Assembly: GCA_026388765.1 (NCBI GenBank) | Contig: JAPLJC010000169.1 | Location: forward strand, 1 to 55,138 | Reading direction: 5' to 3' | Length of the DNA stretch: 55,138 nucleotides | Source: Deltaproteobacteria bacterium | GTDB taxonomy: Bacteria; Desulfobacterota; Desulfobaccia; Desulfobaccales; 0-14-0-80-60-11 | Made by a program: the position numbers and the translations under genes | In this document: positions 1-55,138 of the stretch, piece by piece | Layout: each line of letters starts with the position of its first letter | How positions within the stretch are numbered: the first letter of the stretch is position 1 | Notes under the pieces: model-generated | What the model was told of the DNA's origin: nothing | The model's input: the letters and a program-made list of their open reading frames with translations, nothing else | Database searches by the model: none

Positions 1-72
1 CAGGCCAAGGGCCACGAACTCAGGGACGCCCAGTTCGAGCGGGACGGCGTCGAGTTGGATGAAGAGGAATAA
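1..72 (+). CDS. 3' end of an unidentified protein (partial)
   Basis: An open frame runs from the window edge to TAA at 70-72 and encodes 23 residues ending in an acidic tail (ELDEEE). It is followed 40 bases later by a strong terminator, which supports a real gene end. Too little is present to identify the protein; the rest lies upstream of the window. Confidence 0.55.
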   Translation, partial: QAKGHELRDAQFERDGVELDEEE

Positions 73-111
73 AGCTTAGCGCCAGCTAAGTTAGCAATCG
101 TTGACTGAACC

Positions 112-150
112 GGGCCCGGCAGACTGAAGTTTGCCGGGCCCTTCTTTGTT
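112..150 (+). terminator. Rho-independent terminator
   Basis: A perfect 10-bp GC-rich stem (112-121 pairs with 132-141) with a 10-base loop is followed by TTCTTTGTT. It ends the gene whose tail occupies 1-72. Confidence 0.8.
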
Positions 151-167
151 GGAGAAATGGACCCCGT

Positions 168-230
168 TTCCAAAGGGGGCCGGGGAGATTTTATATCCCC
201 CTAAATCCCCCTTTTTCAAAGGGGGACTTA
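168..230. repeat. Dispersed palindrome, CCCCCTTT/AAAGGGGG family
   Basis: The sequence contains TCCCCCTTT (206-214) and AAAGGGGGA (218-226) around a 3-base loop, preceded by a second partial copy at 168-200. From memory, this kind of hairpin is common between genes in environmental deltaproteobacterial genomes. The whole stretch 151-478 has no convincing gene, only this and the two repeats below. Confidence 0.6.
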
Positions 231-270
231 TACCGATGGCCTCGCGATCCATAGACTAGATTCTGGTTGA

Positions 271-295
271 TGGCACCGGCGTCTCGCCTGTGCCA
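271..295. repeat. Dispersed hairpin, TGGCACAGGCG family
   Basis: An 11-bp stem with one mismatch (271-281 with 285-295) has a 3-base loop. Close relatives occur in this window at 14800-14820, 17056-17076 and 46885-46905, and inside the composite elements at 27410-27555 and 29269-29399. Confidence 0.65.
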
Positions 296-365
296 GCGCA
301 GGTTTGTTGTCAGGGCCTGCGGCTACCCCAAATAACCATTTGAGGCGAATCAGACCCTAGTTACT

Positions 366-391
366 GGTAGGGCGGGGACGCCCGCCCTACC
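366..391. repeat. Dispersed hairpin, GGTAGGGCGGG family
   Basis: A perfect 11-bp stem (366-376 with 381-391) has loop GACG. Related elements beginning with GTAGGG lie near 1630, 9719, 25976, 30638, 32108, 45498 and 49088. Confidence 0.65.
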
Positions 392-478
392 GACCATTGG
401 CGCCCTTAGGGTCTTGGGGGTAATTCATTATTTGCTTTTTTTGCCCAGCGACTTACTATTTCAGATAAGGAGGAAGCC

Positions 479-1048
479 ATGAAAAAATCCCTCGGTCCCA
501 GGACCCTGGCCTTCCCCACGCCGATATGGGTGGTGGGAACCTACGACGCCAACGACAAGCCCAACGTCATGACCGCGGCCTGGTGCTCCATCTGCTGCTC
601 CAAGCCACCCTGCATGGCGGTTTCCCTGAGAAAAGCCACCTATTCCTACGGCAATATTGTGGCCCGGGGCGCCTTCACCATCAACGTGCCCTCGGAGGCG
701 CACGTCAGAGAGGTGGATTATTTCGGCATGGTCAGCGGCCGCGACCTTAACAAGTTCGCCCAGGCCCGCCTCACCCCGGTGGCCAGCACCGTGGTGGACG
801 CCCCCTACGTGGCGGAATTCCCTTTGGTGCTGGAGTGCAAACTGCTCCACACCATCGAGATCGGCCTGCACACCCAGTTCATCGGCGAGATCCTGGACGT
901 CAAGGCCGATGAAGCCGTCCTGGGGGACAAAGGCTTCCCGGATATCGAAAAGGTGCGGCCCATCATCTTCGGCCCGGAAATCCGCACCTATCACGGCATC
1001 GGCAAATACCTGGGCCAGGCCTTTGCCATCGGCAAGGATATCCAATAA
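479..1048 (+). CDS. Flavin reductase-like / flavoredoxin family protein
   Basis: This 189-residue protein fits the FMN-binding flavin reductase-like family (PF01613), which includes flavoredoxins that pass electrons between FMN and partner proteins in anaerobes. The family shape is visible: an N-terminal 'PTPIWVVGTYD' strand, the 'ALRK..Y..NI...GAFTINVPS' type segment near residues 45-75, and 'LVLECKLLHTIEIGLHTQFIGEI' in the C-terminal half (split motif, residues about 118-140). AAGGAGG stands 6-7 bases before the ATG. It abuts the next gene, a paralogue, with no spacer, so the two are probably co-translated. The substrate or partner is unknown. Confidence 0.88.
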   Translation: MKKSLGPRTLAFPTPIWVVGTYDANDKPNVMTAAWCSICCSKPPCMAVSLRKATYSYGNIVARGAFTINVPSEAHVREVDYFGMVSGRDLNKFAQARLTPVASTVVDAPYVAEFPLVLECKLLHTIEIGLHTQFIGEILDVKADEAVLGDKGFPDIEKVRPIIFGPEIRTYHGIGKYLGQAFAIGKDIQ

Positions 1049-1624
1049 ATGGGCAAGATCAATCTCGGCGCCGACGCCTATATCTATCCCATGCCGGTGA
1101 CCCTGGTGGGGGCCATGGTGGAGGGGCGGGCCAACTTCATGGCGGTGGGCTGGGTGATGCGGGTCAACCTGAAGCCGCCGCTGCTGGCGGTGGCTCTCAA
1201 TAAGGCCCACTATACCCCGAAGGGCATCCGGGCCCAGCGCAGCTTCAGTGTCAACTTCCCCGGCGCCGACCTGATGGAAAAGGCCGACTATTGCGGCCTG
1301 GTCTCGGGCCATAAGGTAGACAAATCCGGCCTCTTCCGGGTCTTTTTCGGCGAATTGGAGACCGCGCCCATGATCGAGGAATGCCCCCTGGGTCTGGAAT
1401 GCCGCCTCTACGACGTGGTGGAATTGCCGGTCAACAATCTCTTCATCGGCGAGATTGTGGCGGCCTATGCCGACGAAGACTGCCTCACCGACGGTCGGCC
1501 CGATATCTTGAAGATCAATCCCCTGTTGCTCACTATGCCGGACAACAACTACTGGACCGTGGGCACCCACGCCGGCCGGGCCTGGAGCGCTGGGAAGAAG
1601 TTGAAAGAAACGCAGAAATCCTAA
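1049..1624 (+). CDS. Flavin reductase-like protein, tandem paralogue
   Basis: This 191-residue member of the same flavin reductase-like fold starts at the ATG directly after the TAA of the upstream gene. It keeps the family's 'P.PVTLVGAMVEGRANFMAVGW' beginning and the 'LECRLYDVVELPVNNLFIGEI' block but is clearly diverged from its neighbour. The zero-length junction suggests translational coupling and perhaps a heterodimer, since the family is normally homodimeric. A palindrome of the GTAGGG type follows the stop. The role is inferred as FMN-dependent electron transfer. Confidence 0.87.
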   Translation: MGKINLGADAYIYPMPVTLVGAMVEGRANFMAVGWVMRVNLKPPLLAVALNKAHYTPKGIRAQRSFSVNFPGADLMEKADYCGLVSGHKVDKSGLFRVFFGELETAPMIEECPLGLECRLYDVVELPVNNLFIGEIVAAYADEDCLTDGRPDILKINPLLLTMPDNNYWTVGTHAGRAWSAGKKLKETQKS

Positions 1625-1629
1625 TGTAG

Positions 1630-1649
1630 GGGCGGTTCTTGAACCGCCC
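1630..1649. repeat. Dispersed hairpin, GTAGGGGCGG family
   Basis: The 9-bp stem GGGCGGTTC/GAACCGCCC has a 2-base loop directly after the second flavin-reductase stop codon. No T-run follows, so it is more likely a dispersed repeat than a terminator. Confidence 0.55.
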
Positions 1650-1685
1650 GGCTTTAGCATTTGCCTTATTATAGAGGTTAGCGCC

Positions 1686-2531
1686 ATGAAACCAGACCTC
1701 AGCGACACCGAAATTCACACCATCCGGGAAGGCATCCGGCACAAGTACACCCAGGTGGCTACCCAGTCCGACGCCGGCGGTTCCTTCCAGTACCCCACCG
1801 GCCGGGAGGGGATGCGGCAGCAGGGTTACCCCATGGAGCTGGTGCAAGACTTGCCCGAGGCGGTCCTGCAAGCCTTCTGCGGAGTGGGGAACCCCTTCAG
1901 CCTGGGACCCATCCGTCCCGGAGAAACGGTGCTGGACATCGGCTGCGGCGCCGGGGTGGATACCCTGATAGCCGCCCGCCTGGTGGGCCCTACGGGCCGG
2001 GTGGCGGGGGTCGACGCCACTCCGGAGATGATCGCCCGGGCCCGGGCCAACCTGGTTCTGGCGGGTCTCACCAACGTCAGCTTCGAGATCGCCGCCGCCG
2101 AGGCCCTCCCCTTCCCGGACCGGGAATTCGACGTGGTCATCTCCAACGGCGTCATCAATTTGACCGTCGACAAAGAGCAGGCCCTCAGGGAGGTACAGCG
2201 GGTCCTCAAGCGCGGCGGCCGTCTGATGGTCGCCGACATGGTCCTGGTGACAGAGCTGCCGGGAGACCAGGCCGGCAAGGTGGAAAACTGGTTCCAGTGA
2301 ATTGGCGGGGTCATACCGGGAAAGGATTTCCTGGCGCTGCTGCTGAAAGTGGGCTTTCACCGGGCCGGCCTGGACCGGTTCACCGGCTTTAAAAGCTCCC
2401 CCTACACCGAAGGAGCGCTGTTCTATGGGGAGAAGCCGGTGGTTCAAGAGGCCGAAGAGGCCAGCAAAGCGCGGCTGGACCGGCTGGAGGAGCCCAAGGA
2501 GACCAAGTGTCCCCCTAGCAGCCCCGGCTGA
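1686..2531 (+). CDS. ArsM-like SAM methyltransferase, probable selenoprotein (in-frame TGA at 2298)
   Basis: Reading through one TGA gives 281 residues of an ArsM-like SAM-dependent methyltransferase. Motif I 'VLDIGCGAG' is at about 82-90, preceded by 'FCGVGNPF' (64-71), which matches the pre-motif of arsenite methyltransferases. Residue 205 is TGA in the context 'ENWFQ-stop-IGGVIPGKDF'. In AS3MT/ArsM the equivalent context is 'GEC.GGA', whose Cys binds As(III), so TGA sits exactly on a functional Cys. The frame continues for 76 sensible residues ('FLALLLKVGF', 'FTGFKSSPY'), and a SECIS-like hairpin lies 16-34 bases downstream. Selenocysteine insertion is my preferred reading; a nonsense mutation or sequencing error is the alternative. 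Without readthrough the product is 204 residues. The substrate could be arsenic, selenium or something else. Confidence 0.7.
2316..2334 (+). promoter_or_regulatory. Candidate bacterial SECIS hairpin
   Basis: CCGGGAAA-GGA-TTTCCTGG forms an 8-bp stem (one G-U pair) with a 3-base loop starting with G. The hairpin begins 16 bases after the TGA and its loop lies 24 bases after it. Both values fall inside the spacing usually given for bacterial SECIS elements, and a G in the first loop positions is their hallmark. The evidence is positional and structural only. Confidence 0.5.
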
Positions 2532-2855
2532 GTGCGCAAATAACCTGCCAGGCCGGCGGGTAACTCGATATTTGGAGGCGGCTTTTCCGACCGCCGCCTC
2601 ACTTGGACATATCCAGCCCTCAAGATAGGCGCGGCGATGCTGCTGGTCGGCTGCGCTTCCAAGGAGCTTGGACCATCCGAGTTCCCGACTTCGATTTAGC
2701 CCCTGTTGGTCCGGACCCACCGAAATCCCAGGCTCCCCGTCATCCTGCCTGTTCCTCTCCTTTCCGTGAAGCGATTGCCTCCGAAGATCATTTTTTTATT
2801 GTTTCGAATCTTCGAATATTTTATAAATTCCTGAGTCGATTAGTGTTAGTGTTGC

Positions 2856-2930
2856 TTTTTTAGACATAATGTTTTTGCGTATCTATTGGTGTTTGATTTT
2901 TAGACAGGATGGTTTTTATGTATCTATTGG
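2856..2930. repeat. Two direct repeats, 40-bp period, upstream of hmcA
   Basis: TTTTTAGACA..ATG.TTTTT..GTATCTATTGG occurs twice, with TAGACA at 2861 and 2901. The units are imperfect but share about 27 positions. Placed 200-280 bases before hmcA, they could be regulator sites or a local duplication. Confidence 0.6.
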
Positions 2931-3007
2931 AAAATATGGCAAAAACCATTATCGTGCCAAAGTCCTGAGAGTGCCCGGATAAAAGCTTAGAGGACCGTGC
3001 TTTTTTT

Positions 3008-3037
3008 TTGGACATTTATACCAAAAGCTAGCATAAT
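3008..3037 (+). promoter_or_regulatory. Candidate sigma70 promoter of the hmc operon
   Basis: TTGGAC (3008-3013) and CATAAT (3032-3037) are separated by 18 bases. The predicted start would fall within the inverted repeat at 3040-3065, about 95 bases before hmcA. Confidence 0.4.
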
Positions 3038-3039
3038 CT

Positions 3040-3065
3040 GGTGAATGATTTCACATGGATTCACC
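3040..3065. promoter_or_regulatory. Inverted repeat GGTGAAT-N12-ATTCACC, possible operator
   Basis: A perfect 7-bp inverted repeat lies just 3' of the candidate -10 box of the hmc promoter, where a repressor would block transcription. The regulator is unknown. In Desulfovibrio the hmc operon is controlled by Rrf1/Rrf2, and an Rrf2-family gene sits at 10158-10583 here, but no link is shown. Confidence 0.35.
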
Positions 3066-3084
3066 AACCCCGAAACGGGGTTTT
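3066..3084 (+). terminator. Terminator-like hairpin in the hmc leader
   Basis: AACCCCG-AAA-CGGGGTT is followed by TT. It lies between the candidate promoter and hmcA, so it may end upstream transcripts or act as an attenuator or mRNA-stabilising stem. Confidence 0.4.
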
Positions 3085-3137
3085 CAGGCCAGTTTTTTTC
3101 AGTAATTCAGTAATCATATCTGCTAAGGATTGGAGTT

Positions 3138-4835
3138 ATGGTGAAAGGTAGACCACTGCTGCGATGGGCTGGGTTTTTGTTGGTGTGCGTCGCCACCTCA
3201 TTTTTTTGCATTGAGGCTCAGGGGGAGAAGGCGCCGGTGAAGGCTCCGGTGCAGGCGCCCGAGTCCGGGCGGCCGGACCTGATTAAGATCGACACCCTGG
3301 CCGCCTTCGGCAAGCTTGAGCTGCCGCCGGTGACGTTTTTCCATGACAAGCACACCGACGTGCTGCTCAAGGAGAAGAAGACCTGTGAGGCCTGCCACCT
3401 GGTGGAGAACGGTAAGCTGTCCTTGACCTTCAAGCGGAAGAAGGCGACGAAGCCGGAGGAGATCAAGGAAAGCTACCATGCGGCCTGCATCGGCTGTCAC
3501 ATGGACCGGGCCGCGGAAGGCAAGAAGGCCGGCCCGCCGGACGGTTTATGCCGCTCCTGCCACAACGCCGAGCCGCAGATCACCACGGCCAGAATGGGCG
3601 TCGGGCTCAACAAGGTCCTGCACTTCCGGCACACGGACTCCAAGCAAATCCCCGCCACCCCAGCCGAGAAGAATAACTGTGGCACTTGCCACCACGAGTA
3701 CGATAAGCAGACCAAAAAGATCTTCTACGCCAAGGACAAGGAAGGGACCTGCCGCGATTGCCATCTGGACCAACCGAAGCAGGACGTGAAAAGCCTGGAA
3801 CAGGCGGCGCACCTCCAGTGTGTGGCCTGCCATCTCGATCTCGCCAACAAGGGAGTGAAGGATGCCGGCCCCTATATCTGCGCCGGCTGTCACGGGGCGG
3901 AAGGCCAAGCCCTGATAGCGAAGAAAAACGCGGAGGTGGTGGCCAAGCTCCCCAACAAGGAAGTCCCCCGGCTCAAGCGGGGGCAGCCGGATGCGGCCTT
4001 GCTCACCCACGATCCTAAAATCGAAGACAACCGGCCTGGGAAGCCCCGCTTGATGAATCCGGTGGCCTTCGACCACAAGGCCCACGAGAAGTACAACGAC
4101 AACTGCCGGTCTTGCCACCATGCCACCATGGACTCCTGCGAGAAATGCCACACCCTTTCGGGATCGCCGGAAGGCAAGAACGTGACCTACGAGCAGGCGA
4201 TGCACTCCCAGAAGAGTCAGCTGAGCTGCACGGGCTGCCATACCGCCAAGCAAGCGGCGCCGAACTGCGCCGGCTGCCACAACCACATCAGCAAGACGCT
4301 CCGGACTGACGACGCCACTTGCCAGCAGTGCCACCTCCCCTTGACCGAGACCAAATGGAAGAGCGGCGAGAAATTGAGTGATGAATTGGCCAAGATGACC
4401 ACGCCGCAGAAGTCCGCCCTGGCCGAGGTCATGCTCAAGGGCCGGAAAATGAACCCGGGCACTTACGCGGTCAACGACATCCCGGAAATGGCGGTGATCA
4501 AGGATCTGGCCAACCAGTACAAGCCCTCCGAGTTTACGCACCGCAAGCAGGTCCTCGCTCTCGTGAAGGGCATGCAGGGAAATACCCTGGCGGAATACTT
4601 CCATCGCGATCAGGGCACCATGTGCCAGGGCTGCCACCACTACAGCCCGGCCGCCAAGGAGCCGCCCCGTTGCGTCAACTGCCACAGCGGCGACAGTTTG
4701 CAGGCCAGAGAGGCGAATCGTCCGGCCTTGCTGGCCGCCTACCACGGGCAGTGCATGAGCTGCCACAAAGACATGAAGTTGGAAAAGCCTGCCGCCACGG
4801 CGTGCAACGAGTGCCATAAGGAAAAGAAGAAGTAA
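3138..4835 (+). CDS. hmcA: HmcA: 16-haem high-molecular-weight cytochrome c
   Basis: This 565-residue periplasmic cytochrome starts with a Sec signal (hydrophobic residues about 10-26). It has sixteen CXXCH sites (for example CEACH, CIGCH, CRSCH, CGTCH, CRDCH ... CQGCH, CVNCH, CMSCH, CNECH), exactly the count of Desulfovibrio HmcA and of similar length. The spacing of CXXCH and lone His residues fits class III-type haem groups. The family accepts electrons from periplasmic hydrogenase or TpIc3 and passes them to the membrane Hmc partners. GGATTGGAG precedes the ATG. It heads the operon, with hmcB 8-14 bases downstream. Confidence 0.95.
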
Positions 4836-4849
4836 CGAGGAGTATGCCC

Positions 4850-5905
4850 ATGTTACGAAGAACGTTTCTTGGCCTGCTTGGAGCCGCAGGATTGGGTGCG
4901 GCGCTGGGCAAGCCGGCCCACGCCGCTGGAGCCCAGCATTTCCAGGGATATCCCGGGAGTTTCGGCGTGCTGTTCGACTCCACCCGCTGCATCGGCTGCC
5001 GTAGTTGCGAGGCCGGTTGCAATAAGGTCAACGAACTGCCGCCCCCGCCCGAACCCTTCGATGACCTGAGCGTCCTGAACACGAAGCGCCGGACCCATGC
5101 CTGGACCTATACCGTGGTGAACCGCTACGATAATATCCCGGGCGCCGCGGGCCCGGTCTATAAGAAGTGGCAGTGCAACCACTGCCTGGAGCCGGCCTGC
5201 GCCTCGTCCTGTTTCGTGCGGGCCTTCACCAAGACCCCGCAGGGCGCGGTCACCTGGGACGGCACGGTCTGCGTGGGCTGCCGCTACTGCATGATCGCCT
5301 GCCCCTTCGAGATTCCGACCTTTGAGTATAGCGAGCCCCTGACTCCCCGGATCATGAAGTGCACCCTGTGTTACCCGCAGATCACCTCGGGCAAGCTGAA
5401 AGTGCCGGGCTGCGTGGGGGCCTGCCCGGTGGAGGCCCTGGTCTACGGCAAACGCAGCGACCTGATCAAGATCGCCCGGGAGCGCTTCCACACCTTTCCG
5501 GGCCGTTACCTGAACCAGATTTACGGCGAGCACGAGATGGGCGGCACCAACTGGCTCTATATCTCGGGCGTGCCCTTCAGCGCCCTCGGCATGCGGGAAG
5601 ACCTGGGAGTCACCCCGGCGCCCGAACTAACCTCCGGGGCGCTGGCCACCGTGCCCATCGTGGCCGCCGCCTGGCCGGTGCTGCTGACCGGCATCTATGC
5701 CATCAACAAGCGCAAAGACAAAATCGCCCGGCAGGAGGAGGCGCAGGCCGTGGCCCGGGCCGTGGCCCAGGCCCAGGCAGAGGCCGGAGCCAAGCTTAAA
5801 AAGGCCATGACCAAGGCTGAAGCCGAGCAGAAGGCCGCCATTGAGCGCGAGGTCAAGCGCGCCCTGGAAGAAGCTGTTAAGGGCCAGAGCCAGGAGGGCG
5901 AATAG
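4850..5905 (+). CDS. hmcB: HmcB: periplasmic four-cluster ferredoxin-like subunit
   Basis: A twin-arginine-type signal ([14 protein letters not shown]) precedes four [4Fe-4S] cysteine groups: C47-x2-C-x2-C-x3-C57, then the CNHC..., CVGCRYC... and CTLC...CVGAC groups. One hydrophobic helix follows near residue 270, and then a long Ala/Glu/Lys coiled-coil tail. This matches HmcB/DsrO-like subunits that link HmcA to the quinone-interacting membrane subunit. AGGAG (4838-4842) is only one base from the ATG at 4844 but seven from the ATG at 4850, so I chose 4850. The next gene starts two bases after the stop. Confidence 0.92.
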
Positions 5906-5906
5906 C

Positions 5907-7157
5907 ATGAATACTCAAAACCCCGCCGCCAAGAATTCGCTGCTGACGCCGTTCAACGTCACGGTCGGCATCATTTTTTTGCTCGGCGCCCTGATCACCT
6001 TCCTGCGCTTCACCAAGGGGCTCGCCGGAGTCACTAACCTGTCGGACAACAACCCCTGGGGGGTCTGGATCTCCTTTGACCTGATGTGCGGCGTGGCCCT
6101 GGCGGCCGGCGGCTACACCACTTCCGCGGCCTGCTATGTCTTCGGCCTGAAGCGCTATCACTCCGCGGTCCGGCCGGCGATCCTCACCGCCTTCCTAGGC
6201 TACGCCTTGGTGGTCTTCGCGTTGCACTACGACGTGGGCCGGCCCTGGCGGCTGCCCTACCCCATCTTCGTGCAATCCGGCACCACCTCGGTGCTCTTCG
6301 AAGTGGGCTTATGCGTCTTCCTCTATTTGATCACCCTGTTCGTCGAGTGGACGCCGGCCGCTCTGGAATGGCTCGGTTTCAGGAAATATCGGAATATCAT
6401 CGTCAAGGGGACCCTGGCCCTGACCATCTTCGGCGTCGTCCTCTCCACCATGCACCAGAGTTCGCTGGGGGCCCTGTACCTGATCGCCCCCTCCAAGCTG
6501 CATCCGCTCTGGTATTCGAGCTACATCCCGCTCTTCTTCTTCATTTCGAGTATCGCCGCCGGCCTGTCCATGGTGATCTTCGAGGGAACGCTGTCGCACC
6601 ATTTCCTGCACCACAAGATGGACCGGACTTACCAGAGCGAGCATAACGAGGTGGTCCTGGGCTTCTCCAAGGGCGCCGCCATGGTGCTGGCCTGCTATTT
6701 CCTGCTCAAGTTAGTCGGCGTTGCCCTCGATAACAAATGGCACTATCTATTGACCGGCTATGGGGCCTGGTTCCTGGTGGAACTCCTGGGTTTCGTGGCC
6801 CTGCCCTGTTTCCTCTACGCCATCACCGTGCGGGAGAAGAACCTGAAGCTGGCCAAGTATGCCTCGATCCTCACGGTGCTCGGCATTGTGCTCAACCGCT
6901 TCAACGTCTCCTGGTTCGCCTTCAACTGGCAACTGCCGGCGGCCGACCGCTACTTCCCGAGCTGGATGGAGATTGCCATTTCCATCTATATCGTCACGAT
7001 CGGGGTTTTGTTCTTCCGTTTCATCTCCACTAAGATGCCCATCTTCTATGAGCATCCAGAGTATAGGGAGCATGCGCCCCACGAGGGCGAGGAAGAAGAA
7101 GGACCCGAATTCACCGAACACAAGCTCCATAAGCACCCTCAAACCTTCGGACACTGA
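5907..7157 (+). CDS. hmcC: HmcC: NrfD/PsrC-type integral membrane subunit
   Basis: This 416-residue protein has about ten hydrophobic helices and belongs to the NrfD/PsrC family, which binds quinone and pairs with an HmcB-like ferredoxin. The family's N-terminal 'NPWGVWISFDLMCGVALAAGG' region (residues about 49-70) is intact. The C-terminus is His/Glu-rich and hydrophilic. The frame is open further upstream, but ATG 5907 is preceded by CAGGAGG at 5891-5897 and starts one base after the hmcB stop, so it is the likely start. It should sit in the inner membrane as the quinone-facing core. Confidence 0.93.
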   Translation: MNTQNPAAKNSLLTPFNVTVGIIFLLGALITFLRFTKGLAGVTNLSDNNPWGVWISFDLMCGVALAAGGYTTSAACYVFGLKRYHSAVRPAILTAFLGYALVVFALHYDVGRPWRLPYPIFVQSGTTSVLFEVGLCVFLYLITLFVEWTPAALEWLGFRKYRNIIVKGTLALTIFGVVLSTMHQSSLGALYLIAPSKLHPLWYSSYIPLFFFISSIAAGLSMVIFEGTLSHHFLHHKMDRTYQSEHNEVVLGFSKGAAMVLACYFLLKLVGVALDNKWHYLLTGYGAWFLVELLGFVALPCFLYAITVREKNLKLAKYASILTVLGIVLNRFNVSWFAFNWQLPAADRYFPSWMEIAISIYIVTIGVLFFRFISTKMPIFYEHPEYREHAPHEGEEEEGPEFTEHKLHKHPQTFGH

Positions 7158-7168
7158 GGCAGGGAAAC

Positions 7169-7312
7169 ATGGAAAACCAATTCTATACGCTGCATGACTT
7201 CCTGGTCTATACCAAGGGCGCGGCCTATTACCTGATGGGCCTGTCGGTTCTGGGCATCCTCGGCTTCTGGCTGTACATCACCGGCCGGGACGAGGAGAAG
7301 GACATTCAATAG
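7169..7312 (+). CDS. hmcD: HmcD: 47-residue membrane subunit
   Basis: The short frame MENQFYTLHDFL... has 47 residues, one transmembrane helix (about 21-38) and a charged tail ending DEEKDIQ. The size and position between hmcC and hmcE match Desulfovibrio HmcD, a small membrane protein of unknown role in the complex. CAGGGA precedes the ATG. It is easily missed because of its length. Confidence 0.85.
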   Translation: MENQFYTLHDFLVYTKGAAYYLMGLSVLGILGFWLYITGRDEEKDIQ

Positions 7313-7354
7313 CTACTGCGGGGCCGCCTCAGCGGCCTGGCGGAGGAGTCGCAT

Positions 7355-8041
7355 ATGCAACAATTATATCTATTCATCAGCGGACCCCTGCTATGGCTGT
7401 CCTTCGGGATCTTTTTCGGGGGGCTGATTTATCGAGTCGTGACCTACATCCGGGGCCTTGACTGGCAGGCCGACCGCGTGGCCTACCAGGCCTGGCCGGC
7501 CCTGGGGCTCAAGGGGGCGCTGCGGTCCATTGTCCACTGGTTGATACCCTACTATTCCGTGGGCTGGCGCGCCAAGCCCTTGTATACCTTTATCTTCTTC
7601 GTCTTCCATATCGGGCTGGTGGGCGTGCCGCTATTTCTGGCGGGACATGCGGTCATCTTCAAAGAGCGCTGGGGCGTGGCTTGGCCGACGATGTCCATGG
7701 GCCTGGCCGATGTCCTGACCATCGGGGTCATGGCCGCGGCGGTCTGTATCGTTATCCGGCGCATCGCCCTGCCCGAAGTCAGGATCGTCACCACGATCTA
7801 CGACTACTTTCTGATCCTGGTCAGCGTGACTCCCTTCGTCACGGGATTTCTGGCCGTGCACCAGGCGGCCCCGGACTATAACCTGTGGTCCATCGCCCAC
7901 GTGCTGAGCGGCGAACTCCTGCTGGTCCTGATCCCGGCCACCAAGCTCTGGCATGTGGTGGGCTTCTTCCTCTCCCGGGGCCAGCTCGGGGCTGACTTTG
8001 GCATCAAGCGCGGCTATAAGGGCAAAGGGTTTGCCTGGTAG
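7355..8041 (+). CDS. hmcE: HmcE: NarI/DsrM-like cytochrome b membrane subunit
   Basis: This 228-residue protein has five or six hydrophobic helices and belongs to the NarI/DsrM/HmcE cytochrome b family. Histidines in helices (FHIGLVG...AGH, FLAVHQAA, IAHVLSGE, KLWHVVG) are candidate haem b ligands. It would pass electrons between the periplasmic half and the cytoplasmic HmcF. A strong SD (GGAGGAG) lies before ATG 7355. hmcF follows after 132 bases, the only long gap in the operon. Confidence 0.93.
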   Translation: MQQLYLFISGPLLWLSFGIFFGGLIYRVVTYIRGLDWQADRVAYQAWPALGLKGALRSIVHWLIPYYSVGWRAKPLYTFIFFVFHIGLVGVPLFLAGHAVIFKERWGVAWPTMSMGLADVLTIGVMAAAVCIVIRRIALPEVRIVTTIYDYFLILVSVTPFVTGFLAVHQAAPDYNLWSIAHVLSGELLLVLIPATKLWHVVGFFLSRGQLGADFGIKRGYKGKGFAW

Positions 8042-8064
8042 AAGTATAGTGTAGAATATGTTTA

Positions 8065-8073
8065 TGGTATAAT
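8065..8073 (+). promoter_or_regulatory. Extended -10 element before hmcF
   Basis: TGGTATAAT (8065-8073) is a perfect extended -10 sequence in the 132-base hmcE-hmcF gap. No good -35 lies upstream, which extended -10 promoters tolerate. It could give hmcF separate expression. Confidence 0.35.
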
Positions 8074-8173
8074 TAAGGGTAACGATTTGCAGGAATCCTC
8101 TGCCACCGGGGAGAGTCGATTCCGGGGCCTGCCGCTCAGGCGCGGCTAGCCAGACCTTAAGGAGTGAAGATCC

Positions 8174-9624
8174 ATGCCGGAAGGAACCCTCTGCAACAAG
8201 AAGACCGTCGATACCAAAGAGTATCTGGATGCCTTGCTGGCCGACAAGAGCGGCAAGAAATATTATGAAGAGATGAGCCATCTCGAGGTCGACAAGGAGA
8301 AGCTCAAGAAGACGCTGGCAGCCTCCATGAAGTCACGGATGCGCGCCTGGCTGGACCTCTGCTCCCATTGCGCCCTCTGCGGCGACACCTGCTTCCTGTA
8401 TCTGGCCAACCACCGCGACCCGACCCAGGTGCCGTCGTACAAGATCCAGTCCACCCTGGGCAAGATCGTTAAGCGCAACGGCGACGTGGACAACGAACAC
8501 ATGCGCTACTGCATGGACGTGGCCTGGTCCAAGTGCACCTGCTGCAACCGCTGCGGCTCCTTCTGCCCCTACGGCATCGACATGGGCGTCATGTTCGGCT
8601 ACCTGCGCGGCCTCTGCTTCTCGCAGGGTTTCGTGCCCTGGGAGCTGAAGATCGGCACGGGCATGCACCGCATCTACCACGCCCAGATGGACGTGACCTC
8701 CGAGGATTGGGTGGAGACCTGCGAATGGATGGCCGACGAGCAGCAGGAGGAGTGGCCGGGTCTGGAGATCCCGGTGGACAAGGTGGGCGCCGACCTGATG
8801 TACACCTTGAACGCCCGGGAGCCCAAGCACTATCCCGAGGACATCGCCGAGGCCGCCATCCTCTTCCACATCGCCGGTGAGAACTGGACCGTGCCGAGCG
8901 AGGGCTGGGAACAGACCAGCCTGGCGATGTTTGCCGGGGACTGGGGCGCTTGCAAGGTGATGGTCGAGAGCGTTTACGGGGCCATGGAGCGCCTGAAGCC
9001 CAAACGGGTCTTGGGCACCGAATGCGGCCACGCCCACCGGGCCACGGTCATCGAGGGACCCTATTGGGTCGGACGCAAGGATGGCCGGCCGCCGGTGGAG
9101 TATATCCACTACACCGAGTGGGTGGCCGAGGCCCTGCGCACCGGCAAGATCAAGATCGACCCGGACAAGAGGATCAAGGAACTGGTCACCTTACAAGACT
9201 CCTGCAACTATATCCGCAACTATGGACTGGCGGACGTCACCCGGGAGATCATTAGTTACCTGGTGGAGCCGGGCTATTTCTGGCGGACGTCACCCGGGAG
9301 ATCATTAGTTACCTGGTGGAGCCGGGCTATTTCGTCGAGATGCACCCGAACCGGGAGCACAACTTCTGCTGCGGCGGCGGCGGCGGTTTTAACGGCATCG
9401 GCATGTATCGCCAGCAGCGCAACGTGGGCCTGAAGGTGAAGCGCGATCAGATCCTGGCCACCGGCGCCAAGCTGGTTATCTCCCCCTGCCATAACTGCTG
9501 GGACGCCATCCGGGACCTGGAGGAGATCTACGAGTTGGGGATCAAATGGAGCTTCCTGAAGCCCCTGCTCATCAAGATGGCCATCATTCCGGAGCATCTG
9601 AAGCCCAAGGAAGAGGTAGAGTAA
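8174..9624 (+). CDS. hmcF: HmcF: cytoplasmic Fe-S/CCG-domain subunit, frameshifted by a 53-bp duplication
   Basis: Two four-cysteine Fe-S groups (C63-x2-C-x2-C-x3-C73 and C121...C124-x2-C-x3-C131) are followed by CCG-domain sequences ('[10 protein letters not shown]', '[12 protein letters not shown]', 'SPCHNCWD'), as in HmcF, DsrK and HdrD. It is thought to carry electrons to the cytoplasmic sulfate-reduction machinery. An exact 53-bp tandem duplication (9228-9333) shifts the frame: the first frame ends at 9433 and the true C-terminus is read from about 9316. Removing one copy restores 465 residues, the normal length. Either the gene is broken in this genome or the repeat is an assembly error. 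AAGGAG precedes ATG 8174. Confidence 0.9.
9228..9333 (+). repeat. 53-bp exact tandem duplication inside hmcF
   Basis: Bases 9228-9280 and 9281-9333 are identical and directly adjacent. Because 53 is not a multiple of three, the duplication frameshifts hmcF. Confidence 0.97.
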
Positions 9625-9656
9625 GGCGGCAAAGAACCTAACCAGGGAAATTAACC

Positions 9657-9699
9657 GGGAGGGCCGGGGGGACAAAACCCCCGCCCTCCCTGATTTTTT
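9657..9699 (+). terminator. Terminator of the hmc operon
   Basis: A long hairpin (GGGAGGG-c-CGGGGG with CCCCCG-CCCTCCC, 9657-9690) has one bulged base and is followed by TGATTTTTT. It lies 33 bases after the hmcF stop. Confidence 0.88.
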
Positions 9700-9718
9700 G
9701 GGCCAAAAAGCCTTGTCC

Positions 9719-9779
9719 GTAGGGGCGCACTTGCGTGTGCGCCCTAAATTGAAGGTGGACCCATGGGTCCACCCCTACC
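9719..9779. repeat. Composite dispersed palindrome (GTAGGGGC...CCCTACC)
   Basis: Terminal GTAGGGGC and CCCCTACC flank two inner hairpins: GGGCGCAC/GTGCGCCC and the 20-bp perfect palindrome GGTGGACCCATGGGTCCACC. It fills the gap between the convergent hmc and isc operons and is a full-length member of the GTAGGG family. Confidence 0.7.
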
Positions 9780-9786
9780 ATAAAAC

Positions 9787-10155
9787 CTAATGAGGTTTTT
9801 CCTGATAATTCTTGATGGCCAGGGCCAGGGCCTCCGCCCCCAGGTTGGAGCAGTGCAGCTTGTTGGCGGGCAGGCCCCCCAAAGCTTCGGCCACCGTCTT
9901 ATTGGTGATCTTCAGGGCTTCCTCCAGGTTCCGGCCTTTGGCCATTTCGCTGACCATGTCCGAGACGGCAATGGCCGCCACGCAGCCAAAGGTCTGAAAC
10001 TTCACGTCCACCAGGTTGCCGTCCGCCACTTTGATGTAGACGGTCATCATGTCGCCGCAGACCGGATTGCCCACCTCGCCGACGCCATCGGCGTCTTCGA
10101 TGACCCCGGCGTTCCGGGGATTATTAAAATGCTCCATCACGGTGTCAGAGTACAT
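9787..10155 (-). CDS. iscU: IscU/NifU-N iron-sulfur scaffold
   Basis: This 122-residue scaffold has the three conserved cysteines in their usual contexts: GNPVCGD, FGCVAAIA and LHCSNLG. The Asp after the first Cys that tunes cluster release is present. It assembles [2Fe-2S]/[4Fe-4S] clusters from sulfur delivered by the desulfurase encoded upstream. It is last in the operon tusA-like/iscS/rrf2/iscU, two bases after the rrf2 stop. Confidence 0.93.
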   Translation of the reverse strand: MYSDTVMEHFNNPRNAGVIEDADGVGEVGNPVCGDMMTVYIKVADGNLVDVKFQTFGCVAAIAVSDMVSEMAKGRNLEEALKITNKTVAEALGGLPANKLHCSNLGAEALALAIKNYQEKPH

Positions 10156-10157
10156 CT

Positions 10158-10583
10158 TTAAGCTCCTTGCGCGCCGGCCCTGGCTCGCTCGGCCAGGTCG
10201 GCCAGTGTAATGGCATGTAATTTATCGAACATTGCCTGCGCGACCTCTTTCCAGATAAGCCGCGTGGGGCAGAGATTGGAGCGCTGGCACACTTCGGCAT
10301 GTTCACTGCACTCCGCCAGGCTGGGCCCTTCTTCCAGGAGGGCCACGATCTCTCCCAGGGTGATCTCCTCCGGTGGCCTGGCCAGGAAATGCCCCCCTTT
10401 GGGGCCCCGTACACTCAACACGTAATTGGCTTTCTTCAGGGGGATGATAATTTGCTCCAGATATTTCACCGAGATATCCTGGCGTTTGGCGATCTCCCCC
10501 AAATGGATGGGGCCTTGATCGTAATGTTGGGCCATATCCAGGAGAAGTCGGGTACCGTAGCGGCTCTTGGTGGAAAGCTTCAT
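10158..10583 (-). CDS. iscR: Rrf2-family Fe-S transcription regulator (IscR-like)
   Basis: An N-terminal winged helix (start MKLSTKSRYGTRLLLDMA, with the 'VRGPKGGHFLARP' wing near 58-70) is followed by cysteines C92, C99 and C105, the arrangement used by IscR for a [2Fe-2S] cluster. This 141-residue protein probably senses cluster status and represses or tunes its own operon. Its start overlaps the iscS stop by four bases. Rrf2 was named from the hmc region of Desulfovibrio, so its closeness to hmc is suggestive, but the operon setting points to the isc role. Confidence 0.9.
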   Translation of the reverse strand: MKLSTKSRYGTRLLLDMAQHYDQGPIHLGEIAKRQDISVKYLEQIIIPLKKANYVLSVRGPKGGHFLARPPEEITLGEIVALLEEGPSLAECSEHAEVCQRSNLCPTRLIWKEVAQAMFDKLHAITLADLAERARAGAQGA

Positions 10584-11773
10584 GATTGCCCCCCCGCGGC
10601 CGCGGCGATTTTTTTGCGCCAGACCGGGGAGAAGGAGCGGAGTCGCTCCACCGCCGGCGGCAGTTGGGCCAGGACGTAGTCCATCTCGGCCTCCGTGTTA
10701 ACGCGGTTCAGGGTCAGGACCAGAGACCCCTGGGCCACGTCCGGCTTGATCCCGATGGCGCACAGGACCGGCGAGACCTTCAGGGCCTTGGAGGCGCAGG
10801 CCGAACCGGTGTTGGCGTAAATCCCCCGGGGGCTCAGCAGGAAGAGGAGCGCCTCGCCTTCGATGCCTTCAAAGCAAAAACTGGCATGTCCCGGCAGGCG
10901 CAACTCCGGGTGCCCGGTGTAAATGGCGTAGGGAATCTTCTCCTGGATGCCGGCCACCAGGCGGTCCCGTAATTTCTTCAAATGCCGGGAGCCGGCCTCC
11001 AGCTCCCCTTGGGCCAACTCCGCCGCCGTTCCCAGGGCCACGATGCCGGGCACATTCTCGGTGCCGCCGCGCCGGCCGTTTTCCTGAATACCGCTGTGGA
11101 TCTGCGGCACCAGACGCAGTTGCGGCCGGAAGTACAGGGCGCCGATACCTTTGGGCGCCCCCAGGGCCGGCCCGGAGAGACTGAGGAGATCCACCTGCCA
11201 GTCATCCACGGCAATGGGAATAGCTCCCACCGTGGCCACCGCGTCGCTGTGAAACAGGACCCCCGCGGCCCGGCAGAGCGCGGCCAGTTCCGGGAGGTTC
11301 TGCATGGTGCCGATCTCATTGCTGCCGTGGCCGATGGAGACCAGGACCGTAGAGGGCCGGAGGACCTTTTGCAGCCGCTCCGTCTCCACTTGCCCAAATT
11401 TATTGACCGGCAGAAAGGTCACCTCGAAGTCGTGGAACTTTTCCAGGTAGCGGGCCGAGTTCAGCACCGAGTGATGCTCAATGGCAGAGACGACAAGGTG
11501 CCGGCCTTTCTTCAGGTGGGCCAGGGCCGCGCCTTTGATGGCCAGGTTGTTGGCTTCGGCCCCGGAGGAGGTAAAGATGACCCCGGCGGGGTGCCCCCCG
11601 ATGAGGCGGCCAACCTTGGCCCGGTTCGCCTCAACCACCTCTTTAATGTCCGATCCCAGGTCGTACACCGCGGAGGGGTTGCCAAAACGCTGGGAAAAGT
11701 AAGGGAGCATCGCCTCCAAGACCTCCGGCCGCACCGGGGTGGCCGCGGCGTGATCCAAATATACCTGTGTCAT
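10580..11773 (-). CDS. iscS: Cysteine desulfurase (IscS/NifS)
   Basis: This 397-residue PLP enzyme has the family start 'MTQVYLDHAAATPVRPEVLEAM', split here as MTQVYLDHAAATP plus VRPEV. It also has 'SSGAEANNLAIKG', the 'SAIEHHSVL' His region and the SACASKAL active-site Cys loop near residue 325. It makes alanine and an enzyme persulfide for Fe-S assembly. Although the frame is open further upstream, the ATG at 11773 matches the family start and has GAGGTTG seven bases before it. It begins seven bases after the tusA-like stop. Confidence 0.94.
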   Translation of the reverse strand: MTQVYLDHAAATPVRPEVLEAMLPYFSQRFGNPSAVYDLGSDIKEVVEANRAKVGRLIGGHPAGVIFTSSGAEANNLAIKGAALAHLKKGRHLVVSAIEHHSVLNSARYLEKFHDFEVTFLPVNKFGQVETERLQKVLRPSTVLVSIGHGSNEIGTMQNLPELAALCRAAGVLFHSDAVATVGAIPIAVDDWQVDLLSLSGPALGAPKGIGALYFRPQLRLVPQIHSGIQENGRRGGTENVPGIVALGTAAELAQGELEAGSRHLKKLRDRLVAGIQEKIPYAIYTGHPELRLPGHASFCFEGIEGEALLFLLSPRGIYANTGSACASKALKVSPVLCAIGIKPDVAQGSLVLTLNRVNTEAEMDYVLAQLPPAVERLRSFSPVWRKKIAAAAGGQS

Positions 11774-11780
11774 TTCAACC

Positions 11781-12035
11781 TCAGTGGAGCTTCTTGATGT
11801 AAAGTTTATAGATATCTTCGCTTTCGTCTTCGCAAACGCCGACGAACTCTTGACCATGTTTGGTGCACCAGGCCGGGAGGTCATCGAGGGCGCCGTCGTA
11901 ATCGGTTAAAATCTCCAGCACCTGGCCGGTTTTTAAATCCTTGATCAACTCGGAAGGTTCCAAAAGATGCATGGGACAGACCCGATAAACCAGGTCGGCC
12001 GTGACATCGGATTTACAATCTTTCAGGAATCTCAT
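11781..12035 (-). CDS. TusA/SirA-like sulfur carrier
   Basis: This 84-residue protein has a TusA-type fold signature: 'VCPMHLLEPSELIKDLKTGQVLEILTDYDGA', with Cys20 at the position of the TusA active Cys. The second Pro of the usual CPxP is His here, so it is divergent. Further cysteines are at about 57 and 68. GGGGAGGAGG precedes the ATG. As the first gene before iscS it may accept persulfide from the desulfurase. It could alternatively be a redox-sensing relative. Confidence 0.85.
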   Translation of the reverse strand: MRFLKDCKSDVTADLVYRVCPMHLLEPSELIKDLKTGQVLEILTDYDGALDDLPAWCTKHGQEFVGVCEDESEDIYKLYIKKLH

Positions 12036-12076
12036 TTGACCTCCTCCCCTAATCGGGCGGAACTTAGTTTATCTGT

Positions 12077-12109
12077 ATTATATATTAAGTCTATATAGAA
12101 TTAAATCAA
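12077..12109 (-). promoter_or_regulatory. AT-rich promoter/operator region of the isc operon
   Basis: On the minus strand TTGATT (12109-12104) and TATAAT (12082-12077) are 21 bases apart. This is too long for a simple sigma70 promoter but typical of regulator-dependent ones. The stretch 12060-12110 is much more AT-rich than its surroundings and directly precedes the tusA-like gene. Confidence 0.25.
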
Positions 12110-12230
12110 GGTGTCTCTCGAAATAATTTCGCCGTGTCCCGGATTTTGAGTTCATTCAGACGCGGCGCGAGATTGGTAAATCTCCTCAGCGAATTGCCTG
12201 GTGGCCCAGAGCTATTAACCAAACCCTTGC

Positions 12231-12268
12231 TAAAAATAAAAAGGCTGACAACCCCTCGATTGCCAACC
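12231..12268 (-). terminator. Terminator of tRNA-Pro
   Basis: On the minus strand GGTTGGCAA pairs with TTGTCAGCC (nine pairs, two G-U) around an 8-base loop, followed by TTTTTATTTTT. It begins 22 bases beyond the tRNA 3' end. Confidence 0.75.
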
Positions 12269-12290
12269 TCTCTTAATTCCTGGTTTATCC

Positions 12291-12367
12291 TGGTCGGGAC
12301 GAGAGGATTTGAACCTCCGACCCCCTGAACCCCATTCAGGTGCGCTACCAGTCTGCGCCACGTCCCG
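12291..12367 (-). tRNA. tRNA-Pro, anticodon GGG
   Basis: The minus strand folds into a complete cloverleaf. The acceptor is CGGGACG/CGTCCCG, the D arm GCGC...GCGC and the anticodon stem CCTGA/TCAGG. The loop ATGGGGT gives anticodon GGG, and the T arm is GGAGG-TTCAAAT-CCTCT. The 3' ACCA is encoded (12294-12291). Anticodon GGG reads CCC and CCU. Confidence 0.96.
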
Positions 12368-12377
12368 ACAAAAAATA

Positions 12378-12406
12378 AATATATCAACTGACCCGTCTCC
12401 TGTCAA
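12378..12406 (-). promoter_or_regulatory. Promoter of tRNA-Pro
   Basis: On the minus strand TTGACA (12406-12401) and TATATT (12383-12378) have a 17-base spacer. The predicted start is a few bases before the tRNA 5' end at 12367. Confidence 0.75.
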
Positions 12407-12614
12407 TAAGTCCGAGGATGGTGGGATCATGGTGACGGGTAGGCCGGTGAGAGCGTTCCTACGGCTTAATGCCGCAGTCGGAGCCCCAGGGAAAGGGCCG
12501 TCCGGAAAACCTGTTGAGGTATGTGAATAAATCTGATAATAAAAATAGGTTGCCCCGGGCAGAAAAGTTAAGGTCTGAGCCGGGGAGGCAAGATTGAGGG
12601 AAAGGGAGATTTTG

Positions 12615-14702
12615 ATGTCGGGCAAAACCGCAAATATCCGCAACCTGGTGCTCATCGGCCACAGCGGCTGTGGCAAGACCTCATTGGCAGAGGCCCTGTT
12701 GTTTACCGCCGGGGCCACCTCCCGGCTGGGAAAGGTCGATGACGGCTCCTCCGTCCTCGATTACGAGCCCGAAGAAATCAAGCGCAAGATCACCATCTCG
12801 AGCGCCTTCCACCACTATCAATGGAAGAAACACACCGTCTATCTGGCCGACACCCCCGGCGACGACAACTTCCTGGCCGACACCCGGGCCGCCCTCCACG
12901 TGGGGGATGGGGCCGTGGTGGTCATCGACGCGGTGGACGGTGTCAAGGTGGGCACCGAGAAGGTCTGGCAGGCCGCCGACCATTATAAATTGCCGCGGCT
13001 AATCTTCGTTAACAAGCTGGATCGGGAACGGGCCGATTTTGCCGCGGTAATGAAGAATGTCAAGGATATCCTGGAAGTCCAGGCGGTGCCTCTGCAGTTG
13101 CCCATCGGCAAAGAGGCCGGCTTTAAGGGGGTGGTGGATCTCATCAGCCTGAAGGCCTACACCGCGGCCGCCGGCGGCAAGCTGGAGGCCGGGCCCATCC
13201 CCGCTGATTTGCAGGACGAAGTGGCGGAGTTGCGGGGCGATCTGATGAATTTCGCCGCTGAGAGTGACGACGCCCTGATCGAAAAATTCCTGGAGGAAGG
13301 GGAACTCACCCCGGAGGAGATCTACCGCGGCCTGAAGATCGGCGTCCTCAAGGGCGCCTTCGTGCCGGTGCTGTGCGGCGCGGCCTCCAACCACCTGGGC
13401 CCCGTCGGCGCCAGCCTACTGCTGGACGCCATCAATGCCTACCTGCCTGCCCCTGAGGAACGGGGTCAGGTTAAGGGAACCAAACCGGGTTCGGGGGAAG
13501 AAGTAGCCCTGGAGCCGGACCCGGACAGCCCCCTGGCGGCCCAGGTCTTCAAGACCGTGGCCGACCCCTATGCCGGCCGGCTGTCCATCTTCCGGGTCTA
13601 CTCCGGCACCATGACCGCCGATGCCACCGTGTACAACGTGAACAAGGAAGCGCCCGAACGATACGGCCAGCTCTTCCTGCTGGAAGGCAAGGGCCAGAAG
13701 GCGGTGGCCAGCGTCGGCCCCGGCGCCTTTGCGGCAGTGGCCAAGCTTAAGGAGACGGTGACTGGCGACACCCTGGCCACCGAAGCCAAACCCATCCTGC
13801 TGCCGGCTTTGCTGCCTTCCCATACCATGGTCACCTTTGCCATTGAGCCCAAGAAGCAGGGGGAGGAAGACAAGGTCTTCTCCTCTTTCTCCAAATTGAT
13901 CGAAGAGGACCCGTCGCTGGCCATCACCCGCAACGCCGATACCAAGGAAATCCTCGTCTCCGGCGTGGGTGCGGTACACATCGAGGCCACCGCTGAAAAG
14001 ATGAAACGGAAATTCGGGGTGGAGCTCAACCTGAAGCCGCCCAAGGTGCCGTACCGGGAGACCATCAAGGCCACCGTCAAGGTCCAGGGCAAATATAAAC
14101 GGCAGTCCGGCGGCCGCGGCCAATACGGCGACACCTGGCTGGAACTGGAGCCCCTGCCCAAGGGCTCGGGTTTCGAGTTCGTCGACAAGATCGTCGGCGG
14201 CGCCATCCCCCGGAATTTTATCCCCTCGGTGGAAAAGGGCATCGTCGAGGCCAAGAACGAAGGCGTGCTGGCCGGCTTCCCCTGCGTGGACTTCCGGGTC
14301 ACCCTCTATGACGGCTCCTTCCACGACGTCGACTCCTCCGATATGGCCTTCAAGATCGCCGGCTCCATGGGCTATAAGAAGGGCTGCGAACAGGCCAAAC
14401 CCACCCTGCTGGAACCCGTCATGAAGCTGGTGGTGACCGTGCCGGAAGACAACATGGGCGACATCATCGGCGACCTCAACGGCCGCCGGGGGCGGGTCCT
14501 CGGGGTCGAAGCCGAAGGCAAGCTGCAAATCATCACCGCCCACGTGCCCATGATCGAGGTGCTGCTCTATGCCCCGGACTTGATTTCCAAGACCGGCGGC
14601 CGGGGCACGTACAGCATGGAGTTCGACCACTACGAGGAAGTGCCGCCCCAACAGGCGGAAAAGATCATCGCCGAGGCCAAGGCGGCGAAAGAGAAGGAAT
14701 AG
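12615..14702 (+). CDS. EF-G-like translational GTPase (EF-G2 type)
   Basis: This 695-residue protein has the full EF-G domain order: GTPase domain, 'SPLAAQVFKTVADPYAGRLS' domain II, and C-terminal domains with 'YKRQSGGRGQYGDTWLE'. The P-loop is GHSGCGKT and G4 is NKLD. In G3 the usual DTPGH is DTPGDDNF, so the catalytic His of EF-G is an Asp, a sign of the EF-G-like paralogue group rather than the housekeeping fusA. The role in translation or ribosome rescue is unclear. GGGAG lies six bases before ATG 12615; an in-frame ATG at 12594 lacks a ribosome site. Confidence 0.9.
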   Translation: MSGKTANIRNLVLIGHSGCGKTSLAEALLFTAGATSRLGKVDDGSSVLDYEPEEIKRKITISSAFHHYQWKKHTVYLADTPGDDNFLADTRAALHVGDGAVVVIDAVDGVKVGTEKVWQAADHYKLPRLIFVNKLDRERADFAAVMKNVKDILEVQAVPLQLPIGKEAGFKGVVDLISLKAYTAAAGGKLEAGPIPADLQDEVAELRGDLMNFAAESDDALIEKFLEEGELTPEEIYRGLKIGVLKGAFVPVLCGAASNHLGPVGASLLLDAINAYLPAPEERGQVKGTKPGSGEEVALEPDPDSPLAAQVFKTVADPYAGRLSIFRVYSGTMTADATVYNVNKEAPERYGQLFLLEGKGQKAVASVGPGAFAAVAKLKETVTGDTLATEAKPILLPALLPSHTMVTFAIEPKKQGEEDKVFSSFSKLIEEDPSLAITRNADTKEILVSGVGAVHIEATAEKMKRKFGVELNLKPPKVPYRETIKATVKVQGKYKRQSGGRGQYGDTWLELEPLPKGSGFEFVDKIVGGAIPRNFIPSVEKGIVEAKNEGVLAGFPCVDFRVTLYDGSFHDVDSSDMAFKIAGSMGYKKGCEQAKPTLLEPVMKLVVTVPEDNMGDIIGDLNGRRGRVLGVEAEGKLQIITAHVPMIEVLLYAPDLISKTGGRGTYSMEFDHYEEVPPQQAEKIIAEAKAAKEKE

Positions 14703-14712
14703 GAAAGGATAA

Positions 14713-14758
14713 TTGAGGGAGGGGGCCAGGGGCCGAGTGCCCCTGCCCCCTCCCTCAA
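14713..14758 (+). terminator. Long GC-rich hairpin after the EF-G-like gene
   Basis: A nearly perfect 20-bp stem, TTGAGGGAGGGGG-c-CAGGGGC with its complement, lies 11 bases after the stop. A T-run appears only at 14782-14790, so termination is likely but not textbook. Confidence 0.55.
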
Positions 14759-14799
14759 ACTCCCTCCACAACCCCCATATATTTTTTTTTAAAAAAGTG

Positions 14800-14820
14800 G
14801 CACAGGCTTCCAGCCTGTGC
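14800..14820. repeat. Dispersed hairpin, GCACAGGC family
   Basis: GCACAGGCT-TCC-AGCCTGTGC is a 9-bp perfect stem directly upstream of the MOSC gene, in the same family as 46885-46905. Confidence 0.65.
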
Positions 14821-14845
14821 GGGCAATACCCACCATGATGATTCT

Positions 14846-15334
14846 ATGACTCAGCCTCCCCTCACCAACCGCACCGGCCGCATCCACGCGGTTTCCGTCA
14901 GCGACCGCAAGGGCGTGGTCAAACACAACGTACCTGAAGCCCGTCTCTTAGTAGAGCATGGGTTGGAAGGCGACGCCCACGCCGAAGGCGGCATCCGCCA
15001 GGTAAGCCTGCTTTCACTTCAAAGCATCGACAAGATGGTGGCCCTGGGGGCCAAGGTCAAGCCCGGCGATTTCGCCGAAAACCTGACCGTGGACGGCCTG
15101 GAAGTGATGACCCTGCCGGTGGGCACCCGGCTCCGGGTGGGAAATGAAGTGCTCCTGGAAATCACCCAGATCGGCAAGACCTGCCACAAAGGCTGCGCCA
15201 TCCGGGAACAGGTGGGCGACTGCGTCATGCCCCGGGAAGGCGTCTTCGCCCGGGTGCTTAAAGAGGGAGTAGTGAAGGTGGGAGACGTTATCGAGGTGCT
15301 GGATGTTCCGAGTGGGGATTCTGACCGTCAGTGA
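14846..15334 (+). CDS. MOSC-domain protein
   Basis: This 162-residue stand-alone MOSC (molybdenum cofactor sulfurase C-terminal) domain has the characteristic 'LLVEHGLEGDAHA' and 'RQVSLLS' segments near residues 33-56. Its C-terminal 'GKTCHKGCAI' has cysteines that could carry sulfur or hold the cofactor. Such proteins are thought to shuttle sulfur for Moco/W enzymes. It overlaps the next gene, a MogA homologue, by 32 bases, which supports a Moco role. Confidence 0.9.
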   Translation: MTQPPLTNRTGRIHAVSVSDRKGVVKHNVPEARLLVEHGLEGDAHAEGGIRQVSLLSLQSIDKMVALGAKVKPGDFAENLTVDGLEVMTLPVGTRLRVGNEVLLEITQIGKTCHKGCAIREQVGDCVMPREGVFARVLKEGVVKVGDVIEVLDVPSGDSDRQ

Positions 15335-15794
15335 TAAAGGGCACGCCGGCGAGCGGCACGACGCCTCCGGGCCGGAGTTGGCCGGACTGCTGCCAACCGA
15401 TAATTTTCAGGTCGCCGTCATGGCCGTGGTGCCCGACGAACGCGAGGCCATCGCCGCCCAGTTAATCACCTGGTGCGACCAGGAGCGCCTGGACCTGATC
15501 CTGACCACCGGGGGCACGGGGCTCAGCCCCCGGGACGTCACCCCGGAGGCGACGCTAACGGTAGCCGAGCGCCAGGTGCCGGGCCTGCCCGAGGCCATGC
15601 GGGCCGCCGGCCTGGCGCAGACGCCCCACGCCATGCTCTCCCGGGGGGTGGCGGTGATCCGGGGCTGCACCCTGATCGTCAACCTCCCCGGCAGCCCCAA
15701 GGGGGCCCGGGAAAACCTCACGGCCATCCTGCCGGCCCTGCCCCACGCCCTGGAGAAACTGGGTGGCGACCCGTCCGAATGCGGCGCCCCATAA
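15303..15794 (+). CDS. mogA: MogA/MoaB molybdopterin adenylyltransferase
   Basis: This 163-residue MoCF-fold protein has the TTGGTGLSPRDVTPEA signature (residues about 63-78) and 'NLPGSPKGARENL' near 123-135. Both are part of the molybdopterin/ATP site of MogA and MoaB. It adenylates molybdopterin before metal insertion. It overlaps the MOSC gene. The choice between MogA and MoaB names is not secure. Confidence 0.9.
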   Translation: MFRVGILTVSDKGHAGERHDASGPELAGLLPTDNFQVAVMAVVPDEREAIAAQLITWCDQERLDLILTTGGTGLSPRDVTPEATLTVAERQVPGLPEAMRAAGLAQTPHAMLSRGVAVIRGCTLIVNLPGSPKGARENLTAILPALPHALEKLGGDPSECGAP

Positions 15795-15799
15795 AGGCA

Positions 15800-15834
15800 G
15801 TTTCAAGTTTTGAGTTTTTCGTTTTTAGTTAAAA
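15800..15834. repeat. Heptanucleotide array (GTTTCAA type), five units
   Basis: Units are GTTTCAA, GTTTTGA, GTTTTTC, GTTTTTA, GTTAAAA with an exact 7-base period. The array starts six bases after the mogA stop. Confidence 0.75.
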
Positions 15835-15847
15835 AACATCGGCAAGC

Positions 15848-15889
15848 AATATTAAGGCCAGGGGCAAGTCCCTGGCCTTAATATTTTTT
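15848..15889 (+). terminator. Terminator of the MOSC-mogA pair
   Basis: A perfect 16-bp stem (15848-15863 with 15870-15885) has a 6-base loop and runs into TTTTTT. Confidence 0.9.
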
Positions 15890-15891
15890 CG

Positions 15892-15923
15892 GTTCCCCTG
15901 ATCTCCAAGTTTAACTTGGGAAC
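15892..15923. repeat. Dispersed hairpin, GTTCCC...TTGGGAAC family
   Basis: GTTCCC ... CCAAGTTTAACTTGG GAAC contains the hairpin CCAAGT-TTA-ACTTGG. Relatives are seen at about 49579-49605 and 49643-49668. Confidence 0.45.
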
Positions 15924-15940
15924 CAAGGACCTTAGATTTT

Positions 15941-15975
15941 ACTGATCACTGATCACTGACCACTGATCACTGTCT
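15941..15975. repeat. Heptanucleotide array (ACTGATC type), five units
   Basis: Units are ACTGATC, ACTGATC, ACTGACC, ACTGATC, ACTGTCT with an exact 7-base period. The last unit abuts the stop codon of the minus-strand gene ending at 15976. Confidence 0.8.
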
Positions 15976-16350
15976 TTAAGGCACCGGCGGGTTTTCCTCC
16001 ACCCCCCCGGGTTCCTCCGGGGTGGGGATGGTGCAGGAAGAGCCAATCTTTTCCCGGATGGCGGCGATCGCCTGGTAAGTCTTTTCCTTCCGCTCCTTGG
16101 CCTCCTTGACCTTTTGTACCGCTTCGTTCACCTCCGGAGCCGTCAGGGGATTGGCCTCGCCTTGCTCCAGGGCCTGAAAGGTCTTAACTCCCAACTCCCG
16201 TTCAGCCTGTTTGATTTTTTGTTGCTGCCCGCAGGCCAGGGTGTAACGGCCCAGGATCTGAGCCCGGCGGGCCGTATTGACCGTGAAATTCCAGAGGGTG
16301 CACCAGGTTCTTTTTACTCCCGAGACTGCCGTATTTTTAAGGTCGTCCAT
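15976..16350 (-). CDS. Hypothetical coiled-coil protein
   Basis: This 124-residue protein is not recognised. The middle (about 50-105) is rich in Glu/Lys/Ala heptads and likely helical or coiled-coil. Two cysteines lie in the N-terminal half and one near 106, and a Pro/Glu-rich tail ends ENPPVP. AGGAGG stands before the ATG at 16350, which supports expression. No function is proposed. Confidence 0.65.
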   Translation of the reverse strand: MDDLKNTAVSGVKRTWCTLWNFTVNTARRAQILGRYTLACGQQQKIKQAERELGVKTFQALEQGEANPLTAPEVNEAVQKVKEAKERKEKTYQAIAAIREKIGSSCTIPTPEEPGGVEENPPVP

Positions 16351-16523
16351 GAGTTCCTCCTGCGGTAATTTCGGACCTCCGCGAGCCGGACGCAGTTCCG
16401 CTGGCGGCGCGCCGTCTTATCCTCTTATCTGCGATATATTAAATATAGGGTCGATTTAAGGGGATGCAATCCAGATGGGGCAGGAAAAAGAGGACAGCCT
16501 GAGATCCTGGCTGACTGCTGAAG

Positions 16524-16970
16524 TTATGGCTCTTTCAGGGTCTCCTGGAGCGTCTTGATGATGGCGGGCAGGTGGCTGCCGGGCCAGAAGAGGCGGCGGC
16601 ACCGGGGGCACTCATAGAACCGGTCGTGGTAATGGAAGACGTGCTCCGGCACCCGGTCCTGGACCTGCTCCCGGGGAATGGGGGTGAGCGGTTCGTTGCA
16701 GCGGCTACAGCGGCTCAAGGGTTTGATCTGCCCGGGGGAGATTTTGAGACGGCGCCACACCTCCTGGAGTTGGCTCTCCGGATCGGAGGCGGTGATGAAC
16801 ACCAGGTCCGGCCGGTGCAGGCGTTTTAGGGCCTCCTGCCGGGTGAGGATGAAGCTAGCCGCGGCCGGTGGCGGCAGCAGAGCGCCCAGGCGCCGGCAGT
16901 CGGCGTCGAAGCCGCAGAAGCGCAGCCATTTGGCCAGGCCGCCCAGGGGCAGGTCCACCAGGAATTTCAT
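16524..16970 (-). CDS. Mut7-C RNase-domain protein with zinc ribbon
   Basis: This 148-residue protein matches the Mut7-C family (PIN-like fold). It begins 'MKFLVDLPLGGLAKWLRFCGFDA' in pattern, with an acidic residue in the first strand, and carries 'FITASDPESQL'. A C-terminal zinc ribbon of two CxxC pairs (CSRC, CPRC) is present. It is a putative ribonuclease of unknown target. A heptanucleotide array lies immediately before the start codon in place of a ribosome-binding site. Confidence 0.85.
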   Translation of the reverse strand: MKFLVDLPLGGLAKWLRFCGFDADCRRLGALLPPPAAASFILTRQEALKRLHRPDLVFITASDPESQLQEVWRRLKISPGQIKPLSRCSRCNEPLTPIPREQVQDRVPEHVFHYHDRFYECPRCRRLFWPGSHLPAIIKTLQETLKEP

Positions 16971-16971
16971 G

Positions 16972-17013
16972 ATTCAAAGTTCAAAGTTCAAGGTTCAAAG
17001 TTCAAAGTTATTG
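16972..17013. repeat. Heptanucleotide array (GTTCAAA type), six units
   Basis: Units are ATTCAAA, GTTCAAA, GTTCAAG, GTTCAAA, GTTCAAA, GTTATTG. The array abuts the start codon (minus strand, 16970) of the Mut7-C gene and replaces a ribosome-binding site. Confidence 0.85.
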
Positions 17014-17055
17014 TGGGCGGACATGGCGAAGCATTTTGGTGCGCTCTAGGCGACA

Positions 17056-17076
17056 GCACAGGCGGGACGCCGGTGC
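17056..17076. repeat. Dispersed hairpin, GCACAGGCG family
   Basis: GCACAGGCG-GGA-CGCCGGTGC is a 9-bp stem with one mismatch, eight bases beyond the stop of the LolB-like gene. Confidence 0.55.
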
Positions 17077-17083
17077 CACTATT

Positions 17084-17878
17084 TTATGGCAGTTGCACCA
17101 CCGCCACCCCGGGCGGGGGCGTCAGGGTCAGGTCGGCCGGGGTCAGGGGCGGGTTGAGGCGCAGTTCCTTATAAGCCAGCCGCAATTCCAGCTTGGGGGC
17201 CTCGGTCTTGAGGGTGATCTTGCCGGGGAAGTCCGGGACCGTCTCCCCGAAATCGGCCAGCTCCGCGGTAAAGCGGGGCTGATGGGCGCCGCCGAAGTAT
17301 TCGTCTTTCAGCGGGTAGAGGCCCTGGGCCGCCACCCACAGGCGCTCCTGGAGACCTTCCGCCTGCCGCCACTCCAGCAGGTACTGGCCGGCGGCGGGAT
17401 CGTAGTCAAACTTGGACGGGGGCCCGGGGCTTAGGGGCAGGGCGCCCACCAGCAGGCGCAGGGCCTGGGGCAGGGTCACGGCGGGGGGGATGAAGGCCGC
17501 CAGGTTTCTGGGGCTGGCCGGGCCCTGGAAGATCTTCCCTTCGCTGGGCGACAAGACCTGGACCCGGTCGCCGTTGGCGGCAAAACTCAAGAGGGTGCGG
17601 CCCAGGATATCCAGGATATCCACCCGAAGGCCGGCGGGGCGCTGGGCCTTGAGCGTAATGGCGCCGGAGTAGTTCCGTTCCGGGGACAGGAAGGTGATGC
17701 GGCCCCTCGCCTGGAACGATTCACTGCTCTTTTGCCGATTCTGCAGCCGGGCCAGGAGTTCCTCGGCCGAAGCCGCCGCCATAGGCGGCGGGGCCGGGGG
17801 CAGGGCGCGGCAGCCATCCAGGGCGACGAAGGCCAGAAGCGCGATCACTGCCGGCCAGATCGGGTTCGTCGGCTTCAC
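17084..17878 (-). CDS. LolB-like / DUF4292-type outer-membrane lipoprotein
   Basis: This 264-residue protein has a lipoprotein signal (hydrophobic 8-20, lipobox ALDGC with Cys23). Its body is rich in beta strands, like LolB: 'SFQARGRITFLSPERNYSG', 'LRVDILDILGRTLLSF', and a final 'PGKITLKTEAPKLEL...L' pattern. Proteins of this type accept or stabilise lipoproteins at the outer membrane. It overlaps the upstream TPR lipoprotein gene by four bases, so the two are probably translated together. Confidence 0.8.
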   Translation of the reverse strand: MKPTNPIWPAVIALLAFVALDGCRALPPAPPPMAAASAEELLARLQNRQKSSESFQARGRITFLSPERNYSGAITLKAQRPAGLRVDILDILGRTLLSFAANGDRVQVLSPSEGKIFQGPASPRNLAAFIPPAVTLPQALRLLVGALPLSPGPPSKFDYDPAAGQYLLEWRQAEGLQERLWVAAQGLYPLKDEYFGGAHQPRFTAELADFGETVPDFPGKITLKTEAPKLELRLAYKELRLNPPLTPADLTLTPPPGVAVVQLP

Positions 17879-19653
17879 AGGCTCCGCTCCCGGAGCAGCA
17901 ATTCCAGGTTATTAATTTTCTTGCGCAGTTCCGAGGGGTTGGAGTTTTCCAGTTCCGTGGCCTTACGGTAGAGGCGCAGGGCCTCCCGGTAGCGTTTCTG
18001 GCGATGGTAGGCGTCGGCCAGATGCTCCGTCACCGTGCTGTCCTGGGGCATGAGGCGGTGGGCCCGCTCCAGTTCGAATACTGCCTTGTCGATCTGCCCC
18101 TTCTTATAATAGACCCAGCCCAGACTGTCGATGATTTGGCCGCTGTTGGGCTTGGCTTGCAGGGCGGCCCGGATCAGCCGCTCGGCTTCATCCAGGTTGA
18201 CCCCCTGCTCGGCGTAGGTGTACCCCAGAAAATTCTGGGCGTCGGGGTTGTCCGGATTCAATTCCAAGACCTTTTTAATATAGGCGATGCTTTCGTCCCG
18301 ATCCTGCTTCTTTTCGTAGATCACCGCCAGGCGGAAGTAGATCTCCCCGGGGTGCTCCACCTTGCCCATTCCTTCCTTGAGGACGCCGATGGCCCGGTCC
18401 CAAAGATTCTCCTCCTCGAAAAAGTAGGAGGTGGTGATATAGATCTCTTCCCGGTCCGGCGCCAGTTTCCGGATCTCATCCAGGATTTGCCGGGCCCGGT
18501 CCTTGTCCCCTTGCTGATAGATCAGATAGGCCATCCGGAGGCGGGCCGCAATGAATTGCTCGGAGTCGCGACCCACCAGTTGGTACTCCCGGGTGGCCGC
18601 CTTGATATCCCCCTTTTCTTCGAGGGCCAGGGCGATATAATAGCGAGCCCGCTCCTGGTAACGGGGATTGGTGAGCAGGGCCCGAAATTCTTTGATGGCG
18701 TCGTCCGGGAGTTTCTGTTCCAGGTTGATGAGGCCGATATTGAACCTGGCCCCGGGGTCATTTTTCTCCAGGGCCTTGACCTTGGCAAAGGCCTTCTGGG
18801 CCTCCCCGTAACGGTTTTGAATCAGCAGCACCCGGCCGATGTTGGCCCAGGCCCGGGTGTTGTTGGGTTGTTGGCGCAAGACCCGGTGATACAGAGCCAG
18901 TGCCCGGTTGAACTGCTTTTCCCCTTCCAGGGCCACGGCCAGGTCAAACATGGCGGGCACGAACCTGGGATCCAGGCTCAGGGTTTTGTTTAACTCCTTT
19001 TTCGCCTCCACCACCTGTCCGGTTTCCATGAAGAACCGGCCCAGGTAATAGTGACCCACCACCGATTGGGGCTCGAGGCGCAGAATCTCCTGGATGGTGC
19101 GAATAGCCTTGGGGAAGCGGCGCTGCTGGGCATAGAGAGTGGCCAGAAACAGACGGGCTTCCCGGTTTTCCGGGTCCAAGGCCAGGATATGTTCATACTC
19201 CTGGATGGCCTCCTCCAACTGGTTGAGGCCCACATGCAAGCCGGCCAGCAGAAAATAGGCCTCCTGCTGTTTGGGATCCAGCTTTAAGGCCTTCTCCACG
19301 TGAGCCAGGGCCTTTTTAATGTCCCCCTGGCGCTGATAAAGGGAGGCCAATTCCAGCTCCATGCCGGCCGAGCTGGGGTCTTGCTCCAGGGCTGCCTCAT
19401 ATTGCTGGATGGCGCCAGGTGCATCTTCCGCCAGGAGCAACTGCTGGGCCATGAGGTAATGGTAATAAGCCAGGCCCTTGGCGTTATCCTGGCTCTCCGT
19501 GGGAGAACCTTCTCCAGGACGAAAGAGGCCGCCCATGGCGGCGCAACCTGCAAAGCTCAAGATTAGCCACAGGATCAGGACCAGTGCCATGGGGCCGTTG
19601 AGGCGAAACCGACGCGACAAAATATTGTGCATATTGGCCTGTGAAATTATCAT
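17875..19653 (-). CDS. TPR-repeat lipoprotein
   Basis: About fourteen tetratricopeptide repeats follow a lipoprotein signal (MALVLILWLILSFAGC; Cys is the lipobox residue). The length is about 592 residues. TPR units such as 'ALEQDPSSAGMELELASLY' and 'LELNPDNPDAQNFLGYTYAEQG' suggest a scaffold for envelope assembly. Several starts are possible: TTG 19665, ATG 19653, ATG 19632 or ATG 19590. I chose 19653, with a weak GGCGG upstream; 19632 also leaves a normal signal. It is co-transcribed with the LolB-like gene and a sigma factor. Confidence 0.85.
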   Translation of the reverse strand: MIISQANMHNILSRRFRLNGPMALVLILWLILSFAGCAAMGGLFRPGEGSPTESQDNAKGLAYYHYLMAQQLLLAEDAPGAIQQYEAALEQDPSSAGMELELASLYQRQGDIKKALAHVEKALKLDPKQQEAYFLLAGLHVGLNQLEEAIQEYEHILALDPENREARLFLATLYAQQRRFPKAIRTIQEILRLEPQSVVGHYYLGRFFMETGQVVEAKKELNKTLSLDPRFVPAMFDLAVALEGEKQFNRALALYHRVLRQQPNNTRAWANIGRVLLIQNRYGEAQKAFAKVKALEKNDPGARFNIGLINLEQKLPDDAIKEFRALLTNPRYQERARYYIALALEEKGDIKAATREYQLVGRDSEQFIAARLRMAYLIYQQGDKDRARQILDEIRKLAPDREEIYITTSYFFEEENLWDRAIGVLKEGMGKVEHPGEIYFRLAVIYEKKQDRDESIAYIKKVLELNPDNPDAQNFLGYTYAEQGVNLDEAERLIRAALQAKPNSGQIIDSLGWVYYKKGQIDKAVFELERAHRLMPQDSTVTEHLADAYHRQKRYREALRLYRKATELENSNPSELRKKINNLELLLRERSL

Positions 19654-19687
19654 TGATGCCGCCAAAAGATTTACCCCGGCCCTGGCC

Positions 19688-20668
19688 TCAATCGCCCAGG
19701 GGGCTGTGGTAATCCCCCCAATCGGCGATTTCGGCCTTGAGAAATTGGCGCAGTCTTTTGATCAAGCGGTCTTCGATCTGGCGCACCCGTTCCCGGGAAA
19801 TATGGTGCCTGGCGCCGATCTCTTGCAGGGTGAGGGGTTTCTCCGCCAATAGTCGCAAATCCAAGATATCCAACTCTTTGCCGTTGAGCTCCAGGCGAAA
19901 TTCCGACAGCTTCTGGCGGAACATACCTTTCAGCTCCGCCTGGGCCAGGATTTCCTCCACCCGGGGCTCGGTAGTGGGGAGGAAGTTTTTGTGGTACTCG
20001 TCGGAGCCCTCCTTCAAAGGGGCGTCCAGGGAGAGCTCCCAACCTCCCAGACGCTGATCCATTTCGATGACCTCTTCCTCCCGAACGTTGAGCGCGTCAG
20101 CCAAGAGCTTGGGGCCGGGCTCAAATCCCAGGGCCCGGAGTTTTTCCTTCTCCCGCTTCAGGTTATAGAAGAGCTTGCGCTGGGACTGGGTAGTGCCGAT
20201 CTTCACCAGCTTCCAGTTGTCCATGATGAATTTGAGGATGTAGGCCTTAATCCAGAAGGAGGCGTAGTACGAGAGCTTGATGCCCCGGTAAGGGTCGAAC
20301 TTCCTGATGGCGTGCATCAGGCCGATGTTGCCTTCCTGAATCAGGTCCAGGAGGTTCTTCATCCAATATTTTTGGAACTCCAGGGCGATCTTGATCACCA
20401 GGCGGAGGTTGCTGGTGATCAAGCGGGAGCCGGCCTCCTGGTCTCCGGTCTCATGGAACCTGGAACTCAGAGACTTTTCTTCTTCCGGGGTCAGGAGGCT
20501 AAAGCAGTTCGCCTCCCTGATGTAGCGCTGCACCAGGTCGAGATCCGCGGGGACGGGAAGCGCCGCCTCAGCCTCCGGCTCTTCCTTCTCCTCTTCGACC
20601 TCCGGTTCCAGAATTTCCGTCAGTTCTTCCGGATATTCGGAGGATTTCCGTTCGTACTGGTCGCTCAA
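19688..20668 (-). CDS. Sigma32-like RNA polymerase sigma factor
   Basis: This 326-residue sigma70-family factor has an acidic N-terminal extension (1-40) and region 2 'DLIQEGNIGLMHAIRKFDPYRGIKLSYYASFWIKAYI' in two halves. It carries the RpoH-type box 'VKIGTTQSQRKLFYNL' and region 4 'TLQEIGARHHISRERVRQIEDR'. The RpoH box points to the heat-shock group, but Myxococcus-type alternative sigma factors share it. It lies between hisF and the TPR gene on the minus strand. Confidence 0.87.
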   Translation of the reverse strand: MSDQYERKSSEYPEELTEILEPEVEEEKEEPEAEAALPVPADLDLVQRYIREANCFSLLTPEEEKSLSSRFHETGDQEAGSRLITSNLRLVIKIALEFQKYWMKNLLDLIQEGNIGLMHAIRKFDPYRGIKLSYYASFWIKAYILKFIMDNWKLVKIGTTQSQRKLFYNLKREKEKLRALGFEPGPKLLADALNVREEEVIEMDQRLGGWELSLDAPLKEGSDEYHKNFLPTTEPRVEEILAQAELKGMFRQKLSEFRLELNGKELDILDLRLLAEKPLTLQEIGARHHISRERVRQIEDRLIKRLRQFLKAEIADWGDYHSPLGD

Positions 20669-20702
20669 ATGATAGTTTCCCGGATCGAGGCAAGGCGGCC
20701 CA

Positions 20703-21482
20703 TTACCAGGCCAGCCTTACGGGGATCCCACGTTCATGAAGGTAATCCTTGATCCCTTGGATGGTGTAAGTCCCATAATGGATCATGGAGGCGATGAGGG
20801 CCGCGTCGGCCCGGCCCTGGGTCAGCACTTCATAAAGATGCTCCGGGACGCCGGCCCCACCCGAGGCGATGACCGGGATGGACACGGCCTCGGAAATCAT
20901 CCGGGTCAGAGTCAGCTCATAGCCGACCTGGGTGCCATCGGCGTCGATGGAGTTGAGACAAATCTCTCCGGCGCCCAGCCGTTCCGCTTCCTGAGCCCAC
21001 CAGAGGGCGTCGAGGCCCATGGGGGTGCGGCCCCCGTGGATCACCATTTCGTAGCCCGACGGGATGGTCTCCGTGGGCGTAACCCTTTTGACGTCCATTC
21101 CCAGGACGATACACTGACTGCCGAAGTCCCGGGCCCCCTGGCTGATGACCTCGGGATTTTTAACCGCGGCGGAGTTGACGCTCACCTTCTCCGCGCCGGC
21201 CAGGAGCACCGCCCGCATGTCGTTCAGATTACGGATGCCGCCGCCCACCGAGAAAGGGATGAAGATCTCCGCGGCCACACGGCGCACCACCTCGATCATG
21301 ATATCCCGGCGGTCGCTGGAGGCCGTGATATCATAAAATACCAGTTCGTCGGCCCCGGCTTCATAATAGAGCCGGGCCATGGCCACCGGATCGCCGATGT
21401 CGACGTTGTCCCGGAATTTGATGCCCTTGGTGGTGCGGCCAGCCCGCACATCCAGGCATGGGATGATCCTTTTACTTAACAT
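20703..21482 (-). CDS. hisF: HisF: imidazole glycerol phosphate synthase cyclase subunit
   Basis: This 259-residue (beta/alpha)8 barrel has the family start '[20 protein letters not shown]' (catalytic Asp11), '[30 protein letters not shown]' in the middle and '[11 protein letters not shown]' (second catalytic Asp near 131). It uses ammonia from HisH to form IGP and AICAR in histidine synthesis. Its start overlaps the hisH stop by 11 bases. Confidence 0.96.
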
Positions 21483-22089
21483 CGGAGGCGTCCCAGGCCA
21501 AGAAATTTTCCAGGATTTTCAGCCCAAACCGGCCGCTCTTTTCCGGGTGAAACTGGGTGGCCACCAGATTGCGCCACCCGAGGGCGCTGGGGAACCTGAT
21601 GCCGTGCTCCGTCACCCCGAGCACCATGGCCGCTTGGGCCGGATCCGGATAGTAGCTGTGGACAAAATAGTATTCGGCCTCTTCCGGCAACCCTTGAAAA
21701 ACCGGATGCGGCTTCAGGAAGCGCACGCGGTTCCACCCCATGTGGGGAATCTTCAAGCCCTCCTGCCGGGGCAGGCTCCGGGTGCGGCCCGGCAGCAGTC
21801 CCAGACAGGGAGTGTCGTTTTCCTCGCTATATTCCAGAATGATCTGTGCCCCCAGGCAGATGCCCAGGATGGGGGTGCCCTTCCGGAAGCTCTCTTGTAA
21901 AGCCCGGTCCAGGCCCTTTTCTTTAAGGGTGGCCATGGCCTTGCCGGCCGCCCCCACCCCCGGAAACACCACCCGGGAGGCGGCGGCCACCTGGTCCGGA
22001 TCCTGGGTCACCCGGCCTTCCACCCCCAAGGCCTTGAAGGAGCGAACCACGCTGGTGAGATTGCCTGCCTGATAATCGATGATGACCAA
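21472..22089 (-). CDS. hisH: HisH: glutamine amidotransferase of IGP synthase
   Basis: This 205-residue class I glutaminase has nucleophile Cys in GICLGAQ (about residue 80) and the His/Glu pair in TQFHPEKSG. The oxyanion strand is in '[10 protein letters not shown]'. It hydrolyses glutamine and channels ammonia to HisF, encoded directly downstream with an overlap. No other his genes are in the window. Confidence 0.96.
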
Positions 22090-22240
22090 TATTATATATT
22101 ACCTTTTTACACCATATTAACTATGAAAATTTAACAAGCATAAGGCCCTGAGTCAACATGATTATCCGAAACCCCGTGGGCTGATTTTCCGGAGTCACCG
22201 GCCGAACTCCAACGTCCCAACATAGAGCTATCATTATAAC

Positions 22241-22270
22241 TTGACAAGGCATCGGACTCACCCTTAAAAT
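22241..22270 (+). promoter_or_regulatory. Sigma70 promoter before the beta-barrel gene
   Basis: TTGACA (22241-22246) and TAAAAT (22265-22270) with an 18-base spacer lie 38 bases before ATG 22308. A second TATAAT at 22281-22286 has no matching -35. Confidence 0.65.
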
Positions 22271-22307
22271 AGCCCAACATTATAATCAAGGTTTTGGGGA
22301 GAAACCG

Positions 22308-23186
22308 ATGAAGTTGCTCAAGTTAACGGCGATTTTAACGATAGTTTGCTGTTTAGCCGTTTCAGGCTGGCACTCTCGAGCCTGGGCGAACACCTTGGGG
22401 TCTAATCTTGAAATTACCGCGGTGCCCCTCGGCTGCGTTGTGGTCATTGGCCTGGGCGGATATATGTTGTGGCAGAACAGGTGGTCCGTACCCCCAGATG
22501 TCAAGTGGAAGTTGGGGTACAAAGGTCCCGGCGAGTTTTATTATGGCGGTTTTGCGGGCGTATCTCTGGTAAATTCGGCTAACTGGAGCTACGAACCGAT
22601 AAGAAATCCAGCTGGTTTTGAGCTTCAAACCGCGGCCAAAAATGTCAAGACCGATCCGGGTCCGGTTTTTGGTCTAAAAGTGGGTTATTTTTTCGACTAC
22701 ATCCCTTACCTGGGCCTCGAAGGCGAGGGTAGCATTGCCAGTAATAATCGGCCGCACCAGCAGGTCGCGGTGAAGCCGCCGATATCTAACGCGCCTGCTT
22801 TTACTGAGGCACAGGGCAACCTGATTTGGACCATGGCCTTGCACATTGTGGGCCGCTATGGTTTTTTGCAGGACAAGGAGGTGCCTTTTGGGAGATTGCA
22901 ACCCTATATCGGTATCGGCCCCGGAGTGGGAGTGCTATATTTTCAGAACGATTCGGCCAAGAATTTTTCGCTGGATACCGAGGTGGGGGTGCGCTACTAT
23001 TTCACTAAGAACATCGCGGCCTTGATAGAGTTTAAGTATATCAAACAATGGGATGCGCAATTGGGCGTTCAGCATCTAAGCGCGGGTGGTCAGCGCTTCG
23101 TTTCAAGCAGCGCAGGTGACAGCAAGAACGTTCACTTCGATTTTGACAATCAAAAAATTGTCGTTGGCTTGGAGTATCATTTTTAG
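22308..23186 (+). CDS. Outer-membrane beta-barrel protein
   Basis: This 292-residue protein has a Sec signal (cleavage near AWA-N, residue 28), a short hydrophobic stretch at about 42-57, and then amphipathic beta strands such as 'FGLKVGYFFDYIPYLGLEGEG' and 'TEVGVRYYFTKNIAALIEFKY'. It ends in Phe (GLEYHF), the usual C-terminal signature for barrel insertion. It resembles 8-strand OmpA/OmpW-like barrels; no specific role can be assigned. GGGGAG precedes the ATG. Base composition is less GC-rich than neighbours. Confidence 0.8.
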   Translation: MKLLKLTAILTIVCCLAVSGWHSRAWANTLGSNLEITAVPLGCVVVIGLGGYMLWQNRWSVPPDVKWKLGYKGPGEFYYGGFAGVSLVNSANWSYEPIRNPAGFELQTAAKNVKTDPGPVFGLKVGYFFDYIPYLGLEGEGSIASNNRPHQQVAVKPPISNAPAFTEAQGNLIWTMALHIVGRYGFLQDKEVPFGRLQPYIGIGPGVGVLYFQNDSAKNFSLDTEVGVRYYFTKNIAALIEFKYIKQWDAQLGVQHLSAGGQRFVSSSAGDSKNVHFDFDNQKIVVGLEYHF

Positions 23187-23211
23187 GGAACTCTATCACT
23201 TGCCGGTCAGC

Positions 23212-23241
23212 AAGGCGGCCATCGGGCCGCCTTTCTAATTT
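23212..23241 (+). terminator. Terminator after the beta-barrel gene
   Basis: AAGGCGGCC-ATCG-GGCCGCCTT is a 9-bp stem followed by TCTAATTT. It lies 26 bases after the stop codon. Confidence 0.65.
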
Positions 23242-23340
23242 GACTGCCAGCGGCTGACGGTTCCAAGGTGTCCGCCAACCCTGGCAATCCCCCCACAGGT
23301 GTGTTATCTTAGCTGGTAAAATTCAAGGTTGGGCTAAAGC

Positions 23341-24936
23341 ATGAAATTGGTCACCGCCGCCGAGATGCGGGAATTGGACCGCCGGGCCATCGAAGAGATC
23401 GGGATTCCGTCCCTGGTGCTCATGGAGAACGCCGGGCGCAGCACCTACCAGGTCCTGCGGCGAGAATTCCCCGATCTTACCGGCGAGGTAGCGGTGCTGG
23501 CCGGCCGGGGCAACAACGGTGGCGATGGTTTCGTGGTGGCCCGCTACCTGGCCCAGGCCGGCGAGCCGGTGACCGTCTTTTTGCTGGGCCGGCGGGACCA
23601 GGTGCGGGGCGACGCCAAAGTAAACCTGGACATCCTGGCCCACCATGGTCTGGAAGTCATGGAGGTCACGGAGGAATCCCAGCTCAATCCGGTGGTCCAC
23701 CACCTGGCCCGGGCCGGCCTCATCGTGGACGCCCTCCTGGGCACCGGCCTGGATAAGCCGGTTCAGGGCCTCATGGCCGCCTTGATCGACAAAGTGAATC
23801 ACCTGCGGCCGCCGGTGTTGGCGGTGGACATCCCCAGCGGCTTGTCCGCCGATACCGGGAAGATCTTGGGTGCAGCCGTCGAAGCCGAAGTTACCGTGAC
23901 CTACGGCTGGCCCAAAATCGGCCAGATTCTGGACCCGGGACGGGACTACGTGGGCCGCCTGTGGCGGGTGGACCTCAGCATTCCGCCTGATCTGGCCCGA
24001 GAGGCGCCGGTGGAGCTGGCCGAGGCCCGGGAGCTGCGCCGGCTCATCCCGCCCCGGCCCTTCGGCAGCCACAAGGGGACCTTCGGTCATCTTTTCGTGC
24101 TGGCCGGGTCCGAAGGCAAGACCGGCGCCGCCGCCCTGGCCTCCCTGGGAGGCCTCAGGGCCGGGGCCGGCCTGGTGACCTTGGGGATTGCCGCCAGTCT
24201 CAACGACATCATGGAAGTCAAGCTTACCGAGGCCATGACCCTGCCTTTGCCCCAGGTGGAGGGCGCCCGGGCCCTGGGGCTCAAGGCCCTGGAGCCTATT
24301 CTGGCCTTTGCCGAGGGTTGCACCGCCCTGGTCCTCGGGCCGGGGCTGGGGACCGACCCGGAGACCCAGGAACTGGTGCGGCGCCTGGTGCGGCAACTGC
24401 CTCACCCCATGGTGGTGGACGCCGACGGGGTCAACGCCCTGGCCGGGGACCCCGCTTCTCTGGCGGCGGCCGCCGGGCCCCGCCTCCTCACCCCGCACCC
24501 CGGGGAGATGGCCCGCCTGTTGGGGGCCTCCACTCCGGCGGTGCAGGACCGGCGCCTGGAGGTGGCCCGGGAGACCGCCGCCAAATACGGGGCCATCGTG
24601 GTCCTGAAAGGGGCCCAGACGCTGGTGGCGGCCGCGGACGGCCGGATCAGCCTCAACCCCACCGGCAACCCGGCCCTGGCCAGCGGCGGCAGCGGCGACG
24701 TCCTCACCGGCCTCATCGGCGGCTTTCTGGCCCAGAGAGTGTCGGCCTGGGACGCGGCCCGCCTGGGGGTTTACCTCCACGGGCTCACCGCCGACTATTT
24801 CGCCGCCCAATACGGTCCCCGCAGCCTGGTGGCCGGAGATTTAATCGAGTTGTATCCCGAGGTTCTGGGTGAATTCACCCGGGGCTCCATCCCCCTCTCC
24901 GAGGAAGATATATGCTGGCAGCGCGTGATATCATGA
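23341..24936 (+). CDS. nnr: Bifunctional NAD(P)HX epimerase/dehydratase (NnrE-NnrD)
   Basis: This 531-residue repair enzyme has an N-terminal YjeF_N epimerase domain (1-215; 'MENAGRST', 'GRGNNGGDG', 'DALLGTGLDKPV') and a C-terminal carbohydrate-kinase-like dehydratase domain (230-510). The dehydratase part has 'HKGTFGHLFVLAGS', 'LTPHPGEMARLL' and 'GSGDVLTGLIGG' for ATP/ADP binding. It converts damaged hydrated NAD(P)H back to NAD(P)H. The 3' end overlaps the CBS gene by 25 bases. Confidence 0.95.
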   Translation: MKLVTAAEMRELDRRAIEEIGIPSLVLMENAGRSTYQVLRREFPDLTGEVAVLAGRGNNGGDGFVVARYLAQAGEPVTVFLLGRRDQVRGDAKVNLDILAHHGLEVMEVTEESQLNPVVHHLARAGLIVDALLGTGLDKPVQGLMAALIDKVNHLRPPVLAVDIPSGLSADTGKILGAAVEAEVTVTYGWPKIGQILDPGRDYVGRLWRVDLSIPPDLAREAPVELAEARELRRLIPPRPFGSHKGTFGHLFVLAGSEGKTGAAALASLGGLRAGAGLVTLGIAASLNDIMEVKLTEAMTLPLPQVEGARALGLKALEPILAFAEGCTALVLGPGLGTDPETQELVRRLVRQLPHPMVVDADGVNALAGDPASLAAAAGPRLLTPHPGEMARLLGASTPAVQDRRLEVARETAAKYGAIVVLKGAQTLVAAADGRISLNPTGNPALASGGSGDVLTGLIGGFLAQRVSAWDAARLGVYLHGLTADYFAAQYGPRSLVAGDLIELYPEVLGEFTRGSIPLSEEDICWQRVIS

Positions 24937-25370
24937 CCAAAGAGGTGATTACCGTCTCTCCCGAGACCCTGGTGAGCGACCTGGCCAAGACCCTGGCGGG
25001 CAAGAACATCGGCGGGGTGCCGGTGGTGGACGCCGACGGCCGCCTCGTCGGCATCGTCACCCAGAGCGATCTGGTGGAGCGGGTCCAGGAGCTGAAACTG
25101 CCCCCGGCGATCAACATCCTGGATTTACACGTTTATCTGCAGATTCCGTCCCATCTCTTCCGCAAGGTAGAGAAGATGCTGGGCTCCACGGTGGCCGACG
25201 TCATGAGCCCCAAGCCCGTGACCGTGTCGCCGGAGACGCCGGTGCCCCGGATCGCCGCCCTGATGGCCGAGCAGCAGGTGCACACCCTGCCGGTGCTGGA
25301 GCAGGGAAAGATCGTGGGGATTATCGGCAAGATGGACCTGGTCCGGGGCGTGGCCCGGGAGGAAAAATAG
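24912..25370 (+). CDS. Tandem CBS-domain protein
   Basis: This 152-residue protein has two CBS domains: 'ARDIMTKEVITVSPETLVSDLA...GGVPVVDADGRLVGIVTQSDL' near 4-56 and 'VADVMSPKPVTVSPETPVPRIA...HTLPVLEQGKIVGIIGKMDL' near 94-146. Such stand-alone pairs bind adenylates and act as energy or regulatory switches. GAGGA precedes the ATG. The final residues and the stop codon (25368-25370) lie inside the left arm of a dispersed 25-bp inverted repeat, so the repeat supplies the gene end. Confidence 0.92.
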   Translation: MLAARDIMTKEVITVSPETLVSDLAKTLAGKNIGGVPVVDADGRLVGIVTQSDLVERVQELKLPPAINILDLHVYLQIPSHLFRKVEKMLGSTVADVMSPKPVTVSPETPVPRIAALMAEQQVHTLPVLEQGKIVGIIGKMDLVRGVAREEK

Positions 25371-25448
25371 GGACACTTCCTATTTTTCTATTAAAGACCT
25401 GAGACATCAGCGATAAAGATAATAAAAATAGGAAGTGTCCCTATTTTT
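25363..25448. repeat. 25-bp perfect inverted repeat (AAATAGGAAGTGTCCC family)
   Basis: Left arm 25363-25387 and right arm 25424-25448 are exact reverse complements around a 36-base spacer. Its left arm contains the CBS gene stop codon. From memory, elements with this core occur in many copies in unrelated genomes and behave like REP/MITE units. It could also fold as a terminator. Confidence 0.85.
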
Positions 25449-25477
25449 CGGGAAATAGGCGTCGCTGGCGAAGCTAG

Positions 25478-26005
25478 ATGGCCGGAAGCGAAGTGAACTG
25501 TCGTTTGCAGGGGTCTGCCCTTGGGTGCGCGACCCACAGTCCCGCTGAGACCAGGGCCCTGGCGGCGAAGCTGGCGGCCTGGCTGATTGCGGGGGACATC
25601 ATCGCCTTGAACGGTGAGTTGGGCAGCGGCAAGACGGAGTTCGTCCACGGCCTGGCCCAGGGTCTCGAGGTGCCGGCCACGGTGCCGGTGGCTTCCCCCA
25701 GCTACGCCCTGGTCCATGAGTACCCAGGCCGGGAGCTCCTGGCGCACCTGGACCTGTACCGCCTGGAAAACCTCCCCGCCGAGATGCTGCCGGACCTGGA
25801 GGAGTATCTCGCCGGCGGCCGGGTGGTGGCGGTGGAATGGGCCTCGCGCCTGGCCCCACTGCTCCCCGCCGACTACCTGGAAGTGCGGCTGACCATCCAG
25901 GGCGAGACGGAGCGGCAGCTCACCTTCGTGGGCCACGGCCGACGGGGACGTGAGTTGGTGGAGAAGCTGGCCGCCGTAGGGTGCGTTCTACGCACCATGG
26001 GTTAA
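25478..26005 (+). CDS. tsaE: TsaE: tRNA threonylcarbamoyladenosine ATPase
   Basis: This 175-residue ATPase has a P-loop GELGSGKTEFVHGLA (about 46-60), 'SPSYALVHEY' and 'LDLYRL', and 'VAVEWASRL' for Walker B. It works with TsaB and TsaD to make t6A37 on ANN-reading tRNAs. The C-terminal ten residues are encoded by a GTAGGGTGCG dispersed palindrome, so the natural end has been replaced by repeat sequence. No other tsa gene is nearby. Confidence 0.93.
   Translation: MAGSEVNCRLQGSALGCATHSPAETRALAAKLAAWLIAGDIIALNGELGSGKTEFVHGLAQGLEVPATVPVASPSYALVHEYPGRELLAHLDLYRLENLPAEMLPDLEEYLAGGRVVAVEWASRLAPLLPADYLEVRLTIQGETERQLTFVGHGRRGRELVEKLAAVGCVLRTMG
25976..25996. repeat. Dispersed palindrome GTAGGGTGCG...CGCACC within tsaE 3' end
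   Basis: GGTGCGT-TCT-ACGCACC with a GTAG lead is identical but for one base to the element at 30638-30658. It lies in the coding frame just before the tsaE stop. Confidence 0.65.
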
Positions 26006-26057
26006 CTTATCGTCGGGCACGGAGGCCCGCCCCACCAGTTATTTGCTGGGTATCTTA

Positions 26058-26078
26058 ACCGAAAACCGAAAACGGAGA
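26058..26078. repeat. Heptanucleotide array (ACCGAAA type), three units
   Basis: ACCGAAA, ACCGAAA, ACGGAGA. The last unit forms the ribosome-binding site (CGGAG) of the gene starting at 26084. Confidence 0.6.
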
Positions 26079-26083
26079 CCTGA

Positions 26084-26764
26084 ATGGCCAAGCTAAGCGC
26101 CCGGCGCAAATCGGTGCTGGAAGATCCTGAAGAGGTCCTGAACCTGGCCCAACGCCTGTGGGAGCAGGTGAAACTCCAGGGGAAATGGCTGGCCCTGGGA
26201 CTGGTGGTGGTGGTCATCGCCCTGGCGGCCTGGAGCATCAATGCCAGGGTTAAGGCCAGCCGGGAAGAGCGAGCCGCCACGGCCCTGGAACAGGTGCGCC
26301 CCAAGCTGGTCGCCACCGAGGCCGGGGCCGAAGCCGCCAAGGCCCTGGAACAGGTGACCCGGGACCATGCCGGCACCCTGGGGGCGCGAGACGCCCAGTT
26401 ACTGCGGGCCAACCTCCTATACAAAATGAAGAATTACGCCGACGCCGCCAAGGCTTACGAAACCCTCCTCAAGGGCGGCGACCCCGGTTGGGACACCTTG
26501 ATCAATGAAAGCCTCAGCTACTGTTACGAAGGTCTGGGCGACTACAAGAAGGCCGCGGCGATCCTCAAGGGGGTGGTGGAGGAGACCTCGGGAAACCTCA
26601 AAGGCGAGGAAACCCAACGCCTGGCCCTGCTCCTGGAGCAGGCCGGCGACTATAAGGAAGCTGCGGTTTACTGGAAAAAGCTCCTGGACGAAGGCGGCAA
26701 TCCGGCCCTGCACCCCTATCTGAACGAGAAGTTAGCGGCCGCGGAGGCCAAGGTGAAGAAATAG
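26084..26764 (+). CDS. YfgM-like TPR membrane protein
   Basis: This 226-residue protein has a cytoplasmic N-terminus, one transmembrane helix (about 35-52, 'WLALGLVVVVIALAAW') and a TPR-rich domain outside the membrane ('DAQLLRANLLYKMKNYADAAKAYETLLK'). This is the layout of YfgM/TPR_21 proteins, which associate with the Sec translocon and periplasmic chaperones. It follows tsaE by 78 bases, the gap being partly a heptanucleotide array. Confidence 0.82.
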   Translation: MAKLSARRKSVLEDPEEVLNLAQRLWEQVKLQGKWLALGLVVVVIALAAWSINARVKASREERAATALEQVRPKLVATEAGAEAAKALEQVTRDHAGTLGARDAQLLRANLLYKMKNYADAAKAYETLLKGGDPGWDTLINESLSYCYEGLGDYKKAAAILKGVVEETSGNLKGEETQRLALLLEQAGDYKEAAVYWKKLLDEGGNPALHPYLNEKLAAAEAKVKK

Positions 26765-26791
26765 TTTTTAGTTTTTAGTTTCGAGTTTTAA
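26764..26791. repeat. Heptanucleotide array (GTTTTTA/GTTTCGA type), four units
   Basis: GTTTTTA, GTTTTTA, GTTTCGA, GTTTTAA. The first G is the last base of the TAG stop codon of the preceding gene. Confidence 0.8.
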
Positions 26792-26800
26792 AAGCATCTA

Positions 26801-26823
26801 GGGCGGGCCGGCCCGCCTTTTTA
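26801..26823 (+). terminator. Terminator after the TPR membrane protein
   Basis: GGCGGG-CCGG-CCCGCC is followed by TTTTTA. Confidence 0.75.
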
Positions 26824-26886
26824 TGGCGGCCATGGGTCGCCCTAGAGTTGCGGCCGCCGAGGCAAAAAGCAAAAAATAACCTGAGT

Positions 26887-27327
26887 TTACTCCCTCGTCG
26901 CCAACCGAGCCTTGACCATGTCGATATTAAACTGCACCAGGGGCTCCAGGTCCTGGTCCCCGTATACTTCCTGCAAGGGGCGAAAGGCCAGGCAGAGGCC
27001 GTCCACCGCGCACACCCGGTTTACCATCTCCTTGTAGCCCCGGGCCCGGGGCAGGGCCTGCTCCAGGTAGTGCAGGGCCTCCTGATACTTCTTCTCCTTA
27101 ACCATGACGGCCCCGAGGTTGTTCAGGGCCACCGGGTTGCCGGAGTCCAGCTGCAGGATCTGCCGGAAGACGGCCTTGGCCTGGTCCAGCTTGCCCGCCT
27201 CCAGAAGATCGTAACTCTCCACCAGCATCTGGGTGATCTTGGCGTCACCCTGCGCCAGGGCGGAGCCGCTCCAGGCCAACAGCAGGCCCAGGAGCAGCGG
27301 CATAATGGTCAACCGAGGTCGCCTCAT
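26887..27327 (-). CDS. Secreted TPR protein with VNRVC motif (paralogue 1)
   Basis: This 146-residue protein has a signal peptide (cleavage near ALA-Q, residue 25), about two TPR-like helical repeats (42-92, 'NPVALNNLGAVMVKEKKYQEALHYLEQAL') and a C-terminal motif with two cysteines, 'VNRVCAVDGLCLAFRP', then 'DLEPLVQFNIDMVK'. The same motif occurs in the protein at 27743-28213, so they are duplicates. The cysteine spacing suggests a disulfide or an unusual binding site. I do not recognise a named family. Confidence 0.78.
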   Translation of the reverse strand: MRRPRLTIMPLLLGLLLAWSGSALAQGDAKITQMLVESYDLLEAGKLDQAKAVFRQILQLDSGNPVALNNLGAVMVKEKKYQEALHYLEQALPRARGYKEMVNRVCAVDGLCLAFRPLQEVYGDQDLEPLVQFNIDMVKARLATRE

Positions 27328-27409
27328 GTTTTCCCTCGCCTTCTCAGCTTAATTTCCTAAAAAATAATGGGGCTGTGGCCCGAAGTCAATCTTTCCTTGC
27401 GAAAAGCCG

Positions 27410-27555
27410 GTCATCCTGAGCAAAGCGAAGGATCTCGTATTTCGGTGGCACAGGCTTTCCAGTCAAAACCTGGGCAGGTGTCGGCACAGCCTGGAAAGGC
27501 TGTGCTACCAAGCAAAAAACGAGATTCTTCGGTCGCTTCGCTCCCTCAGAATGAC
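27410..27555. repeat. Composite palindromic element, copy 1
   Basis: Outer arms GTCATCCTGAGC...GGATCTCGT (27410-27438) and ACGAGATTCTTCGG...CAGAATGAC (27519-27555) are imperfect inverted copies. Between them lies a nested GGTGGCACAGGC...GGCTGTGCTACC palindrome with further internal hairpins. It is related to 29269-29399 and has no coding content. Confidence 0.75.
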
Positions 27556-27642
27556 AATTAAAGAAACTTTTTTAGAGGTCTCAATAAAATAATATCTCTT
27601 CATCTGTGCTCTTAAGGTCTCCGTGGTGAATCTTTACCTGCA

Positions 27643-27684
27643 CCGAAAACTCGAAACTAAAAACTAACAACTCGAAACTCAAAA
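27643..27684. repeat. Heptanucleotide array (CTCGAAA/CTAAAAA type), six units
   Basis: CCGAAAA, CTCGAAA, CTAAAAA, CTAACAA, CTCGAAA, CTCAAAA with an exact 7-base period, directly beyond the terminator of the minus-strand TPR gene. Confidence 0.8.
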
Positions 27685-27707
27685 AAAAAGGCCCCCGGAT
27701 GGGGGCC
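27681..27707 (-). terminator. Terminator of the second TPR gene
   Basis: On the minus strand GGCCCCC-ATCC-GGGGGCC is followed by nine T residues, 36 bases after the stop of the gene at 27743-28213. Confidence 0.85.
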
Positions 27708-27742
27708 AAGGAGCTCCTGGTGGGCGGCGGGTTAAGTTTAGA

Positions 27743-28213
27743 TTACCTCAAGCCGCTGCCCGGTAAGGGGCCGGCTGTCATATACCCTTTGACCATCTCG
27801 ATGTTCATCTTGATCAAGGGCTCCAGATCCTGGTTGCCCGTGCCCCCGGCTACGGGTTTGAAGGCCATGCAGATATTTCCAACGGTGCAGACCCGGTTGA
27901 CCTGGACCATGTAGCCTTTGGCCTTGGGCAGGGCTTGATTCAGGTAGGTGTCGGCCTTGTCGAATTTCTTCATGCCGACCATCACCGAGGCCAGGTTATT
28001 CAGGGCCAGGGGATTGCCGGGGTCCTTGGCCAGGACCTTATTCAAAAGTTTTTCGGCCTGGGCGTATTTTGCTTTGGATAACATCTCATAGCTGTCACTC
28101 AGGGCCTTGCCGACATCGATGTCTTTCTCGGCCTTGGCCGCGAAAACTACCCCCGCCCCACATATTGTCAGGGCCAGCGCAATGCAGATAGCTTTAACCC
28201 ACGTCCTTTTCAT
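27743..28213 (-). CDS. Secreted TPR protein with VNRVC motif (paralogue 2)
   Basis: This 156-residue protein has a signal peptide (cleavage near VFA-A), TPR-like repeats ('NPLALNNLASVMVGMKKFDKADTYLNQAL') and the shared two-cysteine C-terminal motif 'VNRVCTVGNICMAFKP' with 'DLEPLIKMNIEMVK'. It is a diverged duplicate of the gene at 26887-27327, separated from it by a composite palindrome and a heptanucleotide array. A GAGGGAGAGAG ribosome site precedes ATG 28213. The function is unknown; probably periplasmic. Confidence 0.8.
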   Translation of the reverse strand: MKRTWVKAICIALALTICGAGVVFAAKAEKDIDVGKALSDSYEMLSKAKYAQAEKLLNKVLAKDPGNPLALNNLASVMVGMKKFDKADTYLNQALPKAKGYMVQVNRVCTVGNICMAFKPVAGGTGNQDLEPLIKMNIEMVKGYMTAGPLPGSGLR

Positions 28214-28382
28214 ATCTCTCTCTCCCTCAATAATTTGAAAATACCGAATGATAGATTAGCCGCCCTCACGACATCAATATAGTGATTCTGGCTGGATTGT
28301 CAAAATATTTGTAGATATTTCCTCCCCGCAACCCACATTTTTCCGCGGGCTTCCGGAAGCATGGTCTTCTCAGCCCCATAGT

Positions 28383-29240
28383 CTAGTCCCGCAGGCGGGG
28401 GTCCACGGCCTCCCGGATGCCTTCCCCCAAAAGGTTGTAGCTCATGACCGTCACCAAAATAGCCAGGCCGGGGAAGACCGAAAGCCACCAGGCGATCTCG
28501 ATGTTGTCCTTGCCCATGGTGAGGATGTTGCCCCAACTGGGGGTGGGGGGCTGCACCCCCAGGCCCAGGAAGCTCAGGGCGCTTTCCGTCAGGATGGCCC
28601 CGGCCACCCCCAGGGTGGCGGAGACCATCACCGGAGTCAGGGCGTTGGGCAGCAGGTGCCGCCAGATGAGGCGGGCATCGGAGGCCCCGAGGGCCCGGAC
28701 CGCCATGACAAATTCCCGCTCCCGGAGCGACAGAAATTCGGCTCGCACCAACCGCGCCACCCCCATCCAGCCGGTGACGCCGATGACCACCATGATGTTC
28801 CAGATGCTGGGTCCCAGCACCGCGATAACCGCCAGGATCAAGAATAACGTGGGGAAACAGAGCATCAGGTCCACCAGGCGCATCAGCAGGGCGTCCATGG
28901 CCCCGCCGTAATAACCGGCCAGGGCTCCCACCAGCACGCCGATGAGGGTGGCGATCCCCACGGCCACAAACCCCACCAACAGGGAAATGCGGGCGCCGAA
29001 GATGACCCGGCTCAAAACATCCCGGCCCAGGGTATCGGTGCCCAGGAGATGGGCCGGGCTGGGGGGCATGAGCACCTGTTTCAGGTCAATGAAATTGGGG
29101 TCGTAGGGGGCCAGCCACGGGGCCAGGAGAGCCACGGCAAACAGGCCCACGACCAGGACCAGGCCGGCCACGGCCATGCGGTTGCGCCGCAATCGAGACC
29201 AAAAAGTTTCAAGTTTCAAGTTTCGAGTTTCGAGTTCCAA
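28383..29240 (-). CDS. Peptide/nickel-type ABC permease (OppC/DppC)
   Basis: This 285-residue permease has six hydrophobic helices and the family marks 'HLLGTDTLGRDVLSRVIFGAR' and the EAA loop 'RALGASDARLIWRHLLPNA' near 180-198. It pairs with the OppB-like protein encoded upstream. The conserved N-terminal part (FWSRLRRNRMAVAG) requires a start before it, yet the only upstream starts lie in a heptanucleotide array: TTG 29240 makes residues 2-12 (ELETRNLKLET) repeat-encoded. An internal ATG at 29177 is the alternative. No ATPase or binding-protein gene is in the window. Confidence 0.9.
   Translation of the reverse strand: MELETRNLKLETFWSRLRRNRMAVAGLVLVVGLFAVALLAPWLAPYDPNFIDLKQVLMPPSPAHLLGTDTLGRDVLSRVIFGARISLLVGFVAVGIATLIGVLVGALAGYYGGAMDALLMRLVDLMLCFPTLFLILAVIAVLGPSIWNIMVVIGVTGWMGVARLVRAEFLSLREREFVMAVRALGASDARLIWRHLLPNALTPVMVSATLGVAGAILTESALSFLGLGVQPPTPSWGNILTMGKDNIEIAWWLSVFPGLAILVTVMSYNLLGEGIREAVDPRLRD
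29206..29240. repeat. Heptanucleotide array (GTTTCAA/GTTTCGA type) coding the OppC N-terminus
   Basis: GTTTCAA, GTTTCAA, GTTTCGA, GTTTCGA, GTTCCAA with an exact 7-base period. The proposed TTG start of oppC is inside the last unit. Confidence 0.85.
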
Positions 29241-29268
29241 AGCAGTGGCCCTTTAATATCCCAATTAT

Positions 29269-29399
29269 GTCATTCTGAGGGAGCGAAGCGACCGAAGAAT
29301 CTCATTTTTTGGTGGCACAGCCTTTCCAGGCTGTGCCGAAAATGATGCACAGGCTAGCAAGCCTGTGCCACCGAGATCCTTCGCGGCGCTCAGGATGAC
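29269..29399. repeat. Composite palindromic element, copy 2 (between oppB and oppC)
   Basis: Outer arms GTCATTCTGAGG...GAATCTC and GAGATCC...CAGGATGAC flank two inner hairpins: GGCACAGCC/GGCTGTGCC and GGTGGCACAGGC type/GCCTGTGCCACC. It has the same family arms as 27410-27555 but with the near-arm sequence swapped end for end. It separates two genes that are normally adjacent. Confidence 0.75.
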
Positions 29400-29494
29400 A
29401 ACTCGGTTTTTTGAAGCATTCTCGGTTTTAGTTCCTGTTTTTGGTCATTTAGAACCTGAAATAAACTGGCTTAAAGCCAAGTCTCTGCCTTTTT

Positions 29495-29522
29495 CTCGAA
29501 ACTAAAAACTCGAAACTCGAAA
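29495..29522. repeat. Heptanucleotide array (CTCGAAA type), four units
   Basis: CTCGAAA, CTAAAAA, CTCGAAA, CTCGAAA. It lies six bases beyond the oppB stop (minus strand). Confidence 0.8.
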
Positions 29523-29528
29523 CTCTCC

Positions 29529-30503
29529 TCATCCTGTCCTGATGCGCGGGTCCACCAGGGCGTAACTCACGTCCGCCAGGAGGTTCCCCAGCAGGGTGAG
29601 AAAGGCCACGATCACCAGCTCCCCCATCACTACGGGATAATCCCGGGCCATCACCGCCCCCCACAGCAGCTGCCCCATGCCGGGAATGGCGAAGATGGTC
29701 TCGAAGATGACGCTGCCGCCGATGAGACCCGGCAGGCTCAACCCCAGCATGGTGATCACCGGCAGCAAGGCGTTGCGCAGGGCGTGTTTGAAGATGACGG
29801 CGCCCTCCGGCAGACCTTTGGCTCGGGCGGTGGTGATGTAGTCCTGGCGGATCACCTCCAGCATGCTGCCCCGCATATAACGGGACATGCCGGCCAGGCC
29901 CAGGAAGGCGGCCCCCAGCACCGGCAGGGTCACGTGGGCCCCGAGGTCTTGCAGTTTCCGCCACCAGGAAAGCTGGGAGTAGCCTAAAGAGGTGAGGCCG
30001 GAGAGGGGCAGCCAATCCAAATAAACCCCGAAGAACATGATGAGCAGCAGGGCCAGCCAGAAGCTGGGCATGGCGAAGCCGAAAAACACCAGGAGGGTGG
30101 TGCCTTTGTCAAACCAGGAATGCGCCCGGTAGGCGGCCAGCACCCCCAAAGGCACGGCCACCGCCATGATGATGATGAGGCTCAGGAGGTTGAGACCCAG
30201 GGTGATGCCGATGCGCTCCTTGATCTTGTCCCACACCGGGCGCCGGTCCGGGGAGAAGGAACGGCCGAAGTCCAGGCGGCTCATGCGCTTGAGCCAGTCC
30301 CAGTATTGGACGGGCAGGGGCTTGTCCAGGCCGTAGAGCTCGATCAGGCGCTTCTGAGCCTCCAGCGAGGCCTTGGGGTTCATGGTGGTCTGCATCTCCA
30401 CGGGGGTGCCGGGGGCCAAATGGATCACCGCGAAGGAGACCAGGGTGATCCCGATGAGCATGGGGACCATAAACAGCAGGCGTTTGGAGAGATAGAGCCA
30501 CAT
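29529..30503 (-). CDS. Peptide/nickel-type ABC permease (OppB/DppB)
   Basis: This 324-residue permease has the family N-terminus '[20 protein letters not shown]', 'HLAPGTPVE', '[11 protein letters not shown]' and the EAA loop '[22 protein letters not shown]' near 222-243. It forms the import channel with OppC; substrates of this family include oligopeptides, dipeptides and nickel. The start codon is directly preceded by a heptanucleotide array and has no visible ribosome site. oppC follows after 288 bases filled by repeats. Confidence 0.94.
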
Positions 30504-30506
30504 ATT

Positions 30507-30534
30507 GAGTTTCGAGTTTTGAGTTTCGAGTTTC
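30507..30534. repeat. Heptanucleotide array (GAGTTTC type) abutting the oppB start
   Basis: GAGTTTC, GAGTTTT, GAGTTTC, GAGTTTC, ending three bases from the oppB start codon (minus strand 30503). Confidence 0.85.
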
Positions 30535-31227
30535 TAGTGCGGGGAGCCTGTGCTTACCCCCAATCACCAATAATTTAGCTTGATTGCCCTCTGGATGCAA
30601 GGGGAATGGCTTGAGGTCAGGCCCAACCAAGGCAGTTGTAGGGTGCGTCCTACGCACCAATTAAGCAGGTCCGTAGGTCGGATCGTCTCGCCCGCCATTT
30701 CACCTAAGGTGTAATGGTCAAGATTTGACCAGACAACCTCTCCATCAAGGCATAATATCATCGGACAAAAAAGGATTCTGGAAATCACCCCACAAAAGGT
30801 CAATTTCGCTATTCAGATCATATCCGGATTTTTCGCTTATCTGAGGATAATTGTCTAACCTGGCAAGTGACCTGCTATCCATCCATTTTTCTTTCCGCCC
30901 CCAATTTTTTTTGCCAGCCGAACCATTTCCACGCCCGGAGGTGATATGTACATCTGGCCAACACCTTTCCCACCATCCACCACTTCCGGAACCCGCTCAT
31001 TTCCGGAAGTCCGGCCCACAGTTATTAATTGATTAATCTCTGTAAATATTTTAACATTCGAGCCACGTACTGAATCGCCTGGTTCGGGAGGCACCAGAGA
31101 TGAGTAGCGCTGCCGCAATCTTGCCTAGCTTCGCGGGCAAACATCGGGGTACAAGGGGAAGCGGTACCGGTCCAGCAGCCCGGCCGGGAAAACCTTACCA
31201 ATCTCGAGAGCTCAGGAGGGCACGGAG
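30535..31227. other. Gene-free region between oppB and the beta-helix gene
   Basis: I see no convincing gene. It holds a GTAGGGTGCG palindrome at 30638-30658 and a 10-bp inverted repeat ACTTCCGGAA (30982-30991)/TTCCGGAAGT (31001-31010). The inverted repeat may belong to the regulatory region of the gene starting at 31228. Confidence 0.55.
30638..30658. repeat. Dispersed palindrome GTAGGGTGCG...CGCACC
   Basis: GGTGCGT-CCT-ACGCACC preceded by GTAG. It is the same element as the one that encodes the C-terminus of TsaE at 25976-25996. Confidence 0.65.
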
Positions 31228-32012
31228 ATGAAAAGAATCATGTGGCTTGTCGCACTCATGTTGGTGGCCTTCACCGTTACGCCCGCGGCGGCCGACTTTT
31301 ATGTCATCGCCGGGGGCGGGCGCCTGGGCACGGCAATCACCACCCTGCCGTTCCTCATCACCTCCCCGGGATTGTACTACCTGCCCAGAAATCTCACCCA
31401 CTCATCTACCGGCGTTTACGCCATCCCCGTGGCTGCCGATGACGTTACCATCGACCTCATGGGATTCTGCCTCACCGGGCCCGGCAAAGGATCGGGAGGC
31501 GGCAACAGCGGCATCGTAGTGGCGGCGGGCCACACCAACGTGGAGATTCGCTGGTGGGTGTCCGGGTCAGAGACACCGGACAACGTGGGGTATTTTTACA
31601 GGGAAGCGACAACCTGGTCATGGACTGCGCGGTGATGAAGGTGGGCTGGGACGGAATTTGTGGTGGACCTGCCACCCTGGTCAAGGGCAGCCAGGTGGCG
31701 GAAAGTGGCTCTTTCGGTATCAATCTATCAGGGGGTGGATGTGCAGCGGTGGGCAATATGGTGCGAGCGAGTGAAACGGGTATTATGGCCTGGAGTCCCG
31801 GCGTGTCGGTGACGGACAATATGGTCTCCGGCAATATCAACAACGGCATAGCTCTCTGGGATGATAGCACGATCACCCGCAATACCGCGTATAACAATGG
31901 CAACAAGGGGATTTCATCCGGCGCTTACTGCACCATCACCAACAATACCACCGACGGCCTGAAGAACGGGACCAATTGCACCCTGGCGGACAATACCGTG
32001 ACGACGCCGTGA
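31228..32012 (+). pseudogene. Secreted right-handed beta-helix protein, frameshifted
   Basis: The first frame (31228-31635) has a signal peptide (cleavage near AAA-D, residue 23) and the start of a parallel beta-helix. The continuation with typical repeats ('GNMVRASETGIMAW', 'DNMVSGNINNGIALWDDSTITRNTAYNN') is in another frame (from about 31554 to 32012). A frameshift near 31550-31560 would join them into about 260 residues. It resembles NosD/pectate-lyase-like carbohydrate-binding helices. AGGAGGG precedes the ATG. It is either a true pseudogene or a sequence error. Confidence 0.75.
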
Positions 32013-32627
32013 TTTACCCCGAGGGGTGCAGACGGCAGCATCCTGTGGGGTGCGTCTTAGGCGGCAAAGAATATTTGGCGCGTAAGACACGCCCCACAAT
32101 CTTGAGTCGGTAGGCCTCGGGGACGCCCATCCTACCTTCTCGTTTTTTTGGCAGGGGGGCCTCCGTGTCCGCTGCCATTATTTGGGGTGAGGGTGTCAAG
32201 AACTGCTGAGGCTGTCGAAAAAGGGGTTCCCCTGATCCACCCTTATAAAATCCATTAAAGTGGGTTGATATGGTTATCTTAGCTCTATCTAAGACCCTGT
32301 CGACATTTAAACTTTTAGTCCCAAGTGTTAGGTCTAATCTGATATCGCTTTGATGATGGTCAGCTCATATCTTGGTCATTACACCTAAAGCTGCCCGAGC
32401 CTTCCTTGGCGCGCCAACCGTCCCACCCGTGTTGGCCTGCCAATCCCTACCCCGCTAAAATCGACCCATCCGGTAGGCTTCTGCTTTTAACCGAAAACTG
32501 AAAACCGAAAACCACTTGTTCGTCCCACAGAAGCGGGACGCTGACGAAATGTCCTGAAAATAAATGGGGTTGCCGTCAAGGCAGCCACGGTCTCAAGCGG
32601 CACAGCTTCCGACTTTTTCGACGCCGA
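32013..32627. other. Gene-free region with repeats and a possible degraded mobile unit
   Basis: I find no gene. Visible structures are an imperfect hairpin at 32038-32098, a GTAGG...CCTACC palindrome near 32108-32134 and a heptanucleotide array at 32490-32517. A pair of inverted 10-mers, GTCGAAAAAG (32214-32223) and CTTTTTCGAC (32613-32622), is about 400 bases apart and resembles insertion-element ends. Confidence 0.5.
32490..32517. repeat. Heptanucleotide array (ACCGAAA type), four units
   Basis: ACCGAAA, ACTGAAA, ACCGAAA, ACCACTT with a 7-base period. Confidence 0.7.
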
Positions 32628-33647
32628 TTACTGACCGGCCGCCACCTTGACCCCGGGCAGCCCGAAATTGGCCCGCTCCCCCAGGATTTTCCGGGAGATC
32701 GCCTCGGCCAGCAGTTGGTGCCCCTGGCTCTTCAAGTGGCCGCTATCGGCAAAGTACGAGGCAAAGTCAGGACCGTTGAAGACCTCCCGCATGGAGAGGT
32801 GATAAACCCCCGGCCCGGTGAGGGCGGCGCACATGGCGTCCAGGCCGTGGTCGGTGAGCTGGGGGGGCTGCCCGTCGTCTTTCTCCAGCCGGCACTGGGA
32901 AATCAACAGCAGGGGGACCTGGTGGCGGCGCACCAGGGCCACGTTCTCCACCATGGTCTCCCGGGCCAGGCGGATGCGGGCGGCGATCTCCTCCGGGTCT
33001 TTGGAAGCGGCCACCTGGGCGTCGGCGTCGCTCACGGCATGCTTCAGGCGAATCTGATCCGGCACCAGGGGCCAAAAGACCTTCTCCAGCTTGGCTTCAT
33101 AGAGGCGCCGGAAGATGAAGACCTTCATCAGCCAGTGGCTCGGGTGCCAGCCTTGGAATTCCTGGCTGCGGCGCCACTCCCGTTCATCCTCCCACTTGTT
33201 GGTGTCGTTGACGTGCATGATGATGAGGCTGGGCTCGAACTCCAGGGCCTTCTGGAGGACGACCTGGCAGCGGCGGGCCCCGTAGCCCGGCAACGCCAGG
33301 TTGATGGATTCCACTCTGAAGTGCTGTTGCTGCTGCAGCGCCACCCCCAGGAACCAGGGGTAGGCCGTTTTGAAGCTGGGGCCCCGGGGGACGGAGTCGC
33401 CCACCACGAAGATGCGGTAGGTGTCCGGGGGGCATTGCCGCTTGAAAGACTGAGGATGGAAGCGACGGCCGCCGGCCCGGAAGAGTTTCACCGTGCCGTC
33501 TTGCTGCTCGGCAAACCCGGCCTGGGGGTCGTAGCCGTAGGCGAAGCGCCCGGAGATATCCTGGGCGAAAAAGACCCGGGCAGTGAGCTCGGCCAGGGCC
33601 AAAATCACCACTACCATCAGGAAAGCCGGGGTAATGAGCTTCTTCAT
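32628..33647 (-). CDS. SGNH/GDSL-like hydrolase, partner of MBOAT
   Basis: This 339-residue protein has an N-terminal signal anchor (about 6-24) and an SGNH core: 'VVGDSVPRG' carries the nucleophile Ser (about 83), 'MHVNDTNKW' an oxyanion Asn, and 'DSGHL' near 309 the Asp/His pair. It is encoded directly after a membrane O-acyltransferase gene with one-base overlap (TGATG). Such MBOAT-SGNH pairs O-acetylate extracellular polysaccharides or wall polymers, as AlgI/AlgJ/AlgX and PatA/PatB do. The polymer is unknown. Confidence 0.83.
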   Translation of the reverse strand: MKKLITPAFLMVVVILALAELTARVFFAQDISGRFAYGYDPQAGFAEQQDGTVKLFRAGGRRFHPQSFKRQCPPDTYRIFVVGDSVPRGPSFKTAYPWFLGVALQQQQHFRVESINLALPGYGARRCQVVLQKALEFEPSLIIMHVNDTNKWEDEREWRRSQEFQGWHPSHWLMKVFIFRRLYEAKLEKVFWPLVPDQIRLKHAVSDADAQVAASKDPEEIAARIRLARETMVENVALVRRHQVPLLLISQCRLEKDDGQPPQLTDHGLDAMCAALTGPGVYHLSMREVFNGPDFASYFADSGHLKSQGHQLLAEAISRKILGERANFGLPGVKVAAGQ

Positions 33648-35224
33648 CAGAATTGAAAGTAAATGAATTCCTTGTCCTGCTCCGAGGACGACACCACCAG
33701 GAGCAGGAGCAGCAGGTAAACCGTGCCTTTAACCGGCCAGGGCAAATGGCGGACGCCGGTTTCGTCCCGATATTTTAGGGTCAAAAGCTGCAGCAGTATC
33801 AGGGGCACGGTGTGGAGCAGCAGCCAGAGGCAGGAAGACTTCCAGGGCAGATCCAGGGCGGCCTGCCAGTGGCCCAGGGCCCCGAACCACGACCCCAACT
33901 GAGGCAGGTCGGCACTGCGGAACATCGCCCAGCCCACCAGGATGAAAACCCACATCAAGGGCAGCGCCAGCCAGGAGCGCCAGGAGAACCGGTCATCCCG
34001 TCCCGAAAGCAAATTCAGGGGCGGGAAGCGATAGGCGATGAGCAGGGCCCCATGATAGGCCCCCCAGAGTACGAAGATCCACGAAGCCCCATGCCAGAGC
34101 CCCGCCAGCAGCATGGTCACCCCGAGGTTGCGCAGGGTTTGCCAGCGGCCGCCCCGGTTGCCCCCCAGGGGGATGTAGAGATAATCCCGGAACCAGTTGG
34201 ACAGGGAAATGTGCCACCGGGACCAGAAGTCCGAGGGATTTTGGGCCAGATAGGGAAAACGGAAGTTCTCCACCAGGTCGATGCCCAGGAGCTTGGCGGA
34301 ACCCCGGGCCATGTCGGTGTAACCGGAGAAATCCCCGTAGATTTGGAAGGCAAAGGCGACCACGCCCAGGACCGCCCAGTAGCCGTTCAGGTGGGTGGCC
34401 GGGTCGAAGGCGTAATTGGCCAGGACGGCGCAGTTGTCGGCCACAAAAACCTTCTTAAAGAAGCCCACCAGGATCATGCTGAGACCGTCCTGGAGGTAGG
34501 AGGGCTTAAAGGAGTGATCGGCCTCCAACTGGGGAATGAGTTGCTGGCCCCGCTCGATGGGCCCGGAGACCATCTGCGGGAAAAAGGCGTCAAACGCGGC
34601 AAAGGTGACAAAGCTGCGGCACGCCGGAGCCACCCCGCGGTAAATATCGATGACGTAACCCAGGGACTGGAAGGTGTAAAACGAGATGCCCACCGGCAGG
34701 ATGATCTTGAGCAACACCGGGTCGGTATGGAGCCCGGCGGTCTCGAGCAACGTCCTGGCCGACTGCACGAAGAAGCCGAAGTATTTGAAAAACGCGAGGA
34801 TGGCGAGACAGAAGCAGATGCTGAGGATGAGAAAACCGCGGCGCCGCCCCTCCCCGGCAAAGGCCCACAACGACTCATGGATGCCGAAGAAAATGAGGCC
34901 CAGGGCCGCGGCCAGGCCCATGACCCCGGGGGAAATCCCGGCCGCCGGCAGGAACAGGTAGCAGACGCCGGTCCAGGCCGCCGGCGTCAGAGAGAGGAGC
35001 AGCGCCGTAACCGGCGCGGTTCGCTTGCCATCAAGGCTCAGGCCGCAGAGGAAATCAATCACCGTGGTGCTCAGCACCAGGGCCAGGAAGCGCACATCCC
35101 AACCGGCGTAAAACCAGTAGCTGGCCGCCAGCAGCAGGAGCAGCCGCTTTCTCCCGGACAGGGTCCAATACAGGATAAAGATGCAAGGCAAAAAGAGGAG
35201 ATATTGCCAGGAAATAAACGACAT
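33647..35224 (-). CDS. MBOAT-family membrane O-acyltransferase (AlgI-like)
   Basis: This 525-residue protein has about eleven hydrophobic helices. It contains the AlgI/DltB core: 'VGISFYTFQSLGYVIDIYRG' in the middle, 'NPSDFWSRWHISLSNWFRDYLYIPLGGNRGG' split over residues about 340-372 and the conserved catalytic His in 'GLWHGASWIFVLWG'. It transfers acyl groups across the inner membrane for an extracytoplasmic esterase/transferase, here the SGNH protein encoded next. No polysaccharide synthase gene is visible nearby. Confidence 0.93.
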   Translation of the reverse strand: MSFISWQYLLFLPCIFILYWTLSGRKRLLLLLAASYWFYAGWDVRFLALVLSTTVIDFLCGLSLDGKRTAPVTALLLSLTPAAWTGVCYLFLPAAGISPGVMGLAAALGLIFFGIHESLWAFAGEGRRRGFLILSICFCLAILAFFKYFGFFVQSARTLLETAGLHTDPVLLKIILPVGISFYTFQSLGYVIDIYRGVAPACRSFVTFAAFDAFFPQMVSGPIERGQQLIPQLEADHSFKPSYLQDGLSMILVGFFKKVFVADNCAVLANYAFDPATHLNGYWAVLGVVAFAFQIYGDFSGYTDMARGSAKLLGIDLVENFRFPYLAQNPSDFWSRWHISLSNWFRDYLYIPLGGNRGGRWQTLRNLGVTMLLAGLWHGASWIFVLWGAYHGALLIAYRFPPLNLLSGRDDRFSWRSWLALPLMWVFILVGWAMFRSADLPQLGSWFGALGHWQAALDLPWKSSCLWLLLHTVPLILLQLLTLKYRDETGVRHLPWPVKGTVYLLLLLLVVSSSEQDKEFIYFQF

Positions 35225-35333
35225 AAGCTTCCGGATAAGGTTAGCGGTGTAATTATCTTAGCAGGTTTTATTATACACGAAAAATGGTGGATTTAAGGCA
35301 GTAATCTTGGTGGAAGTGAATAAGGTCGGCCCC

Positions 35334-36014
35334 TCACCGCCGGCGATAACTCATTACCGCCAGCCGGGGCTCCCCGTTCAACGGCAGCTGGTAATAATGA
35401 GTCCTAGGGGGCGTCAGGCCCAAAAGCTGGCTCACGGTGGTGGCGGCTTCCAACTCTCCTCCGGCCAGGTGCGGCCCTTTGAGGGCCAGAGCCAGGCCCC
35501 CGGGCAAGAGCAGGGGGGCAGTAACTTCCAAAAAGCGCAGCAGGATATAGGTGGCCCGGGAAACCACCGCCTCGAACCGGGGCCCCCACTCCCGGGCCTC
35601 CTCCACGGTCAGATGAGTCTGAACCACCGTGACGTCCCGCAGCTTGAGACAGGAAACCAGGTACTCCAGAAAGGCCGCCTTCTTTTCCCGGGCTTCCACC
35701 AGGGTGAGTTTCAGCTCGGGCCGGGCCAGCTTTAGAGCCAGGCCGGGAAATCCGGCGCCGCTGCCCAGGTCAGCCAGGGACCGGGCCGAGGACAGGAAGG
35801 GCAAGACCGCCAGGGAATCCAGGAAATGTTTGACCACCATGTCCCGGTCGGTCTTCAGGCCGGTGAGGTTGACCCGAGTGTTCCATAACTTCAGCTGGGT
35901 CAGGTAAAAATCAAACTGCCCTACCGTGGCCGCGCCCAGGTCCAGACCCAGGGCGGTGGCGCCCTCTTGCAAAAGGTCCATGGGGGCAATATCTGGCTGA
36001 GCCTGGGGCATCAT
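35334..36014 (-). CDS. rsmG: RsmG: 16S rRNA G527 N7-methyltransferase
   Basis: This 226-residue protein has 'LWNTRVNLTGL' near 43-53 and SAM motif 'ADLGSGAGFPGLALKL' near 81-96. It also has the RsmG 'VEAREKKAAFLEYL' and 'VVSRAT' segments. It methylates G527 in the 530 loop of 16S rRNA. It is often found beside mnmE near the origin, and here it lies 290 bases downstream of mnmE on the same strand. Confidence 0.94.
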   Translation of the reverse strand: MMPQAQPDIAPMDLLQEGATALGLDLGAATVGQFDFYLTQLKLWNTRVNLTGLKTDRDMVVKHFLDSLAVLPFLSSARSLADLGSGAGFPGLALKLARPELKLTLVEAREKKAAFLEYLVSCLKLRDVTVVQTHLTVEEAREWGPRFEAVVSRATYILLRFLEVTAPLLLPGGLALALKGPHLAGGELEAATTVSQLLGLTPPRTHYYQLPLNGEPRLAVMSYRRR

Positions 36015-36305
36015 CCTTTAAATCGTCCGTTAATTCTAAGAACTTAAATTTCCCGAGGATACAGTTATGCAAAATACGAACCAACTTACTCAAGAAAATC
36101 AGGAAAGTGGAGATTTTTAGGAATGGATTCCGTAATGGCGCTTTGGCGTGATTTTACGAGCTTTCAGGATGACAGAGAGAACCGGTTTTGAAACATATTA
36201 TGGCGGTTACACTTCCCACACGGAAGGGGAAGTAAAAATATTAATAAATCATGTGCCATATTTTAAACTAGCGGCTGGGGAAAAGTGCGGGTTTCCCCTC
36301 TAATC
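36015..36305. other. mnmE-rsmG spacer with a repeat-arm remnant
   Basis: There is no gene. A TTCAGGATGAC segment at 36163-36173, followed by AACCGGTTTTGAA, matches the outer arm and flank of the composite element at 29269-29415, suggesting a decayed copy. Confidence 0.4.
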
Positions 36306-37691
36306 CTATTTCCCCAGGCAAAACTCCGAAAAGATGCGCTCCAGGACCTCGTCGCCCACTTCCTGGCCAGTGATCTCCCCCAGCTCCCGGATGGCCTCCC
36401 GGAGTTCCAGGGCCACCAGTTCCCAGGCCGGAGCTTCATGGCAGTCGACCAGCAATCCCCGGGTCTGGGCCAGATAAGCCAGACAATTCTCGAGATGCTG
36501 TTGATGCCGGGCCTGGGTGACCATCTCCCCGGTCAACTTGAGGCCGCCTCCCAGGGCCAGGTCCACGATGGCCTGCTTCAGCGCCTCAATCCCCTGGCCG
36601 GTGAGGGCGGAGATTGGCACCAGCGGCAAGGAAGTGGCCCCTTGTAAGTCGGTTTCCTGGAGCACGAGGGGCAAATCCACCTTATTGATCACTGCCAGGG
36701 CCCGGCGTCCGGCTAGTTCCTCCAGGGCCTCCCGGTCCTCCCGGCTCAAGGGGGCGCTGCCGTCCAGGAGATAGAGGACCAGATCGGCCTGGGCCAGGCG
36801 CGCCCTCGTGCGCTGAATGCCCAGCTCTTCCAGGCGGTCCCGGGCGGGCCTGAGCCCGGCGGTGTCACTGAGGCGCACCATGATACCCCCCAGGGTGATA
36901 ACCTCCTCGATGAGGTCCCGGGTGGTGCCGGGAATCTCGGTGACGATGGCCCGGTCCAGGTCCAGGAGACGGTTCAGAAGGCTCGATTTGCCGGCGTTGG
37001 GGCGTCCGGCGATGACCGTCAGCAGGCCCTCCCGGAGCAGCCGCCCTTCCCGGTAGGTGGCGGTGAGGCGTTGCAAGGCCCCCGTCTGGGCCGCCAGCCC
37101 CTCCTTTAGGGTCTCAGGGGATAATTCCTCGGCCTCTTCCGGAAAATCCAGGGCCGCCTCCACCCGGGCCAGCAGGTCCAGTAGGGCTTCCCGAATCTGC
37201 ACCAAGGACCGCCCCAGGCTCCCCTGGAGGTGGCCGGCGGCCACCTGGAGGGAGGCGTCGGTGCGGGCCCGGATCACCTCCAGGACCGCTTCCGCCTGGG
37301 TCAGGTCGATTCTTCCGGAGAGAAAGGCCCGCAGGGTGAACTCTCCGGGCTGGGCCAGCCGGGCCCCCTGGTCCAGCACCAGGGATAGGAGGCGCGCGAG
37401 CACCCCGTAGCCGGAGTGGCAGTTGATCTCTACCACGTCTTGCCGGGTGTAGGTGTGGGGGGCCTTCATCCAGGAGAGCAGCACTTCGTCGATGATTTCT
37501 CCCTGGGGGTCGATGATCTGGCCCAGGTAGAGTTGGTGGGAGCGCCAGGAGGCGTGGGGGCGGTGGGGCCGGAAGATTTTCCGGGCGATGGCGACCGCCC
37601 GGGGTCCGCTGAGCCGGACGATGCCCAGGCCCGCCTCGCCCGGGGGCGTGGAAATTGCGGCGATGGTATCGGCCGGATCAGGCTGGGTCAT
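36306..37691 (-). CDS. mnmE: MnmE (TrmE): tRNA uridine modification GTPase
   Basis: This 461-residue GTPase has an N-terminal folate-binding domain ('DTIAAISTPPGEAGLGIVRLSGP'), a helical domain and an inserted G domain with P-loop GRPNAGKSS, DTAG and NKVD. The C-terminus 'FCLGK' is the family's essential CxGK. With MnmG it makes the (carboxymethyl)aminomethyl group at U34 of tRNAs. Its start overlaps the jag stop by four bases. Confidence 0.97.
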   Translation of the reverse strand: MTQPDPADTIAAISTPPGEAGLGIVRLSGPRAVAIARKIFRPHRPHASWRSHQLYLGQIIDPQGEIIDEVLLSWMKAPHTYTRQDVVEINCHSGYGVLARLLSLVLDQGARLAQPGEFTLRAFLSGRIDLTQAEAVLEVIRARTDASLQVAAGHLQGSLGRSLVQIREALLDLLARVEAALDFPEEAEELSPETLKEGLAAQTGALQRLTATYREGRLLREGLLTVIAGRPNAGKSSLLNRLLDLDRAIVTEIPGTTRDLIEEVITLGGIMVRLSDTAGLRPARDRLEELGIQRTRARLAQADLVLYLLDGSAPLSREDREALEELAGRRALAVINKVDLPLVLQETDLQGATSLPLVPISALTGQGIEALKQAIVDLALGGGLKLTGEMVTQARHQQHLENCLAYLAQTRGLLVDCHEAPAWELVALELREAIRELGEITGQEVGDEVLERIFSEFCLGK

Positions 37692-38356
37692 GCCGGGCCG
37701 GCGGCATCCTCCTGCCCTTCTTTCTTCTTGGCGGGCGAAATGACCACCTTCTTGTAGAGGCCCTCTCCCCGGCTCACGGTCTTCAATTCCTTGTCGTCCT
37801 GGAGGGCCATGTGGACGATGCGGCGGTCGTAAGGGTTCATGGGACTCAAAATAATGGGCCTGCCGCTCTTCTTCACCTTCTCGCCGTACTTCTGGGCCAG
37901 GTGGGCCAGGGCCTCATTGTGCCGGGCCCGGTAGGCCTCCACGTCGATGGTGATCCTGACCTTGCGGCGGCTCTTTTTAGCCAACATCTTGGTAACCAGA
38001 TATTGCAGGGCGTCCAAAGTTTGGCCCTGCTTGCCGATGAGCAGGCCGGCATCCTCGGTTTCGATGCGCAGGCTGATGCGGTCGTCCTCCTGGTGGACGC
38101 TCACGCTGGACTTCTCTTGCATCCGCTCCAGGAAGGTCTCCAGGATCTCTTTGGCCGAGGTCAGCAGGAGCTCTTCCGACTCCTCCCGGAGGGCGGCCCG
38201 AATCTTCGCCTTACGGCCCCCCAGACCAAAGATCCCGGGAGAGCCCACCGAGACAATCTCGATCTCCAATTGCTCCGGAGAGACCTGAAAATGGGCGCAG
38301 GCGTTATCAATGGCCTCCTCGGTGCTCTTGCCTGCAAACTCCTGAAACTCCATCAC
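37688..38356 (-). CDS. jag: Jag/KhpB RNA-binding protein (Jag-N, KH, R3H)
   Basis: This 222-residue protein has three domains: Jag-N (1-55, 'FAGKSTEEAIDNAC'), KH (about 85-150, 'DAGLLIGKQGQTLDALQYLV') and R3H (about 150-210, 'MNPYDRRIVHMALQ'). The family binds RNA and is linked to envelope growth. It is in the standard position between yidC and mnmE. Confidence 0.95.
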   Translation of the reverse strand: MMEFQEFAGKSTEEAIDNACAHFQVSPEQLEIEIVSVGSPGIFGLGGRKAKIRAALREESEELLLTSAKEILETFLERMQEKSSVSVHQEDDRISLRIETEDAGLLIGKQGQTLDALQYLVTKMLAKKSRRKVRITIDVEAYRARHNEALAHLAQKYGEKVKKSGRPIILSPMNPYDRRIVHMALQDDKELKTVSRGEGLYKKVVISPAKKKEGQEDAAGPA

Positions 38357-38371
38357 TGCTTCCCCTGAAAC

Positions 38372-40078
38372 CTACGTAAGGTACTTGTTGGTATAGTGTT
38401 GTTGGACGATGGAAAGCACGTTGTTCACCAGCCAATAGATCACCAGGCCGGAGGCGAAGTTAAGAAACATAAAGGTGAAGATTAGCGGCAGGAACATCAT
38501 CATCTTGGCCTGGGTGGGGTCACCGGGAGAAGGCGTCATCTTTTGCTGGAGGAACATGGTGGCCCCCATGACGATGGGGGTGATGAGCAGGGGGTCCTTG
38601 GTGGATAGATCCGCCAGCCAGACGATATCGGTAAAGGGCACGGTGGAAATAAAGGAGGCGTGGCGCAGCTCGATGGCATAACCCAGGACGTTGTACAGGG
38701 CAATGAAGACCGGCAACTGGATCACCATGGGTAGACAGCCGGCCAGGGGGTTGACCTTGAAGGTCTTGTAAAGGGCAATCAGCTCCTTGTTCATGGTCTC
38801 GTTGTCGTCTTTGTATTTCTCCCGGAGCTTGGCCACCTTGGGCTGGAGCTTCTGCATGTCCTTCATGGACTTGTAGCTTTTATGGTTGGGGTAAAAGAAG
38901 ACGATGCGGATCAAGAAGGTGAGGATAATGATGGCCCAACCGTAGTTCAAGGAATATCGTTCAAAGAACTTCAGGACATAAAGCAAGGGTCGGCCCAGGA
39001 AATCGAACCAGCCGAAATTGACAGTCTTTTCCAGGCCCAGGGGTTGGAGGTCTTTCAGGTCCTTGGGCCCGAAATAGAGAGCGTAGGAGAACTGGGCCGC
39101 CTGGCCGGCAGGCAGGCTTTCCACCGGGGTCCGGAGGCTGGCCACCATGGGCCCCGGCGGGGTCTCTTGCAGCCGCACCAGGGTCTTGGGGGCCGCCTGG
39201 GGCACCATGGCGGTCAGGAAATAGCCCTCATCCAGGCCGGCCCAGTCAATCTTGCCGGTAAAGGTCTTGGGCTCCTTGAGACCGCCGCTTTTAATCTCTT
39301 CCCACTTATTATTGATGGAGCCATTGAACCCGAGGAAATGGAAGCGGGAGGCATCCTCCCCGGTGAAATTTTCGCTGAGGTCAAGGTCCAGTTGCCCATC
39401 CAGGGTTTGGCCGGTGCGGTTGGTCACCTGCACCCCCAGGTCGAAGCCGTAACTGTCCCCCTTAAAGGTGAAGGTCTTGACGAAGGTCAGACCATCGGGA
39501 CTGACGCAGGTAAATTTCAGGGTTTCCTTATCCCCGTCCCTGAGATTGAGCCCCGGGCGAGAGGCTTCACAGGACAGGGTTCCGGGCACGGCGAGGCCTT
39601 TGCCTTCCCAACTGAGGCCCAGGGGGAAATCCTGGCCGGGGCCGGGACGCACCAGCTCTTTGGGCTGGGCGGTAGAATTCTGCGGGCTGTGGTAGCGGTC
39701 CAGTTCGAAGCCAACCGGCCCCAATTTGAAATGGGAAATGGGGGTGAAGGGCAGGCTTTCCAGGTATTTTTTCAGTTGAAAGCTCTTCAGGCGCCCACCG
39801 GCTTCGGTGAACACCGCCCGAAACAGCGGGGTTTCCACCACCACGTCTTTGGCCGGCCGGACCGGGGCCGCGGCGGGCTTGGCAGCCGTTGGACTCGCCG
39901 CCGGCTGGGCCGGAGCCGGGGCCGGCGGCTGGGCCTGCTGGACTGGTTGGCGCGGCTGGGTTTGCTGGGCCTGCTGGGCTTCCGGGAGCGGGCGGACCTT
40001 GGACTTCTCCCCGATGTACATGAAAGCCAGAAAGACCACAAAACTCAAAGCGAGGGCAATCATCGCCCTTTTTTCCAT
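38372..40078 (-). CDS. yidC: YidC membrane protein insertase
   Basis: This 568-residue protein has an N-terminal transmembrane helix (about 5-22), a Pro/Ala/Gln-rich linker, the large Gram-negative periplasmic beta domain (about 80-350) and the conserved 60KD_IMP core. The core has 'YSLNYGWAIIILTFLIRIVFFYP', 'GCLPMVIQLPVFIALYNVL' and the final helix 'SGLVIYWLVNNVLS', each given in part. It inserts membrane proteins alone or with Sec. It lies ten bases after yidD. Confidence 0.97.
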   Translation of the reverse strand: MEKRAMIALALSFVVFLAFMYIGEKSKVRPLPEAQQAQQTQPRQPVQQAQPPAPAPAQPAASPTAAKPAAAPVRPAKDVVVETPLFRAVFTEAGGRLKSFQLKKYLESLPFTPISHFKLGPVGFELDRYHSPQNSTAQPKELVRPGPGQDFPLGLSWEGKGLAVPGTLSCEASRPGLNLRDGDKETLKFTCVSPDGLTFVKTFTFKGDSYGFDLGVQVTNRTGQTLDGQLDLDLSENFTGEDASRFHFLGFNGSINNKWEEIKSGGLKEPKTFTGKIDWAGLDEGYFLTAMVPQAAPKTLVRLQETPPGPMVASLRTPVESLPAGQAAQFSYALYFGPKDLKDLQPLGLEKTVNFGWFDFLGRPLLYVLKFFERYSLNYGWAIIILTFLIRIVFFYPNHKSYKSMKDMQKLQPKVAKLREKYKDDNETMNKELIALYKTFKVNPLAGCLPMVIQLPVFIALYNVLGYAIELRHASFISTVPFTDIVWLADLSTKDPLLITPIVMGATMFLQQKMTPSPGDPTQAKMMMFLPLIFTFMFLNFASGLVIYWLVNNVLSIVQQHYTNKYLT

Positions 40079-40088
40079 TAGTGACTCC

Positions 40089-40298
40089 TCAGGGCACCGG
40101 GTCCCAACCCCCGGGGTGAAAAGGATGGCAGCGCAGCAGGCGCCGCAGACTTAAATACAGACCCCGCCAGAAACCGTGGCGCGCCAGGGCTTCGCAGGCG
40201 TAATGGGAGCAGCTGGGGGCGAACCGGCAGCAACTGGGAAACAGGGGTGAAATCAGCAACTGATAGGCCCTGATGGCCCACAGGGCCAGTTTAGTCAT
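40089..40298 (-). CDS. yidD: YidD membrane insertion efficiency factor
   Basis: This 69-residue protein has the family's conserved cysteines in 'SPLFPSCCRFAPSCSHYACEAL' (near 18-39) and the ending 'LLRCHPFHPGGWDPVP'. It is an amphipathic inner-membrane-associated protein that assists YidC. I chose the ATG at 40298, which overlaps the rnpA stop; a GTG at 40307 is also possible. Confidence 0.93.
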   Translation of the reverse strand: MTKLALWAIRAYQLLISPLFPSCCRFAPSCSHYACEALARHGFWRGLYLSLRRLLRCHPFHPGGWDPVP

Positions 40299-40713
40299 GG
40301 CCGGCACCCGGGGCCGGAGCCAGCAGCAGACGGCCCAATTCCTCCGCTACCTGGTCATAACTCAAGGCTTCAGCCCCCTTCTTGGCCATGATTACCAGAT
40401 CTCGGCAGGGCAGCAGATTCTTATGACGCCGAAAAAATTCCCGCAACAGGCGCTTCATCCGGTTGCGTCTAACCGCCTTGCCGAAACGCCGGGTCACCAC
40501 CAGTCCCAGGCGGGGACCCGGGGCCTCCGGCGGCGCCAGGGTGACCCCGAAATGGCGCGTGTGTAGCCGCCTCCCCTGGGCCTGGACCCGGAGATAGTCG
40601 CGGCGACGGCGGAGACGATCCGCTTTGGTGAAGCTGGCGGTCCCTGTGACGGTTGGGGTCGGGACGGGGGCGGAGCACCGGTCGACGGTATGCGGGGCAG
40701 AAATCAGGGGCAC
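40291..40713 (-). CDS. rnpA: RnpA: protein component of ribonuclease P
   Basis: This 140-residue protein has the core 'FTKADRLRRRRDYLRVQAQG', 'RLGLVVTRRFGKAVRRNRMKRLLREFFRR' (the RNR signature) and 'LVIMAKKGAEALSYDQV'. It begins at GTG 40713, nine bases after rpmH, which gives a 27-residue extension before the usual start. It joins the RNase P RNA (not in this window) for tRNA 5' maturation. Confidence 0.93.
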   Translation of the reverse strand: MPLISAPHTVDRCSAPVPTPTVTGTASFTKADRLRRRRDYLRVQAQGRRLHTRHFGVTLAPPEAPGPRLGLVVTRRFGKAVRRNRMKRLLREFFRRHKNLLPCRDLVIMAKKGAEALSYDQVAEELGRLLLAPAPGAGHD

Positions 40714-40722
40714 TCCACCGGA

Positions 40723-40860
40723 TTAGACCGTCAGGCGTTTGCGGCCCCTGGCCCGGCGGCGTTTGATGACCTGGCGGCCGCCCCGGGTGCTCATCCGCTC
40801 CAGGAAACCGTGGGTTCTGGAGCGGCGCAAATTATGGGGTTGATACGTCCGTTTCGACAT
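40723..40860 (-). CDS. rpmH: Ribosomal protein bL34
   Basis: This 45-residue, highly basic protein starts [20 protein letters not shown] and ends RGRKRLTV, the standard L34 sequence. It is first in the rpmH-rnpA-yidD-yidC-jag-mnmE operon. In many bacteria dnaA lies divergently upstream; here mreB occupies that place. Confidence 0.97.
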
Positions 40861-40896
40861 TTACTCATCCTTATTCCCTGAACTTTTTCCAAACAT

Positions 40897-40927
40897 TTTA
40901 TAAACCATTTATATGAGCTTTTGTCAA
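40897..40927 (-). promoter_or_regulatory. Promoter of the rpmH operon
   Basis: On the minus strand TTGACA (40927-40922) is followed by TTTATAAA (40904-40897), giving a -10 with 17-19 bases of spacing. It is about 40 bases before the rpmH start. Confidence 0.55.
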
Positions 40928-41068
40928 GGTGCTGGCCGCGATTTTAGCACAATGGCTCAAGGAAACTTGCGTTCGAAAGTGCTTCCAAGAGCCCCAAACG
41001 GATTTTTATGTTGAATTTTTTCACTAAGTAGGCACAATAGAGGGGCAGGGTTTGACATGTCCCTACGG

Positions 41069-41094
41069 GGCGCTCTGGGACGGAGCGCCTTTTT
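41069..41094 (+). terminator. Terminator/attenuator-like hairpin upstream of mreB
   Basis: GGCGCTC-TGGGACG-GAGCGCC is followed by TTTTTA, 66 bases before mreB and just after a TTGACA at 41052-41057. It may be an attenuator in the mre leader or the end of another transcript. Confidence 0.6.
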
Positions 41095-41147
41095 ACCCTC
41101 TGGCGGGTATTATCCCACCCTCAGGCGGTGTTTCCATAAAGATTTAA

Positions 41148-43032
<1,885 letters not shown>

Positions 43033-43036
<4 letters not shown>

Positions 43037-43560
43037 GCGCCGCCTTCCTCTCCTACGCTTTTCTGGCCCTCTGCCTCTTTTACCTGCAGAACCTGGTGTA
43101 CTTTCCCCACGTGCACTTGCGCCTCCTGGCCCTGCTGCTGTTTTACGTGGGTTTGCGGCCCTCCCTGGCCCTGTCCCTGGCCTTGGCTCTGGTCCTGGGA
43201 GCCTTGCAGGACAGCTTCGCCACCACCCCCTTCGGGCTCCACCTGGGCGCGGCCCTGGTGCTGGTGGCGGCCGCCCGGTTTTTTCGCCAGCGTCTCCTCT
43301 GGCAGCACCTGGGCTCCCAGGTACTGGCCAGTCTGGTGGCCCTGGTCCTGCAAGAGGTGTTTATGCAAGTGAGCCTCATGACCGTCGGCTATGAAGGGTT
43401 TTTCTTCAAGGATCTGCTGCTGCATCATGGGGTGGAAATCCTGGGCACCGCGGCTTTGGGGCCATTAATGTATCTCCTGGTGGGCGCCGTGGAAACTTTT
43501 CTGCGCCACTTCGGTTGGCGCCCTGGAAATGAGCCCTCTCAGTACCAGCCTTTTTCTTGA
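43033..43560 (+). CDS. mreD: MreD: rod-shape membrane protein
   Basis: This 175-residue protein has about five hydrophobic helices, the hallmark of MreD. Its identity rests on hydropathy and position between mreC and mrdA more than on sequence motifs. ATG overlaps the mreC stop by four bases. Confidence 0.9.
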
Positions 43561-45479
43561 GACCAACCCCGATGTCGGATCCGGAAAAACAGAACTTATG
43601 GGGTTTTAAGTTCCTGGGCGCTTCCAGCGGCGGCACCATGCCCCCGGAAGAACAGGAACGGGTGCGGCGCAATTTTTCCGGGGTGACCCTCATTGTCATC
43701 GTCCTCTTTACCCTGCTCTTCCTGCGCCTCTGGTCCCTGCAGTTGGTGCAGGGGGAAGATCTGCGCCTGCGCTCGGAACACAACCGCATCCGCCTGCAAG
43801 ACCTGCCCCCCTGGCGGGGCATGATTCTGGATCAGCGCGGGCAGGTGCTGGTGGCCAACCGGCCCAGCTACGAAATGGTCGCGGTCCTGGAAGACGTGGG
43901 GGATATTCCCGTCCTGGCCCGCCGCCTGGCGGGACTGCTGAAATTGGACCAGAAGCAGCTCGCCGCTCAGTTGGAGAGTGCCCGGGTCGCGGGCCTGTAT
44001 CAGGTACGGGTCCGGGGGGACCTCACCTGGGAAGAACTGGCCCAGGTGGCCACTTATCAGCCGGAGTTGCCCGGAGTGCTGGTGCAGATCCAACCCAAGC
44101 GGGAATATCGCCAAAAGGGACAGGCAGCCCACGTCCTGGGTTATTTAGGAGAGGTCTCCGCAGCCCAACTCAAGAACGACAAGCTGGCCAATTACAAGAG
44201 CGGGGACTACGTGGGCCGGTACGGCATCGAACTGGCCTGGGATAAATATCTCCGCGGCGCCCGGGGCTTCCGCCGCATCGAAGTCGACGCCTACGGCCGG
44301 GAACTCGGCCAGATGGAGTCAGTCTTTCCCACCCCCGGAGCCAATGTCTGGCTGACCCTGAACGATCGGATGCAGAAGGAGGCGGAGGCCTGCCTGGAGG
44401 GCAAAATGGGGGCCATTGTCGCCCTGGACCCTCGCTCAGGCAAGGTCCTGGCCTTGGCATCCTCCCCCACCTTCTCGCAGGAGGCCTTTGAACGGGGGCT
44501 CACCCCCCAGGAATGGCAGAAGATAAGCCAAGATAAGACTCACCCCCTGGAGAACCGGCCTTTGAGAGGCCAATACCCCCCTGGCTCCACTTTTAAAATC
44601 ATCATGGCAGTGGCCGGCCTGGAGGAAAAGGTCATCACCCCCGACACCATCATCCAATGCTCCGGGTCCCTGGTCTCCGGCGACCACACGTTCAACTGTT
44701 GGAGCAAGCACGGCCATGGCCGGGTGAATCTCCATAAGGCCCTGGTGGAATCCTGCGACGTCTATTTCTATACCGTGGGGAAGAAGCTGGGAATCGACCG
44801 CATCGCCAAGTGGGCCCGCCGCTTCGGCCTGGGCCAGCCCAGCGGCCTAAATCTGGATAAGGAGATGACGGGGCTGGTGGCCTCCTCCGAATGGAAAAAG
44901 GCCCGTTTCAAGCAACCCTGGCACGAAGGGGAGACCATGTCGGTGGCCATCGGCCAGGGTTACAACCTGGCTACCCCCATCCAAATGGCCATGGTAACGG
45001 CAGCCATCGCCAACGGCGGGATAATCTATGAGCCCCAGCTGGTGGCAAAGGTGGAGAGCCCGGCCGGCGAGATCCTGTTCCAGCCCCAGCCGGTAGTAAA
45101 ATCTCGCCTGGGGGCCAGCCCCGCCACCATCGCCGAGGTGCAAAAGGGCCTGGAAGGGGTGGTGGAGGAAGAGAAAGGGACCGGCAGGGAAGCCCACCTG
45201 GCCCAGGTCCAGGTGGCCGGCAAGACCGGCACCGCCCAGGTGGTGGCCGCGGAAAAGTTGGACCGGGAAAAGAAGGGCAGCAAAGAGGTCAAGGTGGGCA
45301 ATAGATTTGAGAACCACGCCTGGTTTGTGGCCTACGCCCCGGCGGACAACCCCAAGGTGGCCGTGGCGGTGCTGGTGGAGCACGCCGGCCACGGCGGCTC
45401 CGCCGCCGGCCCCCTGGCCCGGCGGGTCATCGAGGCAGGCCTCGCGGAGAACCGGCCCCAGGTGGCAAAATCTGACTAG
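43557..45479 (+). CDS. mrdA: PBP2 (MrdA): elongasome transpeptidase
   Basis: This 640-residue class B penicillin-binding protein has a transmembrane helix (about 42-62), a dimerisation/pedestal region and a transpeptidase domain with 'PPGSTFK' (nucleophile Ser), 'VESCDVYFY' (SxN-like SCD typical of PBP2) and 'AGKTGTAQV'. TTG 43557 overlaps the mreD stop as mreC does mreB; ATG 43572 is the alternative start. No rodA gene follows, unlike the usual order; the partner glycosyltransferase must lie elsewhere. Confidence 0.95.
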   Translation: MRPTPMSDPEKQNLWGFKFLGASSGGTMPPEEQERVRRNFSGVTLIVIVLFTLLFLRLWSLQLVQGEDLRLRSEHNRIRLQDLPPWRGMILDQRGQVLVANRPSYEMVAVLEDVGDIPVLARRLAGLLKLDQKQLAAQLESARVAGLYQVRVRGDLTWEELAQVATYQPELPGVLVQIQPKREYRQKGQAAHVLGYLGEVSAAQLKNDKLANYKSGDYVGRYGIELAWDKYLRGARGFRRIEVDAYGRELGQMESVFPTPGANVWLTLNDRMQKEAEACLEGKMGAIVALDPRSGKVLALASSPTFSQEAFERGLTPQEWQKISQDKTHPLENRPLRGQYPPGSTFKIIMAVAGLEEKVITPDTIIQCSGSLVSGDHTFNCWSKHGHGRVNLHKALVESCDVYFYTVGKKLGIDRIAKWARRFGLGQPSGLNLDKEMTGLVASSEWKKARFKQPWHEGETMSVAIGQGYNLATPIQMAMVTAAIANGGIIYEPQLVAKVESPAGEILFQPQPVVKSRLGASPATIAEVQKGLEGVVEEEKGTGREAHLAQVQVAGKTGTAQVVAAEKLDREKKGSKEVKVGNRFENHAWFVAYAPADNPKVAVAVLVEHAGHGGSAAGPLARRVIEAGLAENRPQVAKSD

Positions 45480-45497
45480 TTGGCTCGAACCATAACC

Positions 45498-45557
45498 AGG
45501 TGGGGCGGCCGTCTCTGACCGCCCCACCTGAGGTTGGCGGGCGGGGACGCCCGCCCC
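45498..45557. repeat. Two adjacent GTAGGG/GGTGGGGCGG-type palindromes
   Basis: AGGTGGGGCGG (45498-45508) pairs with CCGCCCCACCT (45519-45529), and GGGCGGG (45539-45545) with CCCGCCC (45550-45556). They lie between the convergent mrdA and pcm genes and could also halt transcription, though T-runs are absent. Confidence 0.6.
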
Positions 45558-45588
45558 ACGAGGGCCCCGCCCTACCCTGGCGCCCGCT

Positions 45589-46266
45589 TTAATCCGAGCG
45601 CGCCTCCGCCTCTTGGCCGCCGTTCCAGCCGTACTTGCCGATGAGGCGCACGAAGCGGCAGCCGCCGTGGTATTCGAACTTCAGCCCTTCCCTGGTCTTG
45701 CGCACACAGGTCAGCGTCTGGGACCAGACGTCTCCCACCGGAATCACCAGCCGCCCCCCGAGGGCCAGTTGCTCCGTCAGGGGCCTGGGGACCTTGGGGG
45801 CCCCGGCGGTGACGATGATGCCGTCAAAGGGGGCTTCCTCCGGCCAGCCCAGAGTGCCGTCTCCTACTCTTATCTGCACGTTCTTATAGCCCAGGGAGTC
45901 CAGCATTTCTTTGGCCTGGCGCGCCAGGTCGCCCATGCGGTCGATGCTGAAGACCTGGGCGGCCAGCTCCGCCAGGATGGCCGCCTGGTAGCCGGAGCCG
46001 GTGCCGAGTTCCAGGATCCGATCGGTCTCCTTGACCTCCAGGATCTCGGTCATCAGGGCCACGATGTAAGGCTGGGAGATGGTCTGGTCCGCCCCGATGG
46101 GCAGAGGATAGTCGTTGTAGGCCTGGTCCCAGAGGTGCTGGGGGATGAACAGGTGCCGGGGGACCTGCCTCACGGCCGCCAGCACCCTCGGGTCGACCAC
46201 CCCCCGGGCCCTGATCTGCTGGTCCACCATGCGGTCCCGGAGCGCGGCGAATTGATCTTCGGTCAT
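45589..46266 (-). CDS. pcm: Pcm: protein-L-isoaspartate O-methyltransferase
   Basis: This 225-residue SAM enzyme has 'MVDQQIRARGVVDPRVLAA', 'PLPIGADQTISQPYIVALM', 'ILELGTGSGYQAAILAEL' (SAM motif) and 'DGIIVTAGAPKVP', all standard for PCMT. It repairs isoaspartyl residues in ageing proteins. It is convergent with mrdA. Confidence 0.95.
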   Translation of the reverse strand: MTEDQFAALRDRMVDQQIRARGVVDPRVLAAVRQVPRHLFIPQHLWDQAYNDYPLPIGADQTISQPYIVALMTEILEVKETDRILELGTGSGYQAAILAELAAQVFSIDRMGDLARQAKEMLDSLGYKNVQIRVGDGTLGWPEEAPFDGIIVTAGAPKVPRPLTEQLALGGRLVIPVGDVWSQTLTCVRKTREGLKFEYHGGCRFVRLIGKYGWNGGQEAEARSD

Positions 46267-46624
46267 GGTTTATCCCTTGGGCGTCGAGACGATCCGCCTG
46301 GTCGCCCTAGCCGGCAATATTATATAAAATAGGATGGGAACCCCCGGTTTTAAAGGGCAAGGGCGGAGATTTTTGGCGGTCGGGTCAAAATTAACCACGG
46401 ATTTCGCTGAAGGGGATGTGAGGATGGGGTTGTCGGAGCGGCTCGCGCCCCGCCCCTACATAGTTTTTCATGATTGGGGGACATGGCACCCCGACGCGGC
46501 GATTTTTGCTATAATTATTAATGGGGCCGGAAAAGAGATTACTTCCCCCTCACCGTAACCCTCTCCCACATTGGGGGAGAGGGGATAAAGGCTGAACTCC
46601 ATTGCTGCACTCATTAATTAATCT
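46267..46624. other. Intergenic region with a CCCTCTCCC/GGGAGAGGG palindrome
   Basis: There is no supported gene; a 74-codon frame at 46334-46558 lacks family features and a ribosome site. The hairpin at 46559-46583 (CCCTCTCCC with GGGAGAGGG), preceded by CCCCTCACCGTAA, is another dispersed repeat type. Confidence 0.5.
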
Positions 46625-46867
46625 ATGGAATTGATGACCACCTGCCGTTTTCACCCGGACCGGACGGCCTGTGTCCAGTGCCAGAAACACGAACACGGTT
46701 ACTGCCAGGAGTGCCTGGACCTCTGCAAGGCCTGCACCGACCCCTGCATCTACTGCAAGTTCCGGCGCGGCTGCGTCATCTGGGAACTGTGCCGCAAGGA
46801 AGCCAGGAAGCGGTGTAAGGAAGATGAGGGGGAAAAGGGGAAACGGGGAAAAGGCGAAGCGGTTTAA
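46625..46867 (+). CDS. Small cysteine-rich protein, probable zinc binder
   Basis: This 80-residue protein has twelve Cys plus His residues in a treble-clef/B-box-like arrangement: C-x2-H, 'CVQCQKHEHGYCQECLDLCKACTDPCIYC' in pieces, then 'CVIWELCRKEARKRC'. The tail is Lys/Glu-rich. The pattern suggests two or three Zn sites. No strong ribosome site is visible; a second ATG (residue 4) is possible. The function is unknown. Confidence 0.65.
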   Translation: MELMTTCRFHPDRTACVQCQKHEHGYCQECLDLCKACTDPCIYCKFRRGCVIWELCRKEARKRCKEDEGEKGKRGKGEAV

Positions 46868-46884
46868 AAATCAAAAAATTGGTG

Positions 46885-46905
46885 GCACAGGCGTCCCGCC
46901 TGTGC
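46885..46905. repeat. Dispersed hairpin, GGTGGCACAGGCG family
   Basis: GCACAGGCG-TCC-CGCCTGTGC is a perfect 9-bp stem preceded by GGTG. It marks the left edge of the AT-rich defence operon. Confidence 0.7.
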
Positions 46906-46960
46906 TTTTCGCGGTATGCACCACCCACTCGTAATGGCGCGCAATGCACGACCTACATTT

Positions 46961-47845
46961 TTAGATATCTCTCCTGGCAACCCACTGCGTATGTTCCCTT
47001 GAGAAGGCATTTTCTGTATCGCTTACAAATCTAGAAAAATCCTCCTCCGTCTTGGTATCATCTGCTAAGGCAGATATTATTGATATTTCATGTGCTGCTA
47101 AACTGTATGATGTGGATAGGTCTCCAAAACGTTTAGCCTGCAACCATGAAACAATAGATGCTGCGCCAACAGCAAATACCTGTGTTGGTAGGTACTTCCA
47201 ACTTGGAAAAGCTACTCTCAAAATCACACAAACTACAGCCATTATATTAACAGCTACTAGCAAAATGAAATATTTCCGATTTTGCTTTTTATTTATCACA
47301 GCTTTTAGGCTATACCAGTTGAGTTGGTTTTCGATTCGAAGTTTCTTGTAAATTGATTTCCTAGTTTGGAGATCCATACTCTTAATTAATTCCATTTTTA
47401 TGTTAATTGCATCATGTGTGGCAGATTCCCCCGAAAGTTCTTTCGTAACTTCCCTATTTTGAATAAGAATTAATTGAAGATCAGATAAAAAGAATTTTCT
47501 GGCTTCTATATCGGGACAATCATACGGCTCAGCGCGCATCATGTAACGCCACGTTCTCGTTTTTACTGACTCAGCGACTGCCCTAGCAGTATACCATTTC
47601 CGATCATGCCTCTTTGCTGCTAAGAATATACAAATGGATAGAGCACCCAAAAATGATGCTGCTGAAATAATGGCCAATAATTTTGAATCACCTAAAAAAA
47701 GCGCAATTATCACCCCGAGGATTAACAAACCTAAGTAGGAACAAAGACATCTATAATATATTTGCTGGGACTTTTTAGATTCTGTATCTGCTGCCTGATA
47801 CAGGCCAGGATAGTCCCCTTCAGTGAAAGTTATTTCCTCGTTCAT
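46961..47845 (-). CDS. DUF4231/SLATT membrane protein, candidate defence effector
   Basis: This 294-residue protein has four transmembrane helices in two pairs (about 33-51 and 56-77; 192-209 and 221-236). Each pair is followed by the SLATT-type helical motif: 'WYTARAVAESVKTRTWRYMM' (84-103) and, at the C-terminus, 'FSREHTQWVARR' (281-292). DUF4231/SLATT proteins are predicted pore-forming effectors paired with nucleotide-signalling or TIR enzymes. It is last in a three-gene operon after two TIR-type genes (ATGA overlap). AT-rich codons set it apart from the surrounding genome. Membrane permeabilisation is inferred. Confidence 0.82.
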   Translation of the reverse strand: MNEEITFTEGDYPGLYQAADTESKKSQQIYYRCLCSYLGLLILGVIIALFLGDSKLLAIISAASFLGALSICIFLAAKRHDRKWYTARAVAESVKTRTWRYMMRAEPYDCPDIEARKFFLSDLQLILIQNREVTKELSGESATHDAINIKMELIKSMDLQTRKSIYKKLRIENQLNWYSLKAVINKKQNRKYFILLVAVNIMAVVCVILRVAFPSWKYLPTQVFAVGAASIVSWLQAKRFGDLSTSYSLAAHEISIISALADDTKTEEDFSRFVSDTENAFSREHTQWVARRDI

Positions 47846-48342
47846 AGCTCAAGTTGCTTGAAAATTTCAATTGGATAATGACGATCGCCAACTTCTTTTG
47901 GATCATGTCTTGCATATTCATCAGGGAAATTATCAAGGGCATACTGAATTATGTTAGCTTTAAAAGGAACATGTACAATGTACCTACCACGTAGGATAGG
48001 AGGACACCTTTCTGGATCGTATTCCCGCTTTCCATTGAGGTTTACAGCCACAATCGGCAAATTTAAGTTTAACGTAATTTCGAGTTCCCAGCGGACAAAT
48101 CTGTATAAATTCTTCGTTTGTTCACCTACCAAAACAATCACCTGCTTCGCGGATGAAAAACGCTCACGAAGTTTCCGCTTTACTGTTTCTTCCGAAGCTC
48201 GTTCTGTAATTACATTTAAATCATGGGCATCATGAAAATTAAAAGAAACATTTTGATTTGATTTCCACCCTTTCATGTAGGCATAGGCCCACATGTCATT
48301 ATCCCCATCAAAAATCACATATGTTTTATTTCTATAACTCAT
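47842..48342 (-). CDS. MTH538/DUF1863 TIR-like protein (ThsB-like)
   Basis: This 166-residue protein fits the MTH538 TIR-like family, to which Thoeris ThsB belongs: N-terminal 'KTYVIFDGDNDMWAYAYMKGW', 'FNFHDAHDLN', the central 'KQVIVLVGEQTKNLYRFVRWELE' with a candidate catalytic Glu86, and 'LPIVAVNLNGKR'. ThsB proteins sense phage and make NAD-derived signals. AGGAGG lies five bases before ATG 48342, inside the end of the upstream TIR gene (TGATG overlap), so that start is preferred over GTG 48345. The product signal is unknown. Confidence 0.83.
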   Translation of the reverse strand: MSYRNKTYVIFDGDNDMWAYAYMKGWKSNQNVSFNFHDAHDLNVITERASEETVKRKLRERFSSAKQVIVLVGEQTKNLYRFVRWELEITLNLNLPIVAVNLNGKREYDPERCPPILRGRYIVHVPFKANIIQYALDNFPDEYARHDPKEVGDRHYPIEIFKQLEL

Positions 48343-48887
48343 CACAACCTCCTACTAGAAATCCACTCACTTAATCGGATTGCAGTGTTTTCGCGATGTT
48401 TTAGAACAAGCCATTCAGGCTCTTTTCCTTCAAAATTACCCCAGATTACCCTTCGATAAAGACCAAGATATTCTTGCTCAGACCAAGTTTGTTCATATAA
48501 TTTCTCAGCAGATGGAAACAAAGCAACATTGCTTATGCTATTTGCACCATCTCCTAAACCCAGCTCCCATGGTATCCAAGAGCTATCTTTTGTTTTTGGA
48601 GTTACAAACAAGACAAATTTCCCACAAGTCTGAACCGCAGTTCGCAGGCGGTCCGCCGTTGCAGTAAAATCATCCTGGGGCAATTCTGAATCACGCTCAT
48701 CTACATATACCCGTGCACCATGGCCTTCAAGAATTCGAATAACACCGGGCACCAAATCATGATCATCTGATGAATGGGAAAGAAAAACATTTTTTCCCTG
48801 AATATCGGCTGCCTTTTCAAGAATCGCGCGCCGATCTATTTCTTTCCCTATTTCCCTTAATTCATCAAATGTAATGAAGGCTCTCAT
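48342..48887 (-). CDS. TIR-domain protein, first gene of the defence operon
   Basis: This 181-residue protein has a short helical N-terminus (1-30), then a TIR domain: 'KNVFLSHSSDDHDLVPGVI' (32-50), 'ARVYVDERDSELP' (58-70), 'FVLFVTPKTKDSSWIPWELGLG' (91-112). Glu108 in WIPWELG is where bacterial TIR NADases have their catalytic Glu. It is a different TIR subtype from the MTH538-like protein encoded next. It may be an NADase, a sensor or a second signal maker. It is strongly AT-rich for this genome, so probably acquired. Confidence 0.83.
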   Translation of the reverse strand: MRAFITFDELREIGKEIDRRAILEKAADIQGKNVFLSHSSDDHDLVPGVIRILEGHGARVYVDERDSELPQDDFTATADRLRTAVQTCGKFVLFVTPKTKDSSWIPWELGLGDGANSISNVALFPSAEKLYEQTWSEQEYLGLYRRVIWGNFEGKEPEWLVLKHRENTAIRLSEWISSRRL

Positions 48888-48901
48888 AACATTCTAAGTG
48901 C

Positions 48902-48927
48902 ATCAAGTTTAAATAAAAATCAAGTTT
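48902..48927. promoter_or_regulatory. Direct repeats ATCAAGTTT upstream of the TIR operon
   Basis: ATCAAGTTT at 48902-48910 and 48919-48927, 17 bases apart (AAACTTGAT on the transcribed strand), lie within 40 bases of the TIR start. They may be promoter or regulator sites; the first also overlaps the gene-island junction. Confidence 0.35.
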
Positions 48928-48929
48928 TT

Positions 48930-49087
48930 TTCTCCCACCTCAACAAGTCCACCACCTGGGCCAGGGTGCGGCCTTCCTTGATCTCCTCCCGGATGCGGTT
49001 TTCCTTCTCCAGGACGTCCATGGCCCGGTTGGCGTATTCCACCGCCAGGCTTTGGGGCAGGTGCATCACGCCGTCGTCGTCGACCAG
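48930..49087 (-). pseudogene. Truncated copy of the 3' end of an rraA-type gene
   Basis: About 157 bases match the 3' end of the hexulose synthase-RraA gene at 49679-49837 with only about five differences. They encode 'DDDGVMHLPQSLAVEYANRAM...' and end EKKT instead of EKKV. The N-terminal part is missing and the upstream end runs into a GTAGGGCGGG palindrome. The stop codon comes from the AT-rich island DNA, so the island boundary falls in the last codons of this fragment. Confidence 0.85.
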
Positions 49088-49670
49088 CCCGTAGGGCGGG
49101 AAAGCGAAGCGCATCCCGCCTTTAGCATTACATTTTGAGCAGTTGCTCTTGGGCCTTTGGCCCGCCCGTAAATCATGCCAACTTCCTGCTGGGCGCACCC
49201 CTAACTTTGCACCTTGAACCTTGAACACTTCCACCGGGTCAACTGTCTCTGCTGTTCTGGAAATTTCTCTCCCCTGGCCTTACCTTATCTGCATGTGTAA
49301 CTTGACCGCTCTACCCCCGGACCGCCCGGCCGCCAAGCGGCAACAATGCGGTACAACACCGGTGCTTCGGCGGTCCCGGACCGCTCAGCCAGCGCCACCT
49401 CAGCGGACTAAAGTGAGCCAAATAAGATACTTATGCGAAACGAACTGCGGCATTTTATCAGGTATCGGCACAGGCTGGCCCCGATTGGCCTCTTTTTTCG
49501 ACTTGAAGTCCCTGCGAAACTGTGCGGCTCACCAGGAAAACTTAAGAATATGCGCTACTTGGCTGATGCACGATTTTCCAATCCCTAAGTTCAACCTGGG
49601 ATTGCCTTTTTCGCCGCCAGGCCCAGCTTGGCCCCCATTTCCGTTCCCCAGTTCAATTTGGGAACGAGAA
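49088..49670. other. Gene-free region between the rraA fragment and the hxlA-rraA gene
   Basis: No gene is supported on either strand; long frames antisense to the downstream gene are shadows. It contains a GTAGGGCGGGAAAGCGAAGCGCATCCCGCC palindrome (49091-49120, given in part as its arms GGCGGGA/TCCCGCC), a short CCTTGAA heptamer pair (49212-49225) and two TTGGGAAC-type hairpins near 49579-49605 and 49643-49668. Confidence 0.5.
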
Positions 49671-50960
49671 TTACACCTTCTTCTCCCACCTGAGCAAGTC
49701 CACCACCTGGGCCAGGGTGCGGCCTTCCTTGATCTCCTCCCGGATGCGGTTTTCCTTCTCCAGGACGTCCATGGCCCGGTTGGCGTATTCCACCGCCAGG
49801 CTTTGGGGCAGGTGGACCACGCCGTCGTCGTCGCCCAGGACCCAGTCGCCGCTCTCCACCTTGACGCCGCCCACCCGGATGGGCACCCCGATCTCGCCGA
49901 AGCCCTTGGGTTCCCCGGCATTGGGCATCACCAGGCGGGAAAAGGCCGGAAAGCCCAGCTTAGTGATGTCGCCGGAGTCCCGGATGGCCCCGTCAATCAC
50001 CACGCCGCTCAGCCCCCGCTGCAGGGCCGAATTGGTGGCCAGCTCCCCCCAGATGGCGGGCCCGACGCCGCCGGCGTCGATGACCACCACGTCCCCCGGC
50101 TCGGCCAGGTCGATTGCCTCCACCGGCTTGGCCCAGTCCCCGGGATAGGTGCGCACCGTCAGGACCTTCCCCAGCAGGCGGGCCCCCGGAAACAGGGGCC
50201 GTATCCCCTCCAACACGCCGCTCCGGTGCAGGGCGTCGGAGAGGTTGGAGCTGGAGACCAGCTCCAGCACGCCGCGAATCTCTTCGGCTCCCACCCGCTT
50301 GAACAGGGTGGTGGGGATGACCGCGCCTTCATCCAGGGCGCGGCGAATCTCCCGGGTGGCGAGCCCGGGGTCCTTGGCCTTGGTGATGGCGCCCCCGACG
50401 ATGACGTAGGCCGCCCCGTGGGCCACCGCGGCCGCGGCGGTCTCGGAATTGACCCCCCCGGCCACTCCCACCGGCACCTGAACCGCCTGGCTGACAGCAG
50501 CCAGGATGGCGAAAGGGTCCAGACCCCGCATCTGTTCGTCGATGGCCACGTGCACCGAGATGTAGTCCGCCCCCAGCGCCGCCACCTGGACGGCCCGGGC
50601 CACGGGGTCGGCCACGGCGATGAGGTCCACGGCGATCTTGGCGCCATAGTTCTTGCCGGCCTGGATGCATTCGGCAATGGTGGCATCGGTGGCGGTGCCC
50701 AGGACATCGACGATTTGGGCGCCGGCCTTGGCCGCCACCTCCACTTCGGTGCGGCCGGCATCCATGATCTTCATGTCGGCCACGATGACCTTGCCGGGAA
50801 AGAGCCTTTTTAACTCCCGGACCGCATCCAAACCTTCACTCTTGATCAGCGGGGTGCCGTCCTCGACCCAGTCCACCCCTTCGGGCACGGCCAACTGCGC
50901 CACATTCACCGCCCGATGCAAATCCACAAAGTCCAAAGCTAATTGCAATATTGGAGGCAT
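49671..50960 (-). CDS. 3-hexulose-6-phosphate synthase fused to an RraA-like domain
   Basis: The 429-residue protein has an N-terminal HxlA barrel (1-210; 'LQLALDFVDLHRAV', 'VIVADMKIMDAGRTEVEVAAKAGA', 'VPVGVAGGVNSETAAAAV') joined to an RraA-like domain (225-429; 'ARLLGKVLTVRTYPGDWAKP', 'GDVVVIDAGG', 'DGAIRDSGDI'). The first domain condenses formaldehyde with ribulose 5-phosphate or runs the reverse for pentose supply. RraA-like domains can be aldolases or decarboxylases as well as RNase E regulators. The partner isomerase gene lies 116 bases upstream. Confidence 0.92.
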   Translation of the reverse strand: MPPILQLALDFVDLHRAVNVAQLAVPEGVDWVEDGTPLIKSEGLDAVRELKRLFPGKVIVADMKIMDAGRTEVEVAAKAGAQIVDVLGTATDATIAECIQAGKNYGAKIAVDLIAVADPVARAVQVAALGADYISVHVAIDEQMRGLDPFAILAAVSQAVQVPVGVAGGVNSETAAAAVAHGAAYVIVGGAITKAKDPGLATREIRRALDEGAVIPTTLFKRVGAEEIRGVLELVSSSNLSDALHRSGVLEGIRPLFPGARLLGKVLTVRTYPGDWAKPVEAIDLAEPGDVVVIDAGGVGPAIWGELATNSALQRGLSGVVIDGAIRDSGDITKLGFPAFSRLVMPNAGEPKGFGEIGVPIRVGGVKVESGDWVLGDDDGVVHLPQSLAVEYANRAMDVLEKENRIREEIKEGRTLAQVVDLLRWEKKV

Positions 50961-51041
50961 AAAGTTATCCCTTGTTATTTCATGGTTGGGAAAAAGTGCT
51001 CAGCGGCCAGTGATCAGGGATCTGTGGTTAAAATCAATTTT

Positions 51042-51074
51042 ACTGGCCACTGATCACTGACCATTGACCACTTT
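51042..51074. repeat. Heptanucleotide array (ACTGATC type), about five units
   Basis: ACTGGCC, ACTGATC, ACTGACC, ATTGACC, ACTTTC. It ends two bases before the stop of the hexuloisomerase gene (minus strand). A partial inverted copy (GGCCAGTGATCAG) stands at 51005-51017. Confidence 0.75.
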
Positions 51075-51076
51075 CT

Positions 51077-51703
51077 TTACTCCAAATCCGCGTGCCGCTC
51101 CAGGACTTCGCCCTGGTCCTGGCCGGAGCGCCTCTGGTAAAGAATCAGGACTACGGCCTCCAGGAACAGGAAGGTGGCCTGTTCGTACAGGCTGCCGGGG
51201 CATTGCACCGAGGCGATTTCCTGGGTCCGGGTCAGCTTGGTGGTGCCGGGGATGGTAATGACCACCTGGGCTTCCCGGCCGATGGTGGAGTCGGCATGGG
51301 CGGTGAGGGCCAGGGTCCGGGCCTTGGCGCTGTTGGCCCGGCGCTGCATCTCCCGGGGATAGGCGGTCTCGCCCGAGCCCGACATCACCAGCAGCAGGTC
51401 CCCCGGACGGATGCGCGGCGTGGTGGTCTCGCCCACGAAATAGACGGTGAACCCGAGGTGCATCAGCCGCATCAAGAAGCCCCGGAGGATAAAGCCGGAG
51501 CGGCCGCTGGCGCAGCCGAAGATGCGGGGTGCAGCTTCTACTTCCTTGATCAGGGTCTCGGCCATCTCCGGAGTAATCTGGGCCAGCACCCCGCCCAACT
51601 CGGCGTGCATCTGGTCCAAGGCCACGGAAAACTTCATCATCTCAGGGGATTGAGATAAAAAAGCCCCCCGCGGCTGTCCCGGAAGGCAATCCATCTTAAC
51701 CAT
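51077..51703 (-). CDS. hxlB: 6-phospho-3-hexuloisomerase
   Basis: This 208-residue SIS-domain protein has 'RIFGCASGRSGFILRGFLMRL' (60-80), 'LLLVMSGSGETAYP' (about 103-116) and 'QCPGSLYEQATFLFLEAVV', all HxlB-like. It interconverts hexulose 6-phosphate and fructose 6-phosphate, completing the ribulose-monophosphate step with the downstream HxlA-RraA fusion. The N-terminal 20 residues may be non-coding; Met21 is another start. Confidence 0.9.
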   Translation of the reverse strand: MVKMDCLPGQPRGAFLSQSPEMMKFSVALDQMHAELGGVLAQITPEMAETLIKEVEAAPRIFGCASGRSGFILRGFLMRLMHLGFTVYFVGETTTPRIRPGDLLLVMSGSGETAYPREMQRRANSAKARTLALTAHADSTIGREAQVVITIPGTTKLTRTQEIASVQCPGSLYEQATFLFLEAVVLILYQRRSGQDQGEVLERHADLE

Positions 51704-51929
51704 TTTTCTTCCCTCGCAGTCCCAGTCCGGCTCGGCCGGATCCAGGCTTTACAAATTTGAGGAATCTCGAAAAAAATTTATCATAGGCCAGGAAAAAATG
51801 CCAGGATTCTTGTATTTTTCCTCCAATTTAATCAGGTTTTTACGAATTTTTGGGGATTTGTGCACAAGGTTATGGGGGAGCTTTTTATAAGGGAAAGGGC
51901 TTGGCCCCTTAGCCCCCTCCCCCAAGAGA

Positions 51930-53198
51930 TCAGCCTTCAAACTTGTCGTCGAAGACCTTCATGGCGCAGAAGCGGCCGCACATGGTGCACTGGTCATCTT
52001 TAGCGAGACTCTGTTCCCGGTAACGCCTGGCCTTGGAGGGGTTGATGGAGAGCTTGAGTTGGGTGTCCCAATCCAGGGCCCGGCGGGCCTTGGACATGGC
52101 CAGGTCCCAGTCGGCGGCCCCGGGGCGGCCCAGGGCGAGGTCGGCGGCGTGGGCGGCGATGCGGGAAGCCACCACTCCGTCGATGACGTCTTCCACCTCC
52201 GGCAGTTTCAGGTGTTCGGCGGGGGTGACGTAGCATAGGAACGAGGCGCCTTCGGTGGCGGCCAGGGCCCCCCCGATGGCCCCGGCGATGTGGTCATAAC
52301 CCGAAGCCACGTCGGTGACCAGGGGCCCCAGGACGTAAAAGGGGGCATTGGCGCAATATTTCTGCTGTAGCCGGACGTTTTTCTTAATGGCGTGCAGGGG
52401 CAGGTGGCCCGGCCCTTCCACCATCACCTGGACGCCTTTGGCCCAGGCCCTCTTGGTGAGCTCTCCCAAGATTTTCAATTCATGGAGCTGGGCCTTATCC
52501 GTGGCGTCGGCCAGGCAGCCGGGGCGCAGGCCGTCCCCCAGGGATAGGGTGACGTCATAAGTTTTGGCAATCTCCAGGAGCTGATCGTAATTCTCATAAA
52601 GAGGGTTTTCCCGGCCGAAACGGCGCATCCAGGCGGTGAGAAAGGCGCCGCCCCGGGAGACCACCCCGGTGACCCTTTTTTTCAAGAGCGGCAAGGCAGC
52701 CCGGGTGACGCCGCAGTGCACCGTGACGAAATCCACCCCCTGGCGGGCGTGGTGGCGCACCATCTCCAGAAGGGCGTCGGCCTTGACGTCTTCCAGGCTT
52801 TGGGCTTCGGTCATGAGCTGATAGATGGGCACGGTGCCGAAGGGGGCCGGGCAGCGGGCCAGCAGGGCGGTGCGGATGGCGTCCAGGTCGCCGCCGGTGG
52901 ACAGGTCCATAACCGCGTCGGCCCCGTACTCCAGGGCCGCGGCCAGCTTGTCCTGCTCCTTGTCCAGATTGATGTCGTGGGGCGAAGTGCCGATATTGGC
53001 GTTGATCTTGACCCGGACCCCGGTGCCGATGGCCACGGGCTTCAAGCCCTGATGGCCCGGATTGGCCGGGACCACCAGGGTACCCCGGGCCAGACCGTCC
53101 CGGATCACCTCCGGGGCCAAGCCTTCCCGCCGGGCCGCCTGTTTCATTTCCGGGGTAATCCGCCCCGCTAATGCTGCTTCCCGCTGCGTCATACTCAA
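51930..53198 (-). CDS. thiC: ThiC: phosphomethylpyrimidine synthase
   Basis: This 422-residue radical-SAM enzyme carries the C-terminal CxxCx4C cluster motif 'CTMCGRFCAMKVF'. It also has ThiC signatures such as 'VKINANIGTSP', 'DAVMDLSTGGDLD' and 'VMVEGPGHLPLHAIKKNV'. It converts AIR into the thiamin pyrimidine HMP-P. I see no TPP riboswitch in the 76 bases before its start. It is shorter than E. coli ThiC, as in many anaerobes. Confidence 0.96.
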   Translation of the reverse strand: MSMTQREAALAGRITPEMKQAARREGLAPEVIRDGLARGTLVVPANPGHQGLKPVAIGTGVRVKINANIGTSPHDINLDKEQDKLAAALEYGADAVMDLSTGGDLDAIRTALLARCPAPFGTVPIYQLMTEAQSLEDVKADALLEMVRHHARQGVDFVTVHCGVTRAALPLLKKRVTGVVSRGGAFLTAWMRRFGRENPLYENYDQLLEIAKTYDVTLSLGDGLRPGCLADATDKAQLHELKILGELTKRAWAKGVQVMVEGPGHLPLHAIKKNVRLQQKYCANAPFYVLGPLVTDVASGYDHIAGAIGGALAATEGASFLCYVTPAEHLKLPEVEDVIDGVVASRIAAHAADLALGRPGAADWDLAMSKARRALDWDTQLKLSINPSKARRYREQSLAKDDQCTMCGRFCAMKVFDDKFEG

Positions 53199-53234
53199 AT
53201 TCTATCTTAATATTTGGAAGAATGGAAGAGTTGA

Positions 53235-53272
53235 GGGGAGGGCTGGGGGATCACGATCCCCCTCCCCCACTC
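53235..53272. terminator. GC-rich hairpin between the HAD gene and thiC
   Basis: GGGGGATC (53245-53252) and GATCCCCC (53255-53262) pair perfectly, with flanking GGGAGGG/CTCCCCC extending the stem. No T-run is present on the minus strand, so its role as terminator is uncertain. Confidence 0.4.
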
Positions 53273-53274
53273 AT

Positions 53275-53871
53275 TTATTCCTCCTCGAAAAGAAGCCCTG
53301 CCAGTTCCGGCCAGTCGGCCACTTCCCTGAAGGGGTGCGGCCGGCGGTTCCAGGGTTGGGCGAAGAGGATGGGGGTGATGCCGTGCTCTGCCAGTTGCTG
53401 GCAGGTCTCCAGGCGGTCTTCCACGAAGTATTGAAGGCGATGTTCCAGCAGGTAATGGAGTTTGGTATCGGGGTCGCCGGTGGCCACCACGCGGATGGCC
53501 TCGCGCGGCACCTGGGGCAGGGTGCGGTGCAGCCAGGTCCGGATGGGCGCGGCCCGGTCCCGGGCGGTGACGAACACCAGGGGCGTCTCCCGGGCCAGGC
53601 GGGTGAGGACCGGCACGGCGTGGGGCAAGGGCGCCACGGTCAACTCATGGGGCCGGTCGATGAGCTCCCGAATGAGGCTCTGGATGAGGTCCGGGTCCAG
53701 GTCCAGGCAGTCCTCCAGGCGGAAGGTGGTGATCTGCTCGTAGCGCAGCTGGTGGCCGCAGTCGTAGCGCTCCCGGGCCAGGTCCAGGAAGGTGGTCATG
53801 ATGTCGGCCACCACCCCGTCGATGTCAAAGGCCAGGGAGTTTAGGGGAAAAGTTTTTTTCTCTTTCTTCAT
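53275..53871 (-). CDS. HAD-family 5'-nucleotidase-like phosphatase
   Basis: This 198-residue protein has HAD motif I 'LAFDIDGVVADIMTTFLDLA' (Asp nucleophile about 16), motif II 'PLVFVTARDR' (Thr) and motif III/IV 'GDPDTKLHYL...YFVEDRLETC'. It resembles the NT5C 5'(3')-deoxyribonucleotidase group. The substrate is unproven. It lies between thiC and higA genes on the same strand. Confidence 0.82.
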   Translation of the reverse strand: MKKEKKTFPLNSLAFDIDGVVADIMTTFLDLARERYDCGHQLRYEQITTFRLEDCLDLDPDLIQSLIRELIDRPHELTVAPLPHAVPVLTRLARETPLVFVTARDRAAPIRTWLHRTLPQVPREAIRVVATGDPDTKLHYLLEHRLQYFVEDRLETCQQLAEHGITPILFAQPWNRRPHPFREVADWPELAGLLFEEE

Positions 53872-53879
53872 GGCTCCTC

Positions 53880-54182
53880 TTAGGGCTGCGGCCCGTTCGA
53901 GTCATAAAGGGGTTTGATATTGATCTCCTTGGCCAATCTTTTGACTTGGGCAATATCATACTGCACCTGAAGCTGTAACCAACTTTCAGGGCTGCGCCCG
54001 AACGCCTGCGACAATCTGACGGCCATTTCCGGGGAAAGGCCCGCATGGCCGTTCAACAGCAAAGAAAGAGTCTTGCGGGCCACGCCGAGTCCCTGGGCGG
54101 CCTGCGTGACGGTCAAGCCCAGGGGCTTGATGCACAAGTCCCGGATAATCTCGCCCGGATGCGGGGGGGTCTTCATGGTCAT
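53880..54182 (-). CDS. HigA-type XRE antitoxin (second, without toxin)
   Basis: This 100-residue helix-turn-helix protein of the HigA/VapI group has '[56 protein letters not shown]', shown here as landmarks: 'HPGEIIRD', '[14 protein letters not shown]' and '[12 protein letters not shown]'. It shares the domain layout with the antitoxin encoded just upstream but is diverged. No toxin gene accompanies it, so it may be a duplicate regulator or anti-addiction copy. Confidence 0.88.
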
Positions 54183-54224
54183 GGCGTTTTGCTCGACGTG
54201 GAGTGCTTCGTTCGTCCCTAACTC

Positions 54225-54515
54225 TCAGGCCACCTTTGGCGTTAGGCGTTCGACCTCAATTTCGGAGGTATGCCGCCGCGCCTGCGCCAGGTCATAATTC
54301 ACCTGCATCCGCAGCCAGGTATCCGCGGTGCTGCCGAACGCCTTTTCAAAGCGGATCGCCATTTCCGGCGTCACGCTGCTGCGCCCCGCCACAATGTTAT
54401 GCAGTTGCTGCCGCGTGATATGGAGAGCCGCGGCTGCTGGCGCAATCGCTAAGCCAAGCTCTTCAAGACAGGCCTTCACCAGCAGACCGGGATGAACAGG
54501 ATTCTTCATCTCCAT
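54225..54515 (-). CDS. higA: HigA antitoxin
   Basis: This 96-residue XRE antitoxin starts MEMKNPVHPGLLVKACLEEL and has 'HITRQQLHNIVAGRSSVTPEMAIRFEKAFG' as the HTH, in parts. The ATG at 54515 is preceded by AAGGAG; the longer open frame starting at 54554 is not needed. It follows higB by 13 bases and should neutralise HigB and repress the operon. Confidence 0.92.
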   Translation of the reverse strand: MEMKNPVHPGLLVKACLEELGLAIAPAAAALHITRQQLHNIVAGRSSVTPEMAIRFEKAFGSTADTWLRMQVNYDLAQARRHTSEIEVERLTPKVA

Positions 54516-54528
54516 GGCGTTCTCCTTC

Positions 54529-54807
54529 TTAATGGTAATCGATAAAATCAACATCCAAGACTTCGCTGCCCTCGAAACGAAAGATAATGCGCCAATTGGC
54601 GCGGACGGTAACGGCGAAAAACCCTAATAATTCCCCTTTAAGTGGATGCAAACGAAAAGTCGGCAGATTCATGGCCTCAATTTCTTGGGCAGCTTGCAGG
54701 GCGGAGAGGATCAGCCTGATCCGCTCCACCATATCCGGCGGTAACTTGCTGCCATCGTCCTGCTGAAACAACCGTTGCAAGCCTTTATGCCGAAAGTTAC
54801 GGATCAT
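54529..54807 (-). CDS. higB: HigB toxin (RelE-superfamily mRNA interferase)
   Basis: This 92-residue protein has HigB/PF05015 features: 'RNFRHKGLQRLF', 'LSALQAAQEIEAMNLP', 'LHPLKGELLGFFAVTVRANWRIIFRF' (in part) and the C-terminal 'VDFIDYH'. The His and Arg residues fit ribosome-dependent mRNA cleavage. It is first in higBA, the usual Hig order. Confidence 0.93.
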   Translation of the reverse strand: MIRNFRHKGLQRLFQQDDGSKLPPDMVERIRLILSALQAAQEIEAMNLPTFRLHPLKGELLGFFAVTVRANWRIIFRFEGSEVLDVDFIDYH

Positions 54808-54814
54808 TGCTGCT

Positions 54815-54843
54815 ATTGTAAACTGTCAATTTACATTTTACAA
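54815..54843 (-). promoter_or_regulatory. higBA promoter with overlapping palindromic operator
   Basis: On the minus strand TTGTAA (54843-54838), a 17-base spacer and TACAAT (54820-54815) form a promoter. The same bases form the inverted repeats TTGTAAA/TTTACAA (54816-54822 and 54837-54843) and TGTAAA/TTTACA. Autorepression by HigA binding here is inferred. Confidence 0.6.
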
Positions 54844-54863
54844 GAATTTATTAAGCACACCGT

Positions 54864-54975
54864 CTCGTTTTGCCTAGTTTCTGGGAGGTTGAGGCTGGCG
54901 GAAAGCCGGGGCTGAGCCGAATTATCGTTTTGTCTAGGGTTTGGGATTTCCGAGTCTGCGGAAACCCCCGCCCCG
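54864..54975. repeat. Two imperfect 60-bp direct repeats at the window's right end
   Basis: TCGTTTTG.CTAG..T.TGGGA...CTG.CGGAAA occurs with CGTTTTG at 54866 and 54926. The units are diverged but in register over about 50 bases. The rest of the window to 55138 is AT-rich, with no gene seen. Confidence 0.5.
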
Positions 54976-55138
54976 TCTATATCAATGTTTTTGCCACTAG
55001 ACAATTTGTGAGATTTTGTCCAGATTTATTTTTACCTCCCGCCAGAAATTGTCACAGAATACTTAAATTTTATAGAAAAATAATCTTGACAATTTTAGGT
55101 TGGTTAGATAAAGTAGACTAAATAGAAGGCACGATAGA

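Follow-up and report, generated by a model that had tools for sequence, protein, structure and literature searches.

The locus and its reading frame

The window analysed here is a stretch of 55,138 nucleotides from a deltaproteobacterial genome, near the left end of which two flavin reductase-like genes are followed by a gene for a predicted ArsM-fold methyltransferase with two in-frame TGA codons (Table 1). A flavin reductase-like gene lies upstream in nine of the ten loci with enough flanking sequence (the window, L088, L089, L091, L092, L094, L095, L096 and L099; the exception is L093). Between the flavin reductase and methyltransferase genes, positions 1626-1649 hold a REP-like palindrome, GTAGGGGCGGTTCnnGAACCGCCC, which matches the genome 88 times in forward and 87 times in reverse orientation, versus 0 for a control pattern. 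Further along, an HmcF-like iron-sulfur protein (8174-9624) carries an apparent frameshift near 9290-9320, its C-terminal cysteine-rich (CCG) domain being in another frame. Antisense open reading frames at 1533-2720 and 1826-2314 (minus strand) were taken as GC-rich shadow frames on the basis of plus-frame conservation.

The original prediction was a selenocysteine (Sec)-containing ArsM-like methyltransferase at 1686-2531, with a single Sec at residue 205. Inspection of the open reading frames bears out its premise: from the ATG at 1686 the frame passes the TGA at 2298-2300, is otherwise uninterrupted up to 2531, and is therefore open on both sides of that codon. Its end coordinate has to be moved. 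The TGA at 2529-2531 is almost certainly recoded too and is followed in frame by GTG CGC AAA TAA, which places the true end at the TAA of 2541-2543; if each TGA is decoded as Sec, the protein ends C275-PPSSPG-U282-VRK-stop. The supposed one-Sec protein is thus better described as a double selenoprotein, in which U282 had been mistaken for the stop.

Table 1. Features of the methyltransferase locus and of the related DUF2284 fusions
Feature	Position	Strand	Basis
Flavin reductase-like protein FR1, conserved upstream neighbour	479..1048	+	Flavin_Reduct, 122.5 bits
Flavin reductase-like protein FR2, lying here between the FR1 and methyltransferase genes	1049..1624	+	Flavin_Reduct, 93.5 bits
Whole CDS, 285 aa, ATG to TAA, two TGAs read as recoded	1686..2543	+	NF047649 match, conservation
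Predicted ArsM-fold methyltransferase with C-terminal Sec tail (MTase/UXPK-star double selenoprotein)	1686..2543	+	Full-length profile match
TGA, putative Sec205, motif WFQ-U-IGG, at the As-binding Cys224 position of CmArsM	2298..2300	+	U in 20/20 clade members
Putative SECIS 1, CCGGGAAA-GGA-TTTCCTGG, 8-bp stem, GGA loop, 23 nt after TGA	2316..2334	+	bSECIS rule, covariation
TGT, tail Cys275, 7 residues before Sec282	2508..2510	+	Kept in 13/13 double-TGA members
TGA, putative Sec282, C-terminal tail U-V-R-K-stop	2529..2531	+	TGA here in 13/13 double-TGA members
TAA, true stop codon	2541..2543	+	Frame after second TGA
Putative SECIS 2, 3' UTR, ACCTGCC-AGGCC-GGCGGGT, 7-bp stem, loop AGGCC, -11.0 kcal/mol	2543..2561	+	Covariation
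DUF2284 fusion, three tandem repeats	L136:903-2450	+	
DUF2284 fusion, three tandem repeats	L138:871-2400	+	
DUF2284 fusion, three tandem repeats	L137:1566-3080	-	

The window gene is a new member of an already catalogued family, NF047649, the "methyltransferase/UXPK-star double selenoprotein", which it matches at 514.7 bits against a cut-off of 460, with protein residues 1-285 aligned to model positions 1-283 of 283. Two Sec are present, as in the family; the C-terminus reads U-V-R-K-stop in place of U-X-P-K-stop, the proline being not strict among members. The MTase/UXPK-star family is listed with two Sec in a 2026 review, which cites Haft and Tolstoy 2025 for it (PMC13188914), and Sec-containing ArsM proteins were described from GOS data in 2008 (PMC2398784). 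Sec methyltransferases were thus already on record, which leaves the present gene its novelty as a member and not as a kind. Truncation of the protein by standard gene callers had been expected; with NF047649 in existence, annotation that draws on NCBIfam need not cut it short. In the literature we found no experimental test of the chemistry of the family.

Recoding of the two UGA codons

The genome encodes the machinery for Sec insertion. The genes selA (602 bits), selB (346) and selD (388) and tRNA-Sec (75.7), the absence of which had been named in advance as grounds for rejection, were all found over their curated cut-offs. The genome's own selD (L075, G000:C116:2771-3685) has an in-frame TGA, and its selenophosphate synthetase is probably itself a selenoprotein.

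In a search of 99 genomes, the gene scored over the cut-off in 12 more genomes of the same family, in each case with two in-frame TGAs. At the position of residue 205, U stands in all 20 aligned clade members and Cys in nearly all canonical ArsM homologues. At the C-terminus, the other members end in UAPK, UKPK, UKRK, UEPK, UPPK or UPR where the window protein has UVRK, and the spacing from the tail Cys to Sec is 6 residues in orthologues and 7 in the window protein. Exchange between Sec and Cys was also seen among relatives, as PGGTCPT in L137 versus PGGTUPT in L136 and L138, and as CEPC in L024 versus CDPU in L022. Sec at residue 205 with its own SECIS is strongly supported by the sel genes, by the Sec or Cys of homologues at this position and by the TGA kept in 13 orthologues. 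A nonsense mutation, a pseudogene or a sequencing error might be suspected in a draft assembly of 263 contigs in which another gene of the window looks frameshifted. Such a reading is refuted by the same TGAs in a dozen independent genomes, whose proteins are 60-67% identical to that of the window and conserved on both sides of the first TGA; the sel genes also speak against it, and we regard its probability as negligible.

Hairpins were assessed by the bSECIS rule (PMC13188914), which specifies a loop of 3-9 nt, a stem of 4-16 bp, a G within the first two loop bases, a distance of 16-37 nt from the UGA and an energy of at most -7.5. Both TGAs pass, the first at -8.4 and 23 nt and the second at -11.0 and 18 nt. 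The first hairpin is exactly as foreseen: it spans 16-34 nt downstream of TGA 2298-2300, and a stem of 8 bp closes a GGA loop. Taken alone, SECIS 1 is unremarkable against shuffled sequences (48 nt, z = -1.38, 17/200 shuffles folding at least as well), so that the case for it rests on comparison: it satisfies the energy rule in every one of the 20 clade members (-8.4 to -14.4 kcal/mol), the background at -7.5 being 17% of the codon positions of these genes, and its covariation score is 0.195 versus 0.084 in shuffled alignments (0/500).

SECIS 2 is found at -9 or below in 12 of the 13 double-TGA members and is also present in the AhpD-fusion relatives L022 and L024. The background among ordinary TGA stops, from which recognisable methyltransferase ORFs were left out, is 14/82 at -7.5 and 9/82 at -9. 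By pair counting its covariation is 0.667 versus 0.249 when shuffled and at most 0.28 in slid versions, with 96.7% of cells paired and both-side changes in six of seven pairs; this count leaves out L012 and uses 19-mers cut around the predicted loop, and so leans towards structure. L012 has a weak hairpin at this place (-1.0 by the strict contiguous-stem rule) in a 45-nt region that folds at -13.6. As read from these alignments, the covariation of SECIS 2 stands outside any coding constraint. An intrinsic terminator as the origin of this hairpin was rejected, since visual inspection showed no T run after the stem in the window or in most relatives.

It could be argued that only the first TGA is recoded and that TGA 2529 is a real stop, leaving one Sec: the extension is merely three codons, UGA is the commonest stop among the ORFs of these loci (92/192, a count that includes some Sec TGAs) and single-Sec relatives exist. 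This argument has to contend with a TGA that is present in 13/13 members and followed in each by 2-4 in-frame codons and a stop, and with the covarying 3' UTR hairpin at SECIS distance. Furthermore, in the DUF2284 fusions the GG[GT]U-P motif is internal, the frame running on well past it, and has Cys in one instance, and the NF047649 match covers model positions 1-279 without the tail and extends to the last position (1-283) only with read-through of the second TGA. Conservation and the second hairpin led us to reject a one-Sec product with its end at 2531, which we consider highly improbable. On comparative grounds, both TGAs (2298 and 2529) are almost certainly decoded as Sec.

The predicted ArsM fold and the arsenic ligands

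Pfam places a methyltransferase domain at about residues 77-206. The AlphaFold model has a mean pLDDT of 86.5, falling below 50 in the tail (276-285), which is accordingly predicted to be disordered, and the 13 best PDB matches in structure comparison are all ArsM/AS3MT. From the predicted fold, the protein is very probably an ArsM-fold SAM enzyme. Alignment with solved ArsM structures puts Sec205 on CmArsM Cys224, in agreement with the predicted match to a conserved As-binding Cys, and puts Val67 on Cys72 and Gly155 on Cys174; the conserved As-binding set of Cys72, Cys174 and Cys224 is thus absent from the window protein. The 20 aligned clade members uniformly combine CGVGNP and SNG with U205, whereas in Cys homologues the motifs are GCG(N/S/V)P and SNC, and the 205 position is Cys in nearly every case. 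The comparison that establishes both recodings likewise establishes, at the level of alignment, the loss of the Cys ligands.

In CmArsM, the C174A and C224A mutants are inactive, both Cys being needed for any methylation (PMC3877260), and a survey of ArsM required at least three of Cys44/72/174/224 (PMC5552862). Since two of the three As-binding Cys are replaced, the window protein lacks a tested defining feature of functional ArsM despite its ArsM fold. With the visible ligands, canonical As(III) coordination is impossible, and the name "arsenite methyltransferase" for this protein is doubtful. The description "ArsM-like" is sound for the fold. The comparison suggests that the arsenite methyltransferase label, as given to these selenoproteins, reflects ancestry and not arsenic-binding residues.

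These observations bear on the simplest alternative, an ordinary arsenite methyltransferase in which Sec merely stands in place of one Cys. ArsM is indeed nearest by fold and by sequence, the arsenite methyltransferase model PRK11873 (NF008823) matches at 208 bits, and there seems to be a true Sec-ArsM, L145, in which GCGNP and SNC are retained and U occupies the site of Sec205. The PRK11873 score is, however, below the 263-bit cut-off, the equivalents of Cys72 and Cys174 are Val and Gly in every one of the 20 clade members, one of the two Cys on which CmArsM depends is thereby missing, and a separate canonical Cys ArsM homologue (L002) is encoded in the same genome. We therefore judge an ordinary ArsM unlikely. 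Since L145 combines Sec with otherwise intact Cys, Sec at 205 alone does not mark the clade.

The clade itself is sharply set off. A search with the clade alignment across 395 genomes of the phylum gave a clean gap: every match of at least about 284 bits has an in-frame TGA, and those inspected from 240 bits downwards belong to canonical ArsM or to a second Sec clade. No Cys version of the clade was found among these 395 genomes. The clade thus seems to be Sec-only in the sampled genomes, and so offers a good test of what advantage selenium has over sulfur. In the tree, 32 Sec-clade rows fall on one side of a single branch (support 99/97), and four rows of the second Sec clade (L129, L130, L135 and L140) on another (99/90). 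Members of the latter have HFH..., FAG or FVG for FCG, GNG or SNG, and WT-x-U; they keep Sec at the 205 position and are without Cys65.

A scan of the contigs of the window's own genome gave, among the matches examined, only canonical ArsM and other methyltransferases. A second ArsM homologue there (L141, G000:C221:4472-5314) has an in-frame TGA near its N-terminus in a CUPSK motif, with canonical Cys elsewhere and a SECIS-like hairpin at -8.6; this N-terminal TGA is kept in three other genomes (L142, L143 and L144).

The Sec arm, a proposed mechanism and known systems

The tail is not confined to the bare enzyme. Its motif, GG[GTA]U, also ends the AhpD-type relative L022, and the DUF2284 fusions L136, L137 and L138 carry PGG[GT]UP[TS] or a close variant as three repeats in Pro/Glu-rich linkers, each repeat with its own SECIS. 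L136 and L138 have four Sec each and score over the NF041536 cut-off, a family to which the review gives two Sec (PMC13188914). The repeats of L137 comprise two Sec and one Cys, the Cys being in the third, where the hairpin is still there; this Cys copy supports a functional Sec/Cys position. Some members can do without the arm, as the tailless single-Sec relatives L023, L025 and L026 show.

At the 3' end of the gene in L009, L012 and L024, the recoded UGA and the terminating UGA are only 6-9 nt apart, and which of them becomes Sec must depend on the distance to a single SECIS. The tail, with its SECIS past the stop and, in these relatives, its two closely spaced UGAs, is a natural test of how spacing governs the choice of UGA. 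Outside the original family paper, we did not find in the literature a description of the loss of As ligands across the clade, of the absence of Cys versions or of tandem UGA-SECIS repeats, each of which may already be known.

We propose that SelB and Sec-tRNA would decode TGA 2298 and TGA 2529, each by way of its own SECIS, the one for TGA 2529 being located past the stop codon. An ArsM-fold domain that binds SAM would be formed by residues 1-250, Sec205 taking the place of a thiol ligand to arsenic in ArsM, and a predicted helix (254-266) would lead into a disordered arm ending C275...U282-VRK. The arm could swing to Sec205 and supply the missing second soft ligand for the substrate; alternatively, it could act as a reductant and regenerate the selenol when Sec205 has been oxidised or has substrate bound. 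Electrons could plausibly come from the neighbouring flavin reductase, and it is possible that FR1 is the electron donor to the methyltransferase. The substrate would probably be a soft metal(loid), in the form of As, Sb, Hg or Se compounds. Methylation, substrate, arm chemistry and electron donor are all inferred. The AlphaFold model, in which the arm is disordered, has no direct tie between arm and Sec205, and the meeting of Cys275/Sec282 with Sec205 is offered tentatively, by analogy, as a somewhat doubtful mechanism. Taken as a whole, a double selenoprotein of ArsM fold with an active-site selenol, a second selenol on an arm and a soft metal(loid) substrate seems to us plausible, leaning slightly towards likely.

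A different possibility is that Sec205 binds no metalloid, that an organic or a selenium or sulfur substrate is methylated or reduced, and that the likeness to ArsM reflects ancestry only. Two of the three As ligands are lost, the sister Sec clade does without even Cys65, and the genes that adjoin the methyltransferase in the window are flavin reductases and not known ars genes. Pointing the other way, six members of one genus have a gene for an ArsR-family regulator 0.8-2.2 kb downstream, and the DUF2284 domain fused to relatives is named a predicted metal-binding protein, which leans to metals. Neither the flavin reductase nor the ArsR-family neighbour proves a metal substrate, and we consider a non-metalloid substrate rather unlikely, if less so than an ordinary ArsM. 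A broader and more speculative reading is that the Sec clade is no arsenite methylase but a separate, selenol-based enzyme that has lost the ArsM thiol ligands. In it, the arm would be a mobile "UGA plus SECIS" cassette encoding PGG[GT]U-P, C-terminal on the bare enzyme or on AhpD fusions and in three tandem copies (four Sec per chain) in DUF2284 fusions, carrying metal or reducing equivalents to and from the active-site selenol. We regard this reading as possible, with less confidence than the arm mechanism.

Compared with known systems, the window protein agrees with NF047649 in its full-length match over the cut-off, its two Sec and its length, and differs in having UVRK and not UXPK at its end and 7 rather than 6 residues between the tail Cys and Sec. 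It shares the Sec methyltransferase domain with NF041537 (arsenite methyltransferase/AhpD domain selenoprotein; 357.6 bits, cut-off 510), whose AhpD-like-extended relatives L022 and L024 end in a similar Sec tail; in NF041537, however, an AhpD domain with a separate CxxU is added. With NF041536 (arsenite methyltransferase/DUF2284 domain selenoprotein; 328.3 bits, cut-off 575) it shares the methyltransferase domain and the PGG[GT]U-P arm motif, but that family has an added DUF2284 domain and up to three arm repeats. Domain search found neither an AhpD nor a DUF2284 domain in the window protein. ArsM/AS3MT (5evj, 4fr0 and 8xt7; PRK11873) share the predicted fold and SAM site, with Sec205 at the Cys224 site of CmArsM, whereas the window protein has Val and Gly for Cys72 and Cys174 and, without a counterpart of the longer C-terminal part of ArsM, ends in a disordered Sec tail instead. 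In thioredoxin reductase, a C-terminal Sec arm acts as a reductant in its own enzyme. In both proteins a flexible C-terminal arm has Sec close to its end and a Cys not far away; thioredoxin reductase is, however, an unrelated protein, in the window family Cys and Sec are 6-7 residues apart, and the likeness would be one of analogy.

Follow-up and report, generated by a model that had tools for sequence, protein, structure and literature searches.

The window analyzed here is the whole stretch of DNA (55,138 nucleotides). The products of a three-gene operon on its minus strand are classed as TIR_2 (P0003), ThsB_TIR/PF08937 (P0002) and tandem SLATT_3-SLATT_1/DUF4231 (P0001); their positions are listed in Table 1. 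The initial annotation had described three tightly overlapping genes and had called their products, by eye, a TIR protein, an MTH538-like TIR protein and a SLATT/DUF4231 protein. Both descriptions are borne out: the ORF coordinates and the junction sequences (TGATG and ATGA) show overlaps of a few bases, and profile matches from Pfam, NCBIfam and PADLOC recover the same families. P0002 is annotated with a GTG start. A better start is the ATG at 48342, which yields a protein of 166 amino acids and is the likely start because AGGAGG is found 5 bases ahead of it. No RNA elements were found when scanning the region, and the promoter and terminator scans gave scores no better than those of shuffles.

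Table 1. Positions of the operon genes and adjoining features within the window.
Feature	Position	Strand	Description
P0003	48342..48887	-	TIR_2 protein of 181 aa; F35/E108 candidate active site
P0002	47842..48345	-	ThsB_TIR, assigned to EcThsB2 / ThsB-subfamily-9 type; Y8 and E86; C-terminal tail with Y156
P0001	46961..47845	-	tandem SLATT_3-SLATT_1 (DUF4231) membrane protein of 294 aa; proposed effector
AT-rich acquired block	46961..48900		orf80-hps interval; based on GC profile, GC3 and synteny
Partial copy of hps/RraA 3' end	48927..49087	-	161 nt; original at 49678-49838; adjoins the block

P0002 matches the Pfam family ThsB_TIR (PF08937, 7.7e-18) and, over its full length, a PADLOC ThsB model (7.6e-66). 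It also aligns along its length with PDB 8v6t (1.4e-32), which we read as EcThsB2 from the crystal structure reported in PMC11204291 and the chain sequence. According to Shi et al. 2024 (PMC11204291), Y8 of EcThsB2 is within hydrogen-bonding distance of the catalytic E89, and the protein has a C-terminal tail of about 20 residues. The alignment and residue counts show that P0002 keeps the tyrosine (Tyr8), the glutamate (Glu86) and a tyrosine in the tail (Y156). Glu86 (numbered from the ATG) and Glu108 of P0003 had been put forward as candidate catalytic residues, and each turns out to be invariant in the alignment of its own family. With Y8, E86 and its position in the tree, P0002 has the Tyr active site of type II ThsB proteins (subfamily 7-9 type), and by homology we assign it to the EcThsB2/ThsB-subfamily-9 type. 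In the ThsA-anchored set of PMC11204291 the EcThsB2 subfamilies are confined to TM-macro ThsA (type II). The same paper reports that the single ThsB of BaThs, which is of the same type as EcThsB2, produces His-ADPR, and that EcThsB2 showed no in vitro NADase activity.

P0002-like genes were detected in four of the 395 phylum genomes. On plasmids and viral contigs, relatives adjoin either a TM-macro ThsA (e.g. L032, L033, L035-L038, L067, L070-L073, L077-L091 and L095) or a SLATT gene (L002, L004, L006, L007, L010, L026, L027 and L076), and the two effectors often occupy the same gene position beside P0002-family TIRs, with overlapping ends. The active-site tyrosine is present in all 24 macro-linked rows of the alignment and in 9 of the 12 SLATT-linked rows, the glutamate in every row. 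In a tree of 40 rows, the eight rows that are SLATT-linked and of the Tyr type, P0002 among them, group in one clade (100/98) that falls within the family common to the TM-macro-linked members. The effector label is strongly clustered on this tree (3-4 changes, against 10-13 in shuffles), and the Phe-type sister group (L016-L018) is likewise SLATT-linked. Nesting of the SLATT-linked TIRs inside the macro-linked (type II) TIRs is nonetheless not proven, because the AU test does not reject a simple split into two separate groups (p 0.22).

Two further relatives of P0002 were encountered. Elsewhere in the same genome (L117, 1483-2811; G000:C203 around 17805) a second ThsB_TIR-like protein of 125 aa adjoins a convergent SLOG cluster2 gene. 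In the phylum genome G026 there is a broken P0002-like gene (L064, 3368-3558; G026:C136) made up of pieces with 70% and 67% identity in two frames; neither SLATT nor P0003 is matched in the 5 kb examined there.

For P0003, the matches are to TIR_2 in Pfam (1.1e-8) and, over the full length, to the PADLOC ThsB model PDLC00436 (1.7e-56); P0003 keeps F35 alongside the invariant Glu108. The nearest relatives are 42-46% identical and directly adjoin a SIR2-SLOG ThsA in three loci (L041, L042 and L044), while in L039 a relative is found in the same locus as such a ThsA. Judging from its sequence, P0003 is a member of the family that supplies the second ThsB (TIR) in type I (SIR2-SLOG) Thoeris, as it occurs in TIR-SIR2-TIR loci. 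More distant relatives adjoin PDC-M50A (L065) or a patatin-SLOG protein (L066). Because the P0003 family is thus found beside SIR2-SLOG ThsA, PDC-M50A or patatin-SLOG, such TIR families commonly exchange effectors. In the phylum P0003-like genes were detected in ten of 395 genomes. A P0003-like gene (47%) is among four TIR genes in G363 that are adjoined by a gene for a 218-aa protein (L062, 4515-5171). This protein has a hydrophobic stretch near its N-terminus, matches nothing in Pfam and is possibly a further membrane effector.

The third protein, P0001, matches SLATT_3 (residues 13-163, 1.4e-35) followed by SLATT_1 (166-288, 3.3e-36) in Pfam, as well as DUF4231 in Pfam/NCBIfam. Its two halves are weakly similar to each other (30%, E 0.008). 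An AF2 model computed from non-plasmid alignment rows is all-helical and confident (pLDDT 85.8, pTM 0.82). Hydropathy reveals hydrophobic segments at 33-51, 56-74 and 193-211, and a model helix spanning 221-263 suggests a fourth one around 221-240. Profile matches, helical model and hydrophobic segments together place P0001 in the SLATT family. Of the 34 residues invariant among SLATT proteins, 30 are located outside the membrane spans and many are polar or aromatic; they include the motifs W84..R88..E92..K95T96..W99 and S282REHT286.W288. We regard these non-membrane residues as a candidate surface for ligand binding or assembly. No known nucleotide-binding domain was found in P0001, and searches of the PDB by profile and by fold returned no solved structural relative or ligand domain. 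Weak matches to viral SLATT proteins were all that came up. Neither the PADLOC models nor the annotated phages gave a match to P0001.

The operon differs strongly in composition from its surroundings: GC3 is 0.30-0.33 in its genes against 0.87-0.88 in the neighbouring hps and pcm. Four relatives (L106, L109, L110 and L111) keep the order hps-orf80-pcm-pbp without the operon. Both observations support the proposal, made initially, that the operon was recently acquired; it is now set between housekeeping genes on the chromosome. The SLATT protein is found in this genome only among the 22 of the bacterial family, and SLATT_3 scores above the cut-off in two of the 395 phylum genomes. The initial annotation had also placed the AT-rich block between repeat-bearing GC-rich flanks. 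GC3 confirms that the block is AT-rich, but repeats do not flank it. The repeat search yields a single direct pair (161 nt, 96%; blastn 155/161) whose two members lie on the same side of the block, and the member next to the block partially duplicates the 3' end of hps/RraA (region 48927-49234 of the window). The idea of a repeat-flanked insert was therefore rejected.

A foreign insert of this kind might also be silent and decaying, without a present function. The strongly different GC3, the occurrence in one of 22 family genomes and the broken P0002-like remnant in G026 are in line with such a fate. We consider it very improbable here, however, as all three frames are intact and overlapping and keep the residues that are invariant in their families.

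Whether TIR and SLATT genes are associated more generally was examined in several collections. The scan of GTDB genomes for P0001 relied on six short peptides and returned ten loci, which should be taken as a lower bound rather than as an exhaustive count; viral contigs added five more, and ten of 81 plasmid records were examined in detail. In loci found through SLATT only, a TIR gene directly adjoins the SLATT gene in 24 of 25 cases. In one of these (L019) the TIR forms the N-terminal part of a STAND protein, and in the exception (L022) two insertion sequences separate the SLATT gene from a TIR fragment. The TIR search, rather than the SLATT search, contributed one more pair (L076). To give an idea of the background, PF08937 matches twice in the operon's own 3.7-Mb genome and in one of 14 control genomes. 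As for the recurrence of the arrangement, the TIR-SLATT pair thus holds up well, whereas the exact triplet of TIR_2, MTH538 and SLATT was not found in the searched plasmids, viral contigs and 395 phylum genomes and is a single observation.

The partner TIRs belong to the P2-Tyr, P2-Phe, L001-like, L009-like and L020-like families, and one SLATT type pairs with at least four TIR families. This is what would be expected if TIR inputs are exchangeable and the SLATT output is constant. Co-evolution of the Tyr-type TIRs with a SLATT clade of their own was not seen; their SLATTs are scattered among those with other TIRs. Two or more TIRs are found near one SLATT in L005, L018 and L026-L029, and a P0002-type TIR is the sole recognised TIR beside SLATT in L002, L004, L006, L010 and L076.

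Several other gene associations were observed at these loci. A TPR-S or 'TRAFs-binding' protein recurs beside TIR-SLATT (L028, 5431-6657; L018, 3201-4457; L005, 3734-4972; L029, 5980-7227) and may be an additional component. A longer conserved operon with SLATT at or near its end (L008/L009, 2784-6873; L026, 803-5375; L027, 794-5372) encodes a TIR-TGT-like fusion, an Ogg-HhH DNA glycosylase-like protein, QueC, a TIR and SLATT, joined on plasmids by a P0002-type TIR; it resembles a TIR/deazaguanine-type defence system of its own. On a Sinorhizobium plasmid (L044, 4055-5360) genes for TIR_P3-like and DUF4231 proteins directly adjoin a type I Thoeris locus.

In Serratia and E. coli, mobilizable plasmids of approximately 5 kb (L023 and L025) carry TIR and SLATT on opposite strands, filling much of the available space and adjoining mob and RelE/ParE-NadS genes. 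Such a setting could point to a pair that serves the maintenance (addiction) of plasmids or other elements instead of anti-phage defence. Yet the divergent or overlapping TIR orders, the multiple TIRs and the TPR-S proteins are unlike toxin-antitoxin pairs, and the present operon is chromosomal, lies between housekeeping genes and has two TIRs of ThsB families, which makes this explanation quite improbable.

How does the operon relate to the established Thoeris types? ThsB is represented by the two TIRs, in view of their full-length PADLOC matches and the homology of P0002 to 8v6t. The effector differs. Neither the SIR2-SLOG ThsA of type I nor the TM-macro ThsA of type II is present in the operon, P0001 being devoid of a macro domain, and neither was found in the 93%-complete draft genome, in queries run without a positive control. 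The absence of ThsA claimed at the outset is thereby upheld within that scope. A type IV assignment does not fit either: no protease domain scores above the cut-off in the three genes, and P0001 is a SLATT protein, not a caspase-like one. Lacking the effector of type I, II or IV, the operon should be filed under none of these. PMC12390725 also names a 'type III' Thoeris.

The resemblance to type II, which employs TM-macro ThsA and His-ADPR, nonetheless extends beyond the EcThsB2-type Tyr-Glu site and tail of P0002, since in both cases a TIR gene is followed by a gene for a membrane protein with overlapping ends. The difference is that the effector here is a tandem SLATT four-helix protein without a macro or other recognisable ligand domain. 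With type I, which employs SIR2-SLOG ThsA and gcADPR, the operon shares the kinship of P0003 to the second TIR of TIR-SIR2-TIR loci. Protein families and gene order thus support the Thoeris-like layout suggested initially, in which a membrane protein takes the place of ThsA. Outside Thoeris, DRT10 (UG17 RT, ncRNA and SLATT) likewise has SLATT as proposed membrane effector, and SLATT is needed for its phage defence (PMC12632851); its proposed signal, however, is repeat cDNA made by the reverse transcriptase and not a product of TIR chemistry. The PADLOC candidate PDC-M50 combines a small membrane protein with a ThsB-like TIR, and in L065 a P0003-type TIR is found beside PDC-M50A, but that PDC-M50A protein does not match the SLATT models.

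The closest precedent in the literature concerns firmicute phages, for which TIR-SLATT neighbourhoods were described in 2022; PMC9503650 proposes the SLATT effector to be regulated or gated by an ADPR derivative, and pore formation by nucleotide-gated SLATT proteins is predicted there and in PMC7159879. Pairing and gating idea are already published, so the initial annotation overrated the novelty. The present case differs from those neighbourhoods by having two ThsB-family TIRs and a fused SLATT_3-SLATT_1, and by its place on the chromosome of a non-firmicute bacterium; the passage describing the phage neighbourhoods draws no link to Thoeris subfamilies. What appears to be new, by homology, is the joining of ThsB proteins with type I and type II kinship to a tandem-SLATT effector.

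Taking the evidence together, we propose that the operon is a Thoeris-like anti-phage signalling system in which an NAD-derived messenger made by TIR activates a SLATT membrane effector, and we give this reading a probability of roughly 0.6. A phage cue would be bound by one or both TIRs, which would then assemble and convert NAD+ into an ADP-ribose-type messenger. P0002 is the likeliest maker given its EcThsB2-type Tyr/Glu active site, and since it is of that type the leading candidate messenger would be a histidine/imidazole-ADPR conjugate (His-ADPR). The messenger would bind the conserved non-membrane helices of P0001, which might oligomerise, cluster or open in the membrane and thereby arrest growth of the infected cell. 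Extending His-ADPR to the family as a whole is not warranted because SLATT also pairs with Phe-type TIRs (L016-L018). The presence of same-type SLATTs beside Phe-type and other TIRs implies one of two things: different TIRs produce signals of a single class, or the ligands of the SLATTs differ. Points against the messenger relay also include that P0001 has no known nucleotide-binding domain and no relative among solved structures, that EcThsB2 had no in vitro NADase activity (PMC11204291) and that the exact triplet was seen once. Our literature search turned up neither experiments with this operon or another TIR-SLATT pair nor a SLATT protein for which a small-molecule ligand has been reported.

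Alternatively, the TIRs themselves may kill by depleting NAD+, with SLATT as a membrane sensor or anchor that activates them upon perturbation of the membrane by phage. Direct NAD+ depletion is known for many bacterial TIRs (PMC12847820), and from the overlapping gene ends the genes are probably co-expressed, as this explanation would have it. It is unlikely, though: P0002 is of the Tyr type, of which the studied member EcThsB2 has no NADase activity and which is tied to messenger synthesis (PMC11204291), and SLATT fills the slot of the messenger-gated ThsA beside the same TIR family.

Within the messenger relay, P0003 could provide a second signal, or it could sense phage and recruit P0002. 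The initial annotation had suggested two triggers for the two TIRs, which may be right but is one option only; by analogy, a recruiter and an enzyme may be the alternative. In S. aureus Thoeris, ThsB2 is switched on by ThsB1, the TIR that binds the major head protein (PMC12578639). A comparable division of labour, with P0003 binding a phage protein and recruiting or activating P0002 as the sole source of messenger, is a real possibility, if short of an even chance. The recurrence of two or more TIRs near one SLATT agrees with it. On the other hand, P0003 keeps F35 and E108 and may therefore be catalytic, and the five loci in which a P0002-type TIR is the sole recognised TIR indicate that a P0003 partner is not generally needed.

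More tentatively, the operon may represent a further Thoeris type. Tandem-SLATT proteins would then be receptors for messengers of the His-ADPR class or related ADPR conjugates, swappable with TM-macro ThsA and serving as one output shared by several TIR sensor families, of which type I and type II kin are found together here. ThsA-requiring pipelines will overlook such systems; the PADLOC models applied here recognise the two TIRs but not SLATT. In several defence contexts SLATT proteins are predicted to act as membrane effectors, and the ligand of one is directly testable in this case because the product class of the subfamily of its TIR partner is named (His-ADPR). Overall, ThsB TIRs swap their effectors, which include SIR2-SLOG, TM-macro, PDC-M50, patatin-SLOG and SLATT proteins.
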